From NCBI RefSeq assembly GCF_002723955.1, contig NZ_BEWN01000001.1, forward strand, positions 248,001-312,000: 64,000 nt of DNA. Direction: 5' to 3'. Under the pieces are notes generated by a model that was not told where the DNA came from, made no database searches, and saw nothing but the letters and a program-made list of their open reading frames with translations. Below, piece after piece: positions 1 through 64,000 of this stretch; the first letter of the stretch is position 1; each line of letters starts with the position of its first letter. This DNA comes from Gluconobacter frateurii. Its GTDB lineage: Bacteria; Pseudomonadota; Alphaproteobacteria; Acetobacterales; Acetobacteraceae. Both the position numbers and the translations under genes were made by a program.

Positions 1-74
1 CCATCAGGGCGGCGTCCGGTCACATGCAGGTAGAGATTGATCTTGGCATGAGCGGTGTCTTGAAGAAAAATCAT
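1..74 (-). CDS. ispE: IspE, 4-diphosphocytidyl-2-C-methyl-D-erythritol kinase (N-terminal fragment, cut by window edge)
   Basis: Only the first 24 codons are in the window, read leftwards from an ATG at 72-74. The fragment contains AHAKINLYLHVTGRRPDG, the characteristic start of IspE, the GHMP-family kinase that phosphorylates CDP-methylerythritol in the non-mevalonate isoprenoid pathway. The ATG overlaps the TGA of the upstream TPR gene as ATGA, so the two are probably translationally coupled. The catalytic part lies outside the window. The identification rests on this short but distinctive motif and on the alphaproteobacterial habit of placing a TPR gene before ispE. Confidence 0.85.
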   Translation of the reverse strand, partial: MIFLQDTAHAKINLYLHVTGRRPD

Positions 75-1834
75 CTGTTCTGTTCAAAAGCCTTGAGGTG
101 TGGACCGCCCTGCTGGAGGGCATTGAGAATGAGTGTACGATCCTGAGGTTGTGGATTGTCGTCCAGAGACTGGTTCCATTGATCCTGTGCCTCTGTGTGA
201 CGACCCAGGTACCAGTAGGCAACACCCAGATGGTAGCCAATCTCAGCATCGCTGGATGCATGTTCGGCCGCCTGAATGAGAATAGGGAGAGCTGTTTTCA
301 GGTCTCCTTTATGTTTCAGGAGTGCCCAGGCGTAGCTATCCTGAATGGAAGGGTCATTAGGCTGAAGTTCCAGGGCACGTTTGAGAAGTTGTAGCGCGTG
401 ATCCTGGTCGAGATCATGCTCGATACTGGCATACCCTACGAAGTTGAGAACTTCTGGTTGATCGGGAGCCAGTTCAAGAGCGTGGCGCATGTCTTCCTGC
501 ATCATAGCCCAGTTTCCACTTTCCTGAGCCGCCATTGCCCGACCGAGGAGAATAGGCCATGCGATTTCTTTACGCGGGGGAGAGGCCTTTAGCGCTTTTG
601 TGTAGAGATCAATCGCTTCTGCATGGTGTCCCATCTGGTCCTGAACTTCTGCGAGCTGGACCAGAAACTCAGGATTGTCCGGCAAAAGGGTTAGGGCGCG
701 ATGAAGTGCGTCTGCCTGCATGGGAAGGTCATGGGAGCGGCTGGCCAGATTAACACGTTCCTGAGCGGCTAACGCAGCCAGTGGATCCGAGCTGGAAACG
801 TGTTCGAGAACGTCCAGTCCTTTCGGGATCTGGTTCCCTTCTCGAAAGGTATCCGCCAGGAAAATGCGGGCCACTGTCAGGTTGGGGTCAAGATAAAGCG
901 CCTGCTGAAGGGTAATGATTGCCGGATCGCGGGGGATGCCCTCCTGCTGGATGACGTCTGTGATCATCAGACCAAGTTGCAGGTTCAGAATCGCTGCACC
1001 TTGTGCGGCGGAGAGAGGGGCCCGTTTTTGAAGGTTGTGCTGAAGGGGCCCAATAATCATCGAAGCAAGCGGCGAACTGACGCCGAGTGCAGCGATAACG
1101 TCACGTGCAGCAGGGTGTTGTCCTTGCCCCTCCAGCCAGGCGCCATAAAGCTGCGCGTAGAGAATTTGAAGGGTGAGAGGGTCATCCGGACTGCTGCCAG
1201 CTTTCTGATAGAAAGACTGTGCCTGCTGCCGGGACGGGAGCCGTTCTGCAATCAGGGCCGCATGCAGTTGATACAATCGTCGCGTGGGGGCAAAGGCCGC
1301 CGCGGTATTGAGTGTGCTGAGAGCCTGATCGATGTGACCCTCTTCTGCCTGTGTCCAAGCGAGCAGCACGGGGGCAGCTACGGAAACGAGCGGCCCGTGG
1401 TGACTGCTACGGCTTAGGGTTTGGCGCATTTCCGTCCAGGCTTTTCTGGACACAGCATTCTGCGCAAGAACAAGTGTCGCAATATCACTGGCCGGAAGGG
1501 TTTTCGCCAGAGCTACGGCTTCGTTTTCATGGCCAGTCATTGCGGCATAGCGCAGGCCATCTTCCTGAAGCTTCAGATTCTGTGATGATAGGGTGAGAAC
1601 ATGCGACAGTGCGTCGTAAGCGGCGTCAATATCTCCCCGCTGCATCATGACGCTGGACGCCAGAAGCCAGCCGGTCAGGGATTTTTCTGGGCTGATCGCT
1701 GGCAGAACTTCCGGCACGGGCGCGGCGGAAGCGGCCTGAGACAGCGCTCCTACCAGCCCGATTGCTGAAAAACCCGCGCGAAGCGAGTAGGAAAAAACCG
1801 GAATTGATCTGGGCCAGCCGCGCGTGATCTGCAT
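71..1834 (-). CDS. Exported tetratricopeptide-repeat protein
   Basis: A 587-residue protein with an N-terminal signal-like segment ending in an AASA-AP site near residue 31. The rest is a helical array of TPR units; the clearest lie in the last third (AEAIDLYTKALKASP, ALQLLKRALELQPNDPSIQDSYAWALL, AEIGYHLGVAYWYLG). TPR arrays are protein-interaction scaffolds, so no enzymatic role is implied. The ATG at 1834 is preferred because upstream in-frame sequence would run antisense through the divergent glycosylase gene and lacks a signal peptide. Its stop overlaps the ispE start, so it is the promoter-proximal gene of that operon. Confidence 0.85.
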   Translation of the reverse strand: MQITRGWPRSIPVFSYSLRAGFSAIGLVGALSQAASAAPVPEVLPAISPEKSLTGWLLASSVMMQRGDIDAAYDALSHVLTLSSQNLKLQEDGLRYAAMTGHENEAVALAKTLPASDIATLVLAQNAVSRKAWTEMRQTLSRSSHHGPLVSVAAPVLLAWTQAEEGHIDQALSTLNTAAAFAPTRRLYQLHAALIAERLPSRQQAQSFYQKAGSSPDDPLTLQILYAQLYGAWLEGQGQHPAARDVIAALGVSSPLASMIIGPLQHNLQKRAPLSAAQGAAILNLQLGLMITDVIQQEGIPRDPAIITLQQALYLDPNLTVARIFLADTFREGNQIPKGLDVLEHVSSSDPLAALAAQERVNLASRSHDLPMQADALHRALTLLPDNPEFLVQLAEVQDQMGHHAEAIDLYTKALKASPPRKEIAWPILLGRAMAAQESGNWAMMQEDMRHALELAPDQPEVLNFVGYASIEHDLDQDHALQLLKRALELQPNDPSIQDSYAWALLKHKGDLKTALPILIQAAEHASSDAEIGYHLGVAYWYLGRHTEAQDQWNQSLDDNPQPQDRTLILNALQQGGPHLKAFEQNR

Positions 1835-1889
1835 AATGGAGACAATCCTAGACCGCCTGTGGTCTGACGCCAACCTGAACGGATGCTTC

Positions 1890-2690
1890 ATGACGCCCCA
1901 GCCAGTTCCGAGCCGGGCCGAGCTGCTTGCTGCCCTGCAGCTGCAATACGAATGGGGAGTGGACGAAGCCCTCTCGGAGGAAACGATTGATCGTCTTTCG
2001 GAGGCTGCCCGCGTTCTTCCTACGCGGATCAGTGCGCCGTTACGCTCGCAAATTCCAACTGGGCCGATACGAAGCGCAGGTGGGTCTGCTCTGGAGCAGG
2101 CGAAGGATCTTCCCTCCCTCATTGCCGCCAGCGAAGCTCTGGATGATCTGTTCCTGGCTCGAACGGCAACGCACAGGCTTCGGCCGATCCATGTCGAACA
2201 TGCACCTTTCATGTTGATTGGTGAAACGCCTGATGCGGACGAAGACCGCTCGGGAACTCTTTTTGCTGGCCGGGCAGGGGGGCTGCTGGAACGGATGCTG
2301 GCCTCGGTGGGGATGAAGCGGGAGGCTCTCTCCATGGCGCCGGCCATTCCCTGGCGCCCACCAGGCGGGCGCGGGGTAACGGATCAGGAGATGCGGTCTT
2401 GTCAGCCGCTCCTGCTCAAGACAATTGCGCTTTGTCGGCCGCCTTTGATTGTCACGGTGGGCGTAACACCACTGCGGATGTTGTTGGGCGATCAGGCGAT
2501 GTTGAACCGTCTGAGGGGGAAATGGACTGCCGTGACGATTCCCGGCCTGCCGAATCCAGTACCTTTACTTCCCATGCGGCACCCTCTTCAGTTGGCTGCC
2601 AGCCCGGCTGCACGGAGAAATGCCTGGCAGGATTTGCTCGTTTTAATGGAGAGATTGGCCGCTGATAATAGGGTACAAAACCAGTCTTAA
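1890..2690 (+). CDS. Divergent family-4-type uracil-DNA glycosylase
   Basis: About 266 residues. It has the family-4/5 uracil-DNA glycosylase architecture: an N-terminal TATHRL element, a motif A region GETPDADEDRSG followed by FAGRAGGLL, a central NPVPLLPMRHP region corresponding to the C-terminal His-Pro motif, and the AARRNAWQDLL tail. Such enzymes remove uracil from DNA. The protein departs from the family: the N-terminal Cys pair that normally binds the 4Fe-4S cluster is absent (ALDDLFLARTATHR), and motif A carries Pro-Asp-Ala instead of Pro-Gly. Starts at 1824 and 1836 are also open; 1890 has the best spacing to a GGA-type ribosome site. Divergent from the TPR gene. Confidence 0.8.
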   Translation: MTPQPVPSRAELLAALQLQYEWGVDEALSEETIDRLSEAARVLPTRISAPLRSQIPTGPIRSAGGSALEQAKDLPSLIAASEALDDLFLARTATHRLRPIHVEHAPFMLIGETPDADEDRSGTLFAGRAGGLLERMLASVGMKREALSMAPAIPWRPPGGRGVTDQEMRSCQPLLLKTIALCRPPLIVTVGVTPLRMLLGDQAMLNRLRGKWTAVTIPGLPNPVPLLPMRHPLQLAASPAARRNAWQDLLVLMERLAADNRVQNQS

Positions 2691-2855
2691 TTTGGCGGCT
2701 GAAAAAACTTCGTGAAAACGTAAAAAACTACTCGAAAACAGGTGTTTGCCACTGGATTGTTCCAGTGTGTGACTGTATCATCGCTTAGTCCGAATGTCTG
2801 TTCGGGTTAACGAAACCTTGCCATTGCAGCTGAAACCGGGTAGCACCCCGCTGCT

Positions 2856-4826
2856 ATGCGAAGGATTACCCCTTTCATCTCAGGTAGCACGGCGCGAGCG
2901 TTGCTCGTCAGTGTGCTGATTCTGGCCGGTGGAACATTCTCCCCGGCGCGTGCTGAAGGCGTGCGGTTGCAACCGCCCCAACCAGATCATGCAGGTGACG
3001 AAACAGCGTTTGCGGAAGCTCGCCCCTCCCTTGGTGGAGACGGTACCGTCTCGCTGCCTCACCCTCTTACGGCCACTGTGGCCAACCGATATCGCCTGAT
3101 TCTTCAGGCCCAACGCCGTGGCGATCTGCAAACGGCGAACGATCTGACGCGTCTTCTGACAGATCGTGTTCTGCTCGCAGACGTTCTGGCAGATCGCTAT
3201 CTGGCGCCAGGCGCGCATCCGGCAGTTGATCAACTCCGGGACTGGCTGAAAACTTACTCAACGCAGCCAGATGCCCCGGCTATTCAGGGTCTTTTACTCC
3301 GAACAGCATCAGCGGGCTCCGTGCAGGCACAGTCCTTTGTGCATTCTCTCGCACCCGATGACCGGCCTGAGACGGTGCATATGTCCCCGAACTCCCCTCC
3401 AGATCCGCTGGCACGGGCGTTCACCCGGAATCCTCTCCTGGACCGCACAGTGCAGGAACGGGCCATACAGGGCCTCAAGGGCGCGACCAGTGCGTTGCAT
3501 CTTGTGGATATCACCCCAGGTATGACACCGGCTTACGCTGCGCAGCTCTACGGGGAAATATCCCTAAGTTTGCTGTCTCAAGGCGAAGCCCAAAGCGCAT
3601 TGCGTCATGGATGCGCGGGTTTTGAGCGCGGGGACCATCAGGTCGGGCTGCCAGCTTATGTGGCGGGTTTGGCTGCCTGGCGGGAAGGCCATATCGATGC
3701 AGCGTATGAGCTGTTCGAATCTGCGGCCAATGCTCCGGTGACTTCGCAGGAGCTTCATGCCGCCGCCGCTTTCTGGGCTGCGCGTGCGGAGGCGCGCCGT
3801 CATGCAATGTCGGCGTATGTGTCGTGGTTGCATCGTGCAGCCAACCATCACGAGACGTTCTATGGGATGTTGGCCGCCCAGACGCTCGACCTGGGACGTA
3901 AGGGCCATGCCCGTTTGCCGGACAGCCCTATCGAAATCACCCTGCGTGACCCAGTGCCCGTTCTCGGTGAAATCGATGTCGAGGCTATTGGCGCTCTTCC
4001 ACAGGGACGGCAGCTCTTCGCCCTTCTGCAGATCGGAGAGCGTGCGCGTGCCGAAGCCCTGATGCGGCGTATCTGGCCTGATATTGCTGCTGACAGCGCG
4101 CGTGCGCGTTCACTTCAGCTTGTCGCACAGGCCGCTGGTTTCGAGGATTTGTCTGAACAGTTGGCGTCTCTCATCATGGACGGCGAAAGCCATCCGGATA
4201 CATCTGCTACGGCGCTTCCAATGCCTCGTCTTCGTCCCAATCATGGCTTCCGCATGAATCCGGCGCTCGTCTATGCGCTGACCCGGGTAGAATCCAACTT
4301 TGATCCGGCTGCGACGTCGGGAGCCGGGGCGCATGGTCTGATGCAGATCCGCCCTGTCACGGCGAGCTTCATCACGCTTCATCACCAAACCTATGATGCT
4401 CATGGTATGGCTGTGATTCCGGTGCCGCCCGATATGGTGAGTCGTTTGCACAATCCGGCCTCCAACCTTGAGATCGGTCAGCTTTACGTCCTGTATCTTG
4501 CTAACCAGTCCAGCCATACGGCACAGGCAGCCCAGCCTGAGGGCGGGGATCTCGTGCGCGTCCTGGCATCGTACAATGCGGGGCCAGGTGCGATTGCGCG
4601 GTGGGAGAGCGCCCAAACGGCAGATCTGCATGATCCCCTGTTTTTCATGGAAACGTTGCCGAATACCGAAACGCGCGATTATGTACACCGTGCGCTCACC
4701 TATACATGGCTTTACGCCAAGCGGATGGGACTCTCTTCTCCGTCTCTCAAGGCTCTGACCCACGCTGAGTGGCCGTCCTTTGGGGCCGAAATGGCGCTTG
4801 CGCATGAGCGACTGGCCCTGAACTGA
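2856..4826 (+). CDS. slt: Soluble lytic murein transglycosylase
   Basis: A 656-residue exported protein with a signal peptide (cleavage likely after SPARA, near residue 33), a long alpha-helical superhelix domain and a C-terminal SLT domain. The catalytic Glu is residue 479 within RVESNFDP, followed by GLMQI (494-498) and the YNAGPG motif near 573-578. These are hallmarks of the Slt70 family, periplasmic enzymes that cleave the MurNAc-GlcNAc bond of peptidoglycan with formation of 1,6-anhydroMurNAc. Monocistronic by appearance: 165 bp of upstream spacer and strong terminators downstream. Confidence 0.93.
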   Translation: MRRITPFISGSTARALLVSVLILAGGTFSPARAEGVRLQPPQPDHAGDETAFAEARPSLGGDGTVSLPHPLTATVANRYRLILQAQRRGDLQTANDLTRLLTDRVLLADVLADRYLAPGAHPAVDQLRDWLKTYSTQPDAPAIQGLLLRTASAGSVQAQSFVHSLAPDDRPETVHMSPNSPPDPLARAFTRNPLLDRTVQERAIQGLKGATSALHLVDITPGMTPAYAAQLYGEISLSLLSQGEAQSALRHGCAGFERGDHQVGLPAYVAGLAAWREGHIDAAYELFESAANAPVTSQELHAAAAFWAARAEARRHAMSAYVSWLHRAANHHETFYGMLAAQTLDLGRKGHARLPDSPIEITLRDPVPVLGEIDVEAIGALPQGRQLFALLQIGERARAEALMRRIWPDIAADSARARSLQLVAQAAGFEDLSEQLASLIMDGESHPDTSATALPMPRLRPNHGFRMNPALVYALTRVESNFDPAATSGAGAHGLMQIRPVTASFITLHHQTYDAHGMAVIPVPPDMVSRLHNPASNLEIGQLYVLYLANQSSHTAQAAQPEGGDLVRVLASYNAGPGAIARWESAQTADLHDPLFFMETLPNTETRDYVHRALTYTWLYAKRMGLSSPSLKALTHAEWPSFGAEMALAHERLALN

Positions 4827-4837
4827 ACCCTACAAAA

Positions 4838-4869
4838 AACGCCGCCCCTAAAAGTATAGGGCGGCGTTT
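4838..4869. terminator. Bidirectional intrinsic terminator
   Basis: Perfect stem AACGCCGCCC / GGGCGGCGTT around a short AT-rich loop, flanked by an A-run on the left and Ts on the right, so it can serve both the transglycosylase gene (+) and the MFS gene (-). Confidence 0.85.
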
Positions 4870-4879
4870 CTGTTATCGG

Positions 4880-4915
4880 GCAGCCCGGCGGTAATACGCC
4901 GGGCTGTTTTGTTTT
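4880..4915 (+). terminator. Second intrinsic terminator in tandem
   Basis: Perfect stem CAGCCCGGCG / CGCCGGGCTG with a GTAATA loop, followed by TTTTGTTTT. It lies just beyond the first hairpin and before the end of the convergent MFS gene. Confidence 0.8.
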
Positions 4916-4922
4916 CCGAGCC

Positions 4923-6290
4923 TCAGCTTTTCTGTGTCTGAAGACCCAGATCGTTCATTTCCTCATGAACTGCAGCAGCTTTTGCAGCAGAGAACACTTC
5001 CATTGCATTGGCGCCTTTCGGCTGGTTCAGGCGAATGAAGCAGGTGATCACGGCGGCCAGCAGGTACAGGGCAGCGTAGATATAGACAACGCCCTGTGTG
5101 CCGTAGCTGGTCACGAACAGCGTTGCCAGCGCCGGGCCGAGGAAGTTGCTCAGCCCACCACCAAGGTTCTGCACCGACACGGCTGCGCCTTTGTGGTCAG
5201 GAGCAATAGCCGGGAAGATCGCGCCCATGGGAACAAAGGCGTTGAGCGTTAAAGCTAAAAACAGAGCGCCGATGATGGCAGTAAACATGTTGCCTGGCAT
5301 CAGATGCGGAATGAAGTAGAAGGCGAGGCTGGCCATGGCGCATCCGACAAAGCCGAACCAGCGCATCTGCCGCAGCCAGCCGATCCGGTCTCCGATCAGG
5401 CCCCACACCACGTTCGTCACAGGCTGCACCAGGAAGAATGCGCCATAGATCCGCAGCCATTCCGGCATGGTAAAGCCAACTTCCGGGGACGTGTAGAACA
5501 GGGGCATGATGACCGGGAAACCGAACAGGGACAGGTTGCAGATAACGCGCGTGATGAGCGCCAGTGCGATGTCGCGATTTTCCACAATTAGTGTGAGGCT
5601 ACGGCTGATTTCGATCAGCTGATCCTTCAGCGGAACCTTGGCGGCCAAAGGCGCTGCTTCGGAAGGCTCTTCACGGATGGTCAGGCAGGCGAGGGCACCG
5701 CCAGCAAGAACCCAGGCCAGGGACATCCACAGTGTCGGCATGAAGCCGAAGGCCGGAATGGTCCAGCTTGGGAGGAACGAGGCAATGATGCCGTAACCCA
5801 GCGTGAACATGGACCACACCCAGCCAATGGCGGATGCCAGACGATGATCGGGTGTCTTCTGAACGATCCAGAAGAAGAAAGCATAAAAGAACAGCGGGTA
5901 TGCAAAGCCGCGCAGACCATAGAACAGCATCATCATCGGGAAGGAATGCTGGCCTAGACCAAGGCCGAGGAAGGCCACATGGCACAGCGCCCACCAGATC
6001 GTGCCGATCGCCATGATGCGACGCGCACCATAAACTTCGGCCAGTACGCCGGACAGCCAGCTCGAAATGGCTGCTGTTGCACCATAAATGGTGAAGAGCA
6101 TCCCGGCCTGTTTCGGCGTGAAGCCAATTTGCGTGACGTATTTTGCAAGAAAGGCGACTTCAATGCCGTCACCCGTCATGTACAGGGCAACGGCAATATA
6201 GCCCCACAACAACATCACCGGCATGCCCCAGAGCACGCGGGACTTGGTGATGAGTGGTCGGTGGGGCGGAGAAATCTCTGTGGCACTCAT
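4923..6290 (-). CDS. MFS transporter, polyol permease (RbtT/DalT-like)
   Basis: A 455-residue, 12-helix major facilitator. The first cytoplasmic loop carries GVLAEVYGARRIMAIG, matching the MFS signature, and the N-terminal half (WGYIAVALYMTGDGIEVAFL) resembles the ribitol/arabitol proton-symporter family (TC 2.A.1.18). Probable substrate is therefore a sugar alcohol or related polyol, but the exact one cannot be read from sequence. The start is ATG at 6290, with an ACGGAGG ribosome site 11 nt upstream. A LacI-type palindrome lies about 180 bp upstream. No catabolic dehydrogenase gene is adjacent. Confidence 0.82.
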   Translation of the reverse strand: MSATEISPPHRPLITKSRVLWGMPVMLLWGYIAVALYMTGDGIEVAFLAKYVTQIGFTPKQAGMLFTIYGATAAISSWLSGVLAEVYGARRIMAIGTIWWALCHVAFLGLGLGQHSFPMMMLFYGLRGFAYPLFFYAFFFWIVQKTPDHRLASAIGWVWSMFTLGYGIIASFLPSWTIPAFGFMPTLWMSLAWVLAGGALACLTIREEPSEAAPLAAKVPLKDQLIEISRSLTLIVENRDIALALITRVICNLSLFGFPVIMPLFYTSPEVGFTMPEWLRIYGAFFLVQPVTNVVWGLIGDRIGWLRQMRWFGFVGCAMASLAFYFIPHLMPGNMFTAIIGALFLALTLNAFVPMGAIFPAIAPDHKGAAVSVQNLGGGLSNFLGPALATLFVTSYGTQGVVYIYAALYLLAAVITCFIRLNQPKGANAMEVFSAAKAAAVHEEMNDLGLQTQKS

Positions 6291-6764
6291 GGATGGTCAT
6301 GCCTCCGTGAAGGGAAGTTGTCCTCAAACGGCGTCATCGGTCGAGAATCCCCGGCATCCACAGCGTCCCGGAGTGTGACGATTCCGGGGGAAGCCATTCC
6401 AAGAAACTGTGCTTCGAGTCCGCTGAACACGCTTGTCGCACGCGTGGCAGTCGGCAGGATCTGAAAACGTTTAGCGCTAAAGCTGGTCTCTCTTCTGAAC
6501 ATTGCAAGCTCCTGTGACAGCGGGAATGGGTGTTCGGGTTGTCGTGCGGAGACTGGCAATCCAGCTCCTGCGATCCTCTCGGCGTCGCTGGAGGCGAGGC
6601 GGAGGGGACGGCAAGGAGTGGGGAGCAGTTATAACTGCCGGAAAGCCGTAACCGATGACCGTATGAGGTTTACGATCGTCGGAAGGATAACATGATATTG
6701 TTATATTCAAAGCATATTTATGTTATTTTGTATGAAAAATAGGTGCTTGAGTGTGACTATAGGC
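6291..6764. other. Long intergenic region upstream of the MFS gene
   Basis: 474 bp without a convincing gene. The MFS-proximal half contains a LacI-type palindrome. A 90-codon minus-strand frame at 6287-6559 ends in an ATGA overlap with the MFS start, but its product has no recognisable family. The distal part (about 6685-6735) is very AT-rich, with nested inverted repeats such as ATAACAT (6688-6694) and ATGTTAT (6720-6726). Most likely this is the control region of the transporter. Confidence 0.5.
6470..6481. promoter_or_regulatory. Candidate LacI-family operator
   Basis: Perfect 12-bp palindrome TTTAGCGCTAAA. Its central AGCGCT with flanking A/T matches the usual half-site geometry of LacI/GalR-family sugar repressors. 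It lies about 180 bp upstream of the MFS polyol permease start. No LacI-family gene lies in the window, so the regulator would be encoded elsewhere. Confidence 0.5.
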
Positions 6765-7343
6765 TCAGAAGAGTTCGACGAGTGCCACACCAGCAATGAT
6801 CACGATCAGCAGGATCAGCAAAATTATGGTCAGGCGTTTCTCGATAAATTCCCGGACAGGCTCCCCGAATGCCTTGAGAAGATATGCTTCCAGAAAGAAA
6901 CGTGCGCCACGGGTAACGATGCTTGCTGCGATAAAAGGCAGGAGGGGATAGTGCGCAGCCCCGGCGGCCAGTGTGACAAATTTATATGGTAAGGGGGTCA
7001 GACCCTTCCCGAGAATGATCCAGACACCATAGCGACGGAACATCTCCTCCAGGGCCAAAATCCGACCATCCGCATGGTAGAAATGGGCGATAGGCATACC
7101 GATGTGTTTCATCAGGAAAGCCCCAAGAATCCACCCAATAACGCCCCCAACCACGCTTGCCGCCGTGCAGACAGAGGCCAGGAACCATGCGCGGTCCTGC
7201 CGGGTCAGGATCATGGGGATTAGCATGAGGTCCACCGGGATGGGAAAGACACAGGCTTCCGCCATGGCGATGACGATCAGCCACCATACAGCTTTGGGAG
7301 AGGCGGCAAGGTCGGTAATGCGGCGGTAGAGAGAGTTGATCAC
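6765..7343 (-). CDS. YqaA/DedA-like VTT-domain membrane protein
   Basis: A 192-residue integral membrane protein. Near the N-terminus it has AEACVFPIPVDLMLIPMIL, followed by a glycine-rich membrane segment (GGVIGWILGAF) and RYGVWIILGKGLTPLPYKFVTL, typical of the YqaA branch of the SNARE-associated/VTT superfamily. DedA-superfamily proteins are linked to lipid scrambling or lipid-carrier recycling and membrane-potential maintenance; a precise function for this one is not known. Single gene, divergent from cytochrome b561. Confidence 0.85.
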   Translation of the reverse strand: MINSLYRRITDLAASPKAVWWLIVIAMAEACVFPIPVDLMLIPMILTRQDRAWFLASVCTAASVVGGVIGWILGAFLMKHIGMPIAHFYHADGRILALEEMFRRYGVWIILGKGLTPLPYKFVTLAAGAAHYPLLPFIAASIVTRGARFFLEAYLLKAFGEPVREFIEKRLTIILLILLIVIIAGVALVELF

Positions 7344-7424
7344 GGTCTGGTCCTGCGGAGAAACGTCAGGACTTCCTATCCTCCCAGGCGCTGAATGGAA
7401 ATCCGTTGGTGTTTCATCCGGGAT

Positions 7425-7997
7425 ATGGAAAGTAGAAATACTCTTTCGTCACCAAACGGATTTTCTGTGCCCCAGCGTTATTCTCTTACGGCCCGCCTGT
7501 TTCATTGGGGCATGGCGGCCATCATCATTCCTGTCTGGATGATCGGTTTCTCGGCCGGTCGACTTCTGCCGCGTGGACCGTCCCCGCTCAAAGGGGAACT
7601 GCTGTCCATTCACAAGGAAATTGCCTCAACGGTCATTATTCTTGTGGTGTTGAGAATGGCGTGGCGGGCAACGCATCGACCGCCCGCTCTGCCGGACAGC
7701 GTTCCTGAGGAGCAGCGGATTGCTGCTCGCGTTCTGCAGGGATGCCTCTATCTTCTGATGCTGAGTACGCCTCTGACAGGCTGGCTCATGACTTCGGCTC
7801 ATGGAGCGCCAGTCCAGATGCTCTGGATCGTTCATCTGCCAGCTCTTATCCAGAAAACGCCTCTGCTGGCTCCGACCCTGGGAGTGCTGCATCAGTTTTC
7901 CGCCTGGATACTGGGTGTTCTGATTGCCGGGCATATTGTGGCGGCGCTGCTGCACCGTTTTTCCAAGCGCGATCAGGTCATGGAGATGATGCTCTAA
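7425..7997 (+). CDS. Cytochrome b561 family protein
   Basis: About 190 residues, four transmembrane helices, with the b561 pattern of heme-ligating histidines: RLFHWGMA in helix 1, the LSIHKEIA segment before helix 2, and LHQFSAWILGVLIAGHIVAALLH in helix 4. Bacterial b561 proteins are di-heme inner-membrane electron carriers, some of which act as superoxide:ubiquinone oxidoreductases. ATG at 7425 was chosen because it gives a short hydrophilic N-terminus before PQRYSLTARLFHW, the usual start of the family. Confidence 0.88.
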   Translation: MESRNTLSSPNGFSVPQRYSLTARLFHWGMAAIIIPVWMIGFSAGRLLPRGPSPLKGELLSIHKEIASTVIILVVLRMAWRATHRPPALPDSVPEEQRIAARVLQGCLYLLMLSTPLTGWLMTSAHGAPVQMLWIVHLPALIQKTPLLAPTLGVLHQFSAWILGVLIAGHIVAALLHRFSKRDQVMEMML

Positions 7998-8003
7998 AAA
8001 AGA

Positions 8004-8028
8004 AGGCCTCTGCCGAAAGCAGAGGCCT
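8004..8028. terminator. Bidirectional intrinsic terminator
   Basis: Stem AGGCCTCTGC / GCAGAGGCCT around CGAAA, preceded by an A-run that reads as a T-run for the minus-strand peptidase gene. It separates the convergent cytochrome b561 and tricorn-type genes. Confidence 0.8.
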
Positions 8029-8042
8029 GGATCGTTTGCGCT

Positions 8043-11000
8043 TTACTTCGGCGGCGCAGGCTGTTCTGGCGGGAAAGCTTCTGCCTTGAGCGCGGGTCGA
8101 GGATGTTCGGTCATCTGCTTGTTCAGGTAGGCAATCGCCGCATCAAGCTGCTGATCCTGCCGGTTGAAAGTCGCAACCGGCATGTTTTCGACTTCGATGT
8201 CCGGCGAAACGCCCTTGTTTTCGACCAGCCAATGCCCGTTCATATCGAAATACGGATTTTCGGCCGTCCGGGCGTTTCCGTTATCAATCAGGCGATCCCC
8301 GTCGGAAAGCCAGACACCCGCGCCCGCCGTGCGCTCGCCCAGAACCGGCGCGATATGAAGAGACTTGATTCCCTGCGAGAAGGTCTCGCCGTCTGAATAG
8401 GTTCTCTCGTCTGCGAGGACGATGAGATGTCCCTGGAAAGCCTGCTGCATATCGATGGCCGGGGCGTTGCCGTAGCGGCTCCAGAACATCCATGGCCGAC
8501 GCATAAGTTGGGTCAGAACCCAGCTGTCAATGTTGCCGCCGTTGTTACCGCGGACATCAACAATCAGGCCGTCCTTGTCGATATTGGCGTAGAACTCCCG
8601 GGCAAAAGCTTCCATGTCGTCTCCGACCATGGCTTGCAGGTGCAGGTAGCCGATACGACCATGGCTCGCGCGATCCACGACGTCCGCGCGGCTGACTTCC
8701 CAATCGCGTGCACGAAGGGATTTCTGCTTGGCAAAACTGACGGCTGTCACTACGGCTTTGTGCTCTTTGCCCTTACGGGAGAGCGTGAGAAGAACCTGCT
8801 TTCCAGCCTGATTGGCAAGCAGGGTGGAGAGATCCGGTTCGCCAACAGTTAGCTGACCGTTAACGGCCACAATCAGGTCTCCATCCTGAGCATCTACGCC
8901 GGGTGCTGCAAGCGGAGACTGCTGATCCGGCAGATCCCGATCTCCTCTATAGATATGTGTGATGCGGAAGCCTTGGGCTTCACGAGTCAGTTGCGCGCCC
9001 AACCCCGCGATCAGGTTTGTGGCGGGCTCTTCAAGGCTTTGTGCCGGGCGGAGCTGGGAGTGCATGGCACCAATCTCTGCCACCATCTGGCCGAGCAGGT
9101 CATCCAGATCGGCACGATCTCCCAGGCGGTCCACAAACGGTGCGAAGTGGGCTCTGACGGCTTTCCAGTCCACGCCATGCAGATCGCGGTCATAGTAATG
9201 ATCACGATGAAGGCGCCAAGCATCAACGAATTCGTCGCTCCATTCCTGTGCCGGGTCAATCCTCAGACGAAGTCCATCAAGACTGACGGTCTTGCCTGCA
9301 ACATCGTCAGGCTTTTTCGCGCCGACAGGGAGCAGCATCACCTCCGGTGTCTGCTTCGGGCGGGGCGTGACGGTCATGATGGTTTTGCCATCTGCCGAGA
9401 TGTCGAAGTCTTCAACCTTCGGAGCAAAGGTTTCGACCTTGTGCTCGTTATTATCGATATGAATGGACTTCAGAGGGTTCGTGTCTTCCCCGGTGCCATC
9501 CATGGTGAAGAGGAAATCGCCTGAAGCTCCCAGCCCATGATAGTCCGCTGCGGGAACCGGAACCTGAAAGAGGCGGTCTGCCAGTCCGTTCCACTCAAGA
9601 GCGGGCAAGGGCTTTTTCGGAGTCTTTTTGTTGGCCTTCTCCCCATCCTCGGGTTCAGGCTTGGTCTTGCGGTCATCGTGATCCAGCTCGGTCGGAGGCT
9701 GGAACGGAAAGTGATCGTTAGCCTGAAGCGCCAAGGCATAGATTCCCGTGCGATGAGGAAACGCCGGACCAAGATTACGATCTCCCCACGGCGAATCATT
9801 GGCTAGGGAGAAGGTCCGGTCAGACAGGAACCAGAGCCATTTTCCGTCTGGAGAAAACGTTGGGCTATAAGAGTCGTAGCGGTCTCCGGTGACCCAGCCT
9901 GTTCGGCCAGTCTCCGGTGCATAAAGGGCAATCTGCCGACGCAGTCCCGCGCCACGGGTTCTGACGAAGGAGAGAATCTTTCCGTCTGCTGACCATGAAA
10001 GTGCGTCGAAAACATTCGTTCCGTCCGAAGTGGCATCATCCACGAGCTTCTCGGACTTGTTGGAGAGGTTGAAGAGCCACAGACGACCGAGGAGGTCCGT
10101 GTGGGCTACGTATTTTCCATCTGGGGAGATAGCCAGCGCGACGGGTTCGGTTGAGGAAGGTTGGCTCAATGCCTCGCCCTTGCCGCTGCCATCGGCTGCA
10201 AAACGCCAGAGTGCGGATTCTCCGCCAGCATCGCTGAACGCGATGACGGATTTTCCGTCCGGTGTGACATGGGCCAGTCTCAGGCGCACATTATCGGCGG
10301 TCGGAATAACGATCAGGCGTCTAGGCGAGGCTGCGGCGACAATTGTGTGTCCACGCATGGTGAAAACTGTCGCATCGCCCTTGGGGGAGATGGCTTCAGA
10401 CGTCTTGAAGCGTGTCGGGCGGTCCAGCCAGTAAGGCGCACGCGGCGCATTGTCCGAGACCAAGGTGATGGGGATCTGTTTGCTCTGCCCGGATGTCAGG
10501 TCCAGAGCGAAAAGGTCTGCCCCCTTCCGGAAGACAACACTGTCTCCAGAGAGGGAGGCCTCCAGCACACTGTAATCCGTGAAGTGGGTGAGTTGCTTCG
10601 CATCCGTTCCGTCCGTTGCGAGGCTCCAGAGATTGTAGCGGCCGTTCTCGTCAGAAATCACGATCAGCCGGTCACGCCAGGGCATGGGGTGAATGAGATT
10701 GGCCGTGCGTGACCCGATCCGTTCGGCTTCTTTCCCGGACTGCAGATCAAAGCGCCAGAGTTGGGAGAGGCTGCCCCCACGATAGGCCCGCATGTGATCG
10801 CCCGTGACAGCAAGCCCGAAGCGGACGGCATAGAGCCATTTTCCGTCAGGGCTGAGGGCGGCGTCATTGGCGTAAGCCAAGGGATAGACATGCTTGATGC
10901 CTGTTTTCGGATCAAGGGACGCAACGTTGTAACTGTAGTAGGGGCCGGTCGCATCCGGCATGGCGTACAGAATACCTGCATGGGCATCCCAACCAGTCAG

Positions 11001-11357
11001 AAGCAGTTTGGGAGCGTTCTCAAATGTTACGCGCCTTGGTGTGCCACCTGAGCTTGGCATGACATAGATTTCTGTCGGGCCATCGTAATTGGCCAAGAAT
11101 GCGATTTCGGCCCCATCCGGGGAAAGAACGGGATGCGGGTCAACAGCATTGGCCCCATGGGGTGCACTGGTCAGGCGCTGGGCGGTGCCGCCTCCAAGAG
11201 GAACGCTCCACACAGACTGTTCCGCATTGAACAGAACTGTCTGGCCTGTGAGGGACGGTTCCCTGAAATATCCGGTTTCTGCCTGGGCTGTCAGGCCGTA
11301 GCTGCATCCCAACAGGGCTGCGCATGAAAGAAGGGAGCGTCGAAGGGAAAACCGCAT
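8043..11357 (-). CDS. Exported tricorn-type S41 peptidase
   Basis: About 1104 residues with a signal peptide (cleavage near AQA-ET). Repeated PDG(K/A)-containing blades (e.g. LSPDGAEIAFLANYDGPTEIYVM) form N-terminal beta-propellers. A low-complexity KKTPKKP linker and a PDZ-like stretch (DAQDGDLIVAVNG) follow, then a C-terminal S41 protease core. Candidate catalytic residues are His766 and Ser767 in GAMHSQL and Ser988-Asp989 in TYSDGETFSQG, with GNNGG upstream, as in archaeal tricorn (Ser745/His746, Ser965/Asp966). An export signal makes this a periplasmic peptidase, unlike cytosolic archaeal tricorn. A TTG nine nt upstream (11366) is an alternative start; neither has a strong ribosome site. 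Confidence 0.88.
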   Translation of the reverse strand: MRFSLRRSLLSCAALLGCSYGLTAQAETGYFREPSLTGQTVLFNAEQSVWSVPLGGGTAQRLTSAPHGANAVDPHPVLSPDGAEIAFLANYDGPTEIYVMPSSGGTPRRVTFENAPKLLLTGWDAHAGILYAMPDATGPYYSYNVASLDPKTGIKHVYPLAYANDAALSPDGKWLYAVRFGLAVTGDHMRAYRGGSLSQLWRFDLQSGKEAERIGSRTANLIHPMPWRDRLIVISDENGRYNLWSLATDGTDAKQLTHFTDYSVLEASLSGDSVVFRKGADLFALDLTSGQSKQIPITLVSDNAPRAPYWLDRPTRFKTSEAISPKGDATVFTMRGHTIVAAASPRRLIVIPTADNVRLRLAHVTPDGKSVIAFSDAGGESALWRFAADGSGKGEALSQPSSTEPVALAISPDGKYVAHTDLLGRLWLFNLSNKSEKLVDDATSDGTNVFDALSWSADGKILSFVRTRGAGLRRQIALYAPETGRTGWVTGDRYDSYSPTFSPDGKWLWFLSDRTFSLANDSPWGDRNLGPAFPHRTGIYALALQANDHFPFQPPTELDHDDRKTKPEPEDGEKANKKTPKKPLPALEWNGLADRLFQVPVPAADYHGLGASGDFLFTMDGTGEDTNPLKSIHIDNNEHKVETFAPKVEDFDISADGKTIMTVTPRPKQTPEVMLLPVGAKKPDDVAGKTVSLDGLRLRIDPAQEWSDEFVDAWRLHRDHYYDRDLHGVDWKAVRAHFAPFVDRLGDRADLDDLLGQMVAEIGAMHSQLRPAQSLEEPATNLIAGLGAQLTREAQGFRITHIYRGDRDLPDQQSPLAAPGVDAQDGDLIVAVNGQLTVGEPDLSTLLANQAGKQVLLTLSRKGKEHKAVVTAVSFAKQKSLRARDWEVSRADVVDRASHGRIGYLHLQAMVGDDMEAFAREFYANIDKDGLIVDVRGNNGGNIDSWVLTQLMRRPWMFWSRYGNAPAIDMQQAFQGHLIVLADERTYSDGETFSQGIKSLHIAPVLGERTAGAGVWLSDGDRLIDNGNARTAENPYFDMNGHWLVENKGVSPDIEVENMPVATFNRQDQQLDAAIAYLNKQMTEHPRPALKAEAFPPEQPAPPK

Positions 11358-11452
11358 GGTGAGCAAGACTTCTGATATGAAATTTGCCCCGATGATGCGG
11401 CGGTTTCATATCGACGTCGAGATGGCAGTCTTTATTTCAGGCGCCTAAAACA

Positions 11453-11482
11453 AAAACGCCAGCCTCGAAAGGCTGGCGTTTT
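11453..11482. terminator. Intrinsic terminator for the Hint-domain gene
   Basis: Stem AACGCCAGCCT / AGGCTGGCGTT with a CGAA loop, flanked by A-rich and T-rich tracts on the two sides. It lies 23 bp beyond the stop of the minus-strand Hint gene. Confidence 0.85.
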
Positions 11483-11504
11483 CTACTTACAAAAGAAGGC
11501 TAAA

Positions 11505-13127
11505 TCAGGCCGTCAGGGCTGCAGCTATCTTTGCTTCAGAAGAGATGTACTGGCTGTTCGAGAGGATCTGCACGCCCAGCATGGCGATGCTGTGTGCAGC
11601 CCGGTCCGTAATCTGGATCTCGGCATTGCCAGTCGTCCACCGTGCGGTCTGGTTTTCCAGGGCGCTCCAGCCGGAAAGCGTCTCTTCCTTCAGGTGAGTG
11701 GAAAGGCTGGTCGTGCTGCCTGCGTCATAAAGAACAACGCTGCCAACGAGCACGCCGAGCTGGCGGCGATCGTCCACAAACGCTCCGATAACGTCTGAAG
11801 GACGGCTCGTCCGAGACATCAGACGCACGCTATGGACGTTCTGCGGAAGCATGAACATGGCGTAGCCATTGGTCTCACGCATCTTGCGCAGGATCGTTCC
11901 ATCTTCTGTAACGAGGTGCAGGTCTGCATCTTCTGTCAGTGTGACGGACTGAGAATTGTCACGCACGCCAGCTGCCTTGGCGCGTGCCGCAATGGCGTGG
12001 AATACCGGCTCAACCGATGCACGAGCTGTTGTCAGTGGAGCGGCGGCATCTTCTGCCCAGTTCTTAACGGTTCCACCGATGCTGACCACTGCACCATCCT
12101 GCTGGAAGGAGCTCCGGTTGCCGGTGTTCAGGTAGCTCTCGGTCAGCAGACCATTTGCCGTGATGACAGAGTGTTCTGCCGTCTCGATGTGGAAGTACTC
12201 GTAGGATGTGATGGACAGATCGTAGTGGATGGAACGACCGTTCACCAGCATACGGGCAGGGATGAACTTGCCATCCAGGAACAGGCAATGCTCAGGAGTG
12301 ACCAGCAGATCCTGATGGGGAACGCCTGCTGCGATGGCATCTGCAAGGATACGAACCGGATAGCCGGCTTCATCAGCCGGAAGATCGGCGCGAACCGTCA
12401 TGCTGCGGCGACCGGCCCATACGACCGGGCGGACTTCCTCGCTGCCGGCAACATTCACGATAACGCTGTCGCCAGCTTCAAGGTTTTCAACAGCAACTTC
12501 ACCAGCCGGTGTCAGGATCATTGAGCCCGTCAGGAAGCAGGTCAGTGTGGAGTTGTTGCCGCTGCTGGAAGAGCTGAAATCTGCAGCCTTGTAATATGTG
12601 CCCTGCGGATTCTTGGCAGAATAAATGGTGCTGAGCGTCTTGCCGCTGCTGTCCGTAACGGTAATGACGCCATCGCCTGCATCCACAAGCTTCACAGCGC
12701 CGTAGGAGTTCACGAATGTGATGGTATCGCCGGGTGCAACATTCGAGAAGCTGACATTGGTTGCGTAGGCGTTAACGCTCACAGAGCTTCCCGCTTCCGG
12801 AGAGCCGAATTCAAAAGTCAGCGGACCAGAAGCGCTGTAAGCGTTGGTGTCCGTGAAGGAACCGCCATTGACCTTGATTGTGCCTGCCGGAAGCGTGCTG
12901 GCATTCAGCTTGAAGTTCGTACCGGCATTGATAACAAGCAGGGAGTTGCTGCTCAGGGTGAGCTGCTGGACTTCTACTGTCTTGTTGTTGTTGAGATCTA
13001 CCGTTCCGTGAATGGTGAGACTGTTTACGGCAGTGGCGGGGCTGCCCGTAACAATGGTTTCCTGCCCGTCAGTTCCGAGGTCGCCACCGGCTTGAGGAAT
13101 TGAAGACCAGTCTACGGTGTTCGTCAC
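11505..13127 (-). CDS. Hint-domain (hedgehog/intein-type) protein with beta-rich passenger
   Basis: Two-part protein of about 540 residues. Residues 1-196 are Gly/Ser/Thr/Asn-rich and resemble a repetitive extracellular beta structure (SLTIHGTVDLNNNKTVEVQ, LPAGTIKVNGGSFTD). From Cys197 a Hint domain begins (CFLTGSMILTPAGEVAVENL), with LLVTPEHCLFLDGKFIPARML and a later ITANGLLTESYLN. Hint domains catalyse N-to-S acyl shift and self-cleavage in hedgehogs and bacterial BIL proteins. The GTG at 13127 is chosen because residues encoded upstream to an ATG at 13202 look non-coding and lack a ribosome site; that longer version would add 25 residues. No classical signal peptide is visible. Function is not established. 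Confidence 0.78.
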   Translation of the reverse strand: MTNTVDWSSIPQAGGDLGTDGQETIVTGSPATAVNSLTIHGTVDLNNNKTVEVQQLTLSSNSLLVINAGTNFKLNASTLPAGTIKVNGGSFTDTNAYSASGPLTFEFGSPEAGSSVSVNAYATNVSFSNVAPGDTITFVNSYGAVKLVDAGDGVITVTDSSGKTLSTIYSAKNPQGTYYKAADFSSSSSGNNSTLTCFLTGSMILTPAGEVAVENLEAGDSVIVNVAGSEEVRPVVWAGRRSMTVRADLPADEAGYPVRILADAIAAGVPHQDLLVTPEHCLFLDGKFIPARMLVNGRSIHYDLSITSYEYFHIETAEHSVITANGLLTESYLNTGNRSSFQQDGAVVSIGGTVKNWAEDAAAPLTTARASVEPVFHAIAARAKAAGVRDNSQSVTLTEDADLHLVTEDGTILRKMRETNGYAMFMLPQNVHSVRLMSRTSRPSDVIGAFVDDRRQLGVLVGSVVLYDAGSTTSLSTHLKEETLSGWSALENQTARWTTGNAEIQITDRAAHSIAMLGVQILSNSQYISSEAKIAAALTA

Positions 13128-13358
13128 GTGTTTGTTCCAATCAATAATATGTCTGGGTATGGCCGTGGCGGACAACCGAACTGACGGCCAGAAGGTGCGC
13201 ATTATTACGTTCGAACAAAACTAACAGTCAATTGCATTTTGAAAAAATACAAACATTTCATGAATGGGTAAGCTAGGGCACACGACGCGGTTGCTAGCTT
13301 CCTGAAAAGGGAGCAGCCATAAAAGTCCAAATAAATGAGAAGATTAGAGCGTCGGAAT

Positions 13359-14024
13359 TTATCCGACAGCAGCCTTGAGTCCTTGCCCGGCGGCAAGCGG
13401 ACAAAGCGGCAGCATGGCCAGAAGGCAGGCGCCCAGAAGGTCGAATCCGGCTGCGGGAGAGGCTCCGAGCTGACCTGCATAAGACGATGCGGCACCGAAA
13501 ATCAGAACAGGTGTCGCAAGCGGCAGGACCAGTAACGGCAGGAGAACGCCTCCACGCCGGGCGCCAAGCACCACAGACGCTGCCATGCCGCCCAGTAGAG
13601 ACAGACACATCGTGCCGAGCATCAATCCGAGAAGAAGCAGGGGAAGTTCGCCGCTTTTGACGCCCAGCATGATCCCAAGCGGAACAGCGGCGATCAACAG
13701 AGGCAAGCCTGTTGTCAGCCAGTGAGCGATCATCTTGGCAAACGCTACGGTATAGGCGGGCAGGCCAGTCAGCATGAGCAGATCAAGGGAGCCGTCTTCC
13801 AGTTCTGAGCCGAACAGACGGTCCAGTGGAAGCAGGGAGGCAAGAAGAGCGCAGACCCAGACAATGCCTGGTCCCATATGGCGTAACAGGTCCGGGGAAG
13901 GACCAAGTGCCAGCGGGAACAGGCTGCCACACAATATAAAGAAGAGTAGGGATGCGAGCGTATCGGCACCGAACCGGTAGGCCATACGGAGGTCACGGTC
14001 GATCAGGGCAAGAAAAGCAGTCAT
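13359..14024 (-). CDS. ccmB: CcmB, heme exporter permease of cytochrome c maturation
   Basis: A 221-residue membrane protein with six predicted helices. Its start, FLALIDRDLRMAYRFGADTLASLLFF, is the typical CcmB N-terminus, and it also carries the conserved LDRLFGSELEDGSLDLL segment. CcmB is the membrane subunit of the CcmABCD complex that releases holo-CcmE for c-type cytochrome assembly in the periplasm. The start overlaps the ccmA stop by ATGA. The other ccm genes are not in this window. Confidence 0.93.
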   Translation of the reverse strand: MTAFLALIDRDLRMAYRFGADTLASLLFFILCGSLFPLALGPSPDLLRHMGPGIVWVCALLASLLPLDRLFGSELEDGSLDLLMLTGLPAYTVAFAKMIAHWLTTGLPLLIAAVPLGIMLGVKSGELPLLLLGLMLGTMCLSLLGGMAASVVLGARRGGVLLPLLVLPLATPVLIFGAASSYAGQLGASPAAGFDLLGACLLAMLPLCPLAAGQGLKAAVG

Positions 14025-14650
14025 GACAGCCAGAGCGGTTCAGCATTCGCGAGAGACGGCAGCTCATGCGAACGGGTGTTTTCAAGGGGCAAGGGAACAT
14101 GCGTGGTGACGATCATGGCACCCCCTTTGGCGCGATGCTCTGCCATGATTGCGCCAAGCCGTTCGATACTCGCCACGTCCAGCCCGACAGTGGGTTCGTC
14201 CAGAAGCCAGAGAGGGGCACCGGACAGCATGACGCGGGCAAAGGCAGCACGACGTTTTTGTCCCGAAGAGAGCAGGCGCGCAGGCAGGTCCGCCAGAAAT
14301 GTCAGGTCCAGCGTCTCCAAGACTTCATGCATGTGTCCTGTCCCTAATTTTGCAGCGAGGGCAAGATTCTGGGTCAGCGTCAGTCCGGGCTTCAGTGCAT
14401 CCTGATGGCCCAGCCAGGCGAGCTCCGTCTGGCGTTCGACCGTTCCGCCGTCCGGTTTGCGTAGTCCGGAGATGGTTCTGAGAAGTGTGGATTTTCCGGC
14501 ACCGTTCGGGCCGGTCAGGATCATCGCATCCCCAGAAAATAGTGAGAGAGAGACACCATCAAGCACCAGTCGGTCTCCGCGGAACACCGTGACATCCCGG
14601 ACGTCCAGAAGGGGCGGAGGAAGCGCGGAAGGCGGAGGCTGGGGTGTCAT
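14021..14650 (-). CDS. ccmA: CcmA, ABC ATPase of cytochrome c maturation
   Basis: A 209-residue ABC ATPase with Walker A GPNGAGKST (47-55), an LSSGQKRR signature and Walker B WLLDEPTVGLD, of the short length typical of CcmA. ATP hydrolysis by CcmA drives release of the heme chaperone CcmE from CcmC. Translationally coupled to ccmB directly downstream, which makes the assignment firm. Confidence 0.93.
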   Translation of the reverse strand: MTPQPPPSALPPPLLDVRDVTVFRGDRLVLDGVSLSLFSGDAMILTGPNGAGKSTLLRTISGLRKPDGGTVERQTELAWLGHQDALKPGLTLTQNLALAAKLGTGHMHEVLETLDLTFLADLPARLLSSGQKRRAAFARVMLSGAPLWLLDEPTVGLDVASIERLGAIMAEHRAKGGAMIVTTHVPLPLENTRSHELPSLANAEPLWLS

Positions 14651-14820
14651 GTGTTGTATTCTGTCTCGTTCACAGTCCTCCCAGACTTAGAGACCCTGAA
14701 GGGAAGAACTGCAAGGGGCGTCCGAAAAGCTGCAATATGGTGAATTCTCGCAGTCAGGTGAAGGAAAGGTCTCGATAGCTGTAGCGAGGTTCGTTATGAG
14801 GGCTGGACGACGGAACGGTC

Positions 14821-15609
14821 GTGCGTCTTCTGAAGGGATATCCGGAACTGACTGATCTGGTGTTACAGGCGAGCGCAATCGCCAAGTCTTTTGATGGCAA
14901 CGAAATTCTTCGTGGTCTGTCACTTGATGTTGAACGTGGCGAGCTGATCTCGATCATCGGGCCTTCAGGCTGTGGCAAGTCCACATTCCTGCGGTGTCTC
15001 AATTTTCTGGAGCATCCTGATGCAGGGACCGTCCGTATTGAAGACGTCACCCTGACTTGCACCGGAAAGCACTGGACGCGTGCCAACGAAGCACAGGCCC
15101 ATCGGCTGCGTGCGCATGTCGGCATGGTGTTTCAGGCCTTCAATCTTTTCCCGCACAGAACCGTCATCGATAACGTCATGATGGCGCCCATGCACGTGAA
15201 GGGCATCTCGCGGGATGAGGCACAGGCCACCGCCTGTGGCCTGCTGGAGAAAGTTGGTCTGTCTGGCGTCAAGAACCGTTATCCAGACAGTCTGTCAGGC
15301 GGTCAGAAACAGCGTGCTGCCATTGCCCGTGCGCTCGCCATGAAGCCTTCCGTTATGTTGTACGACGAGCCGACTTCCGCGCTTGATCCGGAACTCTCCG
15401 AAGAGGTTCTGTCGGTCATGCGGGATCTGGACGATGACGGCATGACCCAGCTTATCGTGACGCATGACATGCGATTTGCCCGAGCCGCCTCAGACCGGGT
15501 GCTTTATGTAGAAGGCGGGGAAATCGTGGAGAGCGGTGACCCGGACCTGATGTTCGCCAACCCGAAAGAGGGGCGCACACGGCGCTTCCTGCGGACGCTG
15601 CTGTCATGA
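14821..15609 (+). CDS. Polar amino acid ABC transporter, ATP-binding protein
   Basis: A 262-residue ATPase with Walker A GPSGCGKST (47-55), Q-loop VFQAFNLFPH, signature LSGGQKQR and Walker B VMLYDEPTSALD, in the HisP/GlnQ branch. It energises the fused receptor-permease encoded next, whose start overlaps this stop by ATGA. Start codon is GTG at 14821, with a weak ACGGA ribosome site; a GTG at 14860 is the alternative and would remove 13 residues not usual in the family. Confidence 0.9.
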   Translation: MRLLKGYPELTDLVLQASAIAKSFDGNEILRGLSLDVERGELISIIGPSGCGKSTFLRCLNFLEHPDAGTVRIEDVTLTCTGKHWTRANEAQAHRLRAHVGMVFQAFNLFPHRTVIDNVMMAPMHVKGISRDEAQATACGLLEKVGLSGVKNRYPDSLSGGQKQRAAIARALAMKPSVMLYDEPTSALDPELSEEVLSVMRDLDDDGMTQLIVTHDMRFARAASDRVLYVEGGEIVESGDPDLMFANPKEGRTRRFLRTLLS

Positions 15610-17174
15610 ACAAGTTCTTCGCGTGTCTTTTTGCGCTGGCGCTCACGCTTGTGCCATTCGTTCATGCCGTAGCCGCTGACGAGCAGGCGGCCACACCGCT
15701 GGTCGTTCCGGGAGCCAAGGACAGTACGGACCTGCCCTGGGCCTCGGACGGTGAGGCCAATGTGCCTTACGTGTTCCATGATCCGGAACATGAGTCCCGC
15801 ATGACCGGCTTCGAGTACGATCTGGTCAATGCCATTGCTGAGAAAATGCACCGCAAGGGGCGTTTCATTCAGAATGACTGGGATGGCCTGATCCCCGGTC
15901 TGTCCCGCGATCTTTACAGCATGGTCGTAGACGGCATCGAAATGACGCCGGAGCACAAGGCGGCCGTCCTGTTCTCGCGTCCCTATTATGTGACGAGCGA
16001 GCGGATCATCCTGCGCAAGGACGAGACCGGCCTCGACACGATGGAGGCTCTCAAAGGGCACAAGATCGGGACCATCAAGGACACGACGGCTGAGCGTATG
16101 CTTCGTCGGCAGGGTGGTTCAACCATTCGCTCTTATGAAGAAGAAACGAACGCCTTTTCCGATCTGCGGAACGGACGGCTGGATGCGATCCTGCTGGATG
16201 CCCCAATCGCGATGTACTATGGGAGCATTTCCGACGACATGAAGCTGGTGGGTGAGCCTATCGGTAGCATGGAATATGGCATTGCCTTCGCGCCCGGAAG
16301 CCGGGCCCTGCGTGATCAGGTTGATGCGGCCCTTGGTGAACTGATTCAGGACGGGACACTCCATCGGATTCTGGCTCGCTGGAACCTCTGGACTCCTCTT
16401 ATGGAGAACTACACCGGCGACCATACTCATCCGGATATCGCTCCGGCGGAATGGGACCGTTATCGGGCCGCCATGGCCAGCACGACGGGAAACAACTGGA
16501 AAGTTCTGGTTCACCGTTATGTTGGTTTCCTGCCCTTGATCGGTCAGGCCGCTCTCATGACGCTGGCCGTTTCCGCGTTGGCCATGGTCCTTGCGGTAGC
16601 GCTGGGCTTGCTGCTTGCGCTGGCCCGGCATTATGGCGGAGCCGTGCTGCGTTTGACGGCGGGTTTCTACGTAGAAATCGTACGTGGCACGCCGCTGTTG
16701 ATTCAGGTGCTGTTCATTTTCTATGGCCTACCAGCGTTCGGTATCCGTCTGTCACCGTTCATGGCGGGCGTTCTATCCCTTGGACTGAACTACGCCGCCT
16801 ATGAAGCCGAGAACTATCGTGCGGGTCTGCTGTCCGTTCCGCGGGGCCAGATGGAAGCGGCGATTGCTCTGAACATGACGCACTGGCAGGCCCTGCGTCT
16901 GGTTGTTGTGCCGCAGGCGTTCCGCACGGTGGTGCCTGTCATGACCAACGACTTCATTTCCCTGCTCAAGGACAGTTCGCTCGTTTCCGTCATTACCCTG
17001 ACAGAACTCAGCCAGACCTATGTGCGCCTGTCATCCACCTATTATGATTATTTCGGAACTGGCCTGATGGTGGGGGCTGCCTATCTGTTGCTGGGCCTGC
17101 CCTTTGTGCGTCTGGCCCGCATGGCAGAACGCCGTATGGGACGCAGCATGGGCGGCAATATAGGGCATCATTAA
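15606..17174 (+). CDS. Fused amino acid-binding protein and ABC permease
   Basis: A 522-residue fusion. It starts with a signal peptide (cleavage after AVAA) and a type-3 periplasmic binding domain to about residue 280 (FEYDLVNAIAEKM, RPYYVTSERIILR, LRNGRLDAILLDAP). A C-terminal HisM/GlnP-type membrane domain follows, from about residue 300, with the EAA loop EAAIALNMTHWQALRLVVVPQA and ELSQTYVRLS. With the upstream ATPase this makes a complete importer in two genes. Substrate is a polar or charged amino acid by family; it cannot be fixed from sequence. Such fusions are known but less common than separate subunits. Confidence 0.9.
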   Translation: MNKFFACLFALALTLVPFVHAVAADEQAATPLVVPGAKDSTDLPWASDGEANVPYVFHDPEHESRMTGFEYDLVNAIAEKMHRKGRFIQNDWDGLIPGLSRDLYSMVVDGIEMTPEHKAAVLFSRPYYVTSERIILRKDETGLDTMEALKGHKIGTIKDTTAERMLRRQGGSTIRSYEEETNAFSDLRNGRLDAILLDAPIAMYYGSISDDMKLVGEPIGSMEYGIAFAPGSRALRDQVDAALGELIQDGTLHRILARWNLWTPLMENYTGDHTHPDIAPAEWDRYRAAMASTTGNNWKVLVHRYVGFLPLIGQAALMTLAVSALAMVLAVALGLLLALARHYGGAVLRLTAGFYVEIVRGTPLLIQVLFIFYGLPAFGIRLSPFMAGVLSLGLNYAAYEAENYRAGLLSVPRGQMEAAIALNMTHWQALRLVVVPQAFRTVVPVMTNDFISLLKDSSLVSVITLTELSQTYVRLSSTYYDYFGTGLMVGAAYLLLGLPFVRLARMAERRMGRSMGGNIGHH

Positions 17175-17191
17175 ACGGCCGAAGTTCGTGC

Positions 17192-17214
17192 TGGGCCACT
17201 CTGGAAGTGGCCCA
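17192..17214. terminator. Hairpin between convergent genes
   Basis: Perfect 9-bp stem TGGGCCACT / AGTGGCCCA with CTGGA loop, between the ABC permease stop and the end of the minus-strand membrane protein gene. There is no T-run, so it may be a weak or Rho-assisted terminator. Confidence 0.5.
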
Positions 17215-17220
17215 TGCCTT

Positions 17221-18144
17221 TCAAGGCGTTTTGGGAGCGGACGGATCTCTGGTGGGGGCAATGGGGATTGCATTTGCATCCAGCTTGCCATCGAACCCCT
17301 TGCGGACCAGATCCGTCCATCCTGGCATCCAGGCTTTGACGTCGGAAATGAATTTCTGTGCGGCAGGGTTGGCCTTGATGCCATCCTTGGTCCAGACGGG
17401 CGGAGGCGCCAGAAGTTGGCGTGAGCCGGGCTCGATTGGGGCAATCAGAGTTTCCACAGCTTCAATCTGGACGCCCTGAGTGCCTTGCGCCGCGGCGTGA
17501 TACCATCCGAGCGTGATCATGAGCGGTGGGATGGGAAAGCCCAGCGTGTTCATCCGATCGAAAGCTGCACTCACAAAAGGGCTGCCGTTGGGAGACCCGG
17601 GCATGATGAACGCATTGCCGATATAGGCACATTCTTCCACCATCCCTTGTTTTTCTACAATCTGGGATGCGTAGTTCCGGTCATCATGGCAGGGGCGTTC
17701 CAGATCATCCACAGCCTGGGGCGGGAGGGGCTGCTGGCTGGCTTCCACGACTATGACGCCCGAAACGACACCAAGCGAGGTTCTGGCCAGAACCTGTTGA
17801 GAGATCTCGCCGTGTGGTCCGGTGCGGGCGGCCAGAATAGGGTGCCAGTCTCCGGCTGGAAGGGGAATGATACGGCCAGCCAGACGTAGTCCCCCCTGTT
17901 GGGTAATGGCGGGATCCGGGGCCGTCACACTATCAGGGCTATTGTTCGGCGCGCCGCCGCCATTCCCCTGTGCGGATTGTACAGGGGCAGAACTGGTTCC
18001 CGGGGCTTTTCCCGGAAGCCATGGAAGATGCTTCTTTAGTGTGGGGGTAGGAAAGAATGCTGCCATTCCCATTCCCCCGACCATAACGAAAAGGCTTGTG
18101 CGCCAGAGCGGCGCACGGCGCCAAAGTCGACCAAATGCTGTCAT
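17221..18144 (-). CDS. Membrane-anchored protein of unknown function, third gene of the AAA+ operon
   Basis: 307 residues, family not recognised. One N-terminal hydrophobic segment (about residues 13-31) is followed by a low-complexity Gly/Asn/Ser/Pro linker (about 45-85) and a globular domain from about 90. Two Cys lie in that domain (RPCHDD and VEECAY), possibly a disulfide if it is periplasmic. This layout suggests a bitopic protein with the bulk outside the cytoplasm, but topology is inferred. The ATG lies 3 nt after the AAA+ gene stop, so both are co-transcribed. Confidence 0.8.
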   Translation of the reverse strand: MTAFGRLWRRAPLWRTSLFVMVGGMGMAAFFPTPTLKKHLPWLPGKAPGTSSAPVQSAQGNGGGAPNNSPDSVTAPDPAITQQGGLRLAGRIIPLPAGDWHPILAARTGPHGEISQQVLARTSLGVVSGVIVVEASQQPLPPQAVDDLERPCHDDRNYASQIVEKQGMVEECAYIGNAFIMPGSPNGSPFVSAAFDRMNTLGFPIPPLMITLGWYHAAAQGTQGVQIEAVETLIAPIEPGSRQLLAPPPVWTKDGIKANPAAQKFISDVKAWMPGWTDLVRKGFDGKLDANAIPIAPTRDPSAPKTP

Positions 18145-18147
18145 GGA

Positions 18148-19419
18148 TCAGTGGCTCAGGCGACCGAGCTGTACATCGGCATCCTTTGAGATTTCAGCTC
18201 TGACGCCATCGTCTCCGGCAGAAAGCCGGACCATCTTTGCACCCTGCTGTCGTGCGACAATCAGGCTTTCGCTGACCATATCCTCAATGGAGCGCACCAG
18301 ATCGCGAGCGCTGGCCCCGCTTCCAAGATTCTTCTGCTTGACCATGACCTGGAACAGCAGGGCGGCATCAATGCCGCCTGTCTCCACATGGAGGCCGTAA
18401 CTTTCAATCATGGCTTCGATTTCCAGAGCCGCAACGCGTGCCAGATCCAGGCCTCTCAGGGCACGGAAAACAAAGATCCGGTCGAGGCGGTTCAGAACTT
18501 CCGGAGCAAAGCCAGCCCGTTTGAGGGCCTCCACAGATTCGGCGCGCATCTTGTCCGGCTCATTTTCAAGCCGGTCTGCAATTTCCGTCAGGGCGTCGGT
18601 TGCGATGTTGGACGTCAGCATGAAGATGGCGCGTGTGGTAGAAACCTGCTCGCCGGTGGAGGCTTCCGTAACATGGCCGTCATTCCAGGCGGTCAGAAAC
18701 TTTTTGAAGACATCTGGGTGGGCCTTTTCGATTTCGTCCAGCAGAACGACCGCATCTGGTTGATCCTTGAGACCGCCCGTCAGCTTGCCGAACGTGTCAG
18801 AGCCCACATAGCCTTTCGGAGAACCAAAAAGCTGGGTTGCTGCATGAGGGCTCGACATCTGCGTCATGTCGAAATGCAGGAGGGGCCGTTCCATCTGCTT
18901 TGCGATCTGTTTGGCCAGATAGGTCTTGCCTGTTCCAGGGGGGCCAGCCAGCAGAAAAATTCCGACAGGCTTGCCACGAACCTGAAGGGCCAGGCGCCGC
19001 CGAAGCTGTTGGGCAATATCTTCGCAGACGCGATCCTGTCCAATGACACGGGCGCGGAGGGACGCGGCGAGTTCTTCCGCATCAATGACGGTTTCGCGCT
19101 GTTCGCGGGCCATGAGTTCTTCGAGGGCGCCGCGATTGGTCAGCCGGCTGAGAACATCCATGATCAAACCTTTCCTCCGACGCAGCCCACGGCGCGCCAG
19201 TTTTTCAGCAGAAGTTTCATAGGCGAGGCCTAGAGCAGTGAGTGCTGCGCCTGTCCCGGCGAGGGGCAGGTAAGCAGGGCGCATCCAGTCTATGGCTCGC
19301 CAAAGTCCGTCCAAGGACAGATGTAGCATGACGGCCACCTGAATAACCGCCAGAATCAGGAAGGCCGCCATCATGAGTGGCATGGCCCGGTTGAGCATGG
19401 GGACGATCGACTTAAGCAC
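18148..19419 (-). CDS. Membrane-anchored Clp-type AAA+ ATPase
   Basis: About 423 residues: two N-terminal transmembrane helices (about 11-35 and 48-68), a short linker, then one AAA+ module of the ClpA/ClpB D2 class. Walker A is GPPGTGKT (159-166), the pore loop is KGYVGSD, Walker B is VVLLDEIEKAHPD with Asp228-Glu229, sensor 1 is TSN (Asn271), the Arg-finger region is EVLNRLDRIF, and sensor 2 is GASARDLVR. The GYVG pore loop argues for substrate threading (unfoldase). It lacks the N domain and first AAA ring of ClpB and shows no protease domain. Start GTG 19419 has an AAAGG ribosome site; TTG 19440 is possible and would overlap the upstream gene. Confidence 0.85.
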   Translation of the reverse strand: MLKSIVPMLNRAMPLMMAAFLILAVIQVAVMLHLSLDGLWRAIDWMRPAYLPLAGTGAALTALGLAYETSAEKLARRGLRRRKGLIMDVLSRLTNRGALEELMAREQRETVIDAEELAASLRARVIGQDRVCEDIAQQLRRRLALQVRGKPVGIFLLAGPPGTGKTYLAKQIAKQMERPLLHFDMTQMSSPHAATQLFGSPKGYVGSDTFGKLTGGLKDQPDAVVLLDEIEKAHPDVFKKFLTAWNDGHVTEASTGEQVSTTRAIFMLTSNIATDALTEIADRLENEPDKMRAESVEALKRAGFAPEVLNRLDRIFVFRALRGLDLARVAALEIEAMIESYGLHVETGGIDAALLFQVMVKQKNLGSGASARDLVRSIEDMVSESLIVARQQGAKMVRLSAGDDGVRAEISKDADVQLGRLSH

Positions 19420-19429
19420 CGGGAGGCCT

Positions 19430-20032
19430 TTACTGAACAATCACGTCAAGCACGATACGCTGGGTCAGCGCAGTCAGGCTTGGCAGGGCTTCGGGGCCAA
19501 GAGCGGTCAGGGCGCCGATGGTGAGGGCGGGGGCATGAGGCATGGTGACGGGATCAATCGTGACCTGCGCTGCTTCCGCAATCGGGAGTACGAGGTGCTG
19601 GAATTGCCCTGTCAGCACAATGCGCTGCGTGAACCCCGACACTGTAACATCAACGGTTTGCCCTGTAACGCCTGCGCCATCAAGAACAGGCATCTCCACA
19701 AGCCGCATGTCGCCCCGTCTGACGGCAGCCAGGATGCTGCTTTTCTGTTGTTCCGTGAAACTGGTGCCTGCCAATGCTTTAGGAGCGTCCCCAGGAGCAA
19801 TCATGGAAAGCTGGGCATCTGCCTGGAAGGTTGAAGCAGCGCTGGCTGTCTGATTGCCAGATGGGGAAGCAAGTGTTGCCGCCGCTGGCGTTGAAGTAGA
19901 GTGCGTAAAGAAAAAAGCTCCCGCCCCGATGGATGCAACGGCCAGAAGGGTTCCTCCCGCCCAGAGTGAACGACTGCGAGGCGTTTCCTGCTGGGGGAGA
20001 AGTTGTGGTTTAGGCTCGGGCTGGGCTGTCAT
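19430..20032 (-). CDS. Bitopic membrane protein of unknown function, first gene of the AAA+ operon
   Basis: 200 residues, no recognised family. A Pro/Gln-rich cytoplasmic-looking N-terminus (about 1-22) precedes one transmembrane helix (about 24-43, WAGGTLLAVASIGAGAFFF). An Ala/Ser/Thr-rich linker and a beta-rich C-terminal part follow (GAGVTGQTVDVTVSGFTQRIVLTGQFQHLVLPI). Promoter-proximal member of the three-gene unit, divergent from rimP. Its closeness to the AAA+ gene suggests a shared complex; that is inference. Confidence 0.78.
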   Translation of the reverse strand: MTAQPEPKPQLLPQQETPRSRSLWAGGTLLAVASIGAGAFFFTHSTSTPAAATLASPSGNQTASAASTFQADAQLSMIAPGDAPKALAGTSFTEQQKSSILAAVRRGDMRLVEMPVLDGAGVTGQTVDVTVSGFTQRIVLTGQFQHLVLPIAEAAQVTIDPVTMPHAPALTIGALTALGPEALPSLTALTQRIVLDVIVQ

Positions 20033-20141
20033 TGGATAGTCATCTCACCCCGACGGGCCTTCCAAAGCAAGCATTCTGCGCCCGGATAAATGTAAACAAA
20101 TCTTTCGAATCCCCTGCATGGCAGCTTCCCTGTGCTTCTAC

Positions 20142-20170
20142 TTGCATTGAGGGGAGTGAAGGCTTAAATA
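20142..20170 (+). promoter_or_regulatory. Candidate sigma-70 promoter of the rimP-nusA operon
   Basis: TTGCAT, a 17-bp spacer, then TAAATA. Start of transcription would be near 20177, giving a leader of about 58 nt before the rimP start. Confidence 0.5.
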
Positions 20171-20205
20171 GATGCCATTCCATTCATCTTCCGCTCTTTT
20201 CGGGG

Positions 20206-20231
20206 GGTGGCCCTGACGGGCCGCCTTTTTT
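20206..20231 (+). terminator. Terminator-like hairpin in the rimP leader (candidate attenuator)
   Basis: Stem GGTGGCCC / GGGCCGCC (one T-G pair) with a TGAC loop, followed at once by six Ts. It ends 3 nt before the rimP start codon and has no plus-strand gene upstream to terminate. It could therefore act as an attenuator or hide the translation start of the operon that encodes NusA. Confidence 0.6.
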
Positions 20232-20234
20232 GTC

Positions 20235-20849
20235 TTGCCTCAACAGAACACATCTTCCGGTATCGAACTGCCCCACCTGACGGGTCTTGAAGCCCGTATT
20301 GCGGAGCGGATCGCGCCGACTCTGGCGGATCTGGGCTATGAGCTCGTCCGCCTTTCCGTTCTCGGGCGGGATACCCCGACCATCCAGATCATGGCTGACC
20401 GTGCGAACGGTTCTCTGATCTCCGTGGATGACTGCGAGCAGATCAGTCACGCAGTGGGCGCGATCCTTGACGTTGATGATCCAATTCCAGGCGCATGGAT
20501 GCTGGAAGTGTCGTCCGCCGGGATCGACCGTCCGCTGACCCGCGCCAAGGACTGGGACCGATTCGCTGGTCATCTGGCCAAGGCAGAACTTGACGTTCCG
20601 TTAAATGGCCGTCGTCGCTTCTCCGGAACGGTGATGGGCGCGCGGGATGGCAAAGGTGTTATCCGTCTGGATGACGGTACCGAGGCAGAGCTGCCGCTGA
20701 CGGAAGTCCGCAAGGCTCGTCTGGTGCTGACGGATGCCCTGATCGAGGCAAGTGCTGCCCTGTCAGGCGTTTCGTCCGACGAGGAAAGTGATGGCGAAGC
20801 GCCTCGCGTTCCGAAACTGAATCCGAAGAAGCCGGGGAAGAAGAACTAA
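20235..20849 (+). CDS. rimP: RimP, ribosome maturation factor
   Basis: 204 residues: RimP N-terminal domain ([21 protein letters not shown]) and SH3-like C-terminal domain ([27 protein letters not shown]), with an acidic then basic low-complexity tail. RimP assists 30S subunit maturation. An in-frame TGA at 20214 limits the start, and the only plausible initiator is the TTG at 20235. It has no Shine-Dalgarno sequence because the leader hairpin occupies that space. First gene of the nusA-infB operon, the standard position. Confidence 0.92.
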
Positions 20850-20883
20850 TGACCCGTCTCATGCTGGCTGGAGGTCCGATCTG

Positions 20884-22431
20884 ATGGACACATCTGTTAT
20901 CCGCCCTGAACTGCTGCTGGTCGCAGACGCAGTCTCGCGCGAGAAGAACATCGACCGCGAGGAAGTGCTGGAAGCGATGGAGCAGGCCATTCAGAAGGCC
21001 GGCCGCGCAAAGTATGGTCACGAGAAGGATATTCGCGCGACCATCGACCGCAAGACGGGCGAAGTCCGCCTCAGCCGCTGGACGGAAGCCGTTGAGCAGG
21101 TAGAGAATGAGGATACCCAGATCCCCATTCATATTGCCCGCAAGTTCCAGCCGGAAATCCAGATTGGCGAGCATCTTGTCGATCCGCTTCCACCGATTGA
21201 TTTCGGACGTATCGCTGCACAGACGGCCAAGCAGGTCATCGTTCAGCGCGTTCGCGAATATGAGCGCAAGCGCCAGTACAACGAATTCAAGGATCGCGTA
21301 GGCGAGATCGTCAACGGTACCGTTAAGCGGACCGAGTACGGCAACATGATGGTCGAAATCGGCAATGCCGAGGGCCTTTTGCGTCGTGACGAACTGATCC
21401 CCCGCGAGTCCTTCCGCAACTCTGACCGTGTTCGCGCCTACATCTATGATGTGCGTGACGAGCCACGCGGCCCTCAGATCTTCCTGTCCCGTACGCATCC
21501 GGCTTTCCTTGCAAAGCTGTTTGCCCAGGAAGTGCCGGAAATTTACGACGGTATCATTGAGATCAAGGCCGTTGCCCGTGATCCGGGATCCCGCGCCAAG
21601 ATGGCCGTGATTTCCCGTGATGCTGCGATCGATCCAGTCGGCGCCTGCGTTGGTATGCGCGGTTCCCGCGTTCAGGCTGTTGTGGCCGAACTGCAGGGCG
21701 AGAAGATCGATATCATCCCCTGGAGCCCGCAGGCTGCTACTTTCGTAGTGAATGCTCTTGCTCCTGCTGAAGTCAGCAAGGTGGTGATGGATGAAGAAGC
21801 CGGGCGTGTTGAAGTCGTGGTGCCGGATGAGCAGCTTTCGCTCGCCATTGGTCGCCGCGGTCAGAACGTCCGTCTGGCCAGCCAGCTGACGCGCTGGGAT
21901 ATTGATATTCTGACGGAAGCCGAGGAATCGGAGCGCCGTCAGGAAGAATTCCGTAAGCGCACGGGTCTCTTTGTTGATTCCCTCGATGTGGATGATGTGA
22001 TTGCCAGCCTGCTCGTCACGGAAGGCTTCCATTCCATCGAAGAGCTGGCCTATACGGATCCGGGCGAACTGCATGATATCGAAGGTTTCGACGAGAGCGT
22101 TGCCGAAGAGCTGATGCTGCGTGCAAACGAGTATCTGGCTGGCAAGGAACAGGAGCTGGACGACAAGCGCAAGGCGCTTGGCGTGACGGACGATGTTGTT
22201 GACCTCGGAGTCTTCACAAACCAGATGCTGGTGACGCTGGGTGAGAAGGGCGTGAAGACGCTCGATGATCTGGCTGATCTGGCAGGTGACGAACTTGTGG
22301 ACATCCTTGGCGCAGATGCCATGGATGAGGACGCCGCAAATGAAGTCATTATGGCGGCCCGTGCTCACTGGTTTGAAGGTGACGAATCGGCTGAAGCCGA
22401 CAAGCAGGACGGGGAGTCGACCGACGTCTGA
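20884..22431 (+). CDS. nusA: NusA transcription elongation/termination factor
   Basis: 515 residues. It has an N-terminal RNA-polymerase-binding domain (to about 130), an S1 domain (GEIVNGTVKRTEYGNMMVEIG), tandem KH domains (VGACVGMRGSRVQAVVAEL; LAIGRRGQNVRLASQL) and two C-terminal acidic helix-hairpin repeats (LLVTEGFHSIEELAY; LGEKGVKTLDDLADL). NusA modulates pausing, termination and antitermination. A GGAGG ribosome site lies 8 nt before the ATG. NusA commonly autoregulates its own operon, which is relevant to the leader hairpin upstream. Confidence 0.96.
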   Translation: MDTSVIRPELLLVADAVSREKNIDREEVLEAMEQAIQKAGRAKYGHEKDIRATIDRKTGEVRLSRWTEAVEQVENEDTQIPIHIARKFQPEIQIGEHLVDPLPPIDFGRIAAQTAKQVIVQRVREYERKRQYNEFKDRVGEIVNGTVKRTEYGNMMVEIGNAEGLLRRDELIPRESFRNSDRVRAYIYDVRDEPRGPQIFLSRTHPAFLAKLFAQEVPEIYDGIIEIKAVARDPGSRAKMAVISRDAAIDPVGACVGMRGSRVQAVVAELQGEKIDIIPWSPQAATFVVNALAPAEVSKVVMDEEAGRVEVVVPDEQLSLAIGRRGQNVRLASQLTRWDIDILTEAEESERRQEEFRKRTGLFVDSLDVDDVIASLLVTEGFHSIEELAYTDPGELHDIEGFDESVAEELMLRANEYLAGKEQELDDKRKALGVTDDVVDLGVFTNQMLVTLGEKGVKTLDDLADLAGDELVDILGADAMDEDAANEVIMAARAHWFEGDESAEADKQDGESTDV

Positions 22432-22432
22432 T

Positions 22433-23083
22433 ATTTCTGATACTGATAATGGTCCCATTCGCGGTGCTCTAGGGCGCCGCAGTTCAGAGCGGCGCTGCCT
22501 TGTAAGTCGAGAGCAGGGGCCGCCTGAAAGCATGATCCGTTTCGTGGTCAGCCCGGATAACCGGGTTGTGCCGGATCTGGCAGCAAAGCTGCCCGGTCGG
22601 GGAATGTGGTTGAGTGCTAGCCGGGATGTGTTAGATAGCCCCCGCACCCGTCAGGCTTTTGCACGTGCTGCGAAAGCCCAGGTGTCTGTACCGGACTGTC
22701 TCGCGGATCTCGTTGAAGCCGGGCTGGTGCAGAGGATGTTGGACGCTGTCAGTTTGTCCCGAAGAGCGGGACAGATTGTCTGCGGGTTTCAGAAATGCCG
22801 GGAGTGGCTCACTTCCGGTAGGGCAGGGGTGGTGATCCGTTCGGAAAGTGCAAGTCCGGACGAGTTCTCCAGACTGGTGTCGGGCCGGCGTTCTCTGCCG
22901 GTGGTGACAGTTCCCGATCGAGTCCTGGCTTCGGCGTTCGGCCGGGACCGGGCGGTCTATGCGGTGATGGCGCCGGGTGCGCTGGCACAGCGCCTGATCG
23001 CCGAACATGAGAGATTTTCGGGAGTGGCAGGACGTCCACTCCCAGACCCCACAGGGGTCAGTAAGGAACAGGCGGAACTATGA
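22433..23083 (+). CDS. YlxR (DUF448) fused to an L7Ae-like RNA-binding domain
   Basis: About 216 residues. The N-terminal YlxR domain has the RRCLVSR motif near residue 22 and [13 protein letters not shown]; the C-terminal part is an L7Ae/YlxQ-type fold ([16 protein letters not shown] ... [13 protein letters not shown]). In many bacteria these are separate genes at this position. No ATG, GTG or TTG lies between the nusA stop and the conserved domain in this frame. An ATT at 22433, one base after the nusA TGA, would give a protein beginning SDTDNGP after the initiator. Use of ATT is inferred. Codons further upstream are out-of-frame nusA. The stop overlaps infB by ATGA. Confidence 0.85.
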
Positions 23084-25866
23084 GCGACGGCAACGAGCGC
23101 AACCAGGACGGAACACAGACCCCATCACAGGGCGGCGAACAGACCAAGAGCGGCCGCCTGTCCCTACGCCCCGCAGGCCGCAAGGATGTTGGTCGTACAG
23201 TGGATGCCGGCTCCGTGCGGCAGAGCTTCAGCCATGGCCGGTCCAAGGTCGTGCAGGTTGAGGTTCGCAAGCCAAAGCGTGCAGCCTCTGGTCCGGGTGG
23301 CCCGGCAGGAGGCGGTGCACGTGGCGGTCGCGGTGCCGGTGCTGGTGGTCGTGCCCTGACGGCTGCGGAACTTGCAACGCGTCAGCGCGTCCTCGAGGCG
23401 CAGCGTAAGGCTGCGGCTGAAGAGGCAGAGCGTCGCGAAGCGGAAAAGATCCAGATCATGTCCGCTGCTGAAGCAGCGCGTCGTGCCGAGGAAGAACAGC
23501 GTCTGGCTGCGGAAGCCGAGGCTGCTGAGGAGGCTGCCCGCAAGGAGCGCGATCTTCACGCTGTCCGTACAGCCGAAGAAGCCCGTATCCACGCTGAGGA
23601 AGAAGCTCAGCGGGCTGCACGTCAGGCCGAGCGGGAAGCCGAAGAAGCTGCCCGCGCCGCTCCTCTGGATCCTCGTAATCATTCGACGGGCGGCGTTCAG
23701 CTGGCTGCTCCGGTTCAGCGTCTTCGTCCGTTGGCCGAGCGTGCCATCATGCCGGAGCGTCCCATCCAGACGGCTCGTCCCGCTGCCGCTCCTGCTCAGC
23801 CGCGTGGTGGTGAGACCCTGCATCTGCGTTCCCCCGCTGCAAACGCAGGCGGTGAAGACGAGCGTCGTGCACCAGCACGGCGTGGTGGTGGCGGTGCTCC
23901 GAGTGGGCCAGCGCAGCGTCGTTCTGCACAGCCTTCTCCCCGCAAGGGCGCTGGCGGCGGTAGCGACCGGCGTAGCGGACGTATTGACGTTCGTGCAGCA
24001 ATTGAAGGTGATGACGGCAAGACCCGTTCACTGGCTTCGGTCCGTCGTCAGCGTGACCGTGAGCGCCGTCAGGCCGAGCTGGAGCGTCTGCGTTCTGATC
24101 AGGTTCGCGTCGTTCGTGACGTGATCGTTCCGGAGACCATCACGGTTGCCGAGCTGGCGAACCGTATGGCATCCCGCCAGGGTGAAGTCATCAAGTCCCT
24201 CATGAAGATGGGTGTGATGGCCACTGCAACGCAGAGCATTGATGGTGATACGGCGGAACTGGTTGTCGAAGAATTCGGCCACCGCGTGAAGCGTGTCGCC
24301 GAGAGCGACGTTGAAATTGGCATCGAGGGTGTCGAGGATCGTCCGGAAGACCTGAAGCCCCGTGCTCCGGTCGTTACCGTGATGGGCCATGTCGACCATG
24401 GTAAGACGTCCCTGCTGGACGCTCTGCGGGCTGCAGATGTGGCTGGTGGCGAAGCTGGTGGCATTACGCAGCACATCGGTGCGTATCAGGTCACGGCCCC
24501 TTCTGGTAAGAAGATCACCTTCATTGATACGCCGGGCCATGAGGCATTTACCTCCATGCGTGCTCGCGGTGCATCCGTGACGGACGTGGTTGTGCTGGTA
24601 GTTGCAGCGGATGACGGCGTCATGCCGCAGACGATCGAAGCCATCAAGCATGCCAAGGCTGCGAATGCTCCGATCATTGTGGCGATCAACAAGATCGACA
24701 AGCCGGGTGCAAATCCGGATCGTGTCCGTCAGGAACTGCTCAGCCACGAAATCGTCGTGGAAGCCATGGGCGGCGATACGCAGGACATCGAAGTGTCTGC
24801 TCTCAAGCGGACCGGTCTGGACAAGCTGGAAGAAGCTATTCTTCTTCAGGCTGAAATGCTTGACCTGAAGGCCAACCCGGATCGCGTGGCTGAAGGTACG
24901 GTTATCGAGAGCCGTCTGGATCGTGGACGTGGCCCTGTTGCTTCTGTTCTGGTTCAGAAGGGCACCCTTCGCCGGGGTGACATCGTTGTCGCCGGTGCGG
25001 AATGGGGACGTGTCCGTGCGGTTCTTGATGACCGTGGACGTCAGCTCAAGGATGCTGGCCCATCTATGCCGGTGGAAATCCTCGGTGTGACGGGTGTTCC
25101 TGGTGCAGGCGAGCCGTTCGTTGTTGTTGAAAACGACGCCCGTGCCCGTGAGATCAGTGAGTTCCGTCAGCGCGTGATCAAGGACAAGCAGGCTGCAACG
25201 CAGGTTGCCGCTCGCGGAACGCTTGATCAGATGCTGGCGCGTATTCAGGCTGGTGATCAGAAGGAAGTTGCCCTTCTCATCAAGGCTGACGTGCAGGGTT
25301 CCGCTGAAGCAATTGCGACGACGGTCCAGAAGCTTGCCCACGAAGAAGTTGCAATTCGGGTTCTGAACGCCTCTGTGGGTCAAATCACGGAAAGCGACAT
25401 TCAGCTGGCCAAGGCTTCCGATGCCATCATCGTGGCGTTCAACGTTCGTGCGACAACGCAGGCTCGTGAATTGGCGCAGCGTGAAGGTGTGGACATCCGC
25501 TACTACTCCATCATCTACCAGGTGGCGGATGACGTAGAGCAACTCGTGAAGGGCAAGGTTGCGCCCAAACATCGCGAGAAGTTCCTGGGCTATGCGGAAA
25601 TCCGTCAGGTCTTCAACATCACGAAGACTGGCAAGGTTGCCGGTTGCTATGTCACCGAAGGCCTCGTCAAGCGTGGCTGTGGCGTGCGTCTGCTGCGTGA
25701 GAACGTGGTCATCCATCAGGGTGAACTCAGCCAGCTCAAGCGCTTCAAGGACGACGTCAAGGAAGTGGCTCGTGGTTATGAGTGCGGTCTCTCCTTCGCA
25801 GGTTACAATGATCTGCGCGAAGGCGATGTCGTCGAATGCTACGAGATGGAAGTGATCCCGGCTTGA
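23080..25866 (+). CDS. infB: Translation initiation factor IF-2
   Basis: 928 residues. A long N-terminal region (1-350) is rich in Glu/Ala/Arg coiled coil (about 85-190) and Arg/Pro/Gly low complexity. The IF-2N fold follows, then the GTPase with G1 GHVDHGKT (436-443), G3 DTPGHE, G4 NKID, and the C-terminal beta-barrels and IF2 domain ending in the fMet-tRNA-binding barrel ([18 protein letters not shown]). IF-2 brings fMet-tRNA to the 30S subunit. It starts inside the ylxR stop (ATGA) and ends in a TTGA overlap with rbfA. Confidence 0.97.
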
Positions 25867-26282
25867 GCTCACGTTCCAGAAATGACCTGAAGGGTCCGGC
25901 GGGCGTCTCGGCCCACGGACCAAGCACCCGTCAGCTTCGGGTGGCAGAAGAGGTTCGCCGTGCCCTGGCGGAAATCTTTGCCCGCACGGAATTCCGTGAC
26001 CCTGAACTGCTGGACGTTCGTGTGACTGTGACGGAAGTTCGGATTTCTCCGGATTTTCGTCATGCAACGGCTTTTGTAACGCGTCTGGGCCGGAGTGATG
26101 TGGAAGAGGTTCTTCCCGCTCTGAAGCGGGTTGCCCCTTTCCTGCGAAACGGGCTGTCCAAGATGCTTCGGCTCAGGACTGTTCCTGAAATCCATTTCCA
26201 GCCAGATACGGCGCTGGATAATGCGATGGAACTGGATCAGCTCTTCCGGTCTCCGGAAGTTAAACGCGATCTGGAAGACTGA
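25863..26282 (+). CDS. rbfA: RbfA, 30S ribosome-binding factor
   Basis: 139 residues of the KH-like RbfA fold ([69 protein letters not shown]). It assists 16S 5'-end maturation and cold adaptation. Start is TTG at 25863, which shares bases with the infB stop as TTGA; an upstream alternative would read through the end of infB out of frame. Followed by a terminator-like hairpin. Confidence 0.94.
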
Positions 26283-26291
26283 TTTGAAAAG

Positions 26292-26323
26292 CTCCTTCTG
26301 ATGTTTGTCAGGAGGAGTTTTTT
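26292..26323 (+). terminator. Intrinsic terminator-like hairpin between rbfA and truB
   Basis: CTCCTTCTGA pairs with TCAGGAGGAG (one mismatch) across a TGTTTG loop, followed by six Ts. It may partially end the rimP-rbfA transcript before truB. Confidence 0.65.
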
Positions 26324-26382
26324 GCATTTACCCGTCTGACTGGTCTATCAGCGCCCGATCATGGACAAAGGGTGCTGGGACA

Positions 26383-27384
26383 GTGGCGAGAAAACGTGGA
26401 CGCGAGATTGACGGTTGGCTGATTCTCGACAAGCCACTTGGTCCCACCTCAACCGATATGGTCAACAAGTTGCGTTGGGCCTTTGACGCACAAAAAGCTG
26501 GACACGCTGGTACGCTCGACCCGCTGGCTTCGGGCATCCTGCCGATCGCTTTCGGTAAGGCGACACGGACCATTCCCTACATCATGGATGCGACAAAGCA
26601 TTACCAGTTTACGCTGACGATGGGGGAAAGCCGCACGACGGATGATCTCGAGGGTGAGGTTCTGGCAACCTCCTCGTACCGGCCGACGGATGAAGAACTC
26701 CGGGCTTCCCTACCGGCGCTGACTGGCGAGGTCATGCAGGTTCCTCCTGTCTTTTCGGCTTTGCGGGTAGGGGGGCAGCGGGCCTATGATCTGGCGCGTT
26801 CCGGCCGTCCGCCTGAGCTTCCTCCACGTCCTGCACGCATCGATTCGATAACTCTGGTTTCGCGTCCGAATGCGGACACGGCCATCTTTGAAGTGCAGTC
26901 TGGCAAGGGTGTTTATATGCGCTCTTTGGCCCGCGACATCGCTCTGGCCTGTGGAACGGTCGGGCATATTTCCGTCCTCCGCAGGACGAAATGCGGACCT
27001 TTCGATCTGTCCCATGCCATCACGATAGATCAGATAGCACTGGACAAATCAGCTCAAACTGTGGACAAGGCCGATGCTCTTCCGGCTCCTCTGCTGGATG
27101 TAGCGACCGCGCTGGTCGACATCCCGGCGCTGGCCGTTACCGAAGCGGAGGGAAGGATACTGATCTGGGGGCAGTCTCTTGACCCTGCTGATCTCACGTA
27201 TCCTCTGCCGGCCGTGTCACGGGAGGGAGACCAACTGTGGCGTGCGATGATCGGAGAGCACGTGATTGGCCTGTGTCAGATCCGCGATGGACGGCTCAGG
27301 GCAGTACGGATGCTGGAAAACCACGAGTTTTTTGGAGAACACGATGTCGATTACTGCAGAACGCCGCACGGCTCTGATCGCTGA
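26383..27384 (+). CDS. truB: TruB, tRNA pseudouridine-55 synthase
   Basis: About 333 residues. The catalytic Asp is residue 46 in [25 protein letters not shown]-type motifs ([14 protein letters not shown]) and RRTKCGPF are present. TruB makes pseudouridine 55 in the tRNA T-loop. GTG at 26383 gives the normal N-terminus ([16 protein letters not shown]). The last 41 nt overlap the start of rpsO in another frame, an unusually long overlap that may couple the two. Confidence 0.94.
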
Positions 27385-27613
27385 GTACCGCCAGAACGAG
27401 ACCGACACGGGCTCGCCGGAAGTTCAGGTTGCGATCCTGACCGAGCGCATTGTCAATCTGACCGAGCACCTGAAGACCCACAAGAAGGACTTCCACTCCC
27501 GTCGTGGTCTTCTGATGATGGTCGGTCAGCGTCGCAGCATGCTGGACTATCTGAAGCGCAAGGATCAGGCTCGTTACCAGAGCGTGATCGAGCGTCTCGG
27601 CCTGCGTCGCTGA
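27344..27613 (+). CDS. rpsO: Ribosomal protein uS15
   Basis: 89 residues, normal length for S15, with the conserved [15 protein letters not shown] and [19 protein letters not shown] segments that bind 16S rRNA. A GGAGA ribosome site precedes the ATG. It is followed by pnp, the standard truB-rpsO-pnp order. Confidence 0.97.
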
Positions 27614-27619
27614 TACGTC

Positions 27620-27641
27620 GTCCGGGGGCTTGCCCCCGGAC
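27620..27641 (+). other. RNA hairpin in the rpsO-pnp spacer
   Basis: Perfect stem GTCCGGGG / CCCCGGAC with a GCTTGC loop and no T-run, directly after rpsO. In enterobacteria this spacer holds a terminator and an RNase III site controlling pnp; an analogous processing or stabilising role is inferred. The remaining spacer to 27808 shows only an AGGAG ribosome site for pnp. Confidence 0.5.
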
Positions 27642-27808
27642 ATCCCTGCCATCGGACCTGTCCGCAGGTGGGGTGCGCGACCGGCGTTTCAGGCCACATG
27701 GTGTCGTTGCGGGTATTCTCTCGTTACCACCGCCATGCCGTCCGAAACGCTGCTCCGTCACCTGCCGGATGTCCAGATGATGGCTCGTTCCTAATTTAGG
27801 AGAACGAT

Positions 27809-29959
27809 ATGTTCGATTATTTCCGTAAGGAAATCGAGTGGGCCGGACGCCCGCTAATTCTCGAAACCGGCAAGATTGCCCGTCAGGCTGACGGTGCTGT
27901 CATGGTCACTTATGGTGACACGGTTGTTCTGTGTACGGCTGTTGGTGCCAAGAGCGTCAAGCCGGGACAGGACTTCTTCCCGATGACGGTCAATTATCAG
28001 GAAAAGGCTTATGCGGCTGGTAAGATCCCGGGTGGGTTCTTCAAGCGCGAAGGCCGTCCGTCTGAAGCAGAAGTGCTGAATGCACGTCTGATTGACCGTC
28101 CGCTCCGTCCGCTGTTCCCGGAGAACTTCCGTAACGAAGTTCAGGTTACGGCAACGGTTCTGAGCCATGATATGGAAAACGATCCGGCGATCGTCTCCCT
28201 TATCGGTTGCTCTGCTGCCCTGACGCTTTCCGGTATCCCGTTCTTCGGTCCGGTCGGTGCTGCCCGTATCGGCCGCATTGATGGCAAGTTCGTCGTGAAC
28301 CCGACGCTGTCCGAAGTTAAGGACAGCACGCTGGATCTCGTCGTTGCCGGTACGTCTGAAGGCGTGCTGATGGTTGAATCCGAAGCCAGCGAGCTTTCGG
28401 AAGAAACCATGCTGGAAGCCGTGACCTTGGGTCACACCTCTTTTCAGCCTGTGATCGAAGCCATCATCGCTTTGGCCGAACACGCAGCGAAAGCTCCGTG
28501 GGATCTTCCGTCGCTCACGAAGGAAGAAATTGCCCTTCGCAAGCGCGTCGAGAAGATCGGCAACAAGCTGATGGCCGAAGCCTACAAGGAGCGCGTCAAG
28601 CAGGCCCGCTACAAGAAGGTCGGCGAAGCCAAGGACCGTATTAACGAGATCCTGGCGGAAGAAGGTTTTGACGTCGAGCTGGCCAAGCCGATGCTCAAGG
28701 AACTGGAAGCCCAGGTCGTTCGCGGTTCCATCCTCAAGACTGGCATCCGTATCGATGGCCGCGATCTGAAGACGGTTCGTCCGATCCTTGCGGAAGTTGG
28801 CATTCTGCCGCGTGCGCATGGCTCGTCGCTCTTCACCCGTGGTGAAACGCAGGCTCTGGTCGTGGCAACGCTTGGCACGGGCCAGGACGAGCAGATCATT
28901 GATGCGCTCGAAGGCGAATACCGTTCCAACTTCCTGCTGCACTACAACTTCCCTCCGTATTCGGTCGGTGAGTGTGGTCGTATGGGTTCCCCCGGCCGTC
29001 GTGAAATCGGTCACGGCAAGCTGGCATGGCGTGCGCTGCATCCGCTGCTGCCGTCCAAGGAGCAGTTCCCGTACACGATGCGCGTGGTCTCCGAGATCAC
29101 GGAGAGCAATGGTTCCTCCTCCATGGCAACCGTCTGCGGTTCGTCCCTGGCGCTGATGGACGCTGGTGTTCCGCTGCCGCGCCCGGTTGCAGGCATCGCC
29201 ATGGGTCTGATCAAGGAAGACCGTGGATTTGCAGTCCTGTCCGATATTCTGGGTGATGAAGATCATCTGGGCGACATGGACTTCAAGGTTGCGGGTACGG
29301 AGCAGGGCATTACAGCCCTTCAGATGGACATCAAGATCACGTCCATCACGCCGGAAATCATGCAGATCGCTCTGGAGCAGGCTCGCGGTGGCCGTATCCA
29401 CATCCTCGGCGAAATGTCCAAGGCTCTGACGGAAGGTCGTGAAGATGTGTCCGGCAATGCGCCGAAGATCACGACGATTTCTGTGCCGAAGGAAAAGATC
29501 CGTGATGTGATCGGGTCCGGCGGCAAGGTGATCCGCGAGATCGTCGAGTATTCCGGTGCCAAGGTGGACATCGGGGATGACGGCACAATCACGATCGCTG
29601 CCTCCAATGACGAGCAGGCCCAGAAGGCCATCGCCCGCATCGAAGGTATCGTCGCGGAGCCGGAAATCGGACGCATCTACGACGGTAAAGTCGTCAAGAC
29701 GGCGGACTTTGGTGCGTTCGTGAACTTCCTTGGCCCGCGTGATGGTCTGGTGCACATCTCCGAGCTGACACAGGGCCGCGTTGCCAAGACGTCCGACGTC
29801 GTCCAGCAGGGCGATGCTGTAAAGGTCAAGGTCATTGGTTTCGATGATCGCGGCAAGGTCAAGCTGTCCATGCGGGTTGTCGATCAGGAAACCGGTGCCG
29901 ATATTACGGAGAGTGTGGGGGCCAAGCCTGGCCGTCCGCCCCGCCGCGACGCCGAGTGA
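27809..29959 (+). CDS. pnp: Polynucleotide phosphorylase
   Basis: 716 residues: two RNase PH-like domains separated by an all-helical domain, then KH ([23 protein letters not shown]) and S1 ([28 protein letters not shown]) RNA-binding domains. The active-site region in the second PH domain includes [22 protein letters not shown]. It phosphorolytically degrades mRNA 3' to 5'. Ribosome site AGGAG lies 8 nt upstream. Full length and intact. Confidence 0.97.
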
Positions 29960-29966
29960 GTCCTCG

Positions 29967-29995
29967 GGCGGGGCTCCCAAGGCCCCGCCTTTTTT
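29967..29995 (+). terminator. Intrinsic terminator of the pnp operon
   Basis: Perfect stem GGCGGGGC / GCCCCGCC with a 7-nt loop, followed by six Ts, immediately after pnp. Confidence 0.9.
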
Positions 29996-30023
29996 GTGTG
30001 AGTATCGGAGACATCGAGTCCCC

Positions 30024-31442
30024 ATGAAGTTGATCGACACCCTTCGTTTTGGTGGTCAGGATGTTCTGCCTCTGGTTGAGGGAGGCAAAGGTGTTTCTGT
30101 CTCCACCGGTATTTCGGCAGGTCATTGGGCTGCTGCCGGCGGAATTGGAACCATTTCCGCCGTCAACGCTGACAGCTATGACGAACAGGGGCGTCCTGTT
30201 CCCCAGATCTATCATGGTCGCACCCGCCGCGAGCGTCAGCGCGAGCTGATCCGCTATGCGATTGATGGTGGTGTCGCGCAGGCCAAGATCGCGCACGAAA
30301 TTGCGGGCGGCAAAGGTCGTCTCCACGCCAATATCCTTTGGGAAATGGGCGGGGCAGAAGAGATCATCGAGGGTATCCTTGAGGCGGTACCGGGCCTGAT
30401 CAATGGTCTGACCTGTGGTGCAGGCATGCCGTATCGTCTGTCTGAGATCGCGGTCAAACACGGCATTCCGTATTATCCTATCGTCTCCTCCGGGCGTGCG
30501 TTCAACGCGCTCTGGCGTCGTGCTTACAGCAAGGCTCCGGAACTGCTTGGTGGCGTGGTTTATGAAGATCCGTGGAGGGCCGGTGGCCATAACGGTCTCT
30601 CCAACACGGAAAATCCTCTGAACCCGGAAGATCCGTTTCCGCGTGTACTCGAACTGCGTCGGGTCCTGCGTCAGTATGGTCTGGACGAGACGCCGATCAT
30701 CATGGCGGGCGGTGTCTGGGCGCTGGAAGAGTGGCAGGACTGGATCGGGAACCCGGATCTTGGGCCGATCGCGTTTCAGTTCGGTACTCGGCCACTGCTC
30801 ACCAAGGAAAGCCCGATCCCGGATGCGTGGAAGCGCCGTCTTCTGACGCTGAAGAAGGGCGATGTGTATCTTAACCGCTTCTCTCCGACGGGTTTCTATT
30901 CTTCCGCCGTGAACAACAGCTTCATGCAGGATCTTCGGGGGCGCTCTGAGCGACAGGTCGCTTATAGCCCGGAAGCGACAGCAGAGCTGGATGCGTCTTA
31001 CGGCGTGGGCGCGCGCAAGCGCGAAGTGTTTGTCTCTTCGACAGACCGTCAGCATATCGCTGGCTGGGAAGCGCAGGGCTTCACGGAAGCGCTTCGCACA
31101 CCGGATGATACGCTGGTTTTCGTCACGCCGGACAGTGCCCGTGAGATCCTTGCGGATCAGACGAACTGCATGGGCTGTCTGTCTGCCTGTAAGTTCTCCA
31201 ACTGGATGCAGCGCGAGCCTTATACCAACGGACAGAAGGCTGACCCGCGCTCTTTCTGCATTCAGAAAACGCTTCAGACCATTGCCCATGCCCCGAATGA
31301 TGAACATGCGGACGATGTGGTTGACCACAACCTGATGTTTGGTGGCACGAACGCCTGGCGTTTCGGAACCGATCCCTTTTACGCGAATGGATTTGTTCCT
31401 ACAGTGGGCCAGCTCGTGGAGCGTATTCTAACAGGACGATAA
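30024..31442 (+). CDS. Nitronate monooxygenase-like flavin oxidoreductase with C-terminal Cys cluster
   Basis: 472 residues of the 2-nitropropane dioxygenase/FabK TIM-barrel family. FMN-binding elements include GGIGTISAVN near the N-terminus, GLINGLTCGAGMPY, YPIVSSGRAFNALWRR and IIMAGGVW. After the barrel comes an extension of about 100 residues with CMGCLSACKFS and a further Cys in RSFCIQ, which could hold a metal or Fe-S cluster. Substrate is unknown; the family oxidises nitronates or reduces enoyl-ACP. ATG at 30024 begins just after the pnp terminator. The stop abuts the FUSC gene. Confidence 0.8.
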   Translation: MKLIDTLRFGGQDVLPLVEGGKGVSVSTGISAGHWAAAGGIGTISAVNADSYDEQGRPVPQIYHGRTRRERQRELIRYAIDGGVAQAKIAHEIAGGKGRLHANILWEMGGAEEIIEGILEAVPGLINGLTCGAGMPYRLSEIAVKHGIPYYPIVSSGRAFNALWRRAYSKAPELLGGVVYEDPWRAGGHNGLSNTENPLNPEDPFPRVLELRRVLRQYGLDETPIIMAGGVWALEEWQDWIGNPDLGPIAFQFGTRPLLTKESPIPDAWKRRLLTLKKGDVYLNRFSPTGFYSSAVNNSFMQDLRGRSERQVAYSPEATAELDASYGVGARKREVFVSSTDRQHIAGWEAQGFTEALRTPDDTLVFVTPDSAREILADQTNCMGCLSACKFSNWMQREPYTNGQKADPRSFCIQKTLQTIAHAPNDEHADDVVDHNLMFGGTNAWRFGTDPFYANGFVPTVGQLVERILTGR

Positions 31443-31443
31443 G

Positions 31444-33420
31444 ATGACGGTGCGTGATCCACTGCCGCGACAGGCTTCACTGAACCGCACCCGTCACCTG
31501 ACTTTCCTGTCCCAGTTTTTGGCCCGTCATTCGGTGCCCCTCAGCCCCGAGCAGCTCGCTCCGGCTGAGGGTGTCCGTGCGGCCTTGGCAACCGTTGTTG
31601 CCCTTCTTCCTGCTCTTTATTTCCATCAGGCGGTTTTCGCCTGGGCTGCCTTTGCAGCGTTCTGGTGCTGCCTGATCGAGCCGGGAGGCACAGCCCGAGA
31701 GCAGTTCCGTATTCTGGGTATTTTCACAGCTGCGGGTGCGGTGCTGGGTGGGGTGGCGTCCCTGATTGCCATGTCGCCTTTCTGGGGTGTCCTACCCTGG
31801 CTGATCGTGACAGGCCTGTTCGTGGGGCTGGCGCGCGCGCTGGTCCCCAGTATGGCTTTGCTCTGTGCCTTGCTGGGATGTGTGATGCTTGCGGGGATTG
31901 GTTTCCCGGCGTCCACGCTTCAGGACGCGTTGACGATCAGCTACGCGTTTGGCGGTGGTGGTCTGTGGGCCATTCTTCTTTGCCTCATTATTTGGCCCCA
32001 GCATCCTTATGCCCCTGCACGCCGTGCGGTGGGGGGATGTTATCGTCTGCTGTCCGTCATGGCTGGGGAGCTGGCTGCGGGGCGCCTGCAGGAAACCGTT
32101 CACCGGCAGACGATCCGAACGGCCATTGAGCGCGCGAGGGGCGTTGCCCTTCAGATTGACGCGGGTCATGCGAGTTACAGCATGCGTGGACGGCTTATTG
32201 CGTCATTGGCCGGAGCGGAGCGTCTGTTTACCGCGATGCTGGCTGTCGAGCATCTTGTAGAAACGCGCGGGCTGGATTTCGAGGCACGGGGAACGCTGGC
32301 GGCGTTTTCAGCGCTCTGCCAGCATGCGAGTGAGGCCGCTCTTGCGCCTGTTCCCAATCTTGAAGCGCTGTCTCAGGAGGCTCTGACGCTCGCAGGTAAT
32401 ATCCGCGTCCGTTCCGGCACGATCAGCGAACTTGTCGCGACCAGTGCGCGCACTTTGGGAAATCTTGCGGAAGGACTGGCAGAAAAAGCCCGATTGCCCT
32501 TCGATGCAGAAGCTCCCCGACATGTGGCCCGTCTGACCCCCGTGATCTGGCGTCATACACTGCGGATGGTTGTCGGCCTTTTGGGAACATATCTGGCGAC
32601 TGAATGGCTTGGTCTCAGCTATGGATTCTGGGCGCTCGTCGCGTTTCTTCTTGTTATCCAGCCTTCCGGCCAGACAACGCTTGTACGGGCTCTGGAGCGT
32701 GTGCTCGGAACGATTGGCGGTGGCGTTCTGGTTCTGATTGTCTCACCGTTTCTGCCGGGGCTGTCGGAAATGGCAGTGGCCTTGGCCGTATTCGTGATCG
32801 GTGCCATTGCGATGCGGGCCGTGAACTATACGCTGCTGGTTATGTTCCTGAGCGCGCATTTCATCATTGTCACAGAAATGACGATGCCCTCTCACGGCAT
32901 TGCGTGGCTGCGTATTCTCGATAATACGCTGGGAAGCCTTATTGGCCTTGGCTGTGCCTTTGCGGTCTGTCCACAAGGGCTGACGCAGGACATGAATGGG
33001 CTGCTCCGGGCCGCTATTGTTGGTAATCTGCGATATCTTGCGGCTGTGCTGAACGGTGATGATACGCTTGCTACAGACAGGACCCAGCGTCAGGCGGGGG
33101 TGGACACGACCCGGGCGGAATTTGCGCGAGGTTCTCTACCAATTCTGGGTGGATTATCGAGCGTCGGGCAGGAAAGTGAACATACTCACAAGTTATTGCG
33201 GTCGTTGCGGCGCCTGAGCGGCGAGGTGACGCTTCTGCGCTTTGATATGGCAGCTGGTCTTTGTCTTCCCGACCCTGAGGCTGCGATCTTCTGGCAGGCC
33301 AAGGCTGACGCTCTTTCCGCCGGAGAGCCACTCGCAGAGATTGCGGAGGACCTCGAAAGCGGAAAGATCAGATCGGAGATTGCGGCTCTTGAGCGAGTGG
33401 ATCGAACATTGCCCGCTTAA
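31444..33420 (+). CDS. FUSC-family inner-membrane transporter (AaeB-like)
   Basis: 658 residues with two blocks of transmembrane helices (about residues 45-180 and 380-510) separated by a soluble helical domain, as in the FUSC/AaeB/YccS family of aromatic acid and related efflux proteins. The second block carries FWALVAFLLVIQPSGQTTLVRALERVLGT, the family's most conserved segment. No HlyD-type membrane fusion partner is adjacent, so the export route is unknown. It starts 1 nt after the flavin oxidoreductase stop, so both are likely one transcript. Confidence 0.85.
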   Translation: MTVRDPLPRQASLNRTRHLTFLSQFLARHSVPLSPEQLAPAEGVRAALATVVALLPALYFHQAVFAWAAFAAFWCCLIEPGGTAREQFRILGIFTAAGAVLGGVASLIAMSPFWGVLPWLIVTGLFVGLARALVPSMALLCALLGCVMLAGIGFPASTLQDALTISYAFGGGGLWAILLCLIIWPQHPYAPARRAVGGCYRLLSVMAGELAAGRLQETVHRQTIRTAIERARGVALQIDAGHASYSMRGRLIASLAGAERLFTAMLAVEHLVETRGLDFEARGTLAAFSALCQHASEAALAPVPNLEALSQEALTLAGNIRVRSGTISELVATSARTLGNLAEGLAEKARLPFDAEAPRHVARLTPVIWRHTLRMVVGLLGTYLATEWLGLSYGFWALVAFLLVIQPSGQTTLVRALERVLGTIGGGVLVLIVSPFLPGLSEMAVALAVFVIGAIAMRAVNYTLLVMFLSAHFIIVTEMTMPSHGIAWLRILDNTLGSLIGLGCAFAVCPQGLTQDMNGLLRAAIVGNLRYLAAVLNGDDTLATDRTQRQAGVDTTRAEFARGSLPILGGLSSVGQESEHTHKLLRSLRRLSGEVTLLRFDMAAGLCLPDPEAAIFWQAKADALSAGEPLAEIAEDLESGKIRSEIAALERVDRTLPA

Positions 33421-33459
33421 TCCGAAACCCACCTGAAGCCATAGAGGCTTGGTTCCGGA
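33421..33459. terminator. Hairpin between convergent genes
   Basis: Outer arms TCCGAAACC (33421-33429) and GGTTCCGGA (33451-33459), one mismatch, with an inner AAGCC / GGCTT stem. No T-run. A weak bidirectional terminator is possible. Confidence 0.35.
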
Positions 33460-33467
33460 CGAGTGGC

Positions 33468-33866
33468 TTAGTGCCGCCCGCCGGGACCGCCATGGCCGCC
33501 TCCGCCGCCAGCTCCATGTCCGCCGCCGCCTCCGCCGCGACCAGGTCCGCCGCTCGGCCGACCGCCACCTGGGAACCCGCCACCAGGCCCCCCTCCAGGG
33601 CGGCCACCCATATGGCCGCCACCGCCAGGGCCGCCACGATCTATGCGACCGCCCTGCCAGCGCCCTCCTCGGCCCGGATAAGGACCGACGGCGTAGCCGG
33701 GGCCCCAGCCGCCCCAGCCACCACCACCCCAGCCGGTATTATAGTAGCTGCCGCCGTAGCCGCCTCCATATCCGCCGTAGCCGTCATATCCGACGCAGCC
33801 TGAAAGGAAGGGGACGAAGGAAAATGCACCGATCAGCGCCAGAGTGCGTGAAAGACGAATGATCAT
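33468..33866 (-). CDS. Small glycine-rich lipoprotein
   Basis: 132 residues. A lipoprotein signal ends in LSGC (Cys near residue 24). After it almost the whole protein is Gly/Tyr then Gly/Arg/Pro/His repeats (YGGYGGGYGG; GGRPGGGPGGGFPGGG). No folded domain is expected. The strand with the signal peptide and the ATGA overlap with the preceding VOC gene is taken as the real one; the opposite strand gives only low-complexity Ala/Thr. Function is unknown; surface attachment or metal and cell-wall association are possible. Confidence 0.75.
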   Translation of the reverse strand: MIIRLSRTLALIGAFSFVPFLSGCVGYDGYGGYGGGYGGSYYNTGWGGGGWGGWGPGYAVGPYPGRGGRWQGGRIDRGGPGGGGHMGGRPGGGPGGGFPGGGRPSGGPGRGGGGGGHGAGGGGGHGGPGGRH

Positions 33867-34843
33867 TTCGCATCTCCTGTGCCGGTGGAATCATGCCATT
33901 CCATCACGCCGAAAGCAGCTCCGGTAGGGTCTGCAAGAACAGCAATGATGGTGTCCTGCCGATCAGGATGAGGCTGAACCAGCACCTTCCCGCCGAGTTC
34001 AACAGCTTTCTGGGCTGTAGCTCCAACATTGTCGACCTGAACGAAGTTCATCCAGCGCGCATGTGCCCCATCCGGCAGGCGCGGCGGGAGAGGGTTAATG
34101 GTGGCGCGGGTAATGGACTGGGATTCCAGAAGGTAGGCGCTTCCCCGCTTTGCGTCCGGTGCTGCTTCAACCTGATAGCCGAACAGTTTTTGGTAAAAAC
34201 CAGCAGCTTCGTAGGGTTTGCTGGTCAGCAGTGCATTCCAGACCCATTCTCCCTGCTGCGGTGGTGTCGTGTCATCGGGTATATCGCCTGTGGCGGAGCG
34301 CAGAGCTGCAAACAGACCGCCCTGTGGGTCTGAAATAACGCTCTCATCTCCCCGGCCTATCACGTTCTGCGGTTTGAACAGGATATGGCCACCCCAGACT
34401 TTCGCTGCACTGGCTGCGGCTTTCACGTCCTGCACGGAAATGAATGGCAGCCAGAGTGGGTCACCATGAGCGACCATATTCGGGCGTTCGACCAAGCCTG
34501 CAACGGGACGTCCATTGACGATAGCCTGTGTGTATTGGCCTTTCGAGACTGTGACGTCTTTGAACGTCCAGCCCAACAGGGAGCCGTAGAATGTTTTGGC
34601 CTTGTCGAGGTCCGGGGTGGTCAGCTGTGCATAGACGATCTTGCCGGGCAGGATTTGCTCTTTTGCAGGAGCATTGGTTGCCGGTGTTGATACGTCGGCC
34701 GCATGAAGTTGGGGGGCGACGACAAAAGAGAGGGCCGTCCCCAGAAGGAGGGCCAGGGATCGCCGGCTTTTGCGGGCATGAGTACGAAACAGCGACAACG
34801 GATGTCTCCTTGCACGACAGGAGGGTGCCTGCGAAGCAGGCAT
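33863..34843 (-). CDS. Exported VOC-superfamily (glyoxalase fold) protein
   Basis: 326 residues: a basic N-terminus and signal peptide (ending near QLHA-AD), then two VOC domains (KIVYAQLTTPDLDKAKTFYGSLLGWTF; WNALLTSKPYEAAGFYQKLFGYQ) ending in DPTGAAFGVMEW. VOC proteins include glyoxalases, dioxygenases and drug-binding proteins, and usually act in the cytoplasm. Export is unusual and suggests ligand binding in the periplasm. Ligand unknown. Coupled to the Gly-rich lipoprotein gene. Confidence 0.82.
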   Translation of the reverse strand: MPASQAPSCRARRHPLSLFRTHARKSRRSLALLLGTALSFVVAPQLHAADVSTPATNAPAKEQILPGKIVYAQLTTPDLDKAKTFYGSLLGWTFKDVTVSKGQYTQAIVNGRPVAGLVERPNMVAHGDPLWLPFISVQDVKAAASAAKVWGGHILFKPQNVIGRGDESVISDPQGGLFAALRSATGDIPDDTTPPQQGEWVWNALLTSKPYEAAGFYQKLFGYQVEAAPDAKRGSAYLLESQSITRATINPLPPRLPDGAHARWMNFVQVDNVGATAQKAVELGGKVLVQPHPDRQDTIIAVLADPTGAAFGVMEWHDSTGTGDAK

Positions 34844-34906
34844 GACGTGAACATCTAACGCACGTCCCGTTGGGTTGTTCCAGATCGGCCCTTTTGAACG
34901 GCTGGA

Positions 34907-35326
34907 TCAGATCAGGGCGAGTTCTGCCAGTTCCCGGCGCAGGTGTGGTGGGAGATCAGCGATGCCGTCGCCGTCAGCAGATTGTCCGAGATCCGGAGGA
35001 GCATCCTTCGGGTCCAGATAGCGCCAGCCTTGGAAGGGGCGCATCGTACGCGGCTGTACGGGAATGATGTCATCCGAAACAACAATAAGCGTACCTTCGG
35101 TGCCATCCGGTCGGCGGCAGGCCTCCAACCCAATGATAGGCTGACGGCAGAGGATCATGCCGTCCATGACGCGATACAGGGAGCCGCCGTCCAGAACCTC
35201 GGCGGCCCGTTTGGGCATGGTCCGGGTCGGGACGGCACCATGACCATTCACGCGCGGGTGCTTCATCCGTTCCCGGAGAACCTCAATGGTCGGGCAACCG
35301 ACGGCCAGCTTGATGATGTTCAGCAT
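34907..35326 (-). CDS. DUF1489 family protein
   Basis: 139 residues, matching the alphaproteobacterial DUF1489 family: starts LNIIKLAVGC, central RAAEVLDGGSLYRVMDGMILCRQPIIGLE, later PRTMRPFQGWRYLDPKDAP. No function is established for the family. It ends 20 nt after a GDGIADLPPHLRRELAELALI-type tail that is also typical. Sits between the VOC gene and the nucleoside hydrolase-like gene on the same strand. Confidence 0.85.
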   Translation of the reverse strand: MLNIIKLAVGCPTIEVLRERMKHPRVNGHGAVPTRTMPKRAAEVLDGGSLYRVMDGMILCRQPIIGLEACRRPDGTEGTLIVVSDDIIPVQPRTMRPFQGWRYLDPKDAPPDLGQSADGDGIADLPPHLRRELAELALI

Positions 35327-35348
35327 GTCGGTTGCCTTTCTTCAGGTC

Positions 35349-36431
35349 TTAGTGGGTACCCATGGCGTTCTGTGCCTGAGCGACGAACTCATTGATGAAG
35401 CGCTTCGTGTCCACAGACTGAACGAGCTTCACCTTCTGCAGGCCCATACCCTTAGGTGCTGTTGCTTCAGGCCAGACATGGGCGTGGCCATAATCCATGC
35501 CCGGGGCAGTGTTGATGTCCATATAGGCATCGACCGACTTCGTAACCAGATCTGGCTCGACTGCGATGGCGGACGTCAGCTCATCCCACAGCGGCAGGGG
35601 AGCGTAGAACTTCTGAAGATATTCCGTAACGGGCGTCTTCTTCTCTGCGATGCGGTTCATCAGTTCATGCGTCATCATGATGTCGTTCGAGACATTGCCG
35701 ACACAGGTGATGGACGCCCAGGGAGCTGTCAGTGCGATGTGCGCAGCTTCCGGATCGGCAATCATGTTGAAGTCGGACGCGAAGTCAGCATTGCCCGTGA
35801 CGGACATCATGCTGGAATCCAGCAGACCTCCCATGAACACAAGCTGCTTGGCTGTCGCTGCGAAGGTCGGGTCCAGGCGGATGGCAAGTGCGAGGTTTGT
35901 CAGCGGACCTGCAGCAATGATCGTGACCTGATGGGGATGGTCGTGAACGGCCTTGATCAGAACCATGGCGGCGGGAAGCGGATCGACGGCCATGTGCGCC
36001 GTCCCATCCGGCATTTTGCCGAGAGCAGGCTGGGTCGCGGGCGTCTTGTCGATAGAGCCGAGGCCGCCCCAGGCACCCTTCCAGGGAATGGTGCCGTACT
36101 GCTTTTCACGCAGTCGCGTTGCGGCCACCGTGTTGACGAGCGGCAGCGTTGCGCCATCAGCAACGGGGATCTGGGTCTGCTTGGCGATTTCGAGGAAACG
36201 ACGCAGATGGGCCGATTCAGCGTTTTCCCAGTCATCGCCGACCGTAACGGTCAGGGCCAGAAGATTGACGTTGTCGCGGTTCAGCAGCGGAATGACGGAC
36301 TGGATGTCTGATCCGCCTGGGCCGAGATAGTCGTTATCCTGAATGTAGTATCCCGGAGCCGCAGGGGCAGCGGAAGCAATGCCGGTCAGGGCGCAGGCAG
36401 CAAAGAGGGCAGAGAGAATGGATCGGCGCAT
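35349..36431 (-). CDS. Exported nucleoside hydrolase-like protein
   Basis: 360 residues with a signal peptide (cleavage near SAA-PAAP). The fold matches inosine-uridine nucleoside hydrolases: IIAAGPLTNLALAIRLDP, LVFMGGLLD, NMIADPEAAHIALTAPW. The calcium/ribose motif normally DTDPGxDD reads DNDYLGPGGSD (residues 32-42), and the usual His-Asp near the C-terminus appears as LWDELTSAIAVEPDLV. Acid residues are retained but not the standard spacing, so substrate or activity may differ from classical N-ribohydrolases. Periplasmic location suggests scavenging. Confidence 0.82.
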   Translation of the reverse strand: MRRSILSALFAACALTGIASAAPAAPGYYIQDNDYLGPGGSDIQSVIPLLNRDNVNLLALTVTVGDDWENAESAHLRRFLEIAKQTQIPVADGATLPLVNTVAATRLREKQYGTIPWKGAWGGLGSIDKTPATQPALGKMPDGTAHMAVDPLPAAMVLIKAVHDHPHQVTIIAAGPLTNLALAIRLDPTFAATAKQLVFMGGLLDSSMMSVTGNADFASDFNMIADPEAAHIALTAPWASITCVGNVSNDIMMTHELMNRIAEKKTPVTEYLQKFYAPLPLWDELTSAIAVEPDLVTKSVDAYMDINTAPGMDYGHAHVWPEATAPKGMGLQKVKLVQSVDTKRFINEFVAQAQNAMGTH

Positions 36432-36466
36432 GGTCTCGTCCTGTTAATTAACGCCCGATCATGCCC

Positions 36467-37618
36467 TCAAGTGACCAATCTTGCCAGCAATGCTTCAAGA
36501 CGAAGTCTGCCTTCGGCCGTTGCTTTCAGAATACCCCCCTCCCGAATGAGATAATTCTCTTCCAGACAGGCTTCCAGCATGAAGCGGTCCATGCAGTCTT
36601 CCAGCGGCCGGCCGGTGCGTTGGGCGAAACGGGCTTCATCCACACCTTCAGAAAGACGCAGCCCCATCAGAAGCGCTTCCCGGCCACGTTCTTCAGGCGA
36701 AAGGAGCGTTTCGTCCGTGCTTCCTGAGCCGGTTTTTTCAACGCGCTCGGCCCATGGTTCCGGCGCACGGTGGCGGCGGGTGGCGTACAGATCATCATTC
36801 AGGGTCAGGCGACCATGTGCTCCGGGGCCAATGCCGATGTAATCCGCATAACGCCAGTAAGTCAGATTATGGCGGCTCTCGGCGCCGGGCTTTGAATAGT
36901 TGGAGACTTCATAGGGCATGAGGCCGTGTCGGGCTGCGGTCTCACCTGTGAGGTCATAGAGGCGTGCAGCGTCGTCGGCAGCCGGCAGGGTGAGTTCGCC
37001 TCTGCGATGCAGGGCTTCGAACTTTGTGCCGGGCTCGATTGTGAGCTGATAGAGCGACAGATGATCGGCCACGAGATCGAGTGCGGTGGAGAGTTCGTTC
37101 TCCCAGTCCGCATCGCTTTGGCCCGGTCGGGCGTAAATCAGATCGAAAGAAATGCGCGGAAACAGGGAACGGGCGGTTTCAAGCGCTTGAATGGCCTGTC
37201 CGGCTGAATGTTCGCGGCCCAGCATTTTGAGCGCGTCGTCCCGTAGGCTTTGCACCCCGAGAGACACACGGTTCACGCCGGCCTCACGAAAGGCGGAGAA
37301 TTTTCCGGCCTCTACACTGGTGGGGTTGGCTTCCAATGTAATTTCCAGATCGGGCTCGGCATCGAAGAGCGTGTGTGCGTCTTCGATGAGGGCCGCGACC
37401 GTTTCCGGGGCCATCAGGGAAGGTGTGCCACCGCCGAAGAAAATGGAGCGGAGGGGCCGACGGCCAAGACGGGCCGCGTCATGTGTCAGTTCCTGACGAA
37501 GTGCCGCGGCGAAGCGCTTCTGCGGAATTTCATCCCGAACATGGGAGTTGAAGTCGCAGTAGGGGCACTTCGCCAGACAGAACGGCCAGTGAATGTAGAG
37601 GGAAAGAGGTTCGGTCAA
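36467..37618 (-). CDS. hemW: HemW, radical SAM heme chaperone (HemN-like)
   Basis: 383 residues. The radical SAM cluster motif is C14-x3-C18-x2-C21 followed by Asp-Phe (LAKCPYCDFNSH), with GGGTPSL and a C-terminal HemN domain. The absence of a fourth Cys after the cluster and the short N-terminus point to HemW (heme chaperone) rather than true oxygen-independent coproporphyrinogen oxidase. The start is TTG, overlapping the kup stop as TTGA. Confidence 0.9.
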   Translation of the reverse strand: MTEPLSLYIHWPFCLAKCPYCDFNSHVRDEIPQKRFAAALRQELTHDAARLGRRPLRSIFFGGGTPSLMAPETVAALIEDAHTLFDAEPDLEITLEANPTSVEAGKFSAFREAGVNRVSLGVQSLRDDALKMLGREHSAGQAIQALETARSLFPRISFDLIYARPGQSDADWENELSTALDLVADHLSLYQLTIEPGTKFEALHRRGELTLPAADDAARLYDLTGETAARHGLMPYEVSNYSKPGAESRHNLTYWRYADYIGIGPGAHGRLTLNDDLYATRRHRAPEPWAERVEKTGSGSTDETLLSPEERGREALLMGLRLSEGVDEARFAQRTGRPLEDCMDRFMLEACLEENYLIREGGILKATAEGRLRLEALLARLVT

Positions 37619-39639
37619 ATTGCAATCCGGACGCCGAACTCCACCACGCGATCAGGCGGGATGCGGAAGAATTCCGTGGTCGAGGCAGCATTACGCAGGA
37701 GGAGCAGGAACAGCCACATCCGCCAGAGCTGCATTTTGGGAACGCGAGAGCGAACCACAAGCTCATGGGATGTAAAATAGGAAGCCTGGATGGCATCAAA
37801 CGCCACACCAAGCGCTTTCAGTTCCATCAGGGCACGCGGCAGGTTTGGCATTTCCATGAAGCCATACCGGACGATCACGCGATTGATGTTCGGGGCCAGT
37901 TCCTGAACGATTGTGCGGTGTCCGCGCTCGGCTTCCGGCTGATCAAGGTTCTGCACGGTCACGAACATGACGTGCTCATGCAAAACCTTGTTGTGCTTCA
38001 GATTATGCAGCAGCGAGTTCGGCACGACGTCCGGGTTGGCCGTGAGGAAGACAGCGAGGCCCGGCACGCGGATGGTGCGGGACTGCGGCAGGCGCGCCAG
38101 AAACGAAGCCATCGGCATGGAATCTGCCTGCTGCTTGGCAGCAATCAGGCTGCGGCCGCGCTTCCATGTTGTCATGACGATGGTGCTGATGATGCCGATA
38201 GCGAGTGGGACCCACCCACCATCCGGTATCTTCAGGACGTTGGCGGAGAAGAAGACCGCATCCACCACGAAGAAGAGGCCGAACACAGCACCAACGGCGG
38301 CAGCGCTCCATTTGAAGGTGCGGCGGAACACAACCATGGCCAGAACGCAGGTGCAGAGGAAGGTTCCGGTCACGGCGATACCGTAAGCGGCCGCCAGTGC
38401 AGCAGAGGAGCGGAAGGACAGCACCAGAACCAGCGCCCCGAAGGCAAGGATCCAGTTCAGGGACGGCAGATAGATCTGCGCTTCCTCATCCGCATTCGTA
38501 TGAACGATACGCGTGCGCGGCAGATAACCGAGCTGGATGAGCTGGCGGCAGAGCGAGAAGCTGCCCGAAATACCAGCTTGGGATGCAATAACGGTCGCGA
38601 AAGTCGCCAGGATCAGCAGCGGGATCTGCGCCCAGTGTGGGCCGAGATGATAGAACGGGTTGGCCAGTGTGGCCGGATCATGGATCAGCAGCGCAGCCTG
38701 ACCGAAATAGTTCAGCGTCAGGGACGGCAGCACGAAAAACAGCCAAGCCTTGCGGATCGGCGCGCGGCCGAAATGCCCCATATCGGCATAAAGTGCCTCG
38801 GCACCCGTGACGGACAGAACGACCGAACCGAGTGCGATGAAGGACAGGTAGCCGTGGAGAACAATGAATTCGAGCGCGAATGTTGGGGAGAGCGCCAGCA
38901 GGATATGCGGATAAAGCATGATGCCCCGCACACCGAGAAGGGCCAGCACCGCAAACCAAACCACCATGATCGGTCCGAAAGCGCGGCCAATCTTGCCCGT
39001 GCCCATGGCCTGCGCCGTAAAGAGCGCCACAAGTACGACCATCGCGATCGGGATGATCACGTGGCTGGCTGAGGGGACCGCAATCTCGAGGCCTTCCACG
39101 GCAGAAAGAACCGAGACGGCGGGAGTAATGATGCTGTCGCCAAAAAACAGGCAGGTTCCCGCAATACCCACAAGGCCGAACAGCCACCGGAACCTCTGGG
39201 ATTTGCAGACGCGCTGGGCGAGGGACATCAGGGCGATGATGCCGCCTTCGCCGTCATGATCCGCCCGCATGATGAGCAGGACGTATTTGAACGTCACGAT
39301 CAGCATGAGTGCCCAGAAGGTGAGGCTGGCCAGCCCCATGACTTCCCAGGCAGCTGCAGGGTGCTTTGCGGACCCTACGATGCCAACGGAGGACTGAAGG
39401 GCGTAGAGTGGACTGGTTCCGATATCGCCATAGACCACACCCAGAACTGCCAGAAGCGCGCCAAAGCCGGCTGGTTTCTTGTGACTGCTGCTCTCGGTGC
39501 CCCCGAGTTCGGACGTATTGCCGTCCTTGCGTGCCTGATCGATGGTTTGAAGGACTTCGCCGCTATCCACTGGAACCCCGGCGCCGGGATGAGGGGGGGT
39601 AGCGTTATCGCCGTCGTGTTCTGGCATCGGTGGTTCCAT
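37615..39639 (-). CDS. kup: Kup-type low-affinity potassium transporter
   Basis: 674 residues: 12 predicted helices in the first two thirds and a cytoplasmic C-terminal domain. Family motifs include GVVYGDIGTSPLYALQSS, a segment starting FFGDSIITPAVSVLSAVEGL and GAEALYADMGHFG. It imports K+ with protons, useful in an acid-producing organism. The hydrophilic N-terminus (to about residue 55) is longer than usual. It is translationally coupled to hemW downstream, a pairing without obvious functional link. Confidence 0.95.
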   Translation of the reverse strand: MEPPMPEHDGDNATPPHPGAGVPVDSGEVLQTIDQARKDGNTSELGGTESSSHKKPAGFGALLAVLGVVYGDIGTSPLYALQSSVGIVGSAKHPAAAWEVMGLASLTFWALMLIVTFKYVLLIMRADHDGEGGIIALMSLAQRVCKSQRFRWLFGLVGIAGTCLFFGDSIITPAVSVLSAVEGLEIAVPSASHVIIPIAMVVLVALFTAQAMGTGKIGRAFGPIMVVWFAVLALLGVRGIMLYPHILLALSPTFALEFIVLHGYLSFIALGSVVLSVTGAEALYADMGHFGRAPIRKAWLFFVLPSLTLNYFGQAALLIHDPATLANPFYHLGPHWAQIPLLILATFATVIASQAGISGSFSLCRQLIQLGYLPRTRIVHTNADEEAQIYLPSLNWILAFGALVLVLSFRSSAALAAAYGIAVTGTFLCTCVLAMVVFRRTFKWSAAAVGAVFGLFFVVDAVFFSANVLKIPDGGWVPLAIGIISTIVMTTWKRGRSLIAAKQQADSMPMASFLARLPQSRTIRVPGLAVFLTANPDVVPNSLLHNLKHNKVLHEHVMFVTVQNLDQPEAERGHRTIVQELAPNINRVIVRYGFMEMPNLPRALMELKALGVAFDAIQASYFTSHELVVRSRVPKMQLWRMWLFLLLLRNAASTTEFFRIPPDRVVEFGVRIAI

Positions 39640-39745
39640 TTACGGGCATCGCAGGAAACCAACACTCCCAACACCTCACACGGACGTGTCGGAGCGCGGT
39701 CTTTCCCCTCAAGACAGGATTTCTTACAGGGATGCAAGCTGTGCG

Positions 39746-40426
39746 TTAGGAGCCTGTCATGGGACGGGAGCCAAAAATGGCGCTTCCAACCCGGACAAGC
39801 GTGGCTCCCTCGGCAATAGCCGTCTCGAAATCAGCAGACATGCCCATGGAAATCACCGGCAGCCCGTGGCGCTTCGCCAACTCTGTCAGGAAACGGAAAT
39901 GAGTTGCCGGCTCTTCGTCTTCCGGCGGAATGCACATGAGACCACGCACTTTGGCACCGAACCTTGTCATGCAGGTCTTGATGAAGGCATCGGCGTCGTC
40001 ACGAGAGACGCCCGACTTCTGGGGTTCGTTGCCAGTGTTAACCTGAACGAGAAGCTCCGGTAGCCGACCAACCTTGTTCGCAGCCTTGTCCAGCGCATCC
40101 GCCAGAGCAGGACGATCCAGAGTCTCGATCACGTCCGCAATACGGCAGGCCTCGACTGTCTTGTTGGTCTGGAGGCCACCAATAATGTGAAGGCGCAGGT
40201 CCGGCCATGCGTGACGGAGATCGGGAAACTTGGAGGCTGCTTCCTGAACGCGGTTCTCCCCGAAAACGCGCTGACCGGCTTTCAGAGCGGTTTCAACGGC
40301 CTCTTTCGGATGGAATTTACTGACGGCGACGAGGCCAACATCCGAGGCTGAACGCCCCGAAATTTCGCACGCATGAATGATGCGACTGCGGATAAGGGAG
40401 AGATTTTCTGCAATCTGATCGGACAT
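39746..40426 (-). CDS. yggS: YggS/PROSC-type pyridoxal phosphate homeostasis protein
   Basis: About 226 residues. The PLP lysine is residue 37 in LVAVSKFHP; FGENRVQE, HIIGGLQTNK, LVQVNTGNEPQKSGV and MGMSADFETAIAEGATLVRVGSAIFG are all hallmark motifs of the YggS single-domain barrel. It buffers PLP and affects amino acid pools. ATG 40426 gives the normal length; ATG 40444 would add six residues. Divergent from rsmB across a short shared promoter region. Confidence 0.94.
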   Translation of the reverse strand: MSDQIAENLSLIRSRIIHACEISGRSASDVGLVAVSKFHPKEAVETALKAGQRVFGENRVQEAASKFPDLRHAWPDLRLHIIGGLQTNKTVEACRIADVIETLDRPALADALDKAANKVGRLPELLVQVNTGNEPQKSGVSRDDADAFIKTCMTRFGAKVRGLMCIPPEDEEPATHFRFLTELAKRHGLPVISMGMSADFETAIAEGATLVRVGSAIFGSRPMTGS

Positions 40427-40501
40427 GTCGGCAGAAGACTCCATTGCGTCCGAAGCCGCAAGATGCGATTTCGGCAGCATGCGAGAGATCGACGCCTGAG
40501 A

Positions 40502-41842
40502 ATGACACAGAATACGCCCCCCCGCGGCTCCGGCCGTCCGAAGAACCCGTCTGCTTCCCGTCAGGGAGGACGCCGTCCGAAACAGGGACAGGAACGCCGT
40601 CCTGCACCCGACCCGACGCGCGACCTTGCCTTTGATATCGTCTGCGGTGTGGTCGAGCATCGCCGGATGCTGGAAACGACGCTGGATCGCGCGGGGCCCA
40701 TGGACCTGCGGGATCGTGCATCCGCGCATCGTCTGGCAGCGACGACGCTCCGCTATCTTGGCAGCATGACGGAAGTTTTGCAGCCTATGCTGCGTCGGGA
40801 ACCGCCTGAGCCTGTGCGTTGTGCGCTGCTGTTAGGTGTTGCACAGCTTCTGCATCTGGAAACGCCGCCTCATGCGGCTGTCGGTACGATCGTGGACCTT
40901 CTGCGTCGTCGTGGATTGGCTCCGTTCGCCGGTCTGGCCAATGCGGTTCTTCGCCGCGTGGCCCGTGAGGGGCGGGAACTGCTGGAAGGTCTGGATGAGG
41001 CTCGGCTGGATGTGCAGCCCTGGATGTGGGGGGCGTGGGGCCAACGCGCGCGCTCCATCTCCCGTGGTCTTCATCGTGAGGCTCCGCTGGATCTGAGCAT
41101 GCGCCCCGGTGCAACCATTCCGGAAGGTGGGGACGTTCTGCCGACCGGGACGGTACGTTATCCGGCCGGAACACGCATTGCCACGATGGAAGGCTTCGAG
41201 GAAGGGCAGTTCTGGGCCCAGGACGTTGCTGCCGCAATGCCCGTGAAGCTGATGGGTAATGTCTCTGGCAAGACCGTCATTGATCTGTGTGCGGCGCCGG
41301 GGGGCAAAACAGCCCAGTTGGCAACGGCAGGGGCGCAGGTTGTTGCCATCGAGAAAGAAGAGGCCCGTGCCGTAAGGCTGCGCGAGAACATTGCGCGCAT
41401 GCGTGTGGAGGCGGAGACAATCGTGGCCGATGGCCTGACCTGGCGTCCCGTGGCTCCTGTCGATGCGGTTCTGCTGGATGCGCCATGCTCGGCCACCGGG
41501 ACGTTCCGCCGCCATCCGGACGTCCTGTGGATCAAGCGTCCCCGTGATGTGACCGCGCTGGCTCAGGGACAGGATGCGTTCATTGATGCCGCACGTGAGA
41601 TGCTCAAGCCGGGTGGGATGCTGATGTATGCCGTCTGCTCCCTTCAGGACGAGGAAGGGCCGGATCGTATTCGCGCTGCACTTGAACGCGGCGGTTGGAG
41701 GCATGAGCCCTTTACGGACGCGGAACTGGCAGAGATGTCTATTGCCCGTACTCCGGAAGGCTTTTTCCGGACACATCCGGGCCTCTGGTGGGATCGCGGC
41801 GGGATGGACGGGTTTTTCGCTGCCCGTCTCATCAAGGTCTGA
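40502..41842 (+). CDS. rsmB: RsmB-type 16S rRNA cytosine-C5 methyltransferase
   Basis: About 446 residues. A basic Arg/Pro-rich N-terminus leads into a NusB-like domain (RDLAFDIVCGVVEHRRMLETTL). A SAM-dependent methyltransferase follows, with VIDLCAAPGGKT, DAPCSATGTFRRHPD (motif IV Cys) and AVCSLQDEEG (motif VI catalytic Cys). The two Cys motifs define RNA m5C methyltransferases. ATG 40502 is preferred because the upstream extension overlaps yggS and is unlike the family. Confidence 0.9.
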   Translation: MTQNTPPRGSGRPKNPSASRQGGRRPKQGQERRPAPDPTRDLAFDIVCGVVEHRRMLETTLDRAGPMDLRDRASAHRLAATTLRYLGSMTEVLQPMLRREPPEPVRCALLLGVAQLLHLETPPHAAVGTIVDLLRRRGLAPFAGLANAVLRRVAREGRELLEGLDEARLDVQPWMWGAWGQRARSISRGLHREAPLDLSMRPGATIPEGGDVLPTGTVRYPAGTRIATMEGFEEGQFWAQDVAAAMPVKLMGNVSGKTVIDLCAAPGGKTAQLATAGAQVVAIEKEEARAVRLRENIARMRVEAETIVADGLTWRPVAPVDAVLLDAPCSATGTFRRHPDVLWIKRPRDVTALAQGQDAFIDAAREMLKPGGMLMYAVCSLQDEEGPDRIRAALERGGWRHEPFTDAELAEMSIARTPEGFFRTHPGLWWDRGGMDGFFAARLIKV

Positions 41843-41848
41843 CGGAAA

Positions 41849-41880
41849 AACCCGCCTGAGCAGTCAGGCGGGTTTTTTTA
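41849..41880 (+). terminator. Intrinsic terminator, probably bidirectional
   Basis: Perfect stem AACCCGCCTGA / TCAGGCGGGTT with a GCAG loop, flanked by As and seven Ts, between rsmB and the convergent histidine kinase gene. Confidence 0.9.
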
Positions 41881-41899
41881 TGCCTGTCGAGTCCGCCGT

Positions 41900-43276
41900 T
41901 CAGATCCTCGGAAGATGAACGCAGACCTCAAGGCCACCTTCCGGCCTGTTGGTCATGGTGATGTCTCCACCATTGGAGCGGATGATTGTCTGGGCGGAGG
42001 TCAGTCCCAGTCCCACACCCCCCGTTTGTCTGTTGCGGGATTTGTCCAGACGGAAATAGGGATCAAAAACGCGCGGCAGGCTGTCTTCCGGAATGCCGGG
42101 CCCAGTGTCCCGGATAAAGACCAGAAAATCGCCATTCGGCTGGATTTCGAGATCAATTGTCGGCGGTGTGGCATATTTAATGGCGTTCTCGACCAAATTG
42201 GTAAAGACGCGCTTTAGAGCATAGAGACGACCAACATAGCTGGCCTTTCCGGGGCCCTGATATTCGACCGTATGGCCCTGATCGCAGTAGTCGTAAGCGA
42301 TGGTCTGGAGGAGGCCCGGCAGGTCGAACATGATGCTCTCTTCACCAGACGCGTCGTCGCGGAAAAAGGACAGTGCGCCATCAATCATGGCCTGCATTTC
42401 GTCCACATCCCGGAAAAGAGCGGCCTGCTGCTGCGAGCACTGAATGAATTCACCCCGCAGGCGTATTCGGGTCAGTGGCGTGCGCAGATCATGGGAAATG
42501 GCAGCGAGCATTGTCGTGCGGTGCTCGATGAACCGTTGGATCTGGGCCTGCATGCCGTTGATCGTCTGGGCGACCAGAGAAATCTCTCGTGGTCCTTTCT
42601 CATCAATATGGGTCGTGCGGGGCTGAAGGCCGAGCTGCTTCACGCCTTTGGCAAGATGCTCGATCGGGCGAGACATCTGACGGGATGCGATCATGGAAAC
42701 GGCAATAACCCAGAGCGCGAGCATCAATCCCTGAAGAGAAAGGCGCTGAACGCTGTAAAGGCCCCAAACGCGCTCCAGGGCTATGCAAAGGATCCAGCTT
42801 CCATCTCCGAAACGCACACCGACGAAATAGGCGTCCCGAAACCGGTGGTGATCATAGGGGAGGCCGGATTCCTGAGAGATAGGATTATCTTCCTGGAAGA
42901 CCACGATCTTGCTGGGGTAATGGCGCAGGTAAGGTTGTAGAAAATGCCAGCTCTGCCCGACTTCAGCTTCGCGGTAGTGTCCCGTTTCAAGCAGATGAGA
43001 GACGTGGTTGTCTTTATCATACCATGCGAAATGGACTTCATTTGTATTGGCTGCCTCTATGAGGTGCGGCCTGTCAGACGGCGGAGCCACTTCAACCATC
43101 CGGATTACCGTACCGACCAGACCCAGCAGGCCGGTCTCCTGGATATCCGGTTTGGCCCACTGGCCGCCAAATGTGAAAAACAGCTGAAGCACAAGCAGGG
43201 TGACGCCCGCAGCAAGCGTAACCGTGATGGCTAGACGGCGTGTGATTGTATCTTCCAGCAGGGACGGACGTCTCAT
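41900..43276 (-). CDS. Sensor histidine kinase (EnvZ-like)
   Basis: 458 residues: transmembrane helix about 14-35, a periplasmic sensor of about 130 residues, a second helix about 175-196, HAMP, then a phospho-acceptor His262 in AISHDLRTPLTR. The catalytic domain has an N box (NLVENAIKYA), G1 (RDTGPGIPED), F box and G2 (GGVGLGLTSAQTII). It phosphorylates the regulator encoded just upstream, whose stop overlaps its start (ATGA). The signal is unknown. Resembles the other kinase at 48-49.6 kb in its cytoplasmic half but not in its sensor. Confidence 0.92.
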   Translation of the reverse strand: MRRPSLLEDTITRRLAITVTLAAGVTLLVLQLFFTFGGQWAKPDIQETGLLGLVGTVIRMVEVAPPSDRPHLIEAANTNEVHFAWYDKDNHVSHLLETGHYREAEVGQSWHFLQPYLRHYPSKIVVFQEDNPISQESGLPYDHHRFRDAYFVGVRFGDGSWILCIALERVWGLYSVQRLSLQGLMLALWVIAVSMIASRQMSRPIEHLAKGVKQLGLQPRTTHIDEKGPREISLVAQTINGMQAQIQRFIEHRTTMLAAISHDLRTPLTRIRLRGEFIQCSQQQAALFRDVDEMQAMIDGALSFFRDDASGEESIMFDLPGLLQTIAYDYCDQGHTVEYQGPGKASYVGRLYALKRVFTNLVENAIKYATPPTIDLEIQPNGDFLVFIRDTGPGIPEDSLPRVFDPYFRLDKSRNRQTGGVGLGLTSAQTIIRSNGGDITMTNRPEGGLEVCVHLPRI

Positions 43277-43992
43277 GAACGTTTTACAGTCTCGGAGAAA
43301 ATATAGCCGCCATTCCTGACTGTCCGGATCAAGGTCGGGTTCTTGGGGTCATCTTCCAGCTTGTGGCGCAGGCGACTGACCTGAACGTCAATGCTGCGAT
43401 CATAGGCTGCATGCATGGAGCCTCGCGCCAGATCCATGAGCTGGTCTCTGGTCAGAACCCGCTGGGGATGTTCGACGAATGAGAGAAGAAGGTCGAACTC
43501 ACCTCCAGACAACATGACCAGGGAATTGTCGGCAGAACGTAGTTCCCTGCGTGCCACGTCCAGTTGCCAGCCACCAAAATGGAGCATGGGGCGTGTTGGC
43601 GTCTCTGCGGCGCTCAGGCGCTCGGAGGTCCGTCTCAGAACGGCTTTCACACGTGCCAGCAGTTCCCGCTGATCAAACGGCTTGGTCAGGTAATCGTCTG
43701 CTCCGATTTCCAGCCCGACGACACGGTCCGTGTGATCTGCCATGGCAGACAGCATGATGACGGGAGTTTGGGATAAAGATCGCAGGCGCGTGCACAAGCT
43801 GAACCCATCTTCCTTGCGAAGCATGATGTCGAGAATGATGAGATCGACAGTTTCGCGTTCGAGTAGCGAAAACATCGCGTCTCCGTCTTCGGCAATCGAG
43901 ACTTGGTAATGATGTTTCTCAAGAAACCCTGTCAGAAGCGTCAGGATATCCCGGTCATCATCGACAATAAGAAGGTGCGGCATGCTGGTCAT
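43273..43992 (-). CDS. OmpR-family response regulator
   Basis: 239 residues: receiver domain with DDD at 11-13, phospho-acceptor Asp55 (LIILDIML) and Lys in LTKPFD, followed by a winged-helix DNA-binding domain (LSGGEFDLLLSFVEHPQRVLTRDQLM, DVQVSRLRHKLEDDP, RTVRNGGYIF). First gene of the two-component operon. The AT-rich region immediately upstream, with a long inverted repeat, may contain its control sites. Confidence 0.93.
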   Translation of the reverse strand: MTSMPHLLIVDDDRDILTLLTGFLEKHHYQVSIAEDGDAMFSLLERETVDLIILDIMLRKEDGFSLCTRLRSLSQTPVIMLSAMADHTDRVVGLEIGADDYLTKPFDQRELLARVKAVLRRTSERLSAAETPTRPMLHFGGWQLDVARRELRSADNSLVMLSGGEFDLLLSFVEHPQRVLTRDQLMDLARGSMHAAYDRSIDVQVSRLRHKLEDDPKNPTLIRTVRNGGYIFSETVKRS

Positions 43993-44217
43993 TCTCCGCC
44001 TTTAGCATGGCCCGTTTTCTGCAGAATGTCCGGGTCTGCAAACTTGTTTCAGGTCGGACACAATCCACAGTCTTGCATTGAATTTGGGCAATCCGGCAGA
44101 GAAAATTTCCTGCATCAGCTGCCGGAAGAAATGTCTGCCGTTTTTATTTGAAGTGGCGGAAACCGGTAAGAAGAGCCGGCCCGGCGGTCTTTTGAGAAGA
44201 GTTCTAGGGAGTCTTCC

Positions 44218-44262
44218 TACCCACATTGAAAGTCAGTGGGTCTCTCTTGAAGAGAGTTTTTT
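44218..44262 (+). ncRNA. Candidate 3' end of a small RNA (tandem hairpins and T-run)
   Basis: CCCAC (from 44220) pairs with GTGGG (to 44240), followed at once by CTCTCT / AGAGAG around TGA (44242-44256) and six Ts. This looks like an intrinsic terminator on the plus strand, yet no plus-strand gene ends upstream, which suggests an untranslated transcript starting somewhere in 44000-44200. The 5' end is not determined. Confidence 0.35.
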
Positions 44263-44329
44263 CAAATGCTTGCCGCACTCTCGAGTTGGTTTTGTGGTCC
44301 TCACTCTTCCCGGGAACCTGGTCATATCT

Positions 44330-44372
44330 GTCACAAAACTCTCATAAATTATTTTTATGAAAGTTTTGTGAC
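44330..44372. repeat. Long inverted repeat with 19-bp arms
   Basis: GTCACAAAACTCTCATAAA and TTTATGAAAGTTTTGTGAC pair with one mismatch across a 5-nt TTATT loop. There is no T-run, so a terminator is unlikely. Either an operator for a dimeric or tetrameric regulator, or a structured 5' RNA. It is centred about 95 bp upstream of the lipoprotein ATG. Confidence 0.75.
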
Positions 44373-44446
44373 TATTCCAAAATTTCTAATTTTAATAATT
44401 TTTTTAAGGTCTATCGTTTGAAAAAATAAGAATAAGGAAGAAAACG

Positions 44447-44626
44447 ATGAAGATCCGGAAAGAAATTATTCTCCTGTCTTTTGTGATGGCGGCGATGTCT
44501 TTCTCTTTGGGAGCATGTTCCGCAAATAGATCTCCCGAAACATTTGCATCCAATACCCATTATTCGCAGACAGTCGAAACAATTTCCCCCGAGGGGAATA
44601 CGATTCCAGACAGAGCTATGTTCTGA
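44447..44626 (+). CDS. Small lipoprotein (59 residues)
   Basis: Short gene with a clear AAGGAAG ribosome site 6 nt before its ATG and a strong terminator after it. The product has a Lys/Arg start, a hydrophobic stretch (EIILLSFVMAAMSFS) and a lipobox LGAC with Cys24, leaving a mature peptide of about 36 residues rich in Ser, Thr, Pro and Asn. Small lipoproteins of this kind include entericidin-like and envelope stress peptides, but no homology is claimed. It is divergent from a two-component system and could be its target; that is inference. Confidence 0.7.
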   Translation: MKIRKEIILLSFVMAAMSFSLGACSANRSPETFASNTHYSQTVETISPEGNTIPDRAMF

Positions 44627-44661
44627 TCTCGTCTGTATTCTGAAAAAGCTTAATGAAAACT

Positions 44662-44688
44662 GCCACCTCTACGAAGGTGGCTTTTTTT
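44662..44688 (+). terminator. Intrinsic terminator of the small lipoprotein gene
   Basis: Perfect stem GCCACCT / AGGTGGC with CTACGA loop and seven Ts, 35 nt after the stop codon. Confidence 0.85.
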
Positions 44689-44841
44689 ATGCCTACTTCG
44701 GGCGTGATCAGATTCTTTTTCGAAATAGCGGTTACTCGAAGAAAAATGTCTTGCTTCCGGTTTGGTGATATACATATGTAAAACAGTGAACCAATGAGAA
44801 GGGGCGTGACATGCTTTCGGGACAGCGCCTGGAGGGCCGGC

Positions 44842-45201
44842 ATGGATGGTGTGTGGAATGACAGCCAGCCAATCTATCAGCAACTTCGCGACAAGGTGGT
44901 CGGCATGATGCTCGATGGTGCTGTGGGCGAGGGGGACCCTGTCCCGTCCGTGCGGCAGGTTGCGGCGGACTGTCAGATCAATCCCCTGACCGTCATGAAA
45001 GCCTATCAGCAGCTTTCCGACGAAGGGTTGCTGGAGAAACGTCGTGGACTGGGAATGTTTGTGGCATCCGGCGCGCTGGAGCGACTGGCGCAGAGCGAGC
45101 GTCAGAAATTTCTGACGGAACAATGGCCCGAGACACTCCGGACAATCCGCCGCCTTGGCCTGTCCGTAAATGATCTTCTGCAAACCGGAGACGGCGAATG
45201 A
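44842..45201 (+). CDS. GntR-family regulator (YtrA-like)
   Basis: 119 residues: an N-terminal winged helix (PIYQQLRDKVVGMML ... PSVRQVAADCQINPLTVMKAYQQLSDEGLL) with only a short helical tail, the YtrA subfamily layout. These usually repress the ABC operon they are encoded with. ATG 44842 has a GGAGG ribosome site; the upstream ATG would add an untypical N-terminus. It overlaps the ABC ATPase gene by ATGA. Confidence 0.9.
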   Translation: MDGVWNDSQPIYQQLRDKVVGMMLDGAVGEGDPVPSVRQVAADCQINPLTVMKAYQQLSDEGLLEKRRGLGMFVASGALERLAQSERQKFLTEQWPETLRTIRRLGLSVNDLLQTGDGE

Positions 45202-46070
45202 CCTGCATTGAAGCGCATGGCCTGCGTAAAGTTCATCGCGGCGGAAAAGGTGTTCAGGGCATTGATCTGAGCATTCCATCAGGCCGGATTGTCGGGCTGA
45301 TTGGCCCGAACGGTGCTGGTAAGACCACCACCCTGAACGCCATTCTGGGGCTTGTACCCTACGAAGGTTCCCTGAAAGTTCTGGGGCGTGATCCCTGGCG
45401 CGAGCGTGAAGCCATGATGCAGGATGTCTGCTTCATTGCAGATGTCGCGCTGCTGCCACGCTGGATGAAGGTCTGGCAGGTGCTGAAATACGTTGAGGGC
45501 GTTCATCCGCGCTTTGATCGAACGCGTGCTGAACAGTTCCTGTCCCGGACGGACATTCAGCAGAAAACCCGCGTGCGGAACCTGTCCAAAGGCATGGTGG
45601 CACAGCTGCATCTGGCCCTTGTTATGGCGATTGACGCAAGACTGCTGGTGCTTGATGAACCAACGCTTGGTCTTGATCTGCTGTATCGGCGCGAATTCTA
45701 TATCACGCTTCTTAACGACTACTTCGACCATGATCGCACCATTCTCGTGACAACGCATCAGGTTGAGGAAATCGAGGATATTCTGACGGATGTGATCCTG
45801 ATTGGCGACGGTCGCATCACACTTCAGGACAGCATGGAAAATCTGGCTCAGCGTTTCGTGGAATTGAAGCCACGGGCAGACGCTGTTGAGGCCGCCCGAG
45901 CCTTCAGACCGCTCAATGAGAGGCTCATTCTGGGACAATCCATCATGCTTTTTGACGGTGTTCCCCAAAGTGAGCTGGCTGCATTGGGCGAAATTCGTCA
46001 GCCAAGGCTGGCCGATCTGTTTCTGGTGCTGATGGGACAGAACCGTTTGAACAAGGGAGCCGTGGCATGA
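45198..46070 (+). CDS. ABC transporter ATP-binding protein
   Basis: 290 residues with Walker A GPNGAGKTT (36-44), signature LSKGM, Walker B LLVLDEPTLGLD and the switch His in TTHQVEEIED. This is the YtrB/CcmA-like export class. The C-terminal extension of about 80 residues is typical of antibiotic or lipid exporter ATPases. Works with the permease encoded next (ATGA overlap) under the GntR regulator. Confidence 0.9.
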   Translation: MTCIEAHGLRKVHRGGKGVQGIDLSIPSGRIVGLIGPNGAGKTTTLNAILGLVPYEGSLKVLGRDPWREREAMMQDVCFIADVALLPRWMKVWQVLKYVEGVHPRFDRTRAEQFLSRTDIQQKTRVRNLSKGMVAQLHLALVMAIDARLLVLDEPTLGLDLLYRREFYITLLNDYFDHDRTILVTTHQVEEIEDILTDVILIGDGRITLQDSMENLAQRFVELKPRADAVEAARAFRPLNERLILGQSIMLFDGVPQSELAALGEIRQPRLADLFLVLMGQNRLNKGAVA

Positions 46071-46981
46071 GTGAAAAGCTGGGCTGGTCACTACGCCAGT
46101 ATGTCTGGAGTGTGAAGCGGGAACTCTGGGGAAATCGTTTTCTGATTTTTGGCCCGCTGGTCTTCGTATGTCTGCCGCTATTTCTTTTTTGTCTACAAAT
46201 ATATGGGAGTCACTTGAAAGTATTAAATGGTACAGAAGAAGAAATACCTCCAAATTTTTTGCTTAGAATTATAGCGGAACTTATTTTTGGAGTTGCCAAT
46301 GTTTCTGCATTAGTGGTAGGTTGCATTTATTCATTGGGTACGTTCTATAATGAACGTAAGGACCTTACGGTACTTTTCTGGAAGTCTTTGCCTGTTTCGG
46401 ATCGCTTGAGTGTCGTGGCGAAGGCCAGTGTTGTTCTTTTGATCGGCCCCGTTTTATCACTGTTTCTTAGCGTCGGGGCGATGATTATTCTCGGTCCGAT
46501 AATAGCTCAGGCCTATGGTATTTCTGTGATGGATTTGGCGAGGCAAGCCAGTTGGGGGCATCTCACGGGAGACGGTGTTGTCTACATTGTATTGAATACT
46601 TTGTGGTGGTTCCCGGTTTATGCACTCCTCTTTGTTGTCTCGGCGAGTGTTAGAACAGTGCCTGTGGTGTGGGTATTCGGCAGTTTTGCAGGGCTTTATA
46701 TTGTGGAAGTCATTGGTCTGCGTAGGAATCACATCACATCTCTCGTATGGGACCGCTTTTTTAATTTCCCGGGAACAGGCTTCCGAGATGCCCAAATGAA
46801 GATTGTAGCGACGCAGATGGATGGGTTTAACGTTGAACACACGCCAACTGACAAGCTCATATCTGGGCATCTGGATTTTTCGGCTCTTTTCGCAAGCCCT
46901 GCGCTGTGGTGGGGCGTCGTCCTCGGGGTAGGATGCCTTGCTCTGACTGTCTGGCTCCGGCGCCGAGGAGAGCCCATTTAA
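46067..46981 (+). CDS. ABC transporter permease, possible transferred segment
   Basis: 304 residues, about six transmembrane helices (FLIFGPLVFVCLPLFLFCL; FGVANVSALVVGCIYSLGTF; VLLIGPVLSLFLSVGAMIIL and further), the ABC-2 or YtrC-like layout. It carries YNERKDLTVLFWKSLPVSD, a motif common in ABC-2 exporter permeases. Substrate unknown. From about 46190 to 46360 and again near 46700 the base composition is notably AT-rich and codons differ from those of neighbouring genes, suggesting a foreign or fast-evolving segment. Confidence 0.85.
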   Translation: MSEKLGWSLRQYVWSVKRELWGNRFLIFGPLVFVCLPLFLFCLQIYGSHLKVLNGTEEEIPPNFLLRIIAELIFGVANVSALVVGCIYSLGTFYNERKDLTVLFWKSLPVSDRLSVVAKASVVLLIGPVLSLFLSVGAMIILGPIIAQAYGISVMDLARQASWGHLTGDGVVYIVLNTLWWFPVYALLFVVSASVRTVPVVWVFGSFAGLYIVEVIGLRRNHITSLVWDRFFNFPGTGFRDAQMKIVATQMDGFNVEHTPTDKLISGHLDFSALFASPALWWGVVLGVGCLALTVWLRRRGEPI

Positions 46982-47038
46982 TTAAAGCGAGGTAGTTGGT
47001 CCCACGCCCCCGTCTGAAACGTGGGTAAGGGGGCCCGT

Positions 47039-47899
47039 TTACTTGTTTTCTGTTCCGAAAATGCTTTCCAGCGTCTGGGCCATGACCGTGCTGTCGAGCG
47101 TGCGGCCCAGCCAGATTTCCACGCCGATTACCCCTTGGTTCACGAGCATTCCCAAGCCATCCAGCGTCGTGCAGCCGATGGCTTGGGACTCCTGTAGAAA
47201 GCGGGTCTGCGGCGGGTTGGGAATGACATCCGCAACAACGGTGTCTTTCGTCAGGGTGCTCATATCAATGGGAGGGGCCGCCTTTGGATCCCCCAGACCA
47301 ATGGATGTGGCGTTGATGAGAATATCCGTCCCGGCTGGAACAGAGAACTTTCCGGACCAGGCCTGAGCCTGCCCGATAGCATCGGTCTTTTCACGCAGCA
47401 GCGCCGCAATGGCCTCTGCCTTGGAAGCATCACGGTTGACGATCGTGATGTGCGCCGCTCCTGCCAGTGCCAGTTCCACCGCGATCGCACGGGCCGCGCC
47501 TCCAGCGCCAAGGATCACGACCTTTTTGTCCGCGGGAGATGTCACGGTTTTCAGAGACGTCAGGAAGCCCTTGCCATCGGTATTATGGCCGATCAGCTTT
47601 CCTTCCCGAATGGCCACACAGTTGACGGCACCGATAAGCCGGGCGGATTCCGCAATGTCATCCAGATGATCGAGAACAGCGACCTTGTGGGGCAGGGAGC
47701 AGTTGAAGCCCACCCATTCCATTGCTTTGGCGCCTTTGACGGCATCAGCGAGGGCAGCCGCCTTGACGTCGCAGTTGATATATCGGGCGTCGAGGCCAGC
47801 GTGATGGTATCCCGCTTCAATCATGGCCACGGTTGGATTGTCCGCACAGGGTGTTGAAAACGACCCTGTGAGGATGCTGCGAAAGCTTTTTTCACTCAT
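47039..47899 (-). CDS. Shikimate dehydrogenase-like protein (AroE family, atypical N-terminus)
   Basis: 286 residues. The catalytic Lys is in NCSLPHKVAVLDHL, the conserved Asp in NTDGKGFLTSL, the NADP-binding turn in GAGGAARAIAVELA, and NATSIGL is present. The substrate-binding Ser-x-Ser found in classical AroE (HSxSP) reads GSFSTPCADNPT. This places it in an AroE-like subgroup that may prefer shikimate, quinate or a related acid. Acetic acid bacteria oxidise quinate, so a role there is possible. ATG 47899 has an AAAGGA ribosome site. Confidence 0.85.
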   Translation of the reverse strand: MSEKSFRSILTGSFSTPCADNPTVAMIEAGYHHAGLDARYINCDVKAAALADAVKGAKAMEWVGFNCSLPHKVAVLDHLDDIAESARLIGAVNCVAIREGKLIGHNTDGKGFLTSLKTVTSPADKKVVILGAGGAARAIAVELALAGAAHITIVNRDASKAEAIAALLREKTDAIGQAQAWSGKFSVPAGTDILINATSIGLGDPKAAPPIDMSTLTKDTVVADVIPNPPQTRFLQESQAIGCTTLDGLGMLVNQGVIGVEIWLGRTLDSTVMAQTLESIFGTENK

Positions 47900-48014
47900 G
47901 GTCGATTGTCCTTTTCGGAAAATGTCTCCGACATAGAAAGACAACCGCAGCAGATTGTAACCGGCAGATTGGCCGAAAAGGGCTTGTTTTCGGATTTGTG
48001 ATGGAAGCGTGAGA

Positions 48015-49586
48015 TCAGGCAGCCAATGTAATGATGGCGCGCAGCCCCCCTTCAGCACGGTTTTGAAGGCACACATCGCCGCCCTGGGCCCGAAGGATAG
48101 TCCGGGCGATGGACAAGCCCAGGCCCGTACCACCGGTTTCCCGGTTGCGGCTTGTCTCGATCCTGACGAACGGTTCGAACACTCGATCCAGTGAGTCTTC
48201 AGGCAGGCCGGGGCCGTTATCCTCCACAATGATGCGCGCGTATCTGTCTTTTTCCTTCTTAGGGGAGGGCGGAATTAGCGTGACATGTGCGCCGTTGCCA
48301 TATTTCAGAGCATTGAGGATCAGGTTGTTCAGCGCACGTTTCAGCGCCACAGATCGCGCCATGATCCTGACGGGAGTCGTGGGAGATTCATAGATCAGGT
48401 TGTCAGCGTGATCGGGGTGTCCCTCGGCAGCTTCATCCATGATCGTCTGAAGGAGCGCCCGCAGATCTAGAGACACCACCTGTTCATCCGAAGCGCTGTC
48501 ACGACCGAAGGCCAGAGTGGCCGCCACCATCGCTTCCATTTCATCAAGATCGGCAAGCATCTTGTTGCGGAGTTCATCATCGTCGATGAATTCGGCCCGT
48601 AGTTTCAGGCGCGTGATGGGGGTCCGCAGATCGTGTCCGATGGCGGTCAGCATTAGTGTGCGATCAGACACAAAGCGCCGTATCCGCATGGACATGGTGT
48701 TGAAGGCTATGGCGGCACGGCGGATTTCGGAAGGTCCGTTTTCCGGCAGAACGGTCGAGCTGTTGACGTCACGTCCCAGTGCTTCGGCGGCATTCGCAAG
48801 AGTTGTAACGGGGGCGATCAAGCGCCGTGTAGCCCAGACGATCAGGGTTCCGCCGCAAAGAGACATCACCAGAAAGGCGATAATGAAGGTAGGTGCTTCA
48901 AACGGGTTGGGTAGCGGCATCACATAACGCACTACGACCCAGCACTGCCCATCCGGCAGAAGCAGGGATGTGGAATGTGTCCGAAGTTCCTGGCCTGTCC
49001 AGATCTCGCGTGGATAAAGAGAGGTGGGAAGAAAAGCCCATCGGCCGCCGGGAAAACTGTCCTGGAATCTAGGACGTTCTTCTCCTCCCGGCAGACGCCA
49101 TCCTTCAGGTCCTTCCGGATGGGGGAATGAGTGTTCCGGAGCGGGGAAAGGCTCCATGTCTCCAGGCGGGTGGCTGTCTGGCCCTCCCTGCATCGGGCTA
49201 GGCGGCCCAAAAAGCCCACCATTCGGGGCTACTTCATTGGGGCCAGGTCGGAAACGCTCCTGAAAGGCCGGTCCACCCATTGCGAAAAAAGGGGGCGGGG
49301 TTTTGTGGCTGTGAACTTCCTGATCCGGCATGGACAGAAGCAGGACTGTCGTGCTTGACGGGATATGCAGATCGTCAATGACGTTCTGGCGGTCTTCCGG
49401 CTTTGTTTCCGCAATCGTGCGGTAGATAGAGAAGACCTGCATCTGGTAATCATGCATCTGGCTGCGCTCGGCCATGTCGAGCCGGTCGAGCGCATGAATG
49501 CCCAGTCCTGCCAGTTCCACGACACCAAGTCCGACAATTAATAGAAGACTGGTTCGGGCAACAAGGGAACTGGGCAGGAACTTCAT
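48015..49586 (-). CDS. Sensor histidine kinase with proline-rich periplasmic domain
   Basis: 523 residues. Transmembrane helix 11-33, a periplasmic region to about 225 containing a Pro/Gly/His-rich stretch (about 97-180: PPPFFAMGGP, GPPSPMQGGPDSHPPG, FPAPEHSFPHPEGPEG), a second helix about 233-252, and HAMP. His318 lies in AIGHDLRTPITR, followed by N box NLILNALKYG, G1 EDNGPGLPED and G2 GGTGLGLSIARTIL. The Pro/His-rich insert is unlike EnvZ and might sense a metal or cell-wall feature. It lies 2 nt after its response regulator. Confidence 0.92.
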   Translation of the reverse strand: MKFLPSSLVARTSLLLIVGLGVVELAGLGIHALDRLDMAERSQMHDYQMQVFSIYRTIAETKPEDRQNVIDDLHIPSSTTVLLLSMPDQEVHSHKTPPPFFAMGGPAFQERFRPGPNEVAPNGGLFGPPSPMQGGPDSHPPGDMEPFPAPEHSFPHPEGPEGWRLPGGEERPRFQDSFPGGRWAFLPTSLYPREIWTGQELRTHSTSLLLPDGQCWVVVRYVMPLPNPFEAPTFIIAFLVMSLCGGTLIVWATRRLIAPVTTLANAAEALGRDVNSSTVLPENGPSEIRRAAIAFNTMSMRIRRFVSDRTLMLTAIGHDLRTPITRLKLRAEFIDDDELRNKMLADLDEMEAMVAATLAFGRDSASDEQVVSLDLRALLQTIMDEAAEGHPDHADNLIYESPTTPVRIMARSVALKRALNNLILNALKYGNGAHVTLIPPSPKKEKDRYARIIVEDNGPGLPEDSLDRVFEPFVRIETSRNRETGGTGLGLSIARTILRAQGGDVCLQNRAEGGLRAIITLAA

Positions 49587-49588
49587 GA

Positions 49589-50314
49589 TCAGACGCGTTC
49601 GACTTCTGCTGCAAGAACATAGCCGCCACCACGGACGGTCTTGATAACCTGCGCGTTGCGGCCATCGTCTTCAAGTTTGCGACGCAGACGGCTGATCGCG
49701 ACGTCAATCGCCCGGTCAAACGGACCGGCCTGACGGCCCCGGAGCAGTTCCAGAAGCATGTCTCTGGTGAGAACGCGGTTGGCACGGTCGAGAAGCGCCA
49801 TCAGCAGGTCGTATTCACCGCCGGTGAGGGAAATTTCGGCACCGTCGGGGTTGAGCAGACGGCGGCGCACGGGATCGAGGCACCAGCCGGCAAACATGAT
49901 CTTCCGGGTATCTGTAGCCTGACGCTTTTCAGACGCATCAACCGTGCGGCGCAGGACGGCACGGATACGGGCCAGAAGTTCACGCGGATTGAACGGCTTG
50001 GCGACGTAATCGTCTGCACCAAATTCCAGCCCGATGATACGATCCGTTTCATCGCTCATGGCCGTAAGCATGATAATAGGAACATTATCCTGAGACCGTA
50101 GCCAGCGCGCGACTTCAAGACCGCTCTCGCCTGGAAGCATCAGATCCAGCACAACGAGCTGGTAATGTCCGTTTGACCACGCCTTGCGCGCTTCACGGCC
50201 ATCCCGGGCTGCTGTGACGCGGAAATGATTGCGTTCAAGGAACTTGGTGAGTAGTTCCCGGATTTCACGGTCGTCATCAACGACCAGAAGATGGGGCAGG
50301 TTTTCCGTACCCAT
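49589..50314 (-). CDS. OmpR-family response regulator
   Basis: 241 residues: receiver with DDD 13-15, phospho-acceptor Asp57 (LVVLDLML) and VAKPFNPREL, then a winged helix (SLTGGEYDLLMALLDRANRVLTRDMLL, AIDVAISRLRRKLEDD, KTVRGGGYVLAAEVER). Paired with the Pro-rich kinase directly downstream. A GGAAGGT ribosome site precedes the ATG. Confidence 0.93.
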   Translation of the reverse strand: MGTENLPHLLVVDDDREIRELLTKFLERNHFRVTAARDGREARKAWSNGHYQLVVLDLMLPGESGLEVARWLRSQDNVPIIMLTAMSDETDRIIGLEFGADDYVAKPFNPRELLARIRAVLRRTVDASEKRQATDTRKIMFAGWCLDPVRRRLLNPDGAEISLTGGEYDLLMALLDRANRVLTRDMLLELLRGRQAGPFDRAIDVAISRLRRKLEDDGRNAQVIKTVRGGGYVLAAEVERV

Positions 50315-50338
50315 AATGGTGTTACCTTCCTTGCGCTT

Positions 50339-50366
50339 GTGACGCGACTCTGTTCCGCCGCGTCAC
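50339..50366. terminator. Hairpin downstream of the cysteine synthase gene
   Basis: Perfect stem GTGACGCG / CGCGTCAC across a 12-nt loop, between cysteine synthase and the response regulator (both minus strand). No T-run. Confidence 0.4.
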
Positions 50367-50374
50367 TGTCGTGC

Positions 50375-51418
50375 TCAGGCCAGCCAGGATGGAACCGGTA
50401 GGTTCTTCGCACGAAGGAACTCAGGGTTGAACAGCTTTGACTGGTACCTGGCGCCACCGTCGCACAGAATTGTAACAATCGTATGTCCGGGGCCAAGCTT
50501 CCTTGCGGTTCGGATGGCAGCAGCAACATTGATGCCCGAAGATCCCCCTACAGACAGGCCTTCTTCCGCCGTTAAAGCAAAGATTTGTTCCAGTGCCTCG
50601 GGGTCTGCAATCCGCTCGGCGTCATCTGGTGCGCAACCTTCAAGATTGGCAGTTACGCGGCCCTGACCGATGCCTTCTGTGATGGAGCCACCGCTGATGG
50701 TCAGATCGTTGGATTTCACCCAGCCATAGAGCGCGGAACCTTCGGGGTCAGCCAGCACAATTTTTGGTGCGACCTTACCAGCCGCAGCCGCCTGTTCGCG
50801 CAGACCAATCCCGATACCAGCCAGTGTGCCGCCGGTTCCGCAGGCGCAGGTAAAGGCGTCAATCTTTCCGCCTGTCTGGTTCCAGATTTCGACGGCGGTT
50901 GTTGTACGGTGGCCCTCGCGGTTAGCGGTATTGTCAAACTGGTTGGCCCAGAAGCCACCGGTTTCCTCAGCCAGTCGACGCGAGACATGGACGTAATTGC
51001 CCGGATCACGGAATGGCTTGGCCGGAACGAGGCGCAGATCAGCACCAATCATACGCAGAAAATCGAGTTTTTCACGGCTCTGCGTTTCCGGCACGACGAT
51101 GATGGCCTTGCAACCCATGGCCTGCGCCACCAGCGTCAGCCCGATGCCTGTATTACCCGCCGTTCCTTCGACGACTGTCCCGCCAGGCTTGAGGGCACCG
51201 GTGCGGAATGCGTCCTGAATGATGGCGAGGGCAGCACGATCTTTCACCGATCCGCCGGGATTCATGAACTCGGCTTTGCCATAAATCTCGCAGCCGGTTT
51301 CTTCCGAGGCACGTTTCAGGCGGATCAACGGCGTGCCACCGATGGCGGCCGTCATGCCAGCAGACGGAGCCTGCCAGCCTTTTGAAACGGACTGGTGTGC
51401 GTCGGTGATGTCAGTCAT
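50375..51418 (-). CDS. cysK: Cysteine synthase (PLP-dependent)
   Basis: 347 residues of the O-acetylserine sulfhydrylase family. PLP Lys59 is in NPGGSVKDRAAL, the phosphate-binding loop is EGTAGNTGIGL, and the cofactor Ser is in GLSVGGSSGINV. It makes cysteine from O-acetylserine and sulfide. It is longer than enteric CysK and has an unusual FWANQFDNTANREGH segment typical of an alphaproteobacterial branch. Divergent from the rhodanese gene, another sulfur-handling protein. Confidence 0.9.
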   Translation of the reverse strand: MTDITDAHQSVSKGWQAPSAGMTAAIGGTPLIRLKRASEETGCEIYGKAEFMNPGGSVKDRAALAIIQDAFRTGALKPGGTVVEGTAGNTGIGLTLVAQAMGCKAIIVVPETQSREKLDFLRMIGADLRLVPAKPFRDPGNYVHVSRRLAEETGGFWANQFDNTANREGHRTTTAVEIWNQTGGKIDAFTCACGTGGTLAGIGIGLREQAAAAGKVAPKIVLADPEGSALYGWVKSNDLTISGGSITEGIGQGRVTANLEGCAPDDAERIADPEALEQIFALTAEEGLSVGGSSGINVAAAIRTARKLGPGHTIVTILCDGGARYQSKLFNPEFLRAKNLPVPSWLA

Positions 51419-51474
51419 ACGTTTTCTCCTGTGCTGACGGAATTAGACCGCGTTTTATAAGGATGAGGAAGGCC

Positions 51475-51867
51475 ATGAAGGTACTGACAGCAAAGCAGGC
51501 ATGGGACGTGCTTGCAAATGAGGCCGGTAGCGTCCTCGTGGATGTGCGGACGCCGGTGGAATGGGCGGAGGTTGGTCTGCCCGACTCTGCGGCTTTGCCA
51601 CTCCCCGTCGTGTGCCTGACCTGGCAGCCTGGTCTGGAGCAAATTTTTCTGGAAGGTTTGCTGGATGCGGTTCCGGATCAGAACAGCCGCGTGCTGTTCC
51701 TGTGTCGTTCAGGGATGCGCTCTCACAATGCAGCGCTTCTGGCAGAACATGCCGGTTATGCAGATGTGACGAATATCGTGGATGGTTTTGAGGACAAGCA
51801 TGGCCCCGGCACGGGCTGGCGCGCCGGGGGACTGCCGTTCACTCACAGGCCGCTGTCAGGTTCCTGA
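51475..51867 (+). CDS. Rhodanese-domain sulfurtransferase
   Basis: 130 residues, a single rhodanese domain. The active-site Cys is residue 77 in LCRSGMRS; VDVRTPVEWAEVGLPDS and NIVDGFEDK are the flanking family motifs. It transfers sulfane sulfur to thiophilic acceptors. ATG 51475 has an AGGAAGG ribosome site. Divergent from cysK; its 3' end overlaps the DUF2272 gene tail-to-tail by 25 nt. Confidence 0.9.
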   Translation: MKVLTAKQAWDVLANEAGSVLVDVRTPVEWAEVGLPDSAALPLPVVCLTWQPGLEQIFLEGLLDAVPDQNSRVLFLCRSGMRSHNAALLAEHAGYADVTNIVDGFEDKHGPGTGWRAGGLPFTHRPLSGS

Positions 51868-52769
51868 TCCGCATCGTAGTGGACTTCAAGAACCGCACAC
51901 CACGGGTAGCGGCTGTCATAGCTGTGGCCTGACCCATCCGCGATCCGGCCGTTTGCATCGGTCGGAACGTGGGTAAGGGAAACGGCATCATCCACATTGC
52001 CGCCTACGATGCTCAGCTCATGTCCGAAGGGCGGGGCATTCTGGTTGACTGCGGCAACGATGCCGCAATGTGCCGGGAAGCCGTAGGATGTCGGCAGCAT
52101 CGAGAACGTCACGGACTTGCTTCGTCCACGCCCAACGCAGATCAAATCGCCCATCTTCGGCGTATAGCTTCCCGGATCATGTGCGCTGACACCGCTGGAC
52201 TGCCCGCTGGCTGCCGCGTTGATGTAGGTGGCGTGATTGGGAGAATACGGGAAGCGGTCATTCGCACCTGCAACACGCATCACGTAGGAAATGAAGGCGG
52301 CTGACCAGGCATAATGGCCATCATGAGCCGCGTCGAAGCGCGTGCCGTTGGCATCGGTCTTGCCAGTCCAGGCGACTTCCGTTTCGTATGGGTCCTGGCC
52401 GATCCACCAGTATTCGCCGATGCGCTGCCAGAGGCCGGGAATACGTTCCGGCTTGAGCGCAGGATCTGTTGGTTCCGGGCGATCTTCCGGATCGTCATCC
52501 GAAACCGGCGAACCGAACATCCGCCATTCCCGCAGGGCAATGGCTGCAACATCCTGACGATTGAAGGGCTCGAAATTCCGGCTGGCAAAGTCCGGAACAT
52601 GAGTGTTGTAACCAAGGGTTCCGGTTGTGCCGTTCGCATACTGCGCGTTAGGCGTCTGGGCCGGATACGGGCGGACACTGTTCTGGCTGGCGCAGCCAGT
52701 CAGTGCGAACAGTGCGGCCGTAGCGGCTGTTCGCCAGAAGATATGCGAGTCTGACACAATCATCCTCAT
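51843..52769 (-). CDS. DUF2272-domain lipoprotein
   Basis: About 308 residues: a lipoprotein signal with LTGC, a short Pro/Ala/Asn-rich linker, then a DUF2272 domain (AWSAAFISYVMRVAGA, PYSPNHATYINAA, GDLICVGRGRSKS, PAHCGIVAAVN, and a C-terminal PWCAVLEVH). The Ser/His/Cys arrangement is reminiscent of NlpC/CHAP-type cell-wall enzymes, but activity is unproven. Start uncertain among ATG 52769, ATG 52763 and TTG 52802; none has a strong ribosome site. Confidence 0.82.
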   Translation of the reverse strand: MRMIVSDSHIFWRTAATAALFALTGCASQNSVRPYPAQTPNAQYANGTTGTLGYNTHVPDFASRNFEPFNRQDVAAIALREWRMFGSPVSDDDPEDRPEPTDPALKPERIPGLWQRIGEYWWIGQDPYETEVAWTGKTDANGTRFDAAHDGHYAWSAAFISYVMRVAGANDRFPYSPNHATYINAAASGQSSGVSAHDPGSYTPKMGDLICVGRGRSKSVTFSMLPTSYGFPAHCGIVAAVNQNAPPFGHELSIVGGNVDDAVSLTHVPTDANGRIADGSGHSYDSRYPWCAVLEVHYDADQEPDSGL

Positions 52770-53280
52770 GCGGGCTCGATGAAGCATCATCTTGAACGGC
52801 AAGTGCGATGGAGCGTCAAGTGCCGGGCATCTTAAGCGACGGAAGACGCGCAGTTATTCCAGAAAATGGAAGAAGCACACCGCGCCTACAAACAGGATCG
52901 GAGGCGCGAAAAATAGAAGAAGAACAGTCGTCTCAGGTATTTTCTGGCCTGATCTGGTTTGGCCAAAAAGGACAGAAGAAGAAAATGAGAGCAACACCTG
53001 AAATGAATGGAGCGAGGCAGACAGAGGTTAAGACACGCCATGTCAGGAAAAGCCCCTGCACTACAATTTGCGTCCTCCAGGCCTCTCTCGGCTCCAGCAG
53101 CAATGCCAGCAACTATTCTGAGAAATCATGCACTCACACCAGCGTACGCGATGAGTCTCAGCCGGAAATCATGGCTCCAGCGACCCAAGGGGCCAAATAA
53201 GCACATGGCTTTGGCGGGCTATGAAAGCAGGGAGTTAAAGTAACCATTCAAATGATTTGAATGGTTACAATGTCCTGGTA
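52770..53280. other. Intergenic region with no convincing gene
   Basis: About 510 bp between the starts or ends of neighbouring minus-strand genes. A 130-codon plus-strand frame (52808-53200) has a Ser/Lys/Arg/Thr-rich product without domains, and I do not believe it. A-rich runs occur near 52860-52985. The only structured element is the palindrome at 53240-53268. Confidence 0.5.
53240..53268. repeat. Perfect 29-nt palindrome
   Basis: GTAACCATTCAAAT, one G, then ATTTGAATGGTTAC: 14-bp arms without a mismatch. It lies 12 bp past the mtnA stop codon. On the minus strand it is not followed by a T-run, so a conventional terminator is not obvious. Could be an mRNA 3' stabiliser, an operator, or a cruciform-forming site. 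Confidence 0.8.
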
Positions 53281-54375
53281 TCAGTTTTGTGGAAAGAGAC
53301 CCTTCAGCCCTTCTTCAGAAGCGTCACACCGGCCACGCTCGGTAATCAGTCCCGTGACGAGACGTGCTGGCGTTACGTCAAAAGCCGGATTGGCCGCTGG
53401 GCTGTTTTCTGGTGCGATGCGAACACGTCCCGGATCACCGCTCTCCGTGAGGCCCGTCATAAACAGAACCTCGTTCTGGCTGCGTTCTTCGATCGGGATT
53501 TCCTTCACGCCGTCGCGCACGCGCCAGTCGATCGTCGAGGATGGGAGTGCCACCCAAAACGGGACGTTGTTGTCCTTGGCGGCCAGCGCCTTGAGATAGG
53601 TGCCGATCTTGTTGGCGACGTCCCCCTGCGCCGTCACGCGGTCCGTGCCGACGATGACCATGTCCACGTCGCCAGCCTGCATGTAATGCCCGCCAGCATT
53701 ATCAGCGATGACCGTATGTGCCACGCCATGGCTGCCCAGTTCCCAGGCCGTAAGTAGGCTCCCCTGATTGCGGGGACGGGTTTCGTCCACCCAGACATGC
53801 ACCGGGATTCCCTCGTCATGAGCCATGTAGATGGGGGCCAGAGCCGTGCCCCAGTCCACGGTCGCAATCCAGCCTGCGTTGCAGTGCGTCAACAGGTTCA
53901 CGCGGCCCTGACGCCCCTTGCGTTCCCAGATTTCGCGGATCAGCTCGAGACCATGACGTCCAATGGCTTCATTGACCTGCACGTCTTCGTCGCAGATCGC
54001 ATCGGCTTCCACATACCCGGCCTCAACGCGGCGTTCTGGCGGGAGAGTGCGAAGATGCGTCACCATACGCTCGATGGCCCAGCGGAGATTGATGGCTGTC
54101 GGGCGTGTCTCAATCAGGTCAGCCGCAGCCTTTTCCAGAGCGGTATCCGAGGCGTCATCCTGAAGAGCGAAAACGAGACCATAAGCGGCAACAGCGCCAA
54201 TCAGCGGAGCTCCCCGAACCTGCATGCTGCGGATCGCATGAGCGACTGCGCCCATATCCCGAAGTTCGAGAATTTCCACTTCCCAGGGAAAACGCGTCTG
54301 ATCGAAAATGCGGATGCTTCTGGCGTCGTCGGAAGGACGCCAGAGACTGCGATAAGAGGTGCCGTTGATCTTCAT
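53281..54375 (-). CDS. mtnA: MtnA, S-methyl-5-thioribose-1-phosphate isomerase
   Basis: 364 residues. Family motifs: RGAPLIGAVAAYGL, TRPTAINLRWA, LLTHCNAGWIAT (catalytic Cys), IVGTDRVTAQGDVANKIGTY (catalytic Asp) and PFWVALPSSTID. It converts methylthioribose-1-phosphate to methylthioribulose-1-phosphate in methionine salvage. ATG 54375 has an AGGAG ribosome site and the usual MKINGTSYRSLW start; the frame is open 12 codons further upstream. No other mtn gene is adjacent. Confidence 0.95.
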   Translation of the reverse strand: MKINGTSYRSLWRPSDDARSIRIFDQTRFPWEVEILELRDMGAVAHAIRSMQVRGAPLIGAVAAYGLVFALQDDASDTALEKAAADLIETRPTAINLRWAIERMVTHLRTLPPERRVEAGYVEADAICDEDVQVNEAIGRHGLELIREIWERKGRQGRVNLLTHCNAGWIATVDWGTALAPIYMAHDEGIPVHVWVDETRPRNQGSLLTAWELGSHGVAHTVIADNAGGHYMQAGDVDMVIVGTDRVTAQGDVANKIGTYLKALAAKDNNVPFWVALPSSTIDWRVRDGVKEIPIEERSQNEVLFMTGLTESGDPGRVRIAPENSPAANPAFDVTPARLVTGLITERGRCDASEEGLKGLFPQN

Positions 54376-54591
54376 GGGATGCTCCTGGGAGGGCTCCGGC
54401 AGGCAGGGCACGGAACAGAAATAAGGTGTTTACCGCATGTGCGCGATACATGCGCTGAACTCAAGGGCAGAAACCCCCGGTACGTATCTTGCGTTTGGTG
54501 GTTGTCCTGTTGATATTCTTCGGATACCAGTAGTTCGCATTGTATTACATATTATGTCTGGATTCTCTTTCTAAGACGCTAGGGAAAGATA

Positions 54592-54777
54592 ATGGCCTCT
54601 CTCATGAACGCCGGAAAAACAGTTTCCAGCTCTGCCGCTGCTCGTCCACCTGTTTCCCGGAGATCTGACCGGAGCGGGATGTCTGCACTGGAAAAATATC
54701 GCCTTCTGCGTGAGACGCGTAAAGTCGTGCGTCGTCAGCGGATTGAGGAAGAACAGAATCGCCAGAGCTCGTCCTGA
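54592..54777 (+). CDS. Small basic hypothetical protein
   Basis: 61 residues, strongly basic, Ser/Arg-rich N-terminus followed by a predicted charged helix (ALEKYRLLRETRKVVRRQRIEEEQ). No family recognised. A GGGAAAG ribosome-site-like sequence precedes the ATG by a few nt, and an AT-rich tract (about 54535-54560) could be its promoter. The charged helical end looks like a real small protein, but the evidence is thin. Confidence 0.5.
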   Translation: MASLMNAGKTVSSSAAARPPVSRRSDRSGMSALEKYRLLRETRKVVRRQRIEEEQNRQSSS

Positions 54778-54870
54778 GCCAAAGATTTTCGTTTATCCTG
54801 CTGACCCTGTTAATCCTTTTCCCGGTTTCGGCCTGATGGTTGATGGTGTGCGGGGAAAAGGCGTGAAGCA

Positions 54871-55953
54871 GTGTCATTGCGTGTACTGACGGTTTTGCCG
54901 CCGCGTGAAGCATACGCCGATGGGCACGCCGGCGCGATTGCCCTGCTCGTCAGCCGGCTGGCTCAATCGGAAGACCGTATCACCGGGAAGGCGATAACAG
55001 GGCGTCCTCTGCCCGGGGGACATTTCGTTCCCCTTGAAATTTCCAGCTGGCCACTTCCTCAACGTCTGAAGTACGGCATTGCCTGTCTGGCTGCTGCGCG
55101 GGACTTCAAGCCCGATCTCATAGAAGTTCATAATCGCCCGGATCTTGCACTGTTTCTGTCCCGCTTCGCGCCGGTGCGTCTGATCCTGCATAACGACCCG
55201 TGTTCCATGCGCGGCGCGAAAACACCCGCACAGCGGCAGCGTCTGGCGGACAGGGTGCTGGTCTGTGGGGTCTCACACTGGGTGGCGCAGCGGTTTTCGG
55301 AAGGGTGCGGGTCCGTATCTGTCGCTATTCAACCAAATTGTATGGATCTGGAGGAAGTTCCCGAAGAGCGCCTCCGGCAGCAGAACGTTCTCTTTGCCGG
55401 TCGTGTAGTCGCCGATAAAGGCGTGGATGCTTTCGTCAGTGCCTGGGGAGCGATCAGTTCCCGTTACCCCGGATGGACAGCAACCATCATGGGAGCAGAC
55501 AGGTTTGGTCCAGACTCTCCTGAAACGCCCTTTCTTGCCCAGCTGCGCCCCAGAGCACATCAGGCGGGCGTATTAATGACAGGCTATCAACCACATACCT
55601 GCATTCTGGATGCAATGGCTGAGGCGGCTATTGTTGTTGTTCCCAGTCGATGGCCGGAACCTTTTGGCATGACGGCTCTGGAAGCCATGGCATGTGGAGC
55701 GGCCGTGATTGTCTCTCCTGTTGGGGCGTTGCCCGACGTGGTAGGAGACACTGCCCTTCTGGCCGCTCCCGATGAACCGGGGGCTTTGGAGGAGGCTTTA
55801 TGCCGCCTGATGGATCAGGCCGCTTTACGATCCGAGCTGGCGCAGAAAGGCCGCGAAAGAGCGGCTCGGTTCGGTCTGGAGCAGGCAAGGGCGCAGCTTC
55901 TGGAGCTGCGCCAACAGGCTGTCAGGTTTAGTCGCGGTTCGGCGGCCCCATAA
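54871..55953 (+). CDS. Family GT4 glycosyltransferase
   Basis: 360 residues, GT-B fold. The C-terminal donor-binding motif is E263-PFGMTAL-E271 (EX7E), with FAGRVVADKGVDAFV and MACGAAVIVSPVGALPDVVGD. Such enzymes build lipopolysaccharide or exopolysaccharide with retention of configuration. The donor sugar cannot be read. The start is GTG at 54871. The last 26 nt overlap the convergent aldo-keto reductase gene. A linked O-antigen ligase-like gene at 57-58 kb fits surface-polysaccharide assembly. Confidence 0.88.
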   Translation: MSLRVLTVLPPREAYADGHAGAIALLVSRLAQSEDRITGKAITGRPLPGGHFVPLEISSWPLPQRLKYGIACLAAARDFKPDLIEVHNRPDLALFLSRFAPVRLILHNDPCSMRGAKTPAQRQRLADRVLVCGVSHWVAQRFSEGCGSVSVAIQPNCMDLEEVPEERLRQQNVLFAGRVVADKGVDAFVSAWGAISSRYPGWTATIMGADRFGPDSPETPFLAQLRPRAHQAGVLMTGYQPHTCILDAMAEAAIVVVPSRWPEPFGMTALEAMACGAAVIVSPVGALPDVVGDTALLAAPDEPGALEEALCRLMDQAALRSELAQKGRERAARFGLEQARAQLLELRQQAVRFSRGSAAP

Positions 55954-56926
55954 AGGTCGGGTCGATGGCCTCCGGCACATGATGCGCCAGAATTTCGTCT
56001 ACGGCCTTCTTTTCTTCATCCGTCAGAGACCAGCCGAAAACGTCTCGTACGCCTGAGACCTGCTCCGGCTTGCGAGCGCCCCAGAGAGCAATGACCGGTC
56101 CCTGATCCAGTACCCAGCGGACAGCAAAGGCGAGAACGGACTTGTTCCGCTTGGCAGCCAGCTTCTTGAAGTCCTCGACAGCGGCCAGATAGCTCTCGAA
56201 CTTCGGCTTCTGGAATTTCGGATCACCCGAACGCAGATCATCCTTCGGGAACGTCGTGTCCTTGCTCATTTTGCCGGACAGCAGACCGCGACATAGCGAA
56301 CCATAGGCCAGAACAACCGCATCGTTCTTCTTCGCGTACGGCAGGATGTCCTTTTCACAGGTACGCTCGAACAGGTTCAGCGGCGGCTGGATCGTGGCGA
56401 GGGGCGCGACTTCGCGGAAAATATCCATCTGTTCGGGCGAGAAGTTGCTGACGCCCAGAGCGCGGATCTTGCCTTCCTGATGCAGCTTCTGAAGCTCGCG
56501 CGCGCTTTCGTCGATCGGGGTCTTGGCATCCGGCCAGTGAATCTGCTCAAGGTCGATCGTCTCAACGCGCAGGCGGCGCAGGGAGTCTTCCACTTCCTGT
56601 CGGATACGGGCGGGGCGGGAGTCACGAAAGACCTTCCGGTCTTCCGGCTTGTCATCCGTCCAGTTCAGGCCCAGCTTTGTGGCGACAAAGGCCTTGTGCG
56701 GCTTCTCAGCCAGTGCGCGACCCACAACTTCTTCGGAATGTCCAAAGCCGTAAACCGGAGCGGTATCAATCAGATTGATGCCATCATCAAGGGCGGCATG
56801 AATGGTGCGGACGCCGTTTCCATCGTCAGGGCCGCCCCACATCCAGCCACCGATAGCCCAGGTGCCAAGGGCAACGCGAGAAACGGGCGTATCAATGCCT
56901 GGAATGAGAATGGTGTCGGTGGACAT
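55928..56926 (-). CDS. Aldo-keto reductase, AKR11B-like (glycerol dehydrogenase/glyceraldehyde reductase type)
   Basis: 332 residues. The catalytic tetrad is Asp54, Tyr59, Lys84 and His130 (LIDTAPVYGFG; ATKLG; EQIHWPD). The sequence closely recalls the AKR11B4 glycerol dehydrogenase described from Gluconobacter oxydans, including LGTWAIGGWMWGGPDD and the end GWSLTDEEKKAVD; this is from memory, not a search. NADPH-dependent reduction of glyceraldehyde-like or dihydroxyacetone-type substrates is expected. ATG 56926 has a GGAGA ribosome site; ATG 56938 would add four residues. Confidence 0.9.
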   Translation of the reverse strand: MSTDTILIPGIDTPVSRVALGTWAIGGWMWGGPDDGNGVRTIHAALDDGINLIDTAPVYGFGHSEEVVGRALAEKPHKAFVATKLGLNWTDDKPEDRKVFRDSRPARIRQEVEDSLRRLRVETIDLEQIHWPDAKTPIDESARELQKLHQEGKIRALGVSNFSPEQMDIFREVAPLATIQPPLNLFERTCEKDILPYAKKNDAVVLAYGSLCRGLLSGKMSKDTTFPKDDLRSGDPKFQKPKFESYLAAVEDFKKLAAKRNKSVLAFAVRWVLDQGPVIALWGARKPEQVSGVRDVFGWSLTDEEKKAVDEILAHHVPEAIDPTFMGPPNRD

Positions 56927-56985
56927 GTCTGTCTCCATGGGAAATGGACTGTTTCAAAACAGCGCATACAGGCTGGGGAGGTTGC

Positions 56986-58284
56986 ATGGAAAGTCGAAAC
57001 CCGCCATCCAGAATATCTATGCGCCAGTCTTCCTTGACCCTTACCCGCATCGGCCAGTGGCTTGCCATTATTCTGCCGCTGACTCTCACACATCTTCGCG
57101 GGTTGGCGGAAGCGGATATGGACTGTCTGGCCGTTCTCCTGCTGGTGCATTCCGCCCGAAACAGGCAATGGTCCTGGGCGAAGGAGCCATGGGTTGTCGC
57201 CACCTTCTGCTGGTGGATCTGGCAGGTTCTCTGCACGCTCTGGGTTTCGCCGGGGCATGGCGCTCTGGGGCAATCCCTTGCGGCCATCCGCTTTCCCGTG
57301 GCCGCGGCTGCTCTGGGATGCTGGGTTCTGCGTGACAAGGTCTGGCGCCAACGAACGCTCTGGGTCACCTGTGGGTGCGGGCTCTATATTGCCCTCCAGA
57401 TGCTGTTGCAGGCAACGATTGGCTACAATCTGTTCGGCATCCCGCGCTTCCATGACGGCACCCTGACCGGCCCTTACACGCACCCGCGCGCTGCCGCTCC
57501 ACTCTCCCGCCTGATCCTGCCCATGCTGATGCTGGGCTGCACACTGATTGAAGGTTGGAAGACGCGCCTGTCGCGCACGCTGGGCCTGTGCGCGGCAACG
57601 GTTCTGGCTGTCACGATCATGGTTCTGGCAGGGCAGCGGATGCCTTTCGCGCTGTCCCTGTTCGGGATCGGGATCTGTGCGCTGCTCTACCGTCCCATGC
57701 GCCCAGCCGCACTCGTGGCCGCCGCCATGATGCCGCTTCTGGTCTTTGCCGCCAGCGTGGTCTCACCGGGGAGCTTTTCGCATCTCGTTGTGCTGGCCCG
57801 CCAGCAACTGACGCATTTCAGCCAGTCGCCCTACGGCGAAATTTACACCCACGCTGTTGTCATGGCGCAAGCTCATCCGCTGCTTGGACAGGGTTATGAT
57901 GCCTATCGTCATCATTGTGCGGACCCATCCACCTTCCACGGCGTGCCGTGGCTTTCCATGGAGCATCCGCCGGGGGGCTGGACGGATCTCTGCGTGCAGC
58001 ATCCGCACAATCATTACCTTCAGGCTCTTGTGAATGCGGGTGTTCCGGGCCTGATCCTATTCATTCTCATGGTAGCCTGCTGGCTCAAGGCCCTTTGGCC
58101 CGGACGGCAGGGATCTGCGGTTGCCATCGGTCTGTTTGCGGCGGTGGTCATTCAGGAATGGCCCATTGCTTCAGCGTCTGATTTCCTGAACCTGCCTTTG
58201 GGTGGGTGGGGCTTCCTGTTGCTGGGGCTTGGATTGGCGTTCCGCAACGGCTTTCAAGACCGCCCGCAGGGGCCTATATCGTAA
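56986..58284 (+). CDS. O-antigen ligase/polymerase-family membrane protein
   Basis: About 432 residues, 10-12 transmembrane helices, with one large periplasmic loop (about 275-355) containing HPLLGQGYDAYRHHC and VQHPHNHYLQALVNAGVPGL. The His-Asn-His element before an Ala/Gly-rich helix is the O-antigen ligase (PF04932) hallmark. It should join or polymerise surface glycans at the outer face of the inner membrane. ATG 56986 has a GGGAGG ribosome site. Divergent from the aldo-keto reductase. Confidence 0.85.
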   Translation: MESRNPPSRISMRQSSLTLTRIGQWLAIILPLTLTHLRGLAEADMDCLAVLLLVHSARNRQWSWAKEPWVVATFCWWIWQVLCTLWVSPGHGALGQSLAAIRFPVAAAALGCWVLRDKVWRQRTLWVTCGCGLYIALQMLLQATIGYNLFGIPRFHDGTLTGPYTHPRAAAPLSRLILPMLMLGCTLIEGWKTRLSRTLGLCAATVLAVTIMVLAGQRMPFALSLFGIGICALLYRPMRPAALVAAAMMPLLVFAASVVSPGSFSHLVVLARQQLTHFSQSPYGEIYTHAVVMAQAHPLLGQGYDAYRHHCADPSTFHGVPWLSMEHPPGGWTDLCVQHPHNHYLQALVNAGVPGLILFILMVACWLKALWPGRQGSAVAIGLFAAVVIQEWPIASASDFLNLPLGGWGFLLLGLGLAFRNGFQDRPQGPIS

Positions 58285-58305
58285 CTCAGATTACGGAGGC
58301 CCTTC

Positions 58306-59292
58306 ATGTCCAGCACCAGTGACCCGGCACGCACCGGAACCGTTCCCGTTACCGTTCTGACAGGCTTTCTCGGAGCCGGAAAAACCACCCTGCTCAACCA
58401 TATTCTGACTGCCGAACACGGCCGTAAATACGCTGTGGTCGTCAATGAGTTCGGCGAGCTTGGCGTGGACAATGACCTCGTGGTGGATGCCGACGAGGAA
58501 GTGTTCGAAATGAACAACGGCTGCATCTGCTGCACCGTGCGCGGCGATCTGATCCGCATTCTTGGCGGTCTGCTGCGTCGTCGTGGCCGTTTTGACGGGA
58601 TCATCGTCGAAACGACCGGCCTTGCCGATCCGGCCCCGGTCGCACAGACATTCTTTGTAGATGAAAACATCCGCGAGAAGGCCCGTCTGGATGCAGTCGT
58701 AACGGTTGTAGATGCCTTCAACGTCATGCAGACGCTGGACGAAAGCCCTGAGGCTGTCAGCCAGATCGCGTTTGCGGATGTGATTGTTTTAAACAAGATC
58801 GATCTTGCGGATGAAGAGCGCCGCAAGGAGATCGTTGCCCGCATCCGTCAGATCAACGCTGTTGCCGAGATCCATGAAGCCCAGCATGGCGGCGTGAACC
58901 TGACAGATATTCTGGATCGTGGCGGTTTTGATCTTCAGCGTGCGCTTTCCACAATGCCGGACTTTCTGGAAAACGATCATCACTCCCACGAAGAGGGGAT
59001 CGTCAGCATCTCCCTCTCGGTGAAGGAGGAGATTGACCAGCGTCGTTTCCAGGCCTGGATAGGTGCGCTTCTTCAGGAACAGGGTGGCGATATTCTGCGC
59101 TCCAAGGGTATTCTGAACTTCAAGGGTGAAGAGCAGCGCTTTGCCTTTCAGGCCGTGCACATGATGGCGGATGGGGATTTCATCGGTCCGTTTCGTGAAG
59201 GCGAAAGTCGGGATTCCCGTCTGGTCTTCATCGGTCGCAACCTGAACCGCCCGCAGCTGCGTCGCGGCTTTGAAAGCTGCATCGCGGAATGA
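58306..59292 (+). CDS. COG0523 GTPase metallochaperone (YjiA/CobW-like)
   Basis: 328 residues. Walker A is GFLGAGKTT (20-28), the metal motif G72-C73-I-C75-C76 follows NN, with ETTGLADPAPV, a guanine-specificity NKID motif and a C-terminal CobW domain. A His-rich patch (DHHSHEE) sits near residue 225. The family inserts or traffics Zn, Co or Ni. The subgroup is not certain; pairing with a WD40 gene (ATGA overlap) recurs in alphaproteobacteria. Its product probably acts in zinc homeostasis. Confidence 0.9.
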   Translation: MSSTSDPARTGTVPVTVLTGFLGAGKTTLLNHILTAEHGRKYAVVVNEFGELGVDNDLVVDADEEVFEMNNGCICCTVRGDLIRILGGLLRRRGRFDGIIVETTGLADPAPVAQTFFVDENIREKARLDAVVTVVDAFNVMQTLDESPEAVSQIAFADVIVLNKIDLADEERRKEIVARIRQINAVAEIHEAQHGGVNLTDILDRGGFDLQRALSTMPDFLENDHHSHEEGIVSISLSVKEEIDQRRFQAWIGALLQEQGGDILRSKGILNFKGEEQRFAFQAVHMMADGDFIGPFREGESRDSRLVFIGRNLNRPQLRRGFESCIAE

Positions 59293-60329
59293 CACGGGAA
59301 ATCATTGAAGATCGCGGCGCCGAGCGCCGTTTCGAAAGCCCGATCGTGGGTGTCACGTCGTCACGGGATGGCAAGACATTCGCAGCAGCGACTGCGGATG
59401 GCGAGCTCATTCTCATCCCGCGCGATCAGATGACCACGCTGGGATCATGGACCGTTCTACAGGTTCATGACGGTGCACTCTGTCTGTCGCAGGATTGTCT
59501 GCCGGATGCGTTTCTGACGGGTGGCGAGGATGGCAAACTGGTCCGGACATACGCTGATGGTCGGACTGAGGTTCTGCGGGAAGGGCGACGCTGGGTTGAG
59601 TGCATCGCTACATCCACTACGCATCTTGCTTTCTCGACAGGGCGTGAACTGGAAGTCCGTGCGGCTGAAGGCAAGACGACGCTCAAGACGCTGGATCATC
59701 CGTCATCCGTGACGGGCATTGTGTTCGACGCCAAGGGTAAGAGGATCGCAGCCTCGCACTACAACGGGGCGTCGGTCTGGTTCGTGCAGGCGAAGATCGA
59801 CACTGTGCGCCCGTTCGAATGGAAGGGCAGCCATATCGGGATTGCCATTCATCCGGGTGGCGAAGCTCTGGTCACGTCCATGCAGGAAAACGATCTGCAT
59901 GGTTGGCGTCTGGCCGACGGGCACAACATGCGCATGAGTGGCTATCCGAAGCAGGTGCGGTCCATGGCATTTACGCGCAATGGTCGCTGGCTGGCGACGG
60001 CGGGTGCGGATGCCATCGTGCTATGGCCGTTCTTTGGCGGTGGCCCGATGGGCAAGGCGCCATCCGAACTGGCGCGTCTGCCGGGCCTGTTCGTCAGTGC
60101 GGTCTGCCCAAACCCCAAGGAAGACATCATTGCCGGTGGCTATGAAGATGGTACCGTTCTGCTCGCCGAAATCGGTGGCGGAGACCAGCGTGTCCTTCCT
60201 CTCTGCTCGGGGCAGAAAAGTGCGCGTGGCAAGGTGACCGGAATCAGCTTCACACCGCAGGGCGGCGCGATCATTTTCGGTACGGAAGATGGAACAGTTG
60301 GCGTTGTGGACCTGTCTGCAAAAAGCTGA
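59289..60329 (+). CDS. WD40-repeat protein coupled to the COG0523 GTPase
   Basis: 346 residues made of WD40-like blades (IVGVTSSRDGKTFAAATADGELIL, VTGIVFDAKGKRIAASHYNGASVWF, VRSMAFTRNGRWLATAGADAIVLW, VTGISFTPQGGAIIFGTEDGTVGVV), probably a seven-bladed cytosolic propeller with no signal peptide. Propellers are interaction platforms. Translational coupling suggests a direct partnership with the GTPase. Followed by a strong terminator. Confidence 0.9.
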   Translation: MTREIIEDRGAERRFESPIVGVTSSRDGKTFAAATADGELILIPRDQMTTLGSWTVLQVHDGALCLSQDCLPDAFLTGGEDGKLVRTYADGRTEVLREGRRWVECIATSTTHLAFSTGRELEVRAAEGKTTLKTLDHPSSVTGIVFDAKGKRIAASHYNGASVWFVQAKIDTVRPFEWKGSHIGIAIHPGGEALVTSMQENDLHGWRLADGHNMRMSGYPKQVRSMAFTRNGRWLATAGADAIVLWPFFGGGPMGKAPSELARLPGLFVSAVCPNPKEDIIAGGYEDGTVLLAEIGGGDQRVLPLCSGQKSARGKVTGISFTPQGGAIIFGTEDGTVGVVDLSAKS

Positions 60330-60360
60330 CCATCTCGTTTTTTGGGCGAGGTTGTAAGAA

Positions 60361-60393
60361 GAGGCGTCCCGGTTGGAGGACGCCTCTTTTTTT
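60361..60393 (+). terminator. Intrinsic terminator, possibly bidirectional
   Basis: Perfect stem GAGGCGTCC / GGACGCCTC, 8-nt loop, then seven Ts, between the WD40 gene and the convergent Rieske oxygenase gene. Confidence 0.9.
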
Positions 60394-60395
60394 GT

Positions 60396-61451
60396 TCAGG
60401 CTGTAAAGAAGTGGCTCAGGCCCATCCCGCGCAGGCCGCGACGGTAGGCAATAGAGCTGCGATCCGCCATTACATGGGCTTCAAGATTTGGATCGAGCGG
60501 CAGATTTTCCGGCTTCTGCGCTTCCACAATCTGACGATCTTCTTCAAAGACGCGCCGATTGAACTCGTAAACATCTTCCACTGATCCAGTTGTATCAAAG
60601 TTCCGGCAGATCGGCGCGAACATCCGCGTCACACGGGCAGAAACCGGGGAGGCGGCATTCATGATGACGAGCCTGCCGTCGTTCGGAAAATGGATTTCCA
60701 GCGTTGCGGTGAATGGCAGGAAAACACGGAAATGCCTCAGCCATTCGAAGTCTGCAAACTCTTCAACGCCCAGAAGTCCGTGTGGAAAGTTGGAGACATT
60801 GCTGCGGTATTCGGCCTCGAAACCCGTTTCGGTCAGCTTCGGCGAATAGGACGGAACGATCGGGTTTTCAGGGTCGGCAAATGTTTCGGTATGGACGAAG
60901 GCGAAATGTGCAACGTCAATGAAGCCTTCAACCTGCCGCCCCGCAAAGCCCTTGATGTCGATCCAGGGGCACGTGATCTGCTGGAACGCCGGATCATCCC
61001 AGTGCGGCATGGGGGGCAGGTTGGTTTCCCCGGTCGGGCGCAGACACGTCCAGATCAGACCGAAGCGTTCGACAACCGGATAGGTTCGCAGGTGCAGTTT
61101 CGGCGGAATTTTGCTGTCCGGGTGAGCTGGGACCCGCACGCAACGGCCATCCTGTCCGAAACGGAAACCGTGATAGGCACAGGCGATTGTCTTACCGTTT
61201 CCGTTGCCCATGCTCAGGGGAACACCGCGATGCGGGCAGAGATCATCCGCGATCACGATATCCCCATCCGCCCGATACACTACCAGCGGCGCATCCAGCA
61301 GCGTCACGCCCATCGGGCTGTCTCCCAGATCGCGGGACAGAGCCACCGGATACCAGGATTTGGCAAGGATCTGCCAGTCTGCGGGCTCAAATGTGCACTT
61401 CCGCGGAAGATCGACGGATGTCGGAGAAAGGCTGGCGCAGGTTGCGGTCAT
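60396..61451 (-). CDS. Rieske-type ring-hydroxylating oxygenase, alpha subunit-like
   Basis: 351 residues. The Rieske cluster ligands are Cys72-x-His74 (CPHRG) and Cys91-x2-His94 (CAYHGFRF). The mononuclear iron site is DVAHFAFVH in the C-terminal domain. Layout matches vanillate demethylase or other single-component-type oxygenases of the aromatic dioxygenase family. No ferredoxin, reductase or aromatic catabolic gene lies nearby, so electron donor and substrate are unknown. Confidence 0.88.
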   Translation of the reverse strand: MTATCASLSPTSVDLPRKCTFEPADWQILAKSWYPVALSRDLGDSPMGVTLLDAPLVVYRADGDIVIADDLCPHRGVPLSMGNGNGKTIACAYHGFRFGQDGRCVRVPAHPDSKIPPKLHLRTYPVVERFGLIWTCLRPTGETNLPPMPHWDDPAFQQITCPWIDIKGFAGRQVEGFIDVAHFAFVHTETFADPENPIVPSYSPKLTETGFEAEYRSNVSNFPHGLLGVEEFADFEWLRHFRVFLPFTATLEIHFPNDGRLVIMNAASPVSARVTRMFAPICRNFDTTGSVEDVYEFNRRVFEEDRQIVEAQKPENLPLDPNLEAHVMADRSSIAYRRGLRGMGLSHFFTA

Positions 61452-61661
61452 GACGGGATCTCCGCAGGCTGAAAAGTAGGGGCTGACAGATCATTTCATG
61501 GATGGAGCGTTCTCGGATATATCATAAAGACGGTTGATCCGTTCTGATATTTAGGGAGGGTATGTAGCGGGAGGTGTTCCGCCTCTCCGGTAGATGGCGG
61601 AGTGTTGTTCCTTTTCCGAAATTATCTCATAGTCAGGTTAGAAATGTCATGAGGTAACTTC

Positions 61662-62192
61662 ATGTCTGGGCTGTCTCTCCCTGATCATCTGCGAACAACT
61701 GGCATGTTTCTTCAGTACCGGGTGTGGGCCGACAGGCTGACATATGAGGCACTTCTGAAGCTTCCCCGCGAGGAGATCGTGAAGCCTCGTCAGACAACGT
61801 TTGGTAATATCCTGCAGACGCTCGGGCATGTGCATGTCGTGGATGACATGTTCCGCCACCATCTTCAGGGGACGGAGCATGGTTATCGCTCACGGCAGGC
61901 CGACCAGATACTGGATCTTGAAGAGTGGTGGCATGCGACACAGGCACTGCACCAGTGGTATATGAAAACATGTGCTAGCTGGAACGTGGATGATCTGAAG
62001 GAGCAGATTTCCTTTGCGTTTATTGACGGGCAGACCGGGATAATGACCCGGGAGGAAATCATTCTCCACGTCATCAATCATGCGACCTATCACCGGGGTT
62101 TCATCGGCGACATGCTGAAGCAGATTCCGCAGAGCTGGCCAGCCAATGATCTGACGGTATTTCTGCGGAATCATTATGACAGGAGCGCATGA
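61662..62192 (+). CDS. DinB-family metal-binding four-helix protein
   Basis: 176 residues. Metal-ligand histidines: His56 (or His58) in TLGHVHVVDD, and His140 and His144 in LHVINHATYHRG, the DinB/YfiT triad. Members include thiol-dependent (bacillithiol or mycothiol) transferases and proteins of unknown role; in Proteobacteria the function is unresolved. The stop abuts the SelW-like gene stop tail-to-tail as TGATCA. Confidence 0.88.
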   Translation: MSGLSLPDHLRTTGMFLQYRVWADRLTYEALLKLPREEIVKPRQTTFGNILQTLGHVHVVDDMFRHHLQGTEHGYRSRQADQILDLEEWWHATQALHQWYMKTCASWNVDDLKEQISFAFIDGQTGIMTREEIILHVINHATYHRGFIGDMLKQIPQSWPANDLTVFLRNHYDRSA

Positions 62193-62474
62193 TCAGCGAT
62201 CCGTGTGACCAAGGTCCTGCTCCGGGGCGATCACGTCCCGCACGCGCTGCTTGAGCTCTTTGGGCCCCGGAAATCCGCCATCGCGTTTGCGCTCCCAGAC
62301 CAGCACATCATCAACATGGATTTCGAAGCGGCCGCCTGTATCGGGAATAAGCGCCACTTCACCGAGAGCCTGTCCGAAAGTGGACAGCAACTCCTGTGCC
62401 ATCCATCCGGAACGCAGGAGCCAGTTGCACTGCGTGCAGTAGCGGATCGAAACGCGCGGTGCTGTAGAGGACAT
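62193..62474 (-). CDS. SelT/SelW/SelH (Rdx) family thioredoxin-like protein
   Basis: 93 residues, the usual size. It has C13-T-Q-C16 (RYCTQCNWLLRSGWMAQELL), EVALIPDTGGRFEIHVDD and WERKRDGGFPGPKELKQRVRD. Both positions are Cys rather than selenocysteine, since the codons are normal. Putative redox role. ATG 62474 has a GGAGA ribosome site. Upstream start codons would add a long tail unlike the family. Confidence 0.9.
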   Translation of the reverse strand: MSSTAPRVSIRYCTQCNWLLRSGWMAQELLSTFGQALGEVALIPDTGGRFEIHVDDVLVWERKRDGGFPGPKELKQRVRDVIAPEQDLGHTDR

Positions 62475-62643
62475 GACGGTCTCCTGCTGAGCATGGGTAT
62501 TTTCGGGCATCATGACACACTGGGCAGCGTCTGCCAGCCAACAGGCGCGCCATGGAACATTCACAAAGAAACACTTTCCGATCTTCCTCACGGAACATTA
62601 TGAAGGCGGACTGTCTTTTCAACTCTGTGAGAGCCTCTCCCGC

Positions 62644-63432
62644 ATGATTACTGCCGCTCGTCTGTCTGCCACGCTTCTGATGTGCACAACGCTTCTCGCG
62701 GCCTGCACGGCGTCGTCCCCTCATGTTTTGCCGGAAACGGCTATTCCGGATGCAAGGCTGGTACTTCCGTCGCCACCGGCTCCAGGCAGCGCGGCACAGG
62801 CAGATGACGATCAGGTTTTTCATGAAACACGCGCTTTGAAGGACACACCGCGCTGGGCGTTGGCTCAGCGGGATGCCGATCTGGAGGTGCCGCACCTCGT
62901 CCGGGATTTCTCTTGTGCGGTCGGATACACGCTGGATCTTTCGAAAGCGCCTCATCTGGTCAGTGTGCTGAAGCAGATGGAAAACCCGATCGTTCATCGG
63001 ACGTCAGAAGCCAAGCACTACTGGCATCGGACGCGCCCGTTTGTCGGAACCAACCTCCCCATCTGTACGTCCCCCGAAGGGCTGGGTCTTCATTCGTCCT
63101 ATCCGTCCGGTCACACGACGGCGGGATACGGCATGGCGCTCCTGCTGGCGCACCTGATGCCGGAGCATGCCACCATGATCCTGCAACGCGGACGTGTTTT
63201 TGGAGAAAGCCGGATCGTTTGTGGTGTGCACTGGAAGTCTGACGTTCAGTCCGGATTCCTGAACGCAATGTCTGAAATGGACACGCTGCTTGCTGCCCCG
63301 GAACTTCAGGATGATCTCGCTGCGGCCCGTGAAGAACTGCGTGCCATGAAGGGCGTGACATCTGCTCCGGATGCCGCTGAATGCGCTATCGAGGCGGATG
63401 CCGCCGCGCACTCCATCCTTTCGGAGAAATAA
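62644..63432 (+). CDS. Class A non-specific acid phosphatase (PAP2 superfamily) lipoprotein
   Basis: About 262 residues. The vanadate-type phosphatase signature is complete: KX6RP (KHYWHRTRP), PSGH (YPSGHTT) and SRX5HX3D (SRIVCGVHWKSD). The first matches PhoN/class A enzymes that release phosphate from many esters. The N-terminus is a lipoprotein signal with LAAC, so it is likely membrane-tethered rather than free in the periplasm. ATG 62644 places the signal correctly. Confidence 0.9.
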   Translation: MITAARLSATLLMCTTLLAACTASSPHVLPETAIPDARLVLPSPPAPGSAAQADDDQVFHETRALKDTPRWALAQRDADLEVPHLVRDFSCAVGYTLDLSKAPHLVSVLKQMENPIVHRTSEAKHYWHRTRPFVGTNLPICTSPEGLGLHSSYPSGHTTAGYGMALLLAHLMPEHATMILQRGRVFGESRIVCGVHWKSDVQSGFLNAMSEMDTLLAAPELQDDLAAAREELRAMKGVTSAPDAAECAIEADAAAHSILSEK

Positions 63433-63477
63433 AAAACCGGCAGAAGGCGTACGCGCTTTTTACCGGGTACTACTAGG

Positions 63478-64000
63478 TCAGGATGCTTTTTCTGCATCCT
63501 TGACCTGAGCGACGGGTGGCTCAGGGGCAACTGGTTTAGGTCGGGTGGCGCGTTCATTGGCTTCCATGAAGCGGTCCGCCAGAGACGTATAGAGCGGGCG
63601 TGGGCAGACCATGCGCGAGACGCCGAACGCCAGGAAAGACGTGGCCAGAAGAGCCAGCGTGACCTGCTGGTTGTCGCACATTTCCATGACGATGATGGTC
63701 GCTGTCAGCGGAGACTGCGCCACACCACAGAAATAGGCGACCGTCCCGAGAAGCACGACAGCGCCCGGCGTCGTATGCGGCAGGAACTGTTCGATCCAGC
63801 CACCGATGGCCGCACCAATGGCCAGCGAAGGCGCAAACATGCCGCCCGGAATGCCTGAGCAGTAAGACACCAGCATCGCCAGATATTTCAGCAGAAAGAA
63901 CGAAGCTGGATAATGCTCTGTTCCTGCGAAAATGGCGCGGGCCTGTGCGTAGCCGGTGCCGTAAGTTGTACCTTTGGAAATCAGGCCGATGATGGCCAGA
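63478..64000 (-). CDS. ClC-family chloride channel/antiporter (C-terminal part, cut by window edge)
   Basis: The frame stays open to the right edge, so the start lies outside the window. It shows ISKGTTYGTGYAQARAIFAG, the selectivity-filter motif GIPGGMFAPSLAIGA (GxFxP), and AQSPLTATIIVMEM. The end is a short Pro/Ala/Lys tail with no CBS domains. ClC proteins exchange Cl- for H+ or conduct Cl-, relevant to acid resistance. Similar short-tailed homologues are common in Proteobacteria. Confidence 0.88.
   Translation of the reverse strand, partial: LAIIGLISKGTTYGTGYAQARAIFAGTEHYPASFFLLKYLAMLVSYCSGIPGGMFAPSLAIGAAIGGWIEQFLPHTTPGAVVLLGTVAYFCGVAQSPLTATIIVMEMCDNQQVTLALLATSFLAFGVSRMVCPRPLYTSLADRFMEANERATRPKPVAPEPPVAQVKDAEKAS

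Follow-up and report, generated by a model that had tools for sequence, protein, structure and literature searches.

The window, a stretch of 64,000 nucleotides of the Gluconobacter frateurii genome (contig NZ_BEWN01000001.1), carries on its minus strand three consecutive genes, A (19430..20032, 200 aa), B (18148..19419, about 423 aa, encoding an AAA+ protein) and C (17221..18144, 307 aa), which form one operon and whose open reading frames were confirmed at the coordinates first given for them. The intergenic gaps, estimated at the outset as 3-10 nt, measure 10 nt between the stop of A and the GTG start of B (at 19419) and 3 nt between the stop of B and the start of C. The aligned start codon of B is kept within one codon in the relatives L014, L023, L038, L048 and L057; an alternative start, TTG at 19440, lies upstream of the GTG. 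Gene order A-B-C, adjacency and single-strand orientation are conserved in 80/80 related acetic-acid-bacterial loci, each with an HMM match to A and to C adjoining B (BLAST missed A in 4 of the 80, which the HMM recovered); these named loci were chosen by similarity to B, which biases them towards intact ATPases. The operon adjoins rimP in 79 of the 80 loci, its neighbours being RimP, NusA, IF-2 and ABC transporter genes, and an Rfam scan at gathering thresholds gave zero matches.

The B protein is a single AAA+ module (Pfam AAA_2, 125.7 bits) preceded by two hydrophobic helices. Its best profile score, over the same module, is to a phage 'ATP-dependent protease' group (PHROG 4871, 204.8 bits), and against NCBIfam it aligns to the D2 part of ClpB (172.7 bits) and ClpA (162.7 bits), far under the family cut-offs. 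Walker A, KGYVGS, LLDE, LTSN and the Arg finger are intact in the window protein and in 103 of 110 loci, corresponding to the motif set of a Clp-type AAA+ unfoldase (Walker A/B, aromatic pore loop, sensor 1 and Arg finger); the other 7 loci, called dead below, have lost ATPase residues. Along B, on the minus strand, lie RLTNR, a motif of the linker that joins the membrane part to the AAA+ part (19132..19146, in 103/103 intact-ATPase loci), Walker A GPPGTGKT (18922..18945, identical in 102/103), the pore loop GYVG (18802..18813, aromatic-x-G in 103/103), Walker B VVLLDE (18733..18750, DE in 103/103 intact loci and lost in 7/7 dead ones) and the Arg finger, the R of EVLNRLD (18487..18489, 103/103). 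Profiles and motif alignment thus agree with the ClpB-D2-like ATPase with GYVG, Walker A/B, sensor and Arg finger described in the earlier note, and the conserved pore loop suggests that B may act in protein unfolding or disassembly.

B shares its AAA+ core, Walker A/B, GYVG, Arg finger and lid with ClpB/Hsp104 and the D2 part of ClpA, but differs from them in having one AAA+ module rather than two, a membrane anchor, two bitopic partners and no ClpP loop. Where ClpB has two rings with N-terminal and middle domains, B covers only positions 532-848 of the 853-position profile (172.7 bits, cut-off 1232), and against ClpV/TssH it reaches 144.4 bits (cut-off 885), with T6SS neighbours absent. The ClpP-docking loop of ClpA, ClpC and ClpX is of the IGF/IGL type; between pore loop and Arg finger, [ILV]G[FL] occurs in 0/103 intact B proteins, and in a control from the same genome the ClpA-type protein carries IGF and the ClpB-type protein does not. 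Kinship with the ClpA/ClpB D2 part and with the phage protease group would suit an accessory ClpP-linked unfoldase or a spare ClpB, but B holds only the D2-equivalent part of ClpB, and the genome separately encodes a ClpB-type protein of 893 aa and a ClpA-type protein of 791 aa. With the docking loop missing and these separate genes present, B as a ClpP partner was rejected, and either role appears very improbable, in keeping with the initial view that B belongs neither to ClpB nor to ClpAP.

The first hydrophobic helix of B (TM1, 19324..19380, minus strand) has a Kyte-Doolittle value of 2.49 in the window, above the shuffled-sequence 95% point of 2.35, and of at least 1.6 in 107/108 rows; the second (TM2, 19213..19275, minus strand) is weak in the window (1.21), reaches at least 1.6 in 88/110 rows and is clear in most relatives, while two control stretches reach that value in 0/110. 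The two N-terminal helices proposed earlier are therefore upheld, TM2 weakly so in the window itself, and by charge pattern the AAA+ part probably faces the cytoplasm. FtsH and Msp1 are likewise membrane-anchored AAA+ motors, but B is Clp-like and HExxH, the zinc protease motif of FtsH, is found in 0/110 B proteins. Torsin, acting with LAP1/LULL1, combines a Clp-like single AAA+ module with membrane partners; B scores 26.7 bits against Pfam Torsin, narrowly below the 27-bit gathering cut-off, and differs in keeping GYVG and, by charge pattern, in facing the cytoplasm. Skd3 (human CLPB) is a single D2-type ring, and B matches its chains in the PDB at about 1e-28 to 1e-30; B differs in its bacterial membrane helices, and Skd3 lacks A or C. 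The cited passages on Skd3 describe a disaggregase (PMC7343390, PMC9934407) with an ankyrin domain, located in the mitochondrial intermembrane space (PMC9934407).

A consists of a Pro-rich N-terminal tail, conserved only in its Pro-rich composition, one hydrophobic segment (residues 23-41) and a C-terminal beta-sandwich predicted by AlphaFold2 (residues 68-199, 19436..19831, minus strand; mean pLDDT 73.3, pTM 0.59 for the model of A) and probably periplasmic. C has the N-terminal motif LWRRAPLWR (18100..18126, minus strand), probably on the cytoplasmic side, with L7, A11, W14 and R15 invariant in 111/111 sequences, followed by one hydrophobic segment and an alpha/beta domain with two conserved cysteines (AlphaFold2 mean pLDDT 86.4, pTM 0.73 for the model of C), whose globular part (residues 83-287, 17284..17898, minus strand) weakly resembles the Mog1/PsbP/DcrB arrangement. 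The N-terminal hydrophobic segment, one per protein, reaches at least 1.4 in 87/100 A and 106/111 C sequences; since the window peaks (1.62 and 1.47) are not above their shuffled 95% points (2.08 and 1.94), the single-pass nature of A and C, claimed earlier for this one strain, rests on family conservation. The fold comparison that the earlier note had proposed did return matches for both proteins, all of them weak and to common arrangements: for A the best Z is 6.2, with many unrelated sandwiches tied (an Ig-like comparison on a model of pTM 0.59), and for C the match to Mog1p is weak (Z 8.0, 154 aligned, rmsd 4.8), the top Foldseek match being to another family, the DasR effector domain (E 6e-4). 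C also differs from Mog1/PsbP/DcrB proteins in its membrane anchor, its conserved Cys pair and its lack of a PDB chain matching by sequence.

Against Pfam, NCBIfam, PADLOC and PHROGs neither A nor C scores significantly (for A the best are NCBIfam E 0.055 and PHROG E 0.12), nor does either in a sequence search of the PDB, so both stay as unrecognised as when first seen, these four libraries assigning them to no secretion, conjugation or other family. In PADLOC, B matches AAA+ entries (PDC-M37B, 84.6 bits; DolB, 72.4 bits), which might make the operon part of a known system for secretion, conjugation or phage defence, but these scores lie below the ClpB score of B (172.7) and concern the AAA+ domain only. 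The unmatched A and C and the rimP neighbourhood, which is no island, contradict a defence or secretion system, and we find membership of such a system scarcely credible.

B occurs in at least 60 of 249 Acetobacteraceae genomes (68 listed minus 8 ClpA/ClpB-type matches with frames of 896-1066 aa), a count that missed G356, found via C and the B N-terminus. Among the matches listed, 189 of the 249 genomes are without B, and G495 shows no operon match though its genus has the operon. In divergent Acetobacteraceae A, B and C are still together, at sites other than rimP, and genomes sampled from other families gave weak matches only, among the matches listed. Occurrence of the trio beyond this strain, on which the initial reading had been staked beforehand, thus extends to many Acetobacteraceae. 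'PLPPGEW'-like proteins (L137-L142), which match the C profile weakly with no B or A nearby, were excluded as C; among the matches listed, they are the only type present in 3 of the 62 genomes found through C (G299, G350 and G441). In the literature, no such operon is described among the matches listed, and passages of the G. oxydans screens and of the GOX1969 paper name no relevant AAA, Clp or ATPase gene; a nickel-resistance paper concerned HslVU and was dropped as unrelated.

The A gene is missing from 7 of the 110 loci. In these same 7, C and the scaffold of B persist while B has been stripped of ATPase residues: all 7 have lost Walker B, 6 Walker A, 6 the pore loop, 4 the Arg finger and 2 sensor 1. 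A is present in 102/103 intact-ATPase loci (one broken assembly counted twice), the exception, L124, being cut by a contig end; L136, whose contig begins inside the operon and holds no B, was excluded from the 110, which are not fully independent because L025 and L128 share a contig and L073, L074 and L152 share identical NusA. Between rimP and B lie 228-271 nt in the 7 dead loci, whereas 6 loci that carry A have 654-1032 nt there, from which it follows that A was deleted. Coincidence of this deletion with the loss of B motor parts suggests that the ATPase and A worked together and, along with synteny, supports the earlier idea of dedicated partners. The retention of a catalytically dead B in several lineages had been invisible to the earlier reader.

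The NusA tree, which took in 46 of 96 NusA rows, implies five changes to the dead state, at least three of them on well-supported branches, and a single clade of dead B's is rejected (p-AU 3.9e-31). Label shuffling gave a count as low in 27/500 cases, the dead label being loosely clustered, and an independent-pair sign test on the 3 pairs on supported branches gave p 0.25, too few events for significance. Loss of A amounts to four changes if the frameshifted A of Saccharibacter L025 is counted as lost; there, A is without a clear membrane segment and the B motifs are intact, as if A went first, before motor decay.

General membrane quality control, for which a protease-free FtsH or Msp1 offers a comparison, would have B pull out inner-membrane proteins, or proteins exposed to the periplasm, once they are damaged, A and C acting as its adaptors. 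A membrane-anchored Clp-type motor with a pore loop would be apt for such work, and B matches in the PDB the chains of Skd3, a disaggregase according to the passages cited (PMC7343390), but in the genomes sampled the operon is confined to Acetobacteraceae and absent from most of them, among the matches listed. Moreover, one partner is lost with motor decay and the other kept with the dead ring, as if the machine had one dedicated client and not a wide range of them, and this alternative seems unlikely.

Reading frames of the dead B's are still open, and by its dN/dS values one dead pair (L121/L129; 0.045 in the AAA part, 0.056 in C) is still under purifying selection. Five intact pairs give tighter values for the AAA part, 0 to 0.026, and in L119/L120, the second dead pair, dN/dS is saturated. 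Identity between dead B's and an intact relative is lowest from pore loop to Walker B (13-40%, against 87-98% in four intact pairs) and from sensor 1 to Arg finger (19-45% against 62-77%, again in four intact pairs),; for the segment up to Walker A it is 50-78% (78-96% in intact pairs), for the linker 36-71% (67-89%) and for the lid 38-57% (61-87%); the C motif is kept in dead-B lineages. That C and the linker, N-AAA part and lid of B outlast the motor residues would also be expected from transmembrane gating without threading, in which the ATP cycle reshapes the B helices and thereby switches C (and A) in the periplasm, A being an ATPase-dependent output or activator, much as FtsE/FtsX works on its periplasmic partners. 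Gating would accord with the position of the conserved C motif next to the membrane segment and with a B lacking both ClpP loop and HExxH, but would by itself need no pore loop, whereas this loop is conserved like Walker A in the 103 intact loci; we regard it as rather unlikely.

The best reading of these patterns would be an ATP-driven remodelling machine in which the ATPase and A form one module and C and the B scaffold another, with threading and contacts as predictions. B would be a protease-free, cytoplasm-facing AAA+ ring with two helices per subunit in the inner membrane, and C, through its membrane-proximal LWxRAPxWR segment, single helix and periplasmic alpha/beta domain, would bind the membrane/linker part of B to give a standing core. 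The ring would engage A, pictured with a flexible, Pro-rich tail in the cytoplasm, a single helix and a beta-sandwich in the periplasm, probably via the tail, and use ATP to remodel, release or extract A from an A-C-B assembly, the motor thus switching an envelope function of C-B; once A is deleted, the motor would be purposeless and its catalytic and pore residues would decay, C and the B scaffold staying. Taken as a whole, this explanation is the one we favour, at slightly less than an even chance. Gene set, motifs, synteny, the disappearance of ATPase residues together with A and the retained scaffold are read from the sequences themselves. We infer the ring, the topology, the direct contacts between the proteins, the threading, the envelope process served and the status of A as a client, and the pattern would fit A as an activator equally well. 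It is possible, though less likely than not, that the operon encodes an undescribed ATP-driven machine in which a cytoplasmic Clp-type ring works on A, a bitopic client, by its tail and so switches periplasmic C, client loss having left an ATP-free scaffold in 3-5 separate lineages.

Acetic acid bacteria serve in vinegar, cellulose and vitamin C production and live as insect partners, and the operon would be a conserved three-gene membrane machine of this group, to which the family libraries and literature searched gave no name or function among the matches listed. If the proposed remodelling machine is real, it would be an example of an unfoldase ring of the Clp type that is anchored in the membrane and serves one dedicated client, and of a motor repeatedly converted to a dead scaffold; lineages with and without A would then be natural before-and-after versions of an AAA+ protein, opening the purpose of the ATPase to direct comparison.

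Some loci depart from these patterns. Dead L151 keeps the GKT of Walker A and passes the pore rule via a gapped match, and in L123, whose motifs class it as intact, the B frame is 311 codons long, with the membrane helices and most of the lid missing. C is without its first cysteine in L123 and L124, and in L125 A is kept, the B start is frameshifted and C is in pieces.

The operon lies on the minus strand in the order A (20032-19430), B (19419-18148) and C (18144-17221), with gaps of 10 nt between A and B and 3 nt between B and C. The window (G000:C1:248001-312000, in a genome of 3.3 Mb) is from a Gluconobacter close to G. japonicus, the B of locus L001 being 99.8% identical to that of the window by BLAST. 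The divergent neighbour of the operon is rimP-nusA-infB, and ABC transporter genes (a solute-binding/permease fusion and an ATPase) run convergently with it, all identities being confirmed by Pfam. To our knowledge the operon is undescribed, and no account of it was found in the open-access literature among the matches listed.

A, B and C are adjacent, in order and on one strand in all 80 acetic acid bacteria loci (with A broken in L025), and rimP sits beside the operon in 79 of them, the exception, L076, being cut by a contig end. Of 249 genomes sampled from the family, 60 contain B, 53 contain A and 62 contain C (3 of the last having only weak C relatives), and the majority (189) have no B match. 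The trio also occurs together in the divergent loci L111-L116, L122, L123, L126 and L133-L135, whose B proteins are 48-69% identical where BLAST returned a value and which, from identity alone, we infer to be earlier branches. No rimP or nusA was found beside the operon in the flanking stretches examined of these loci, so that shared inheritance of a single site does not by itself account for the co-occurrence of A, B and C. Farther afield, searching with the N-terminus of B produced 2 hits, both weak (E > 0.001), among 289 genomes sampled from the class (4 from Acetobacteraceae), and a single hit, likewise weak and interrupted by stop codons, among 219 genomes of the same phylum. With C, 230 genomes sampled from the class yielded 2 partial matches, both weak and both from a single other family.

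B consists of two hydrophobic helices followed by one AAA+ module. In NCBIfam it aligns most closely with the D2 regions of ClpB and ClpA, its best-scoring PDB chains are ClpE, ClpC and ClpB, and among PHROGs a phage group labelled ‘ATP-dependent protease’ scores highest (204.8 bits). The window B has the full set of catalytic and pore residues, and an RLTNR motif in its linker is invariant in all 103 intact loci. In contrast with the ClpA-type protein of the same genome, which carries a ClpP loop, B lacks this motif; a search for HExxH in B was also negative. ClpB-type and ClpA-type genes are present separately in this genome, together with a third, weaker Clp-search match that is probably Lon. 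Positive charges ahead of TM1 and behind TM2 suggest a cytoplasmic location for the AAA+ domain.

Neither A nor C has a significant match in the family libraries searched. A comprises a predicted beta-sandwich, a hydrophobic segment and a Pro-rich tail. C starts with LWRRAPLWR, in which L, A, W and R do not vary across all 111 C rows, and retains two cysteines together in 108 of them (the first is missing from L123 and L124, and the L125 sequence is broken at that place), a pair that would fit a periplasmic disulphide. The predicted structure of C (pLDDT 86.4) resembles the Mog1/PsbP/DcrB arrangement, with a Z of 8.0 that is too weak for family assignment. Judged by identity to the window proteins, conservation of B (73-98% in 28 relatives) is far above that of C (25-91%) and A (28-89%). 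‘PLPPGEW’-like stretches with a weak match to the C profile occur in other Acetobacteraceae (L137-L142), with no A or B matches nearby, and may belong to a family of periplasmic domains that has no name.

Walker A, Walker B, pore loop, sensor 1 and Arg finger were scored in 110 B proteins from loci selected by similarity to B. All motifs are intact in 103, and A was found in 102 of these, the exception, L124, beginning at a contig end; L123 counts as intact by motifs, yet its B frame, 311 codons long, is missing the membrane helices and the greater part of the lid. The seven remaining loci (L118, L119, L120, L121, L127, L129 and L151) have a dead B, with Walker B lost in 7, Walker A in 6, the pore loop in 6, the Arg finger in 4 and sensor 1 in 2. 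Precisely these seven lack A, and all of them retain C; their rimP-B spacing is 228-271 nt, as opposed to 654-1032 nt in six loci with A. L125, where A is kept, the B start is frameshifted and C is in pieces, shows a different kind of locus decay. The small genomes of the seven carriers (1.9-2.4 Mb) and the position of six loci near Bombella, Parasaccharibacter and Saccharibacter in the NusA tree hint that these lineages are insect symbionts.

On the NusA tree (46 rows) the dead state requires 5 changes, at least 3 of them on well-supported branches. One change is sufficient in 0% of 200 bootstrap trees, and a single dead clade is rejected; the seven loci represent at most five events. Intact sisters are L117 for L118, and L152 and its like for L151. 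With three independent pairs on supported branches, a sign test gave p 0.25, the lowest value reachable with that number of pairs. The dead B genes are open frames and are retained though somewhat relaxed, since the dead pair L121/L129 has a dN/dS of 0.045 in the AAA part, as compared with 0 to 0.026 in five intact pairs. For C the values are 0.056 in L121/L129 and 0.024 to 0.154 in the intact pairs, whose A gives 0.043 to 0.166; the dead pair L119/L120 is saturated, and the whole gene yields no dN/dS. When dead B is compared with an intact relative, the sharpest drops in identity are from pore loop to Walker B and in the vicinity of the Arg finger, and the stretch up to Walker A shows the smallest.

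In Saccharibacter L025 the A frame is broken, with no clear membrane segment left, and the B motifs and C are intact. The NusA tree places its contig next to the dead L121/L129 pair with weak support (78), and if its A is counted as lost, A loss takes 4 changes and ATPase death 5. This single assembly, in which sequencing error is possible, suggests that A is lost first and the motor decays after.

The tight coupling between loss of A and decay of the motor, and the survival of C, suggest that the ATPase and A behave as one functional unit, and C and the B scaffold as another. This pattern would not be expected if A were merely one of many clients, nor if C depended on the motor. The membrane-side motif of C is unlikely to be a threaded segment, as it persists in lineages without a pore loop; the A tail would be a better candidate for threading by the ring. 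Gating without threading is a serious rival, as A could equally be an activator.

Several features of the neighbourhood are also visible. A 12-pair hairpin with a T run behind it (20202-20239), oriented towards rimP and just ahead of its start, is a possible attenuator for the rimP-nusA operon; it has no Rfam match, and the same stem is visible in L002, L003, L005 (cut), L014 and L023. Upstream of A, a TTTACA-like box (20080-20110) may be part of the operon's promoter; its TTACA columns show no variation among the 9 loci aligned. A LysR-type regulator gene lies on the opposite strand 3' of C in L023 (Pfam-confirmed), L026 and L061, loci of one Gluconacetobacter, one Acetobacter and one Komagataeibacter; the space after C in the window is too small for such a gene. 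Finally, a minus-strand ORF of 565 aa (11505-13202) with a Hint_2 domain (132.4 bits, Pfam) has matches in L002 and L003 alone of the 80 loci, many of them stopping close to this position.
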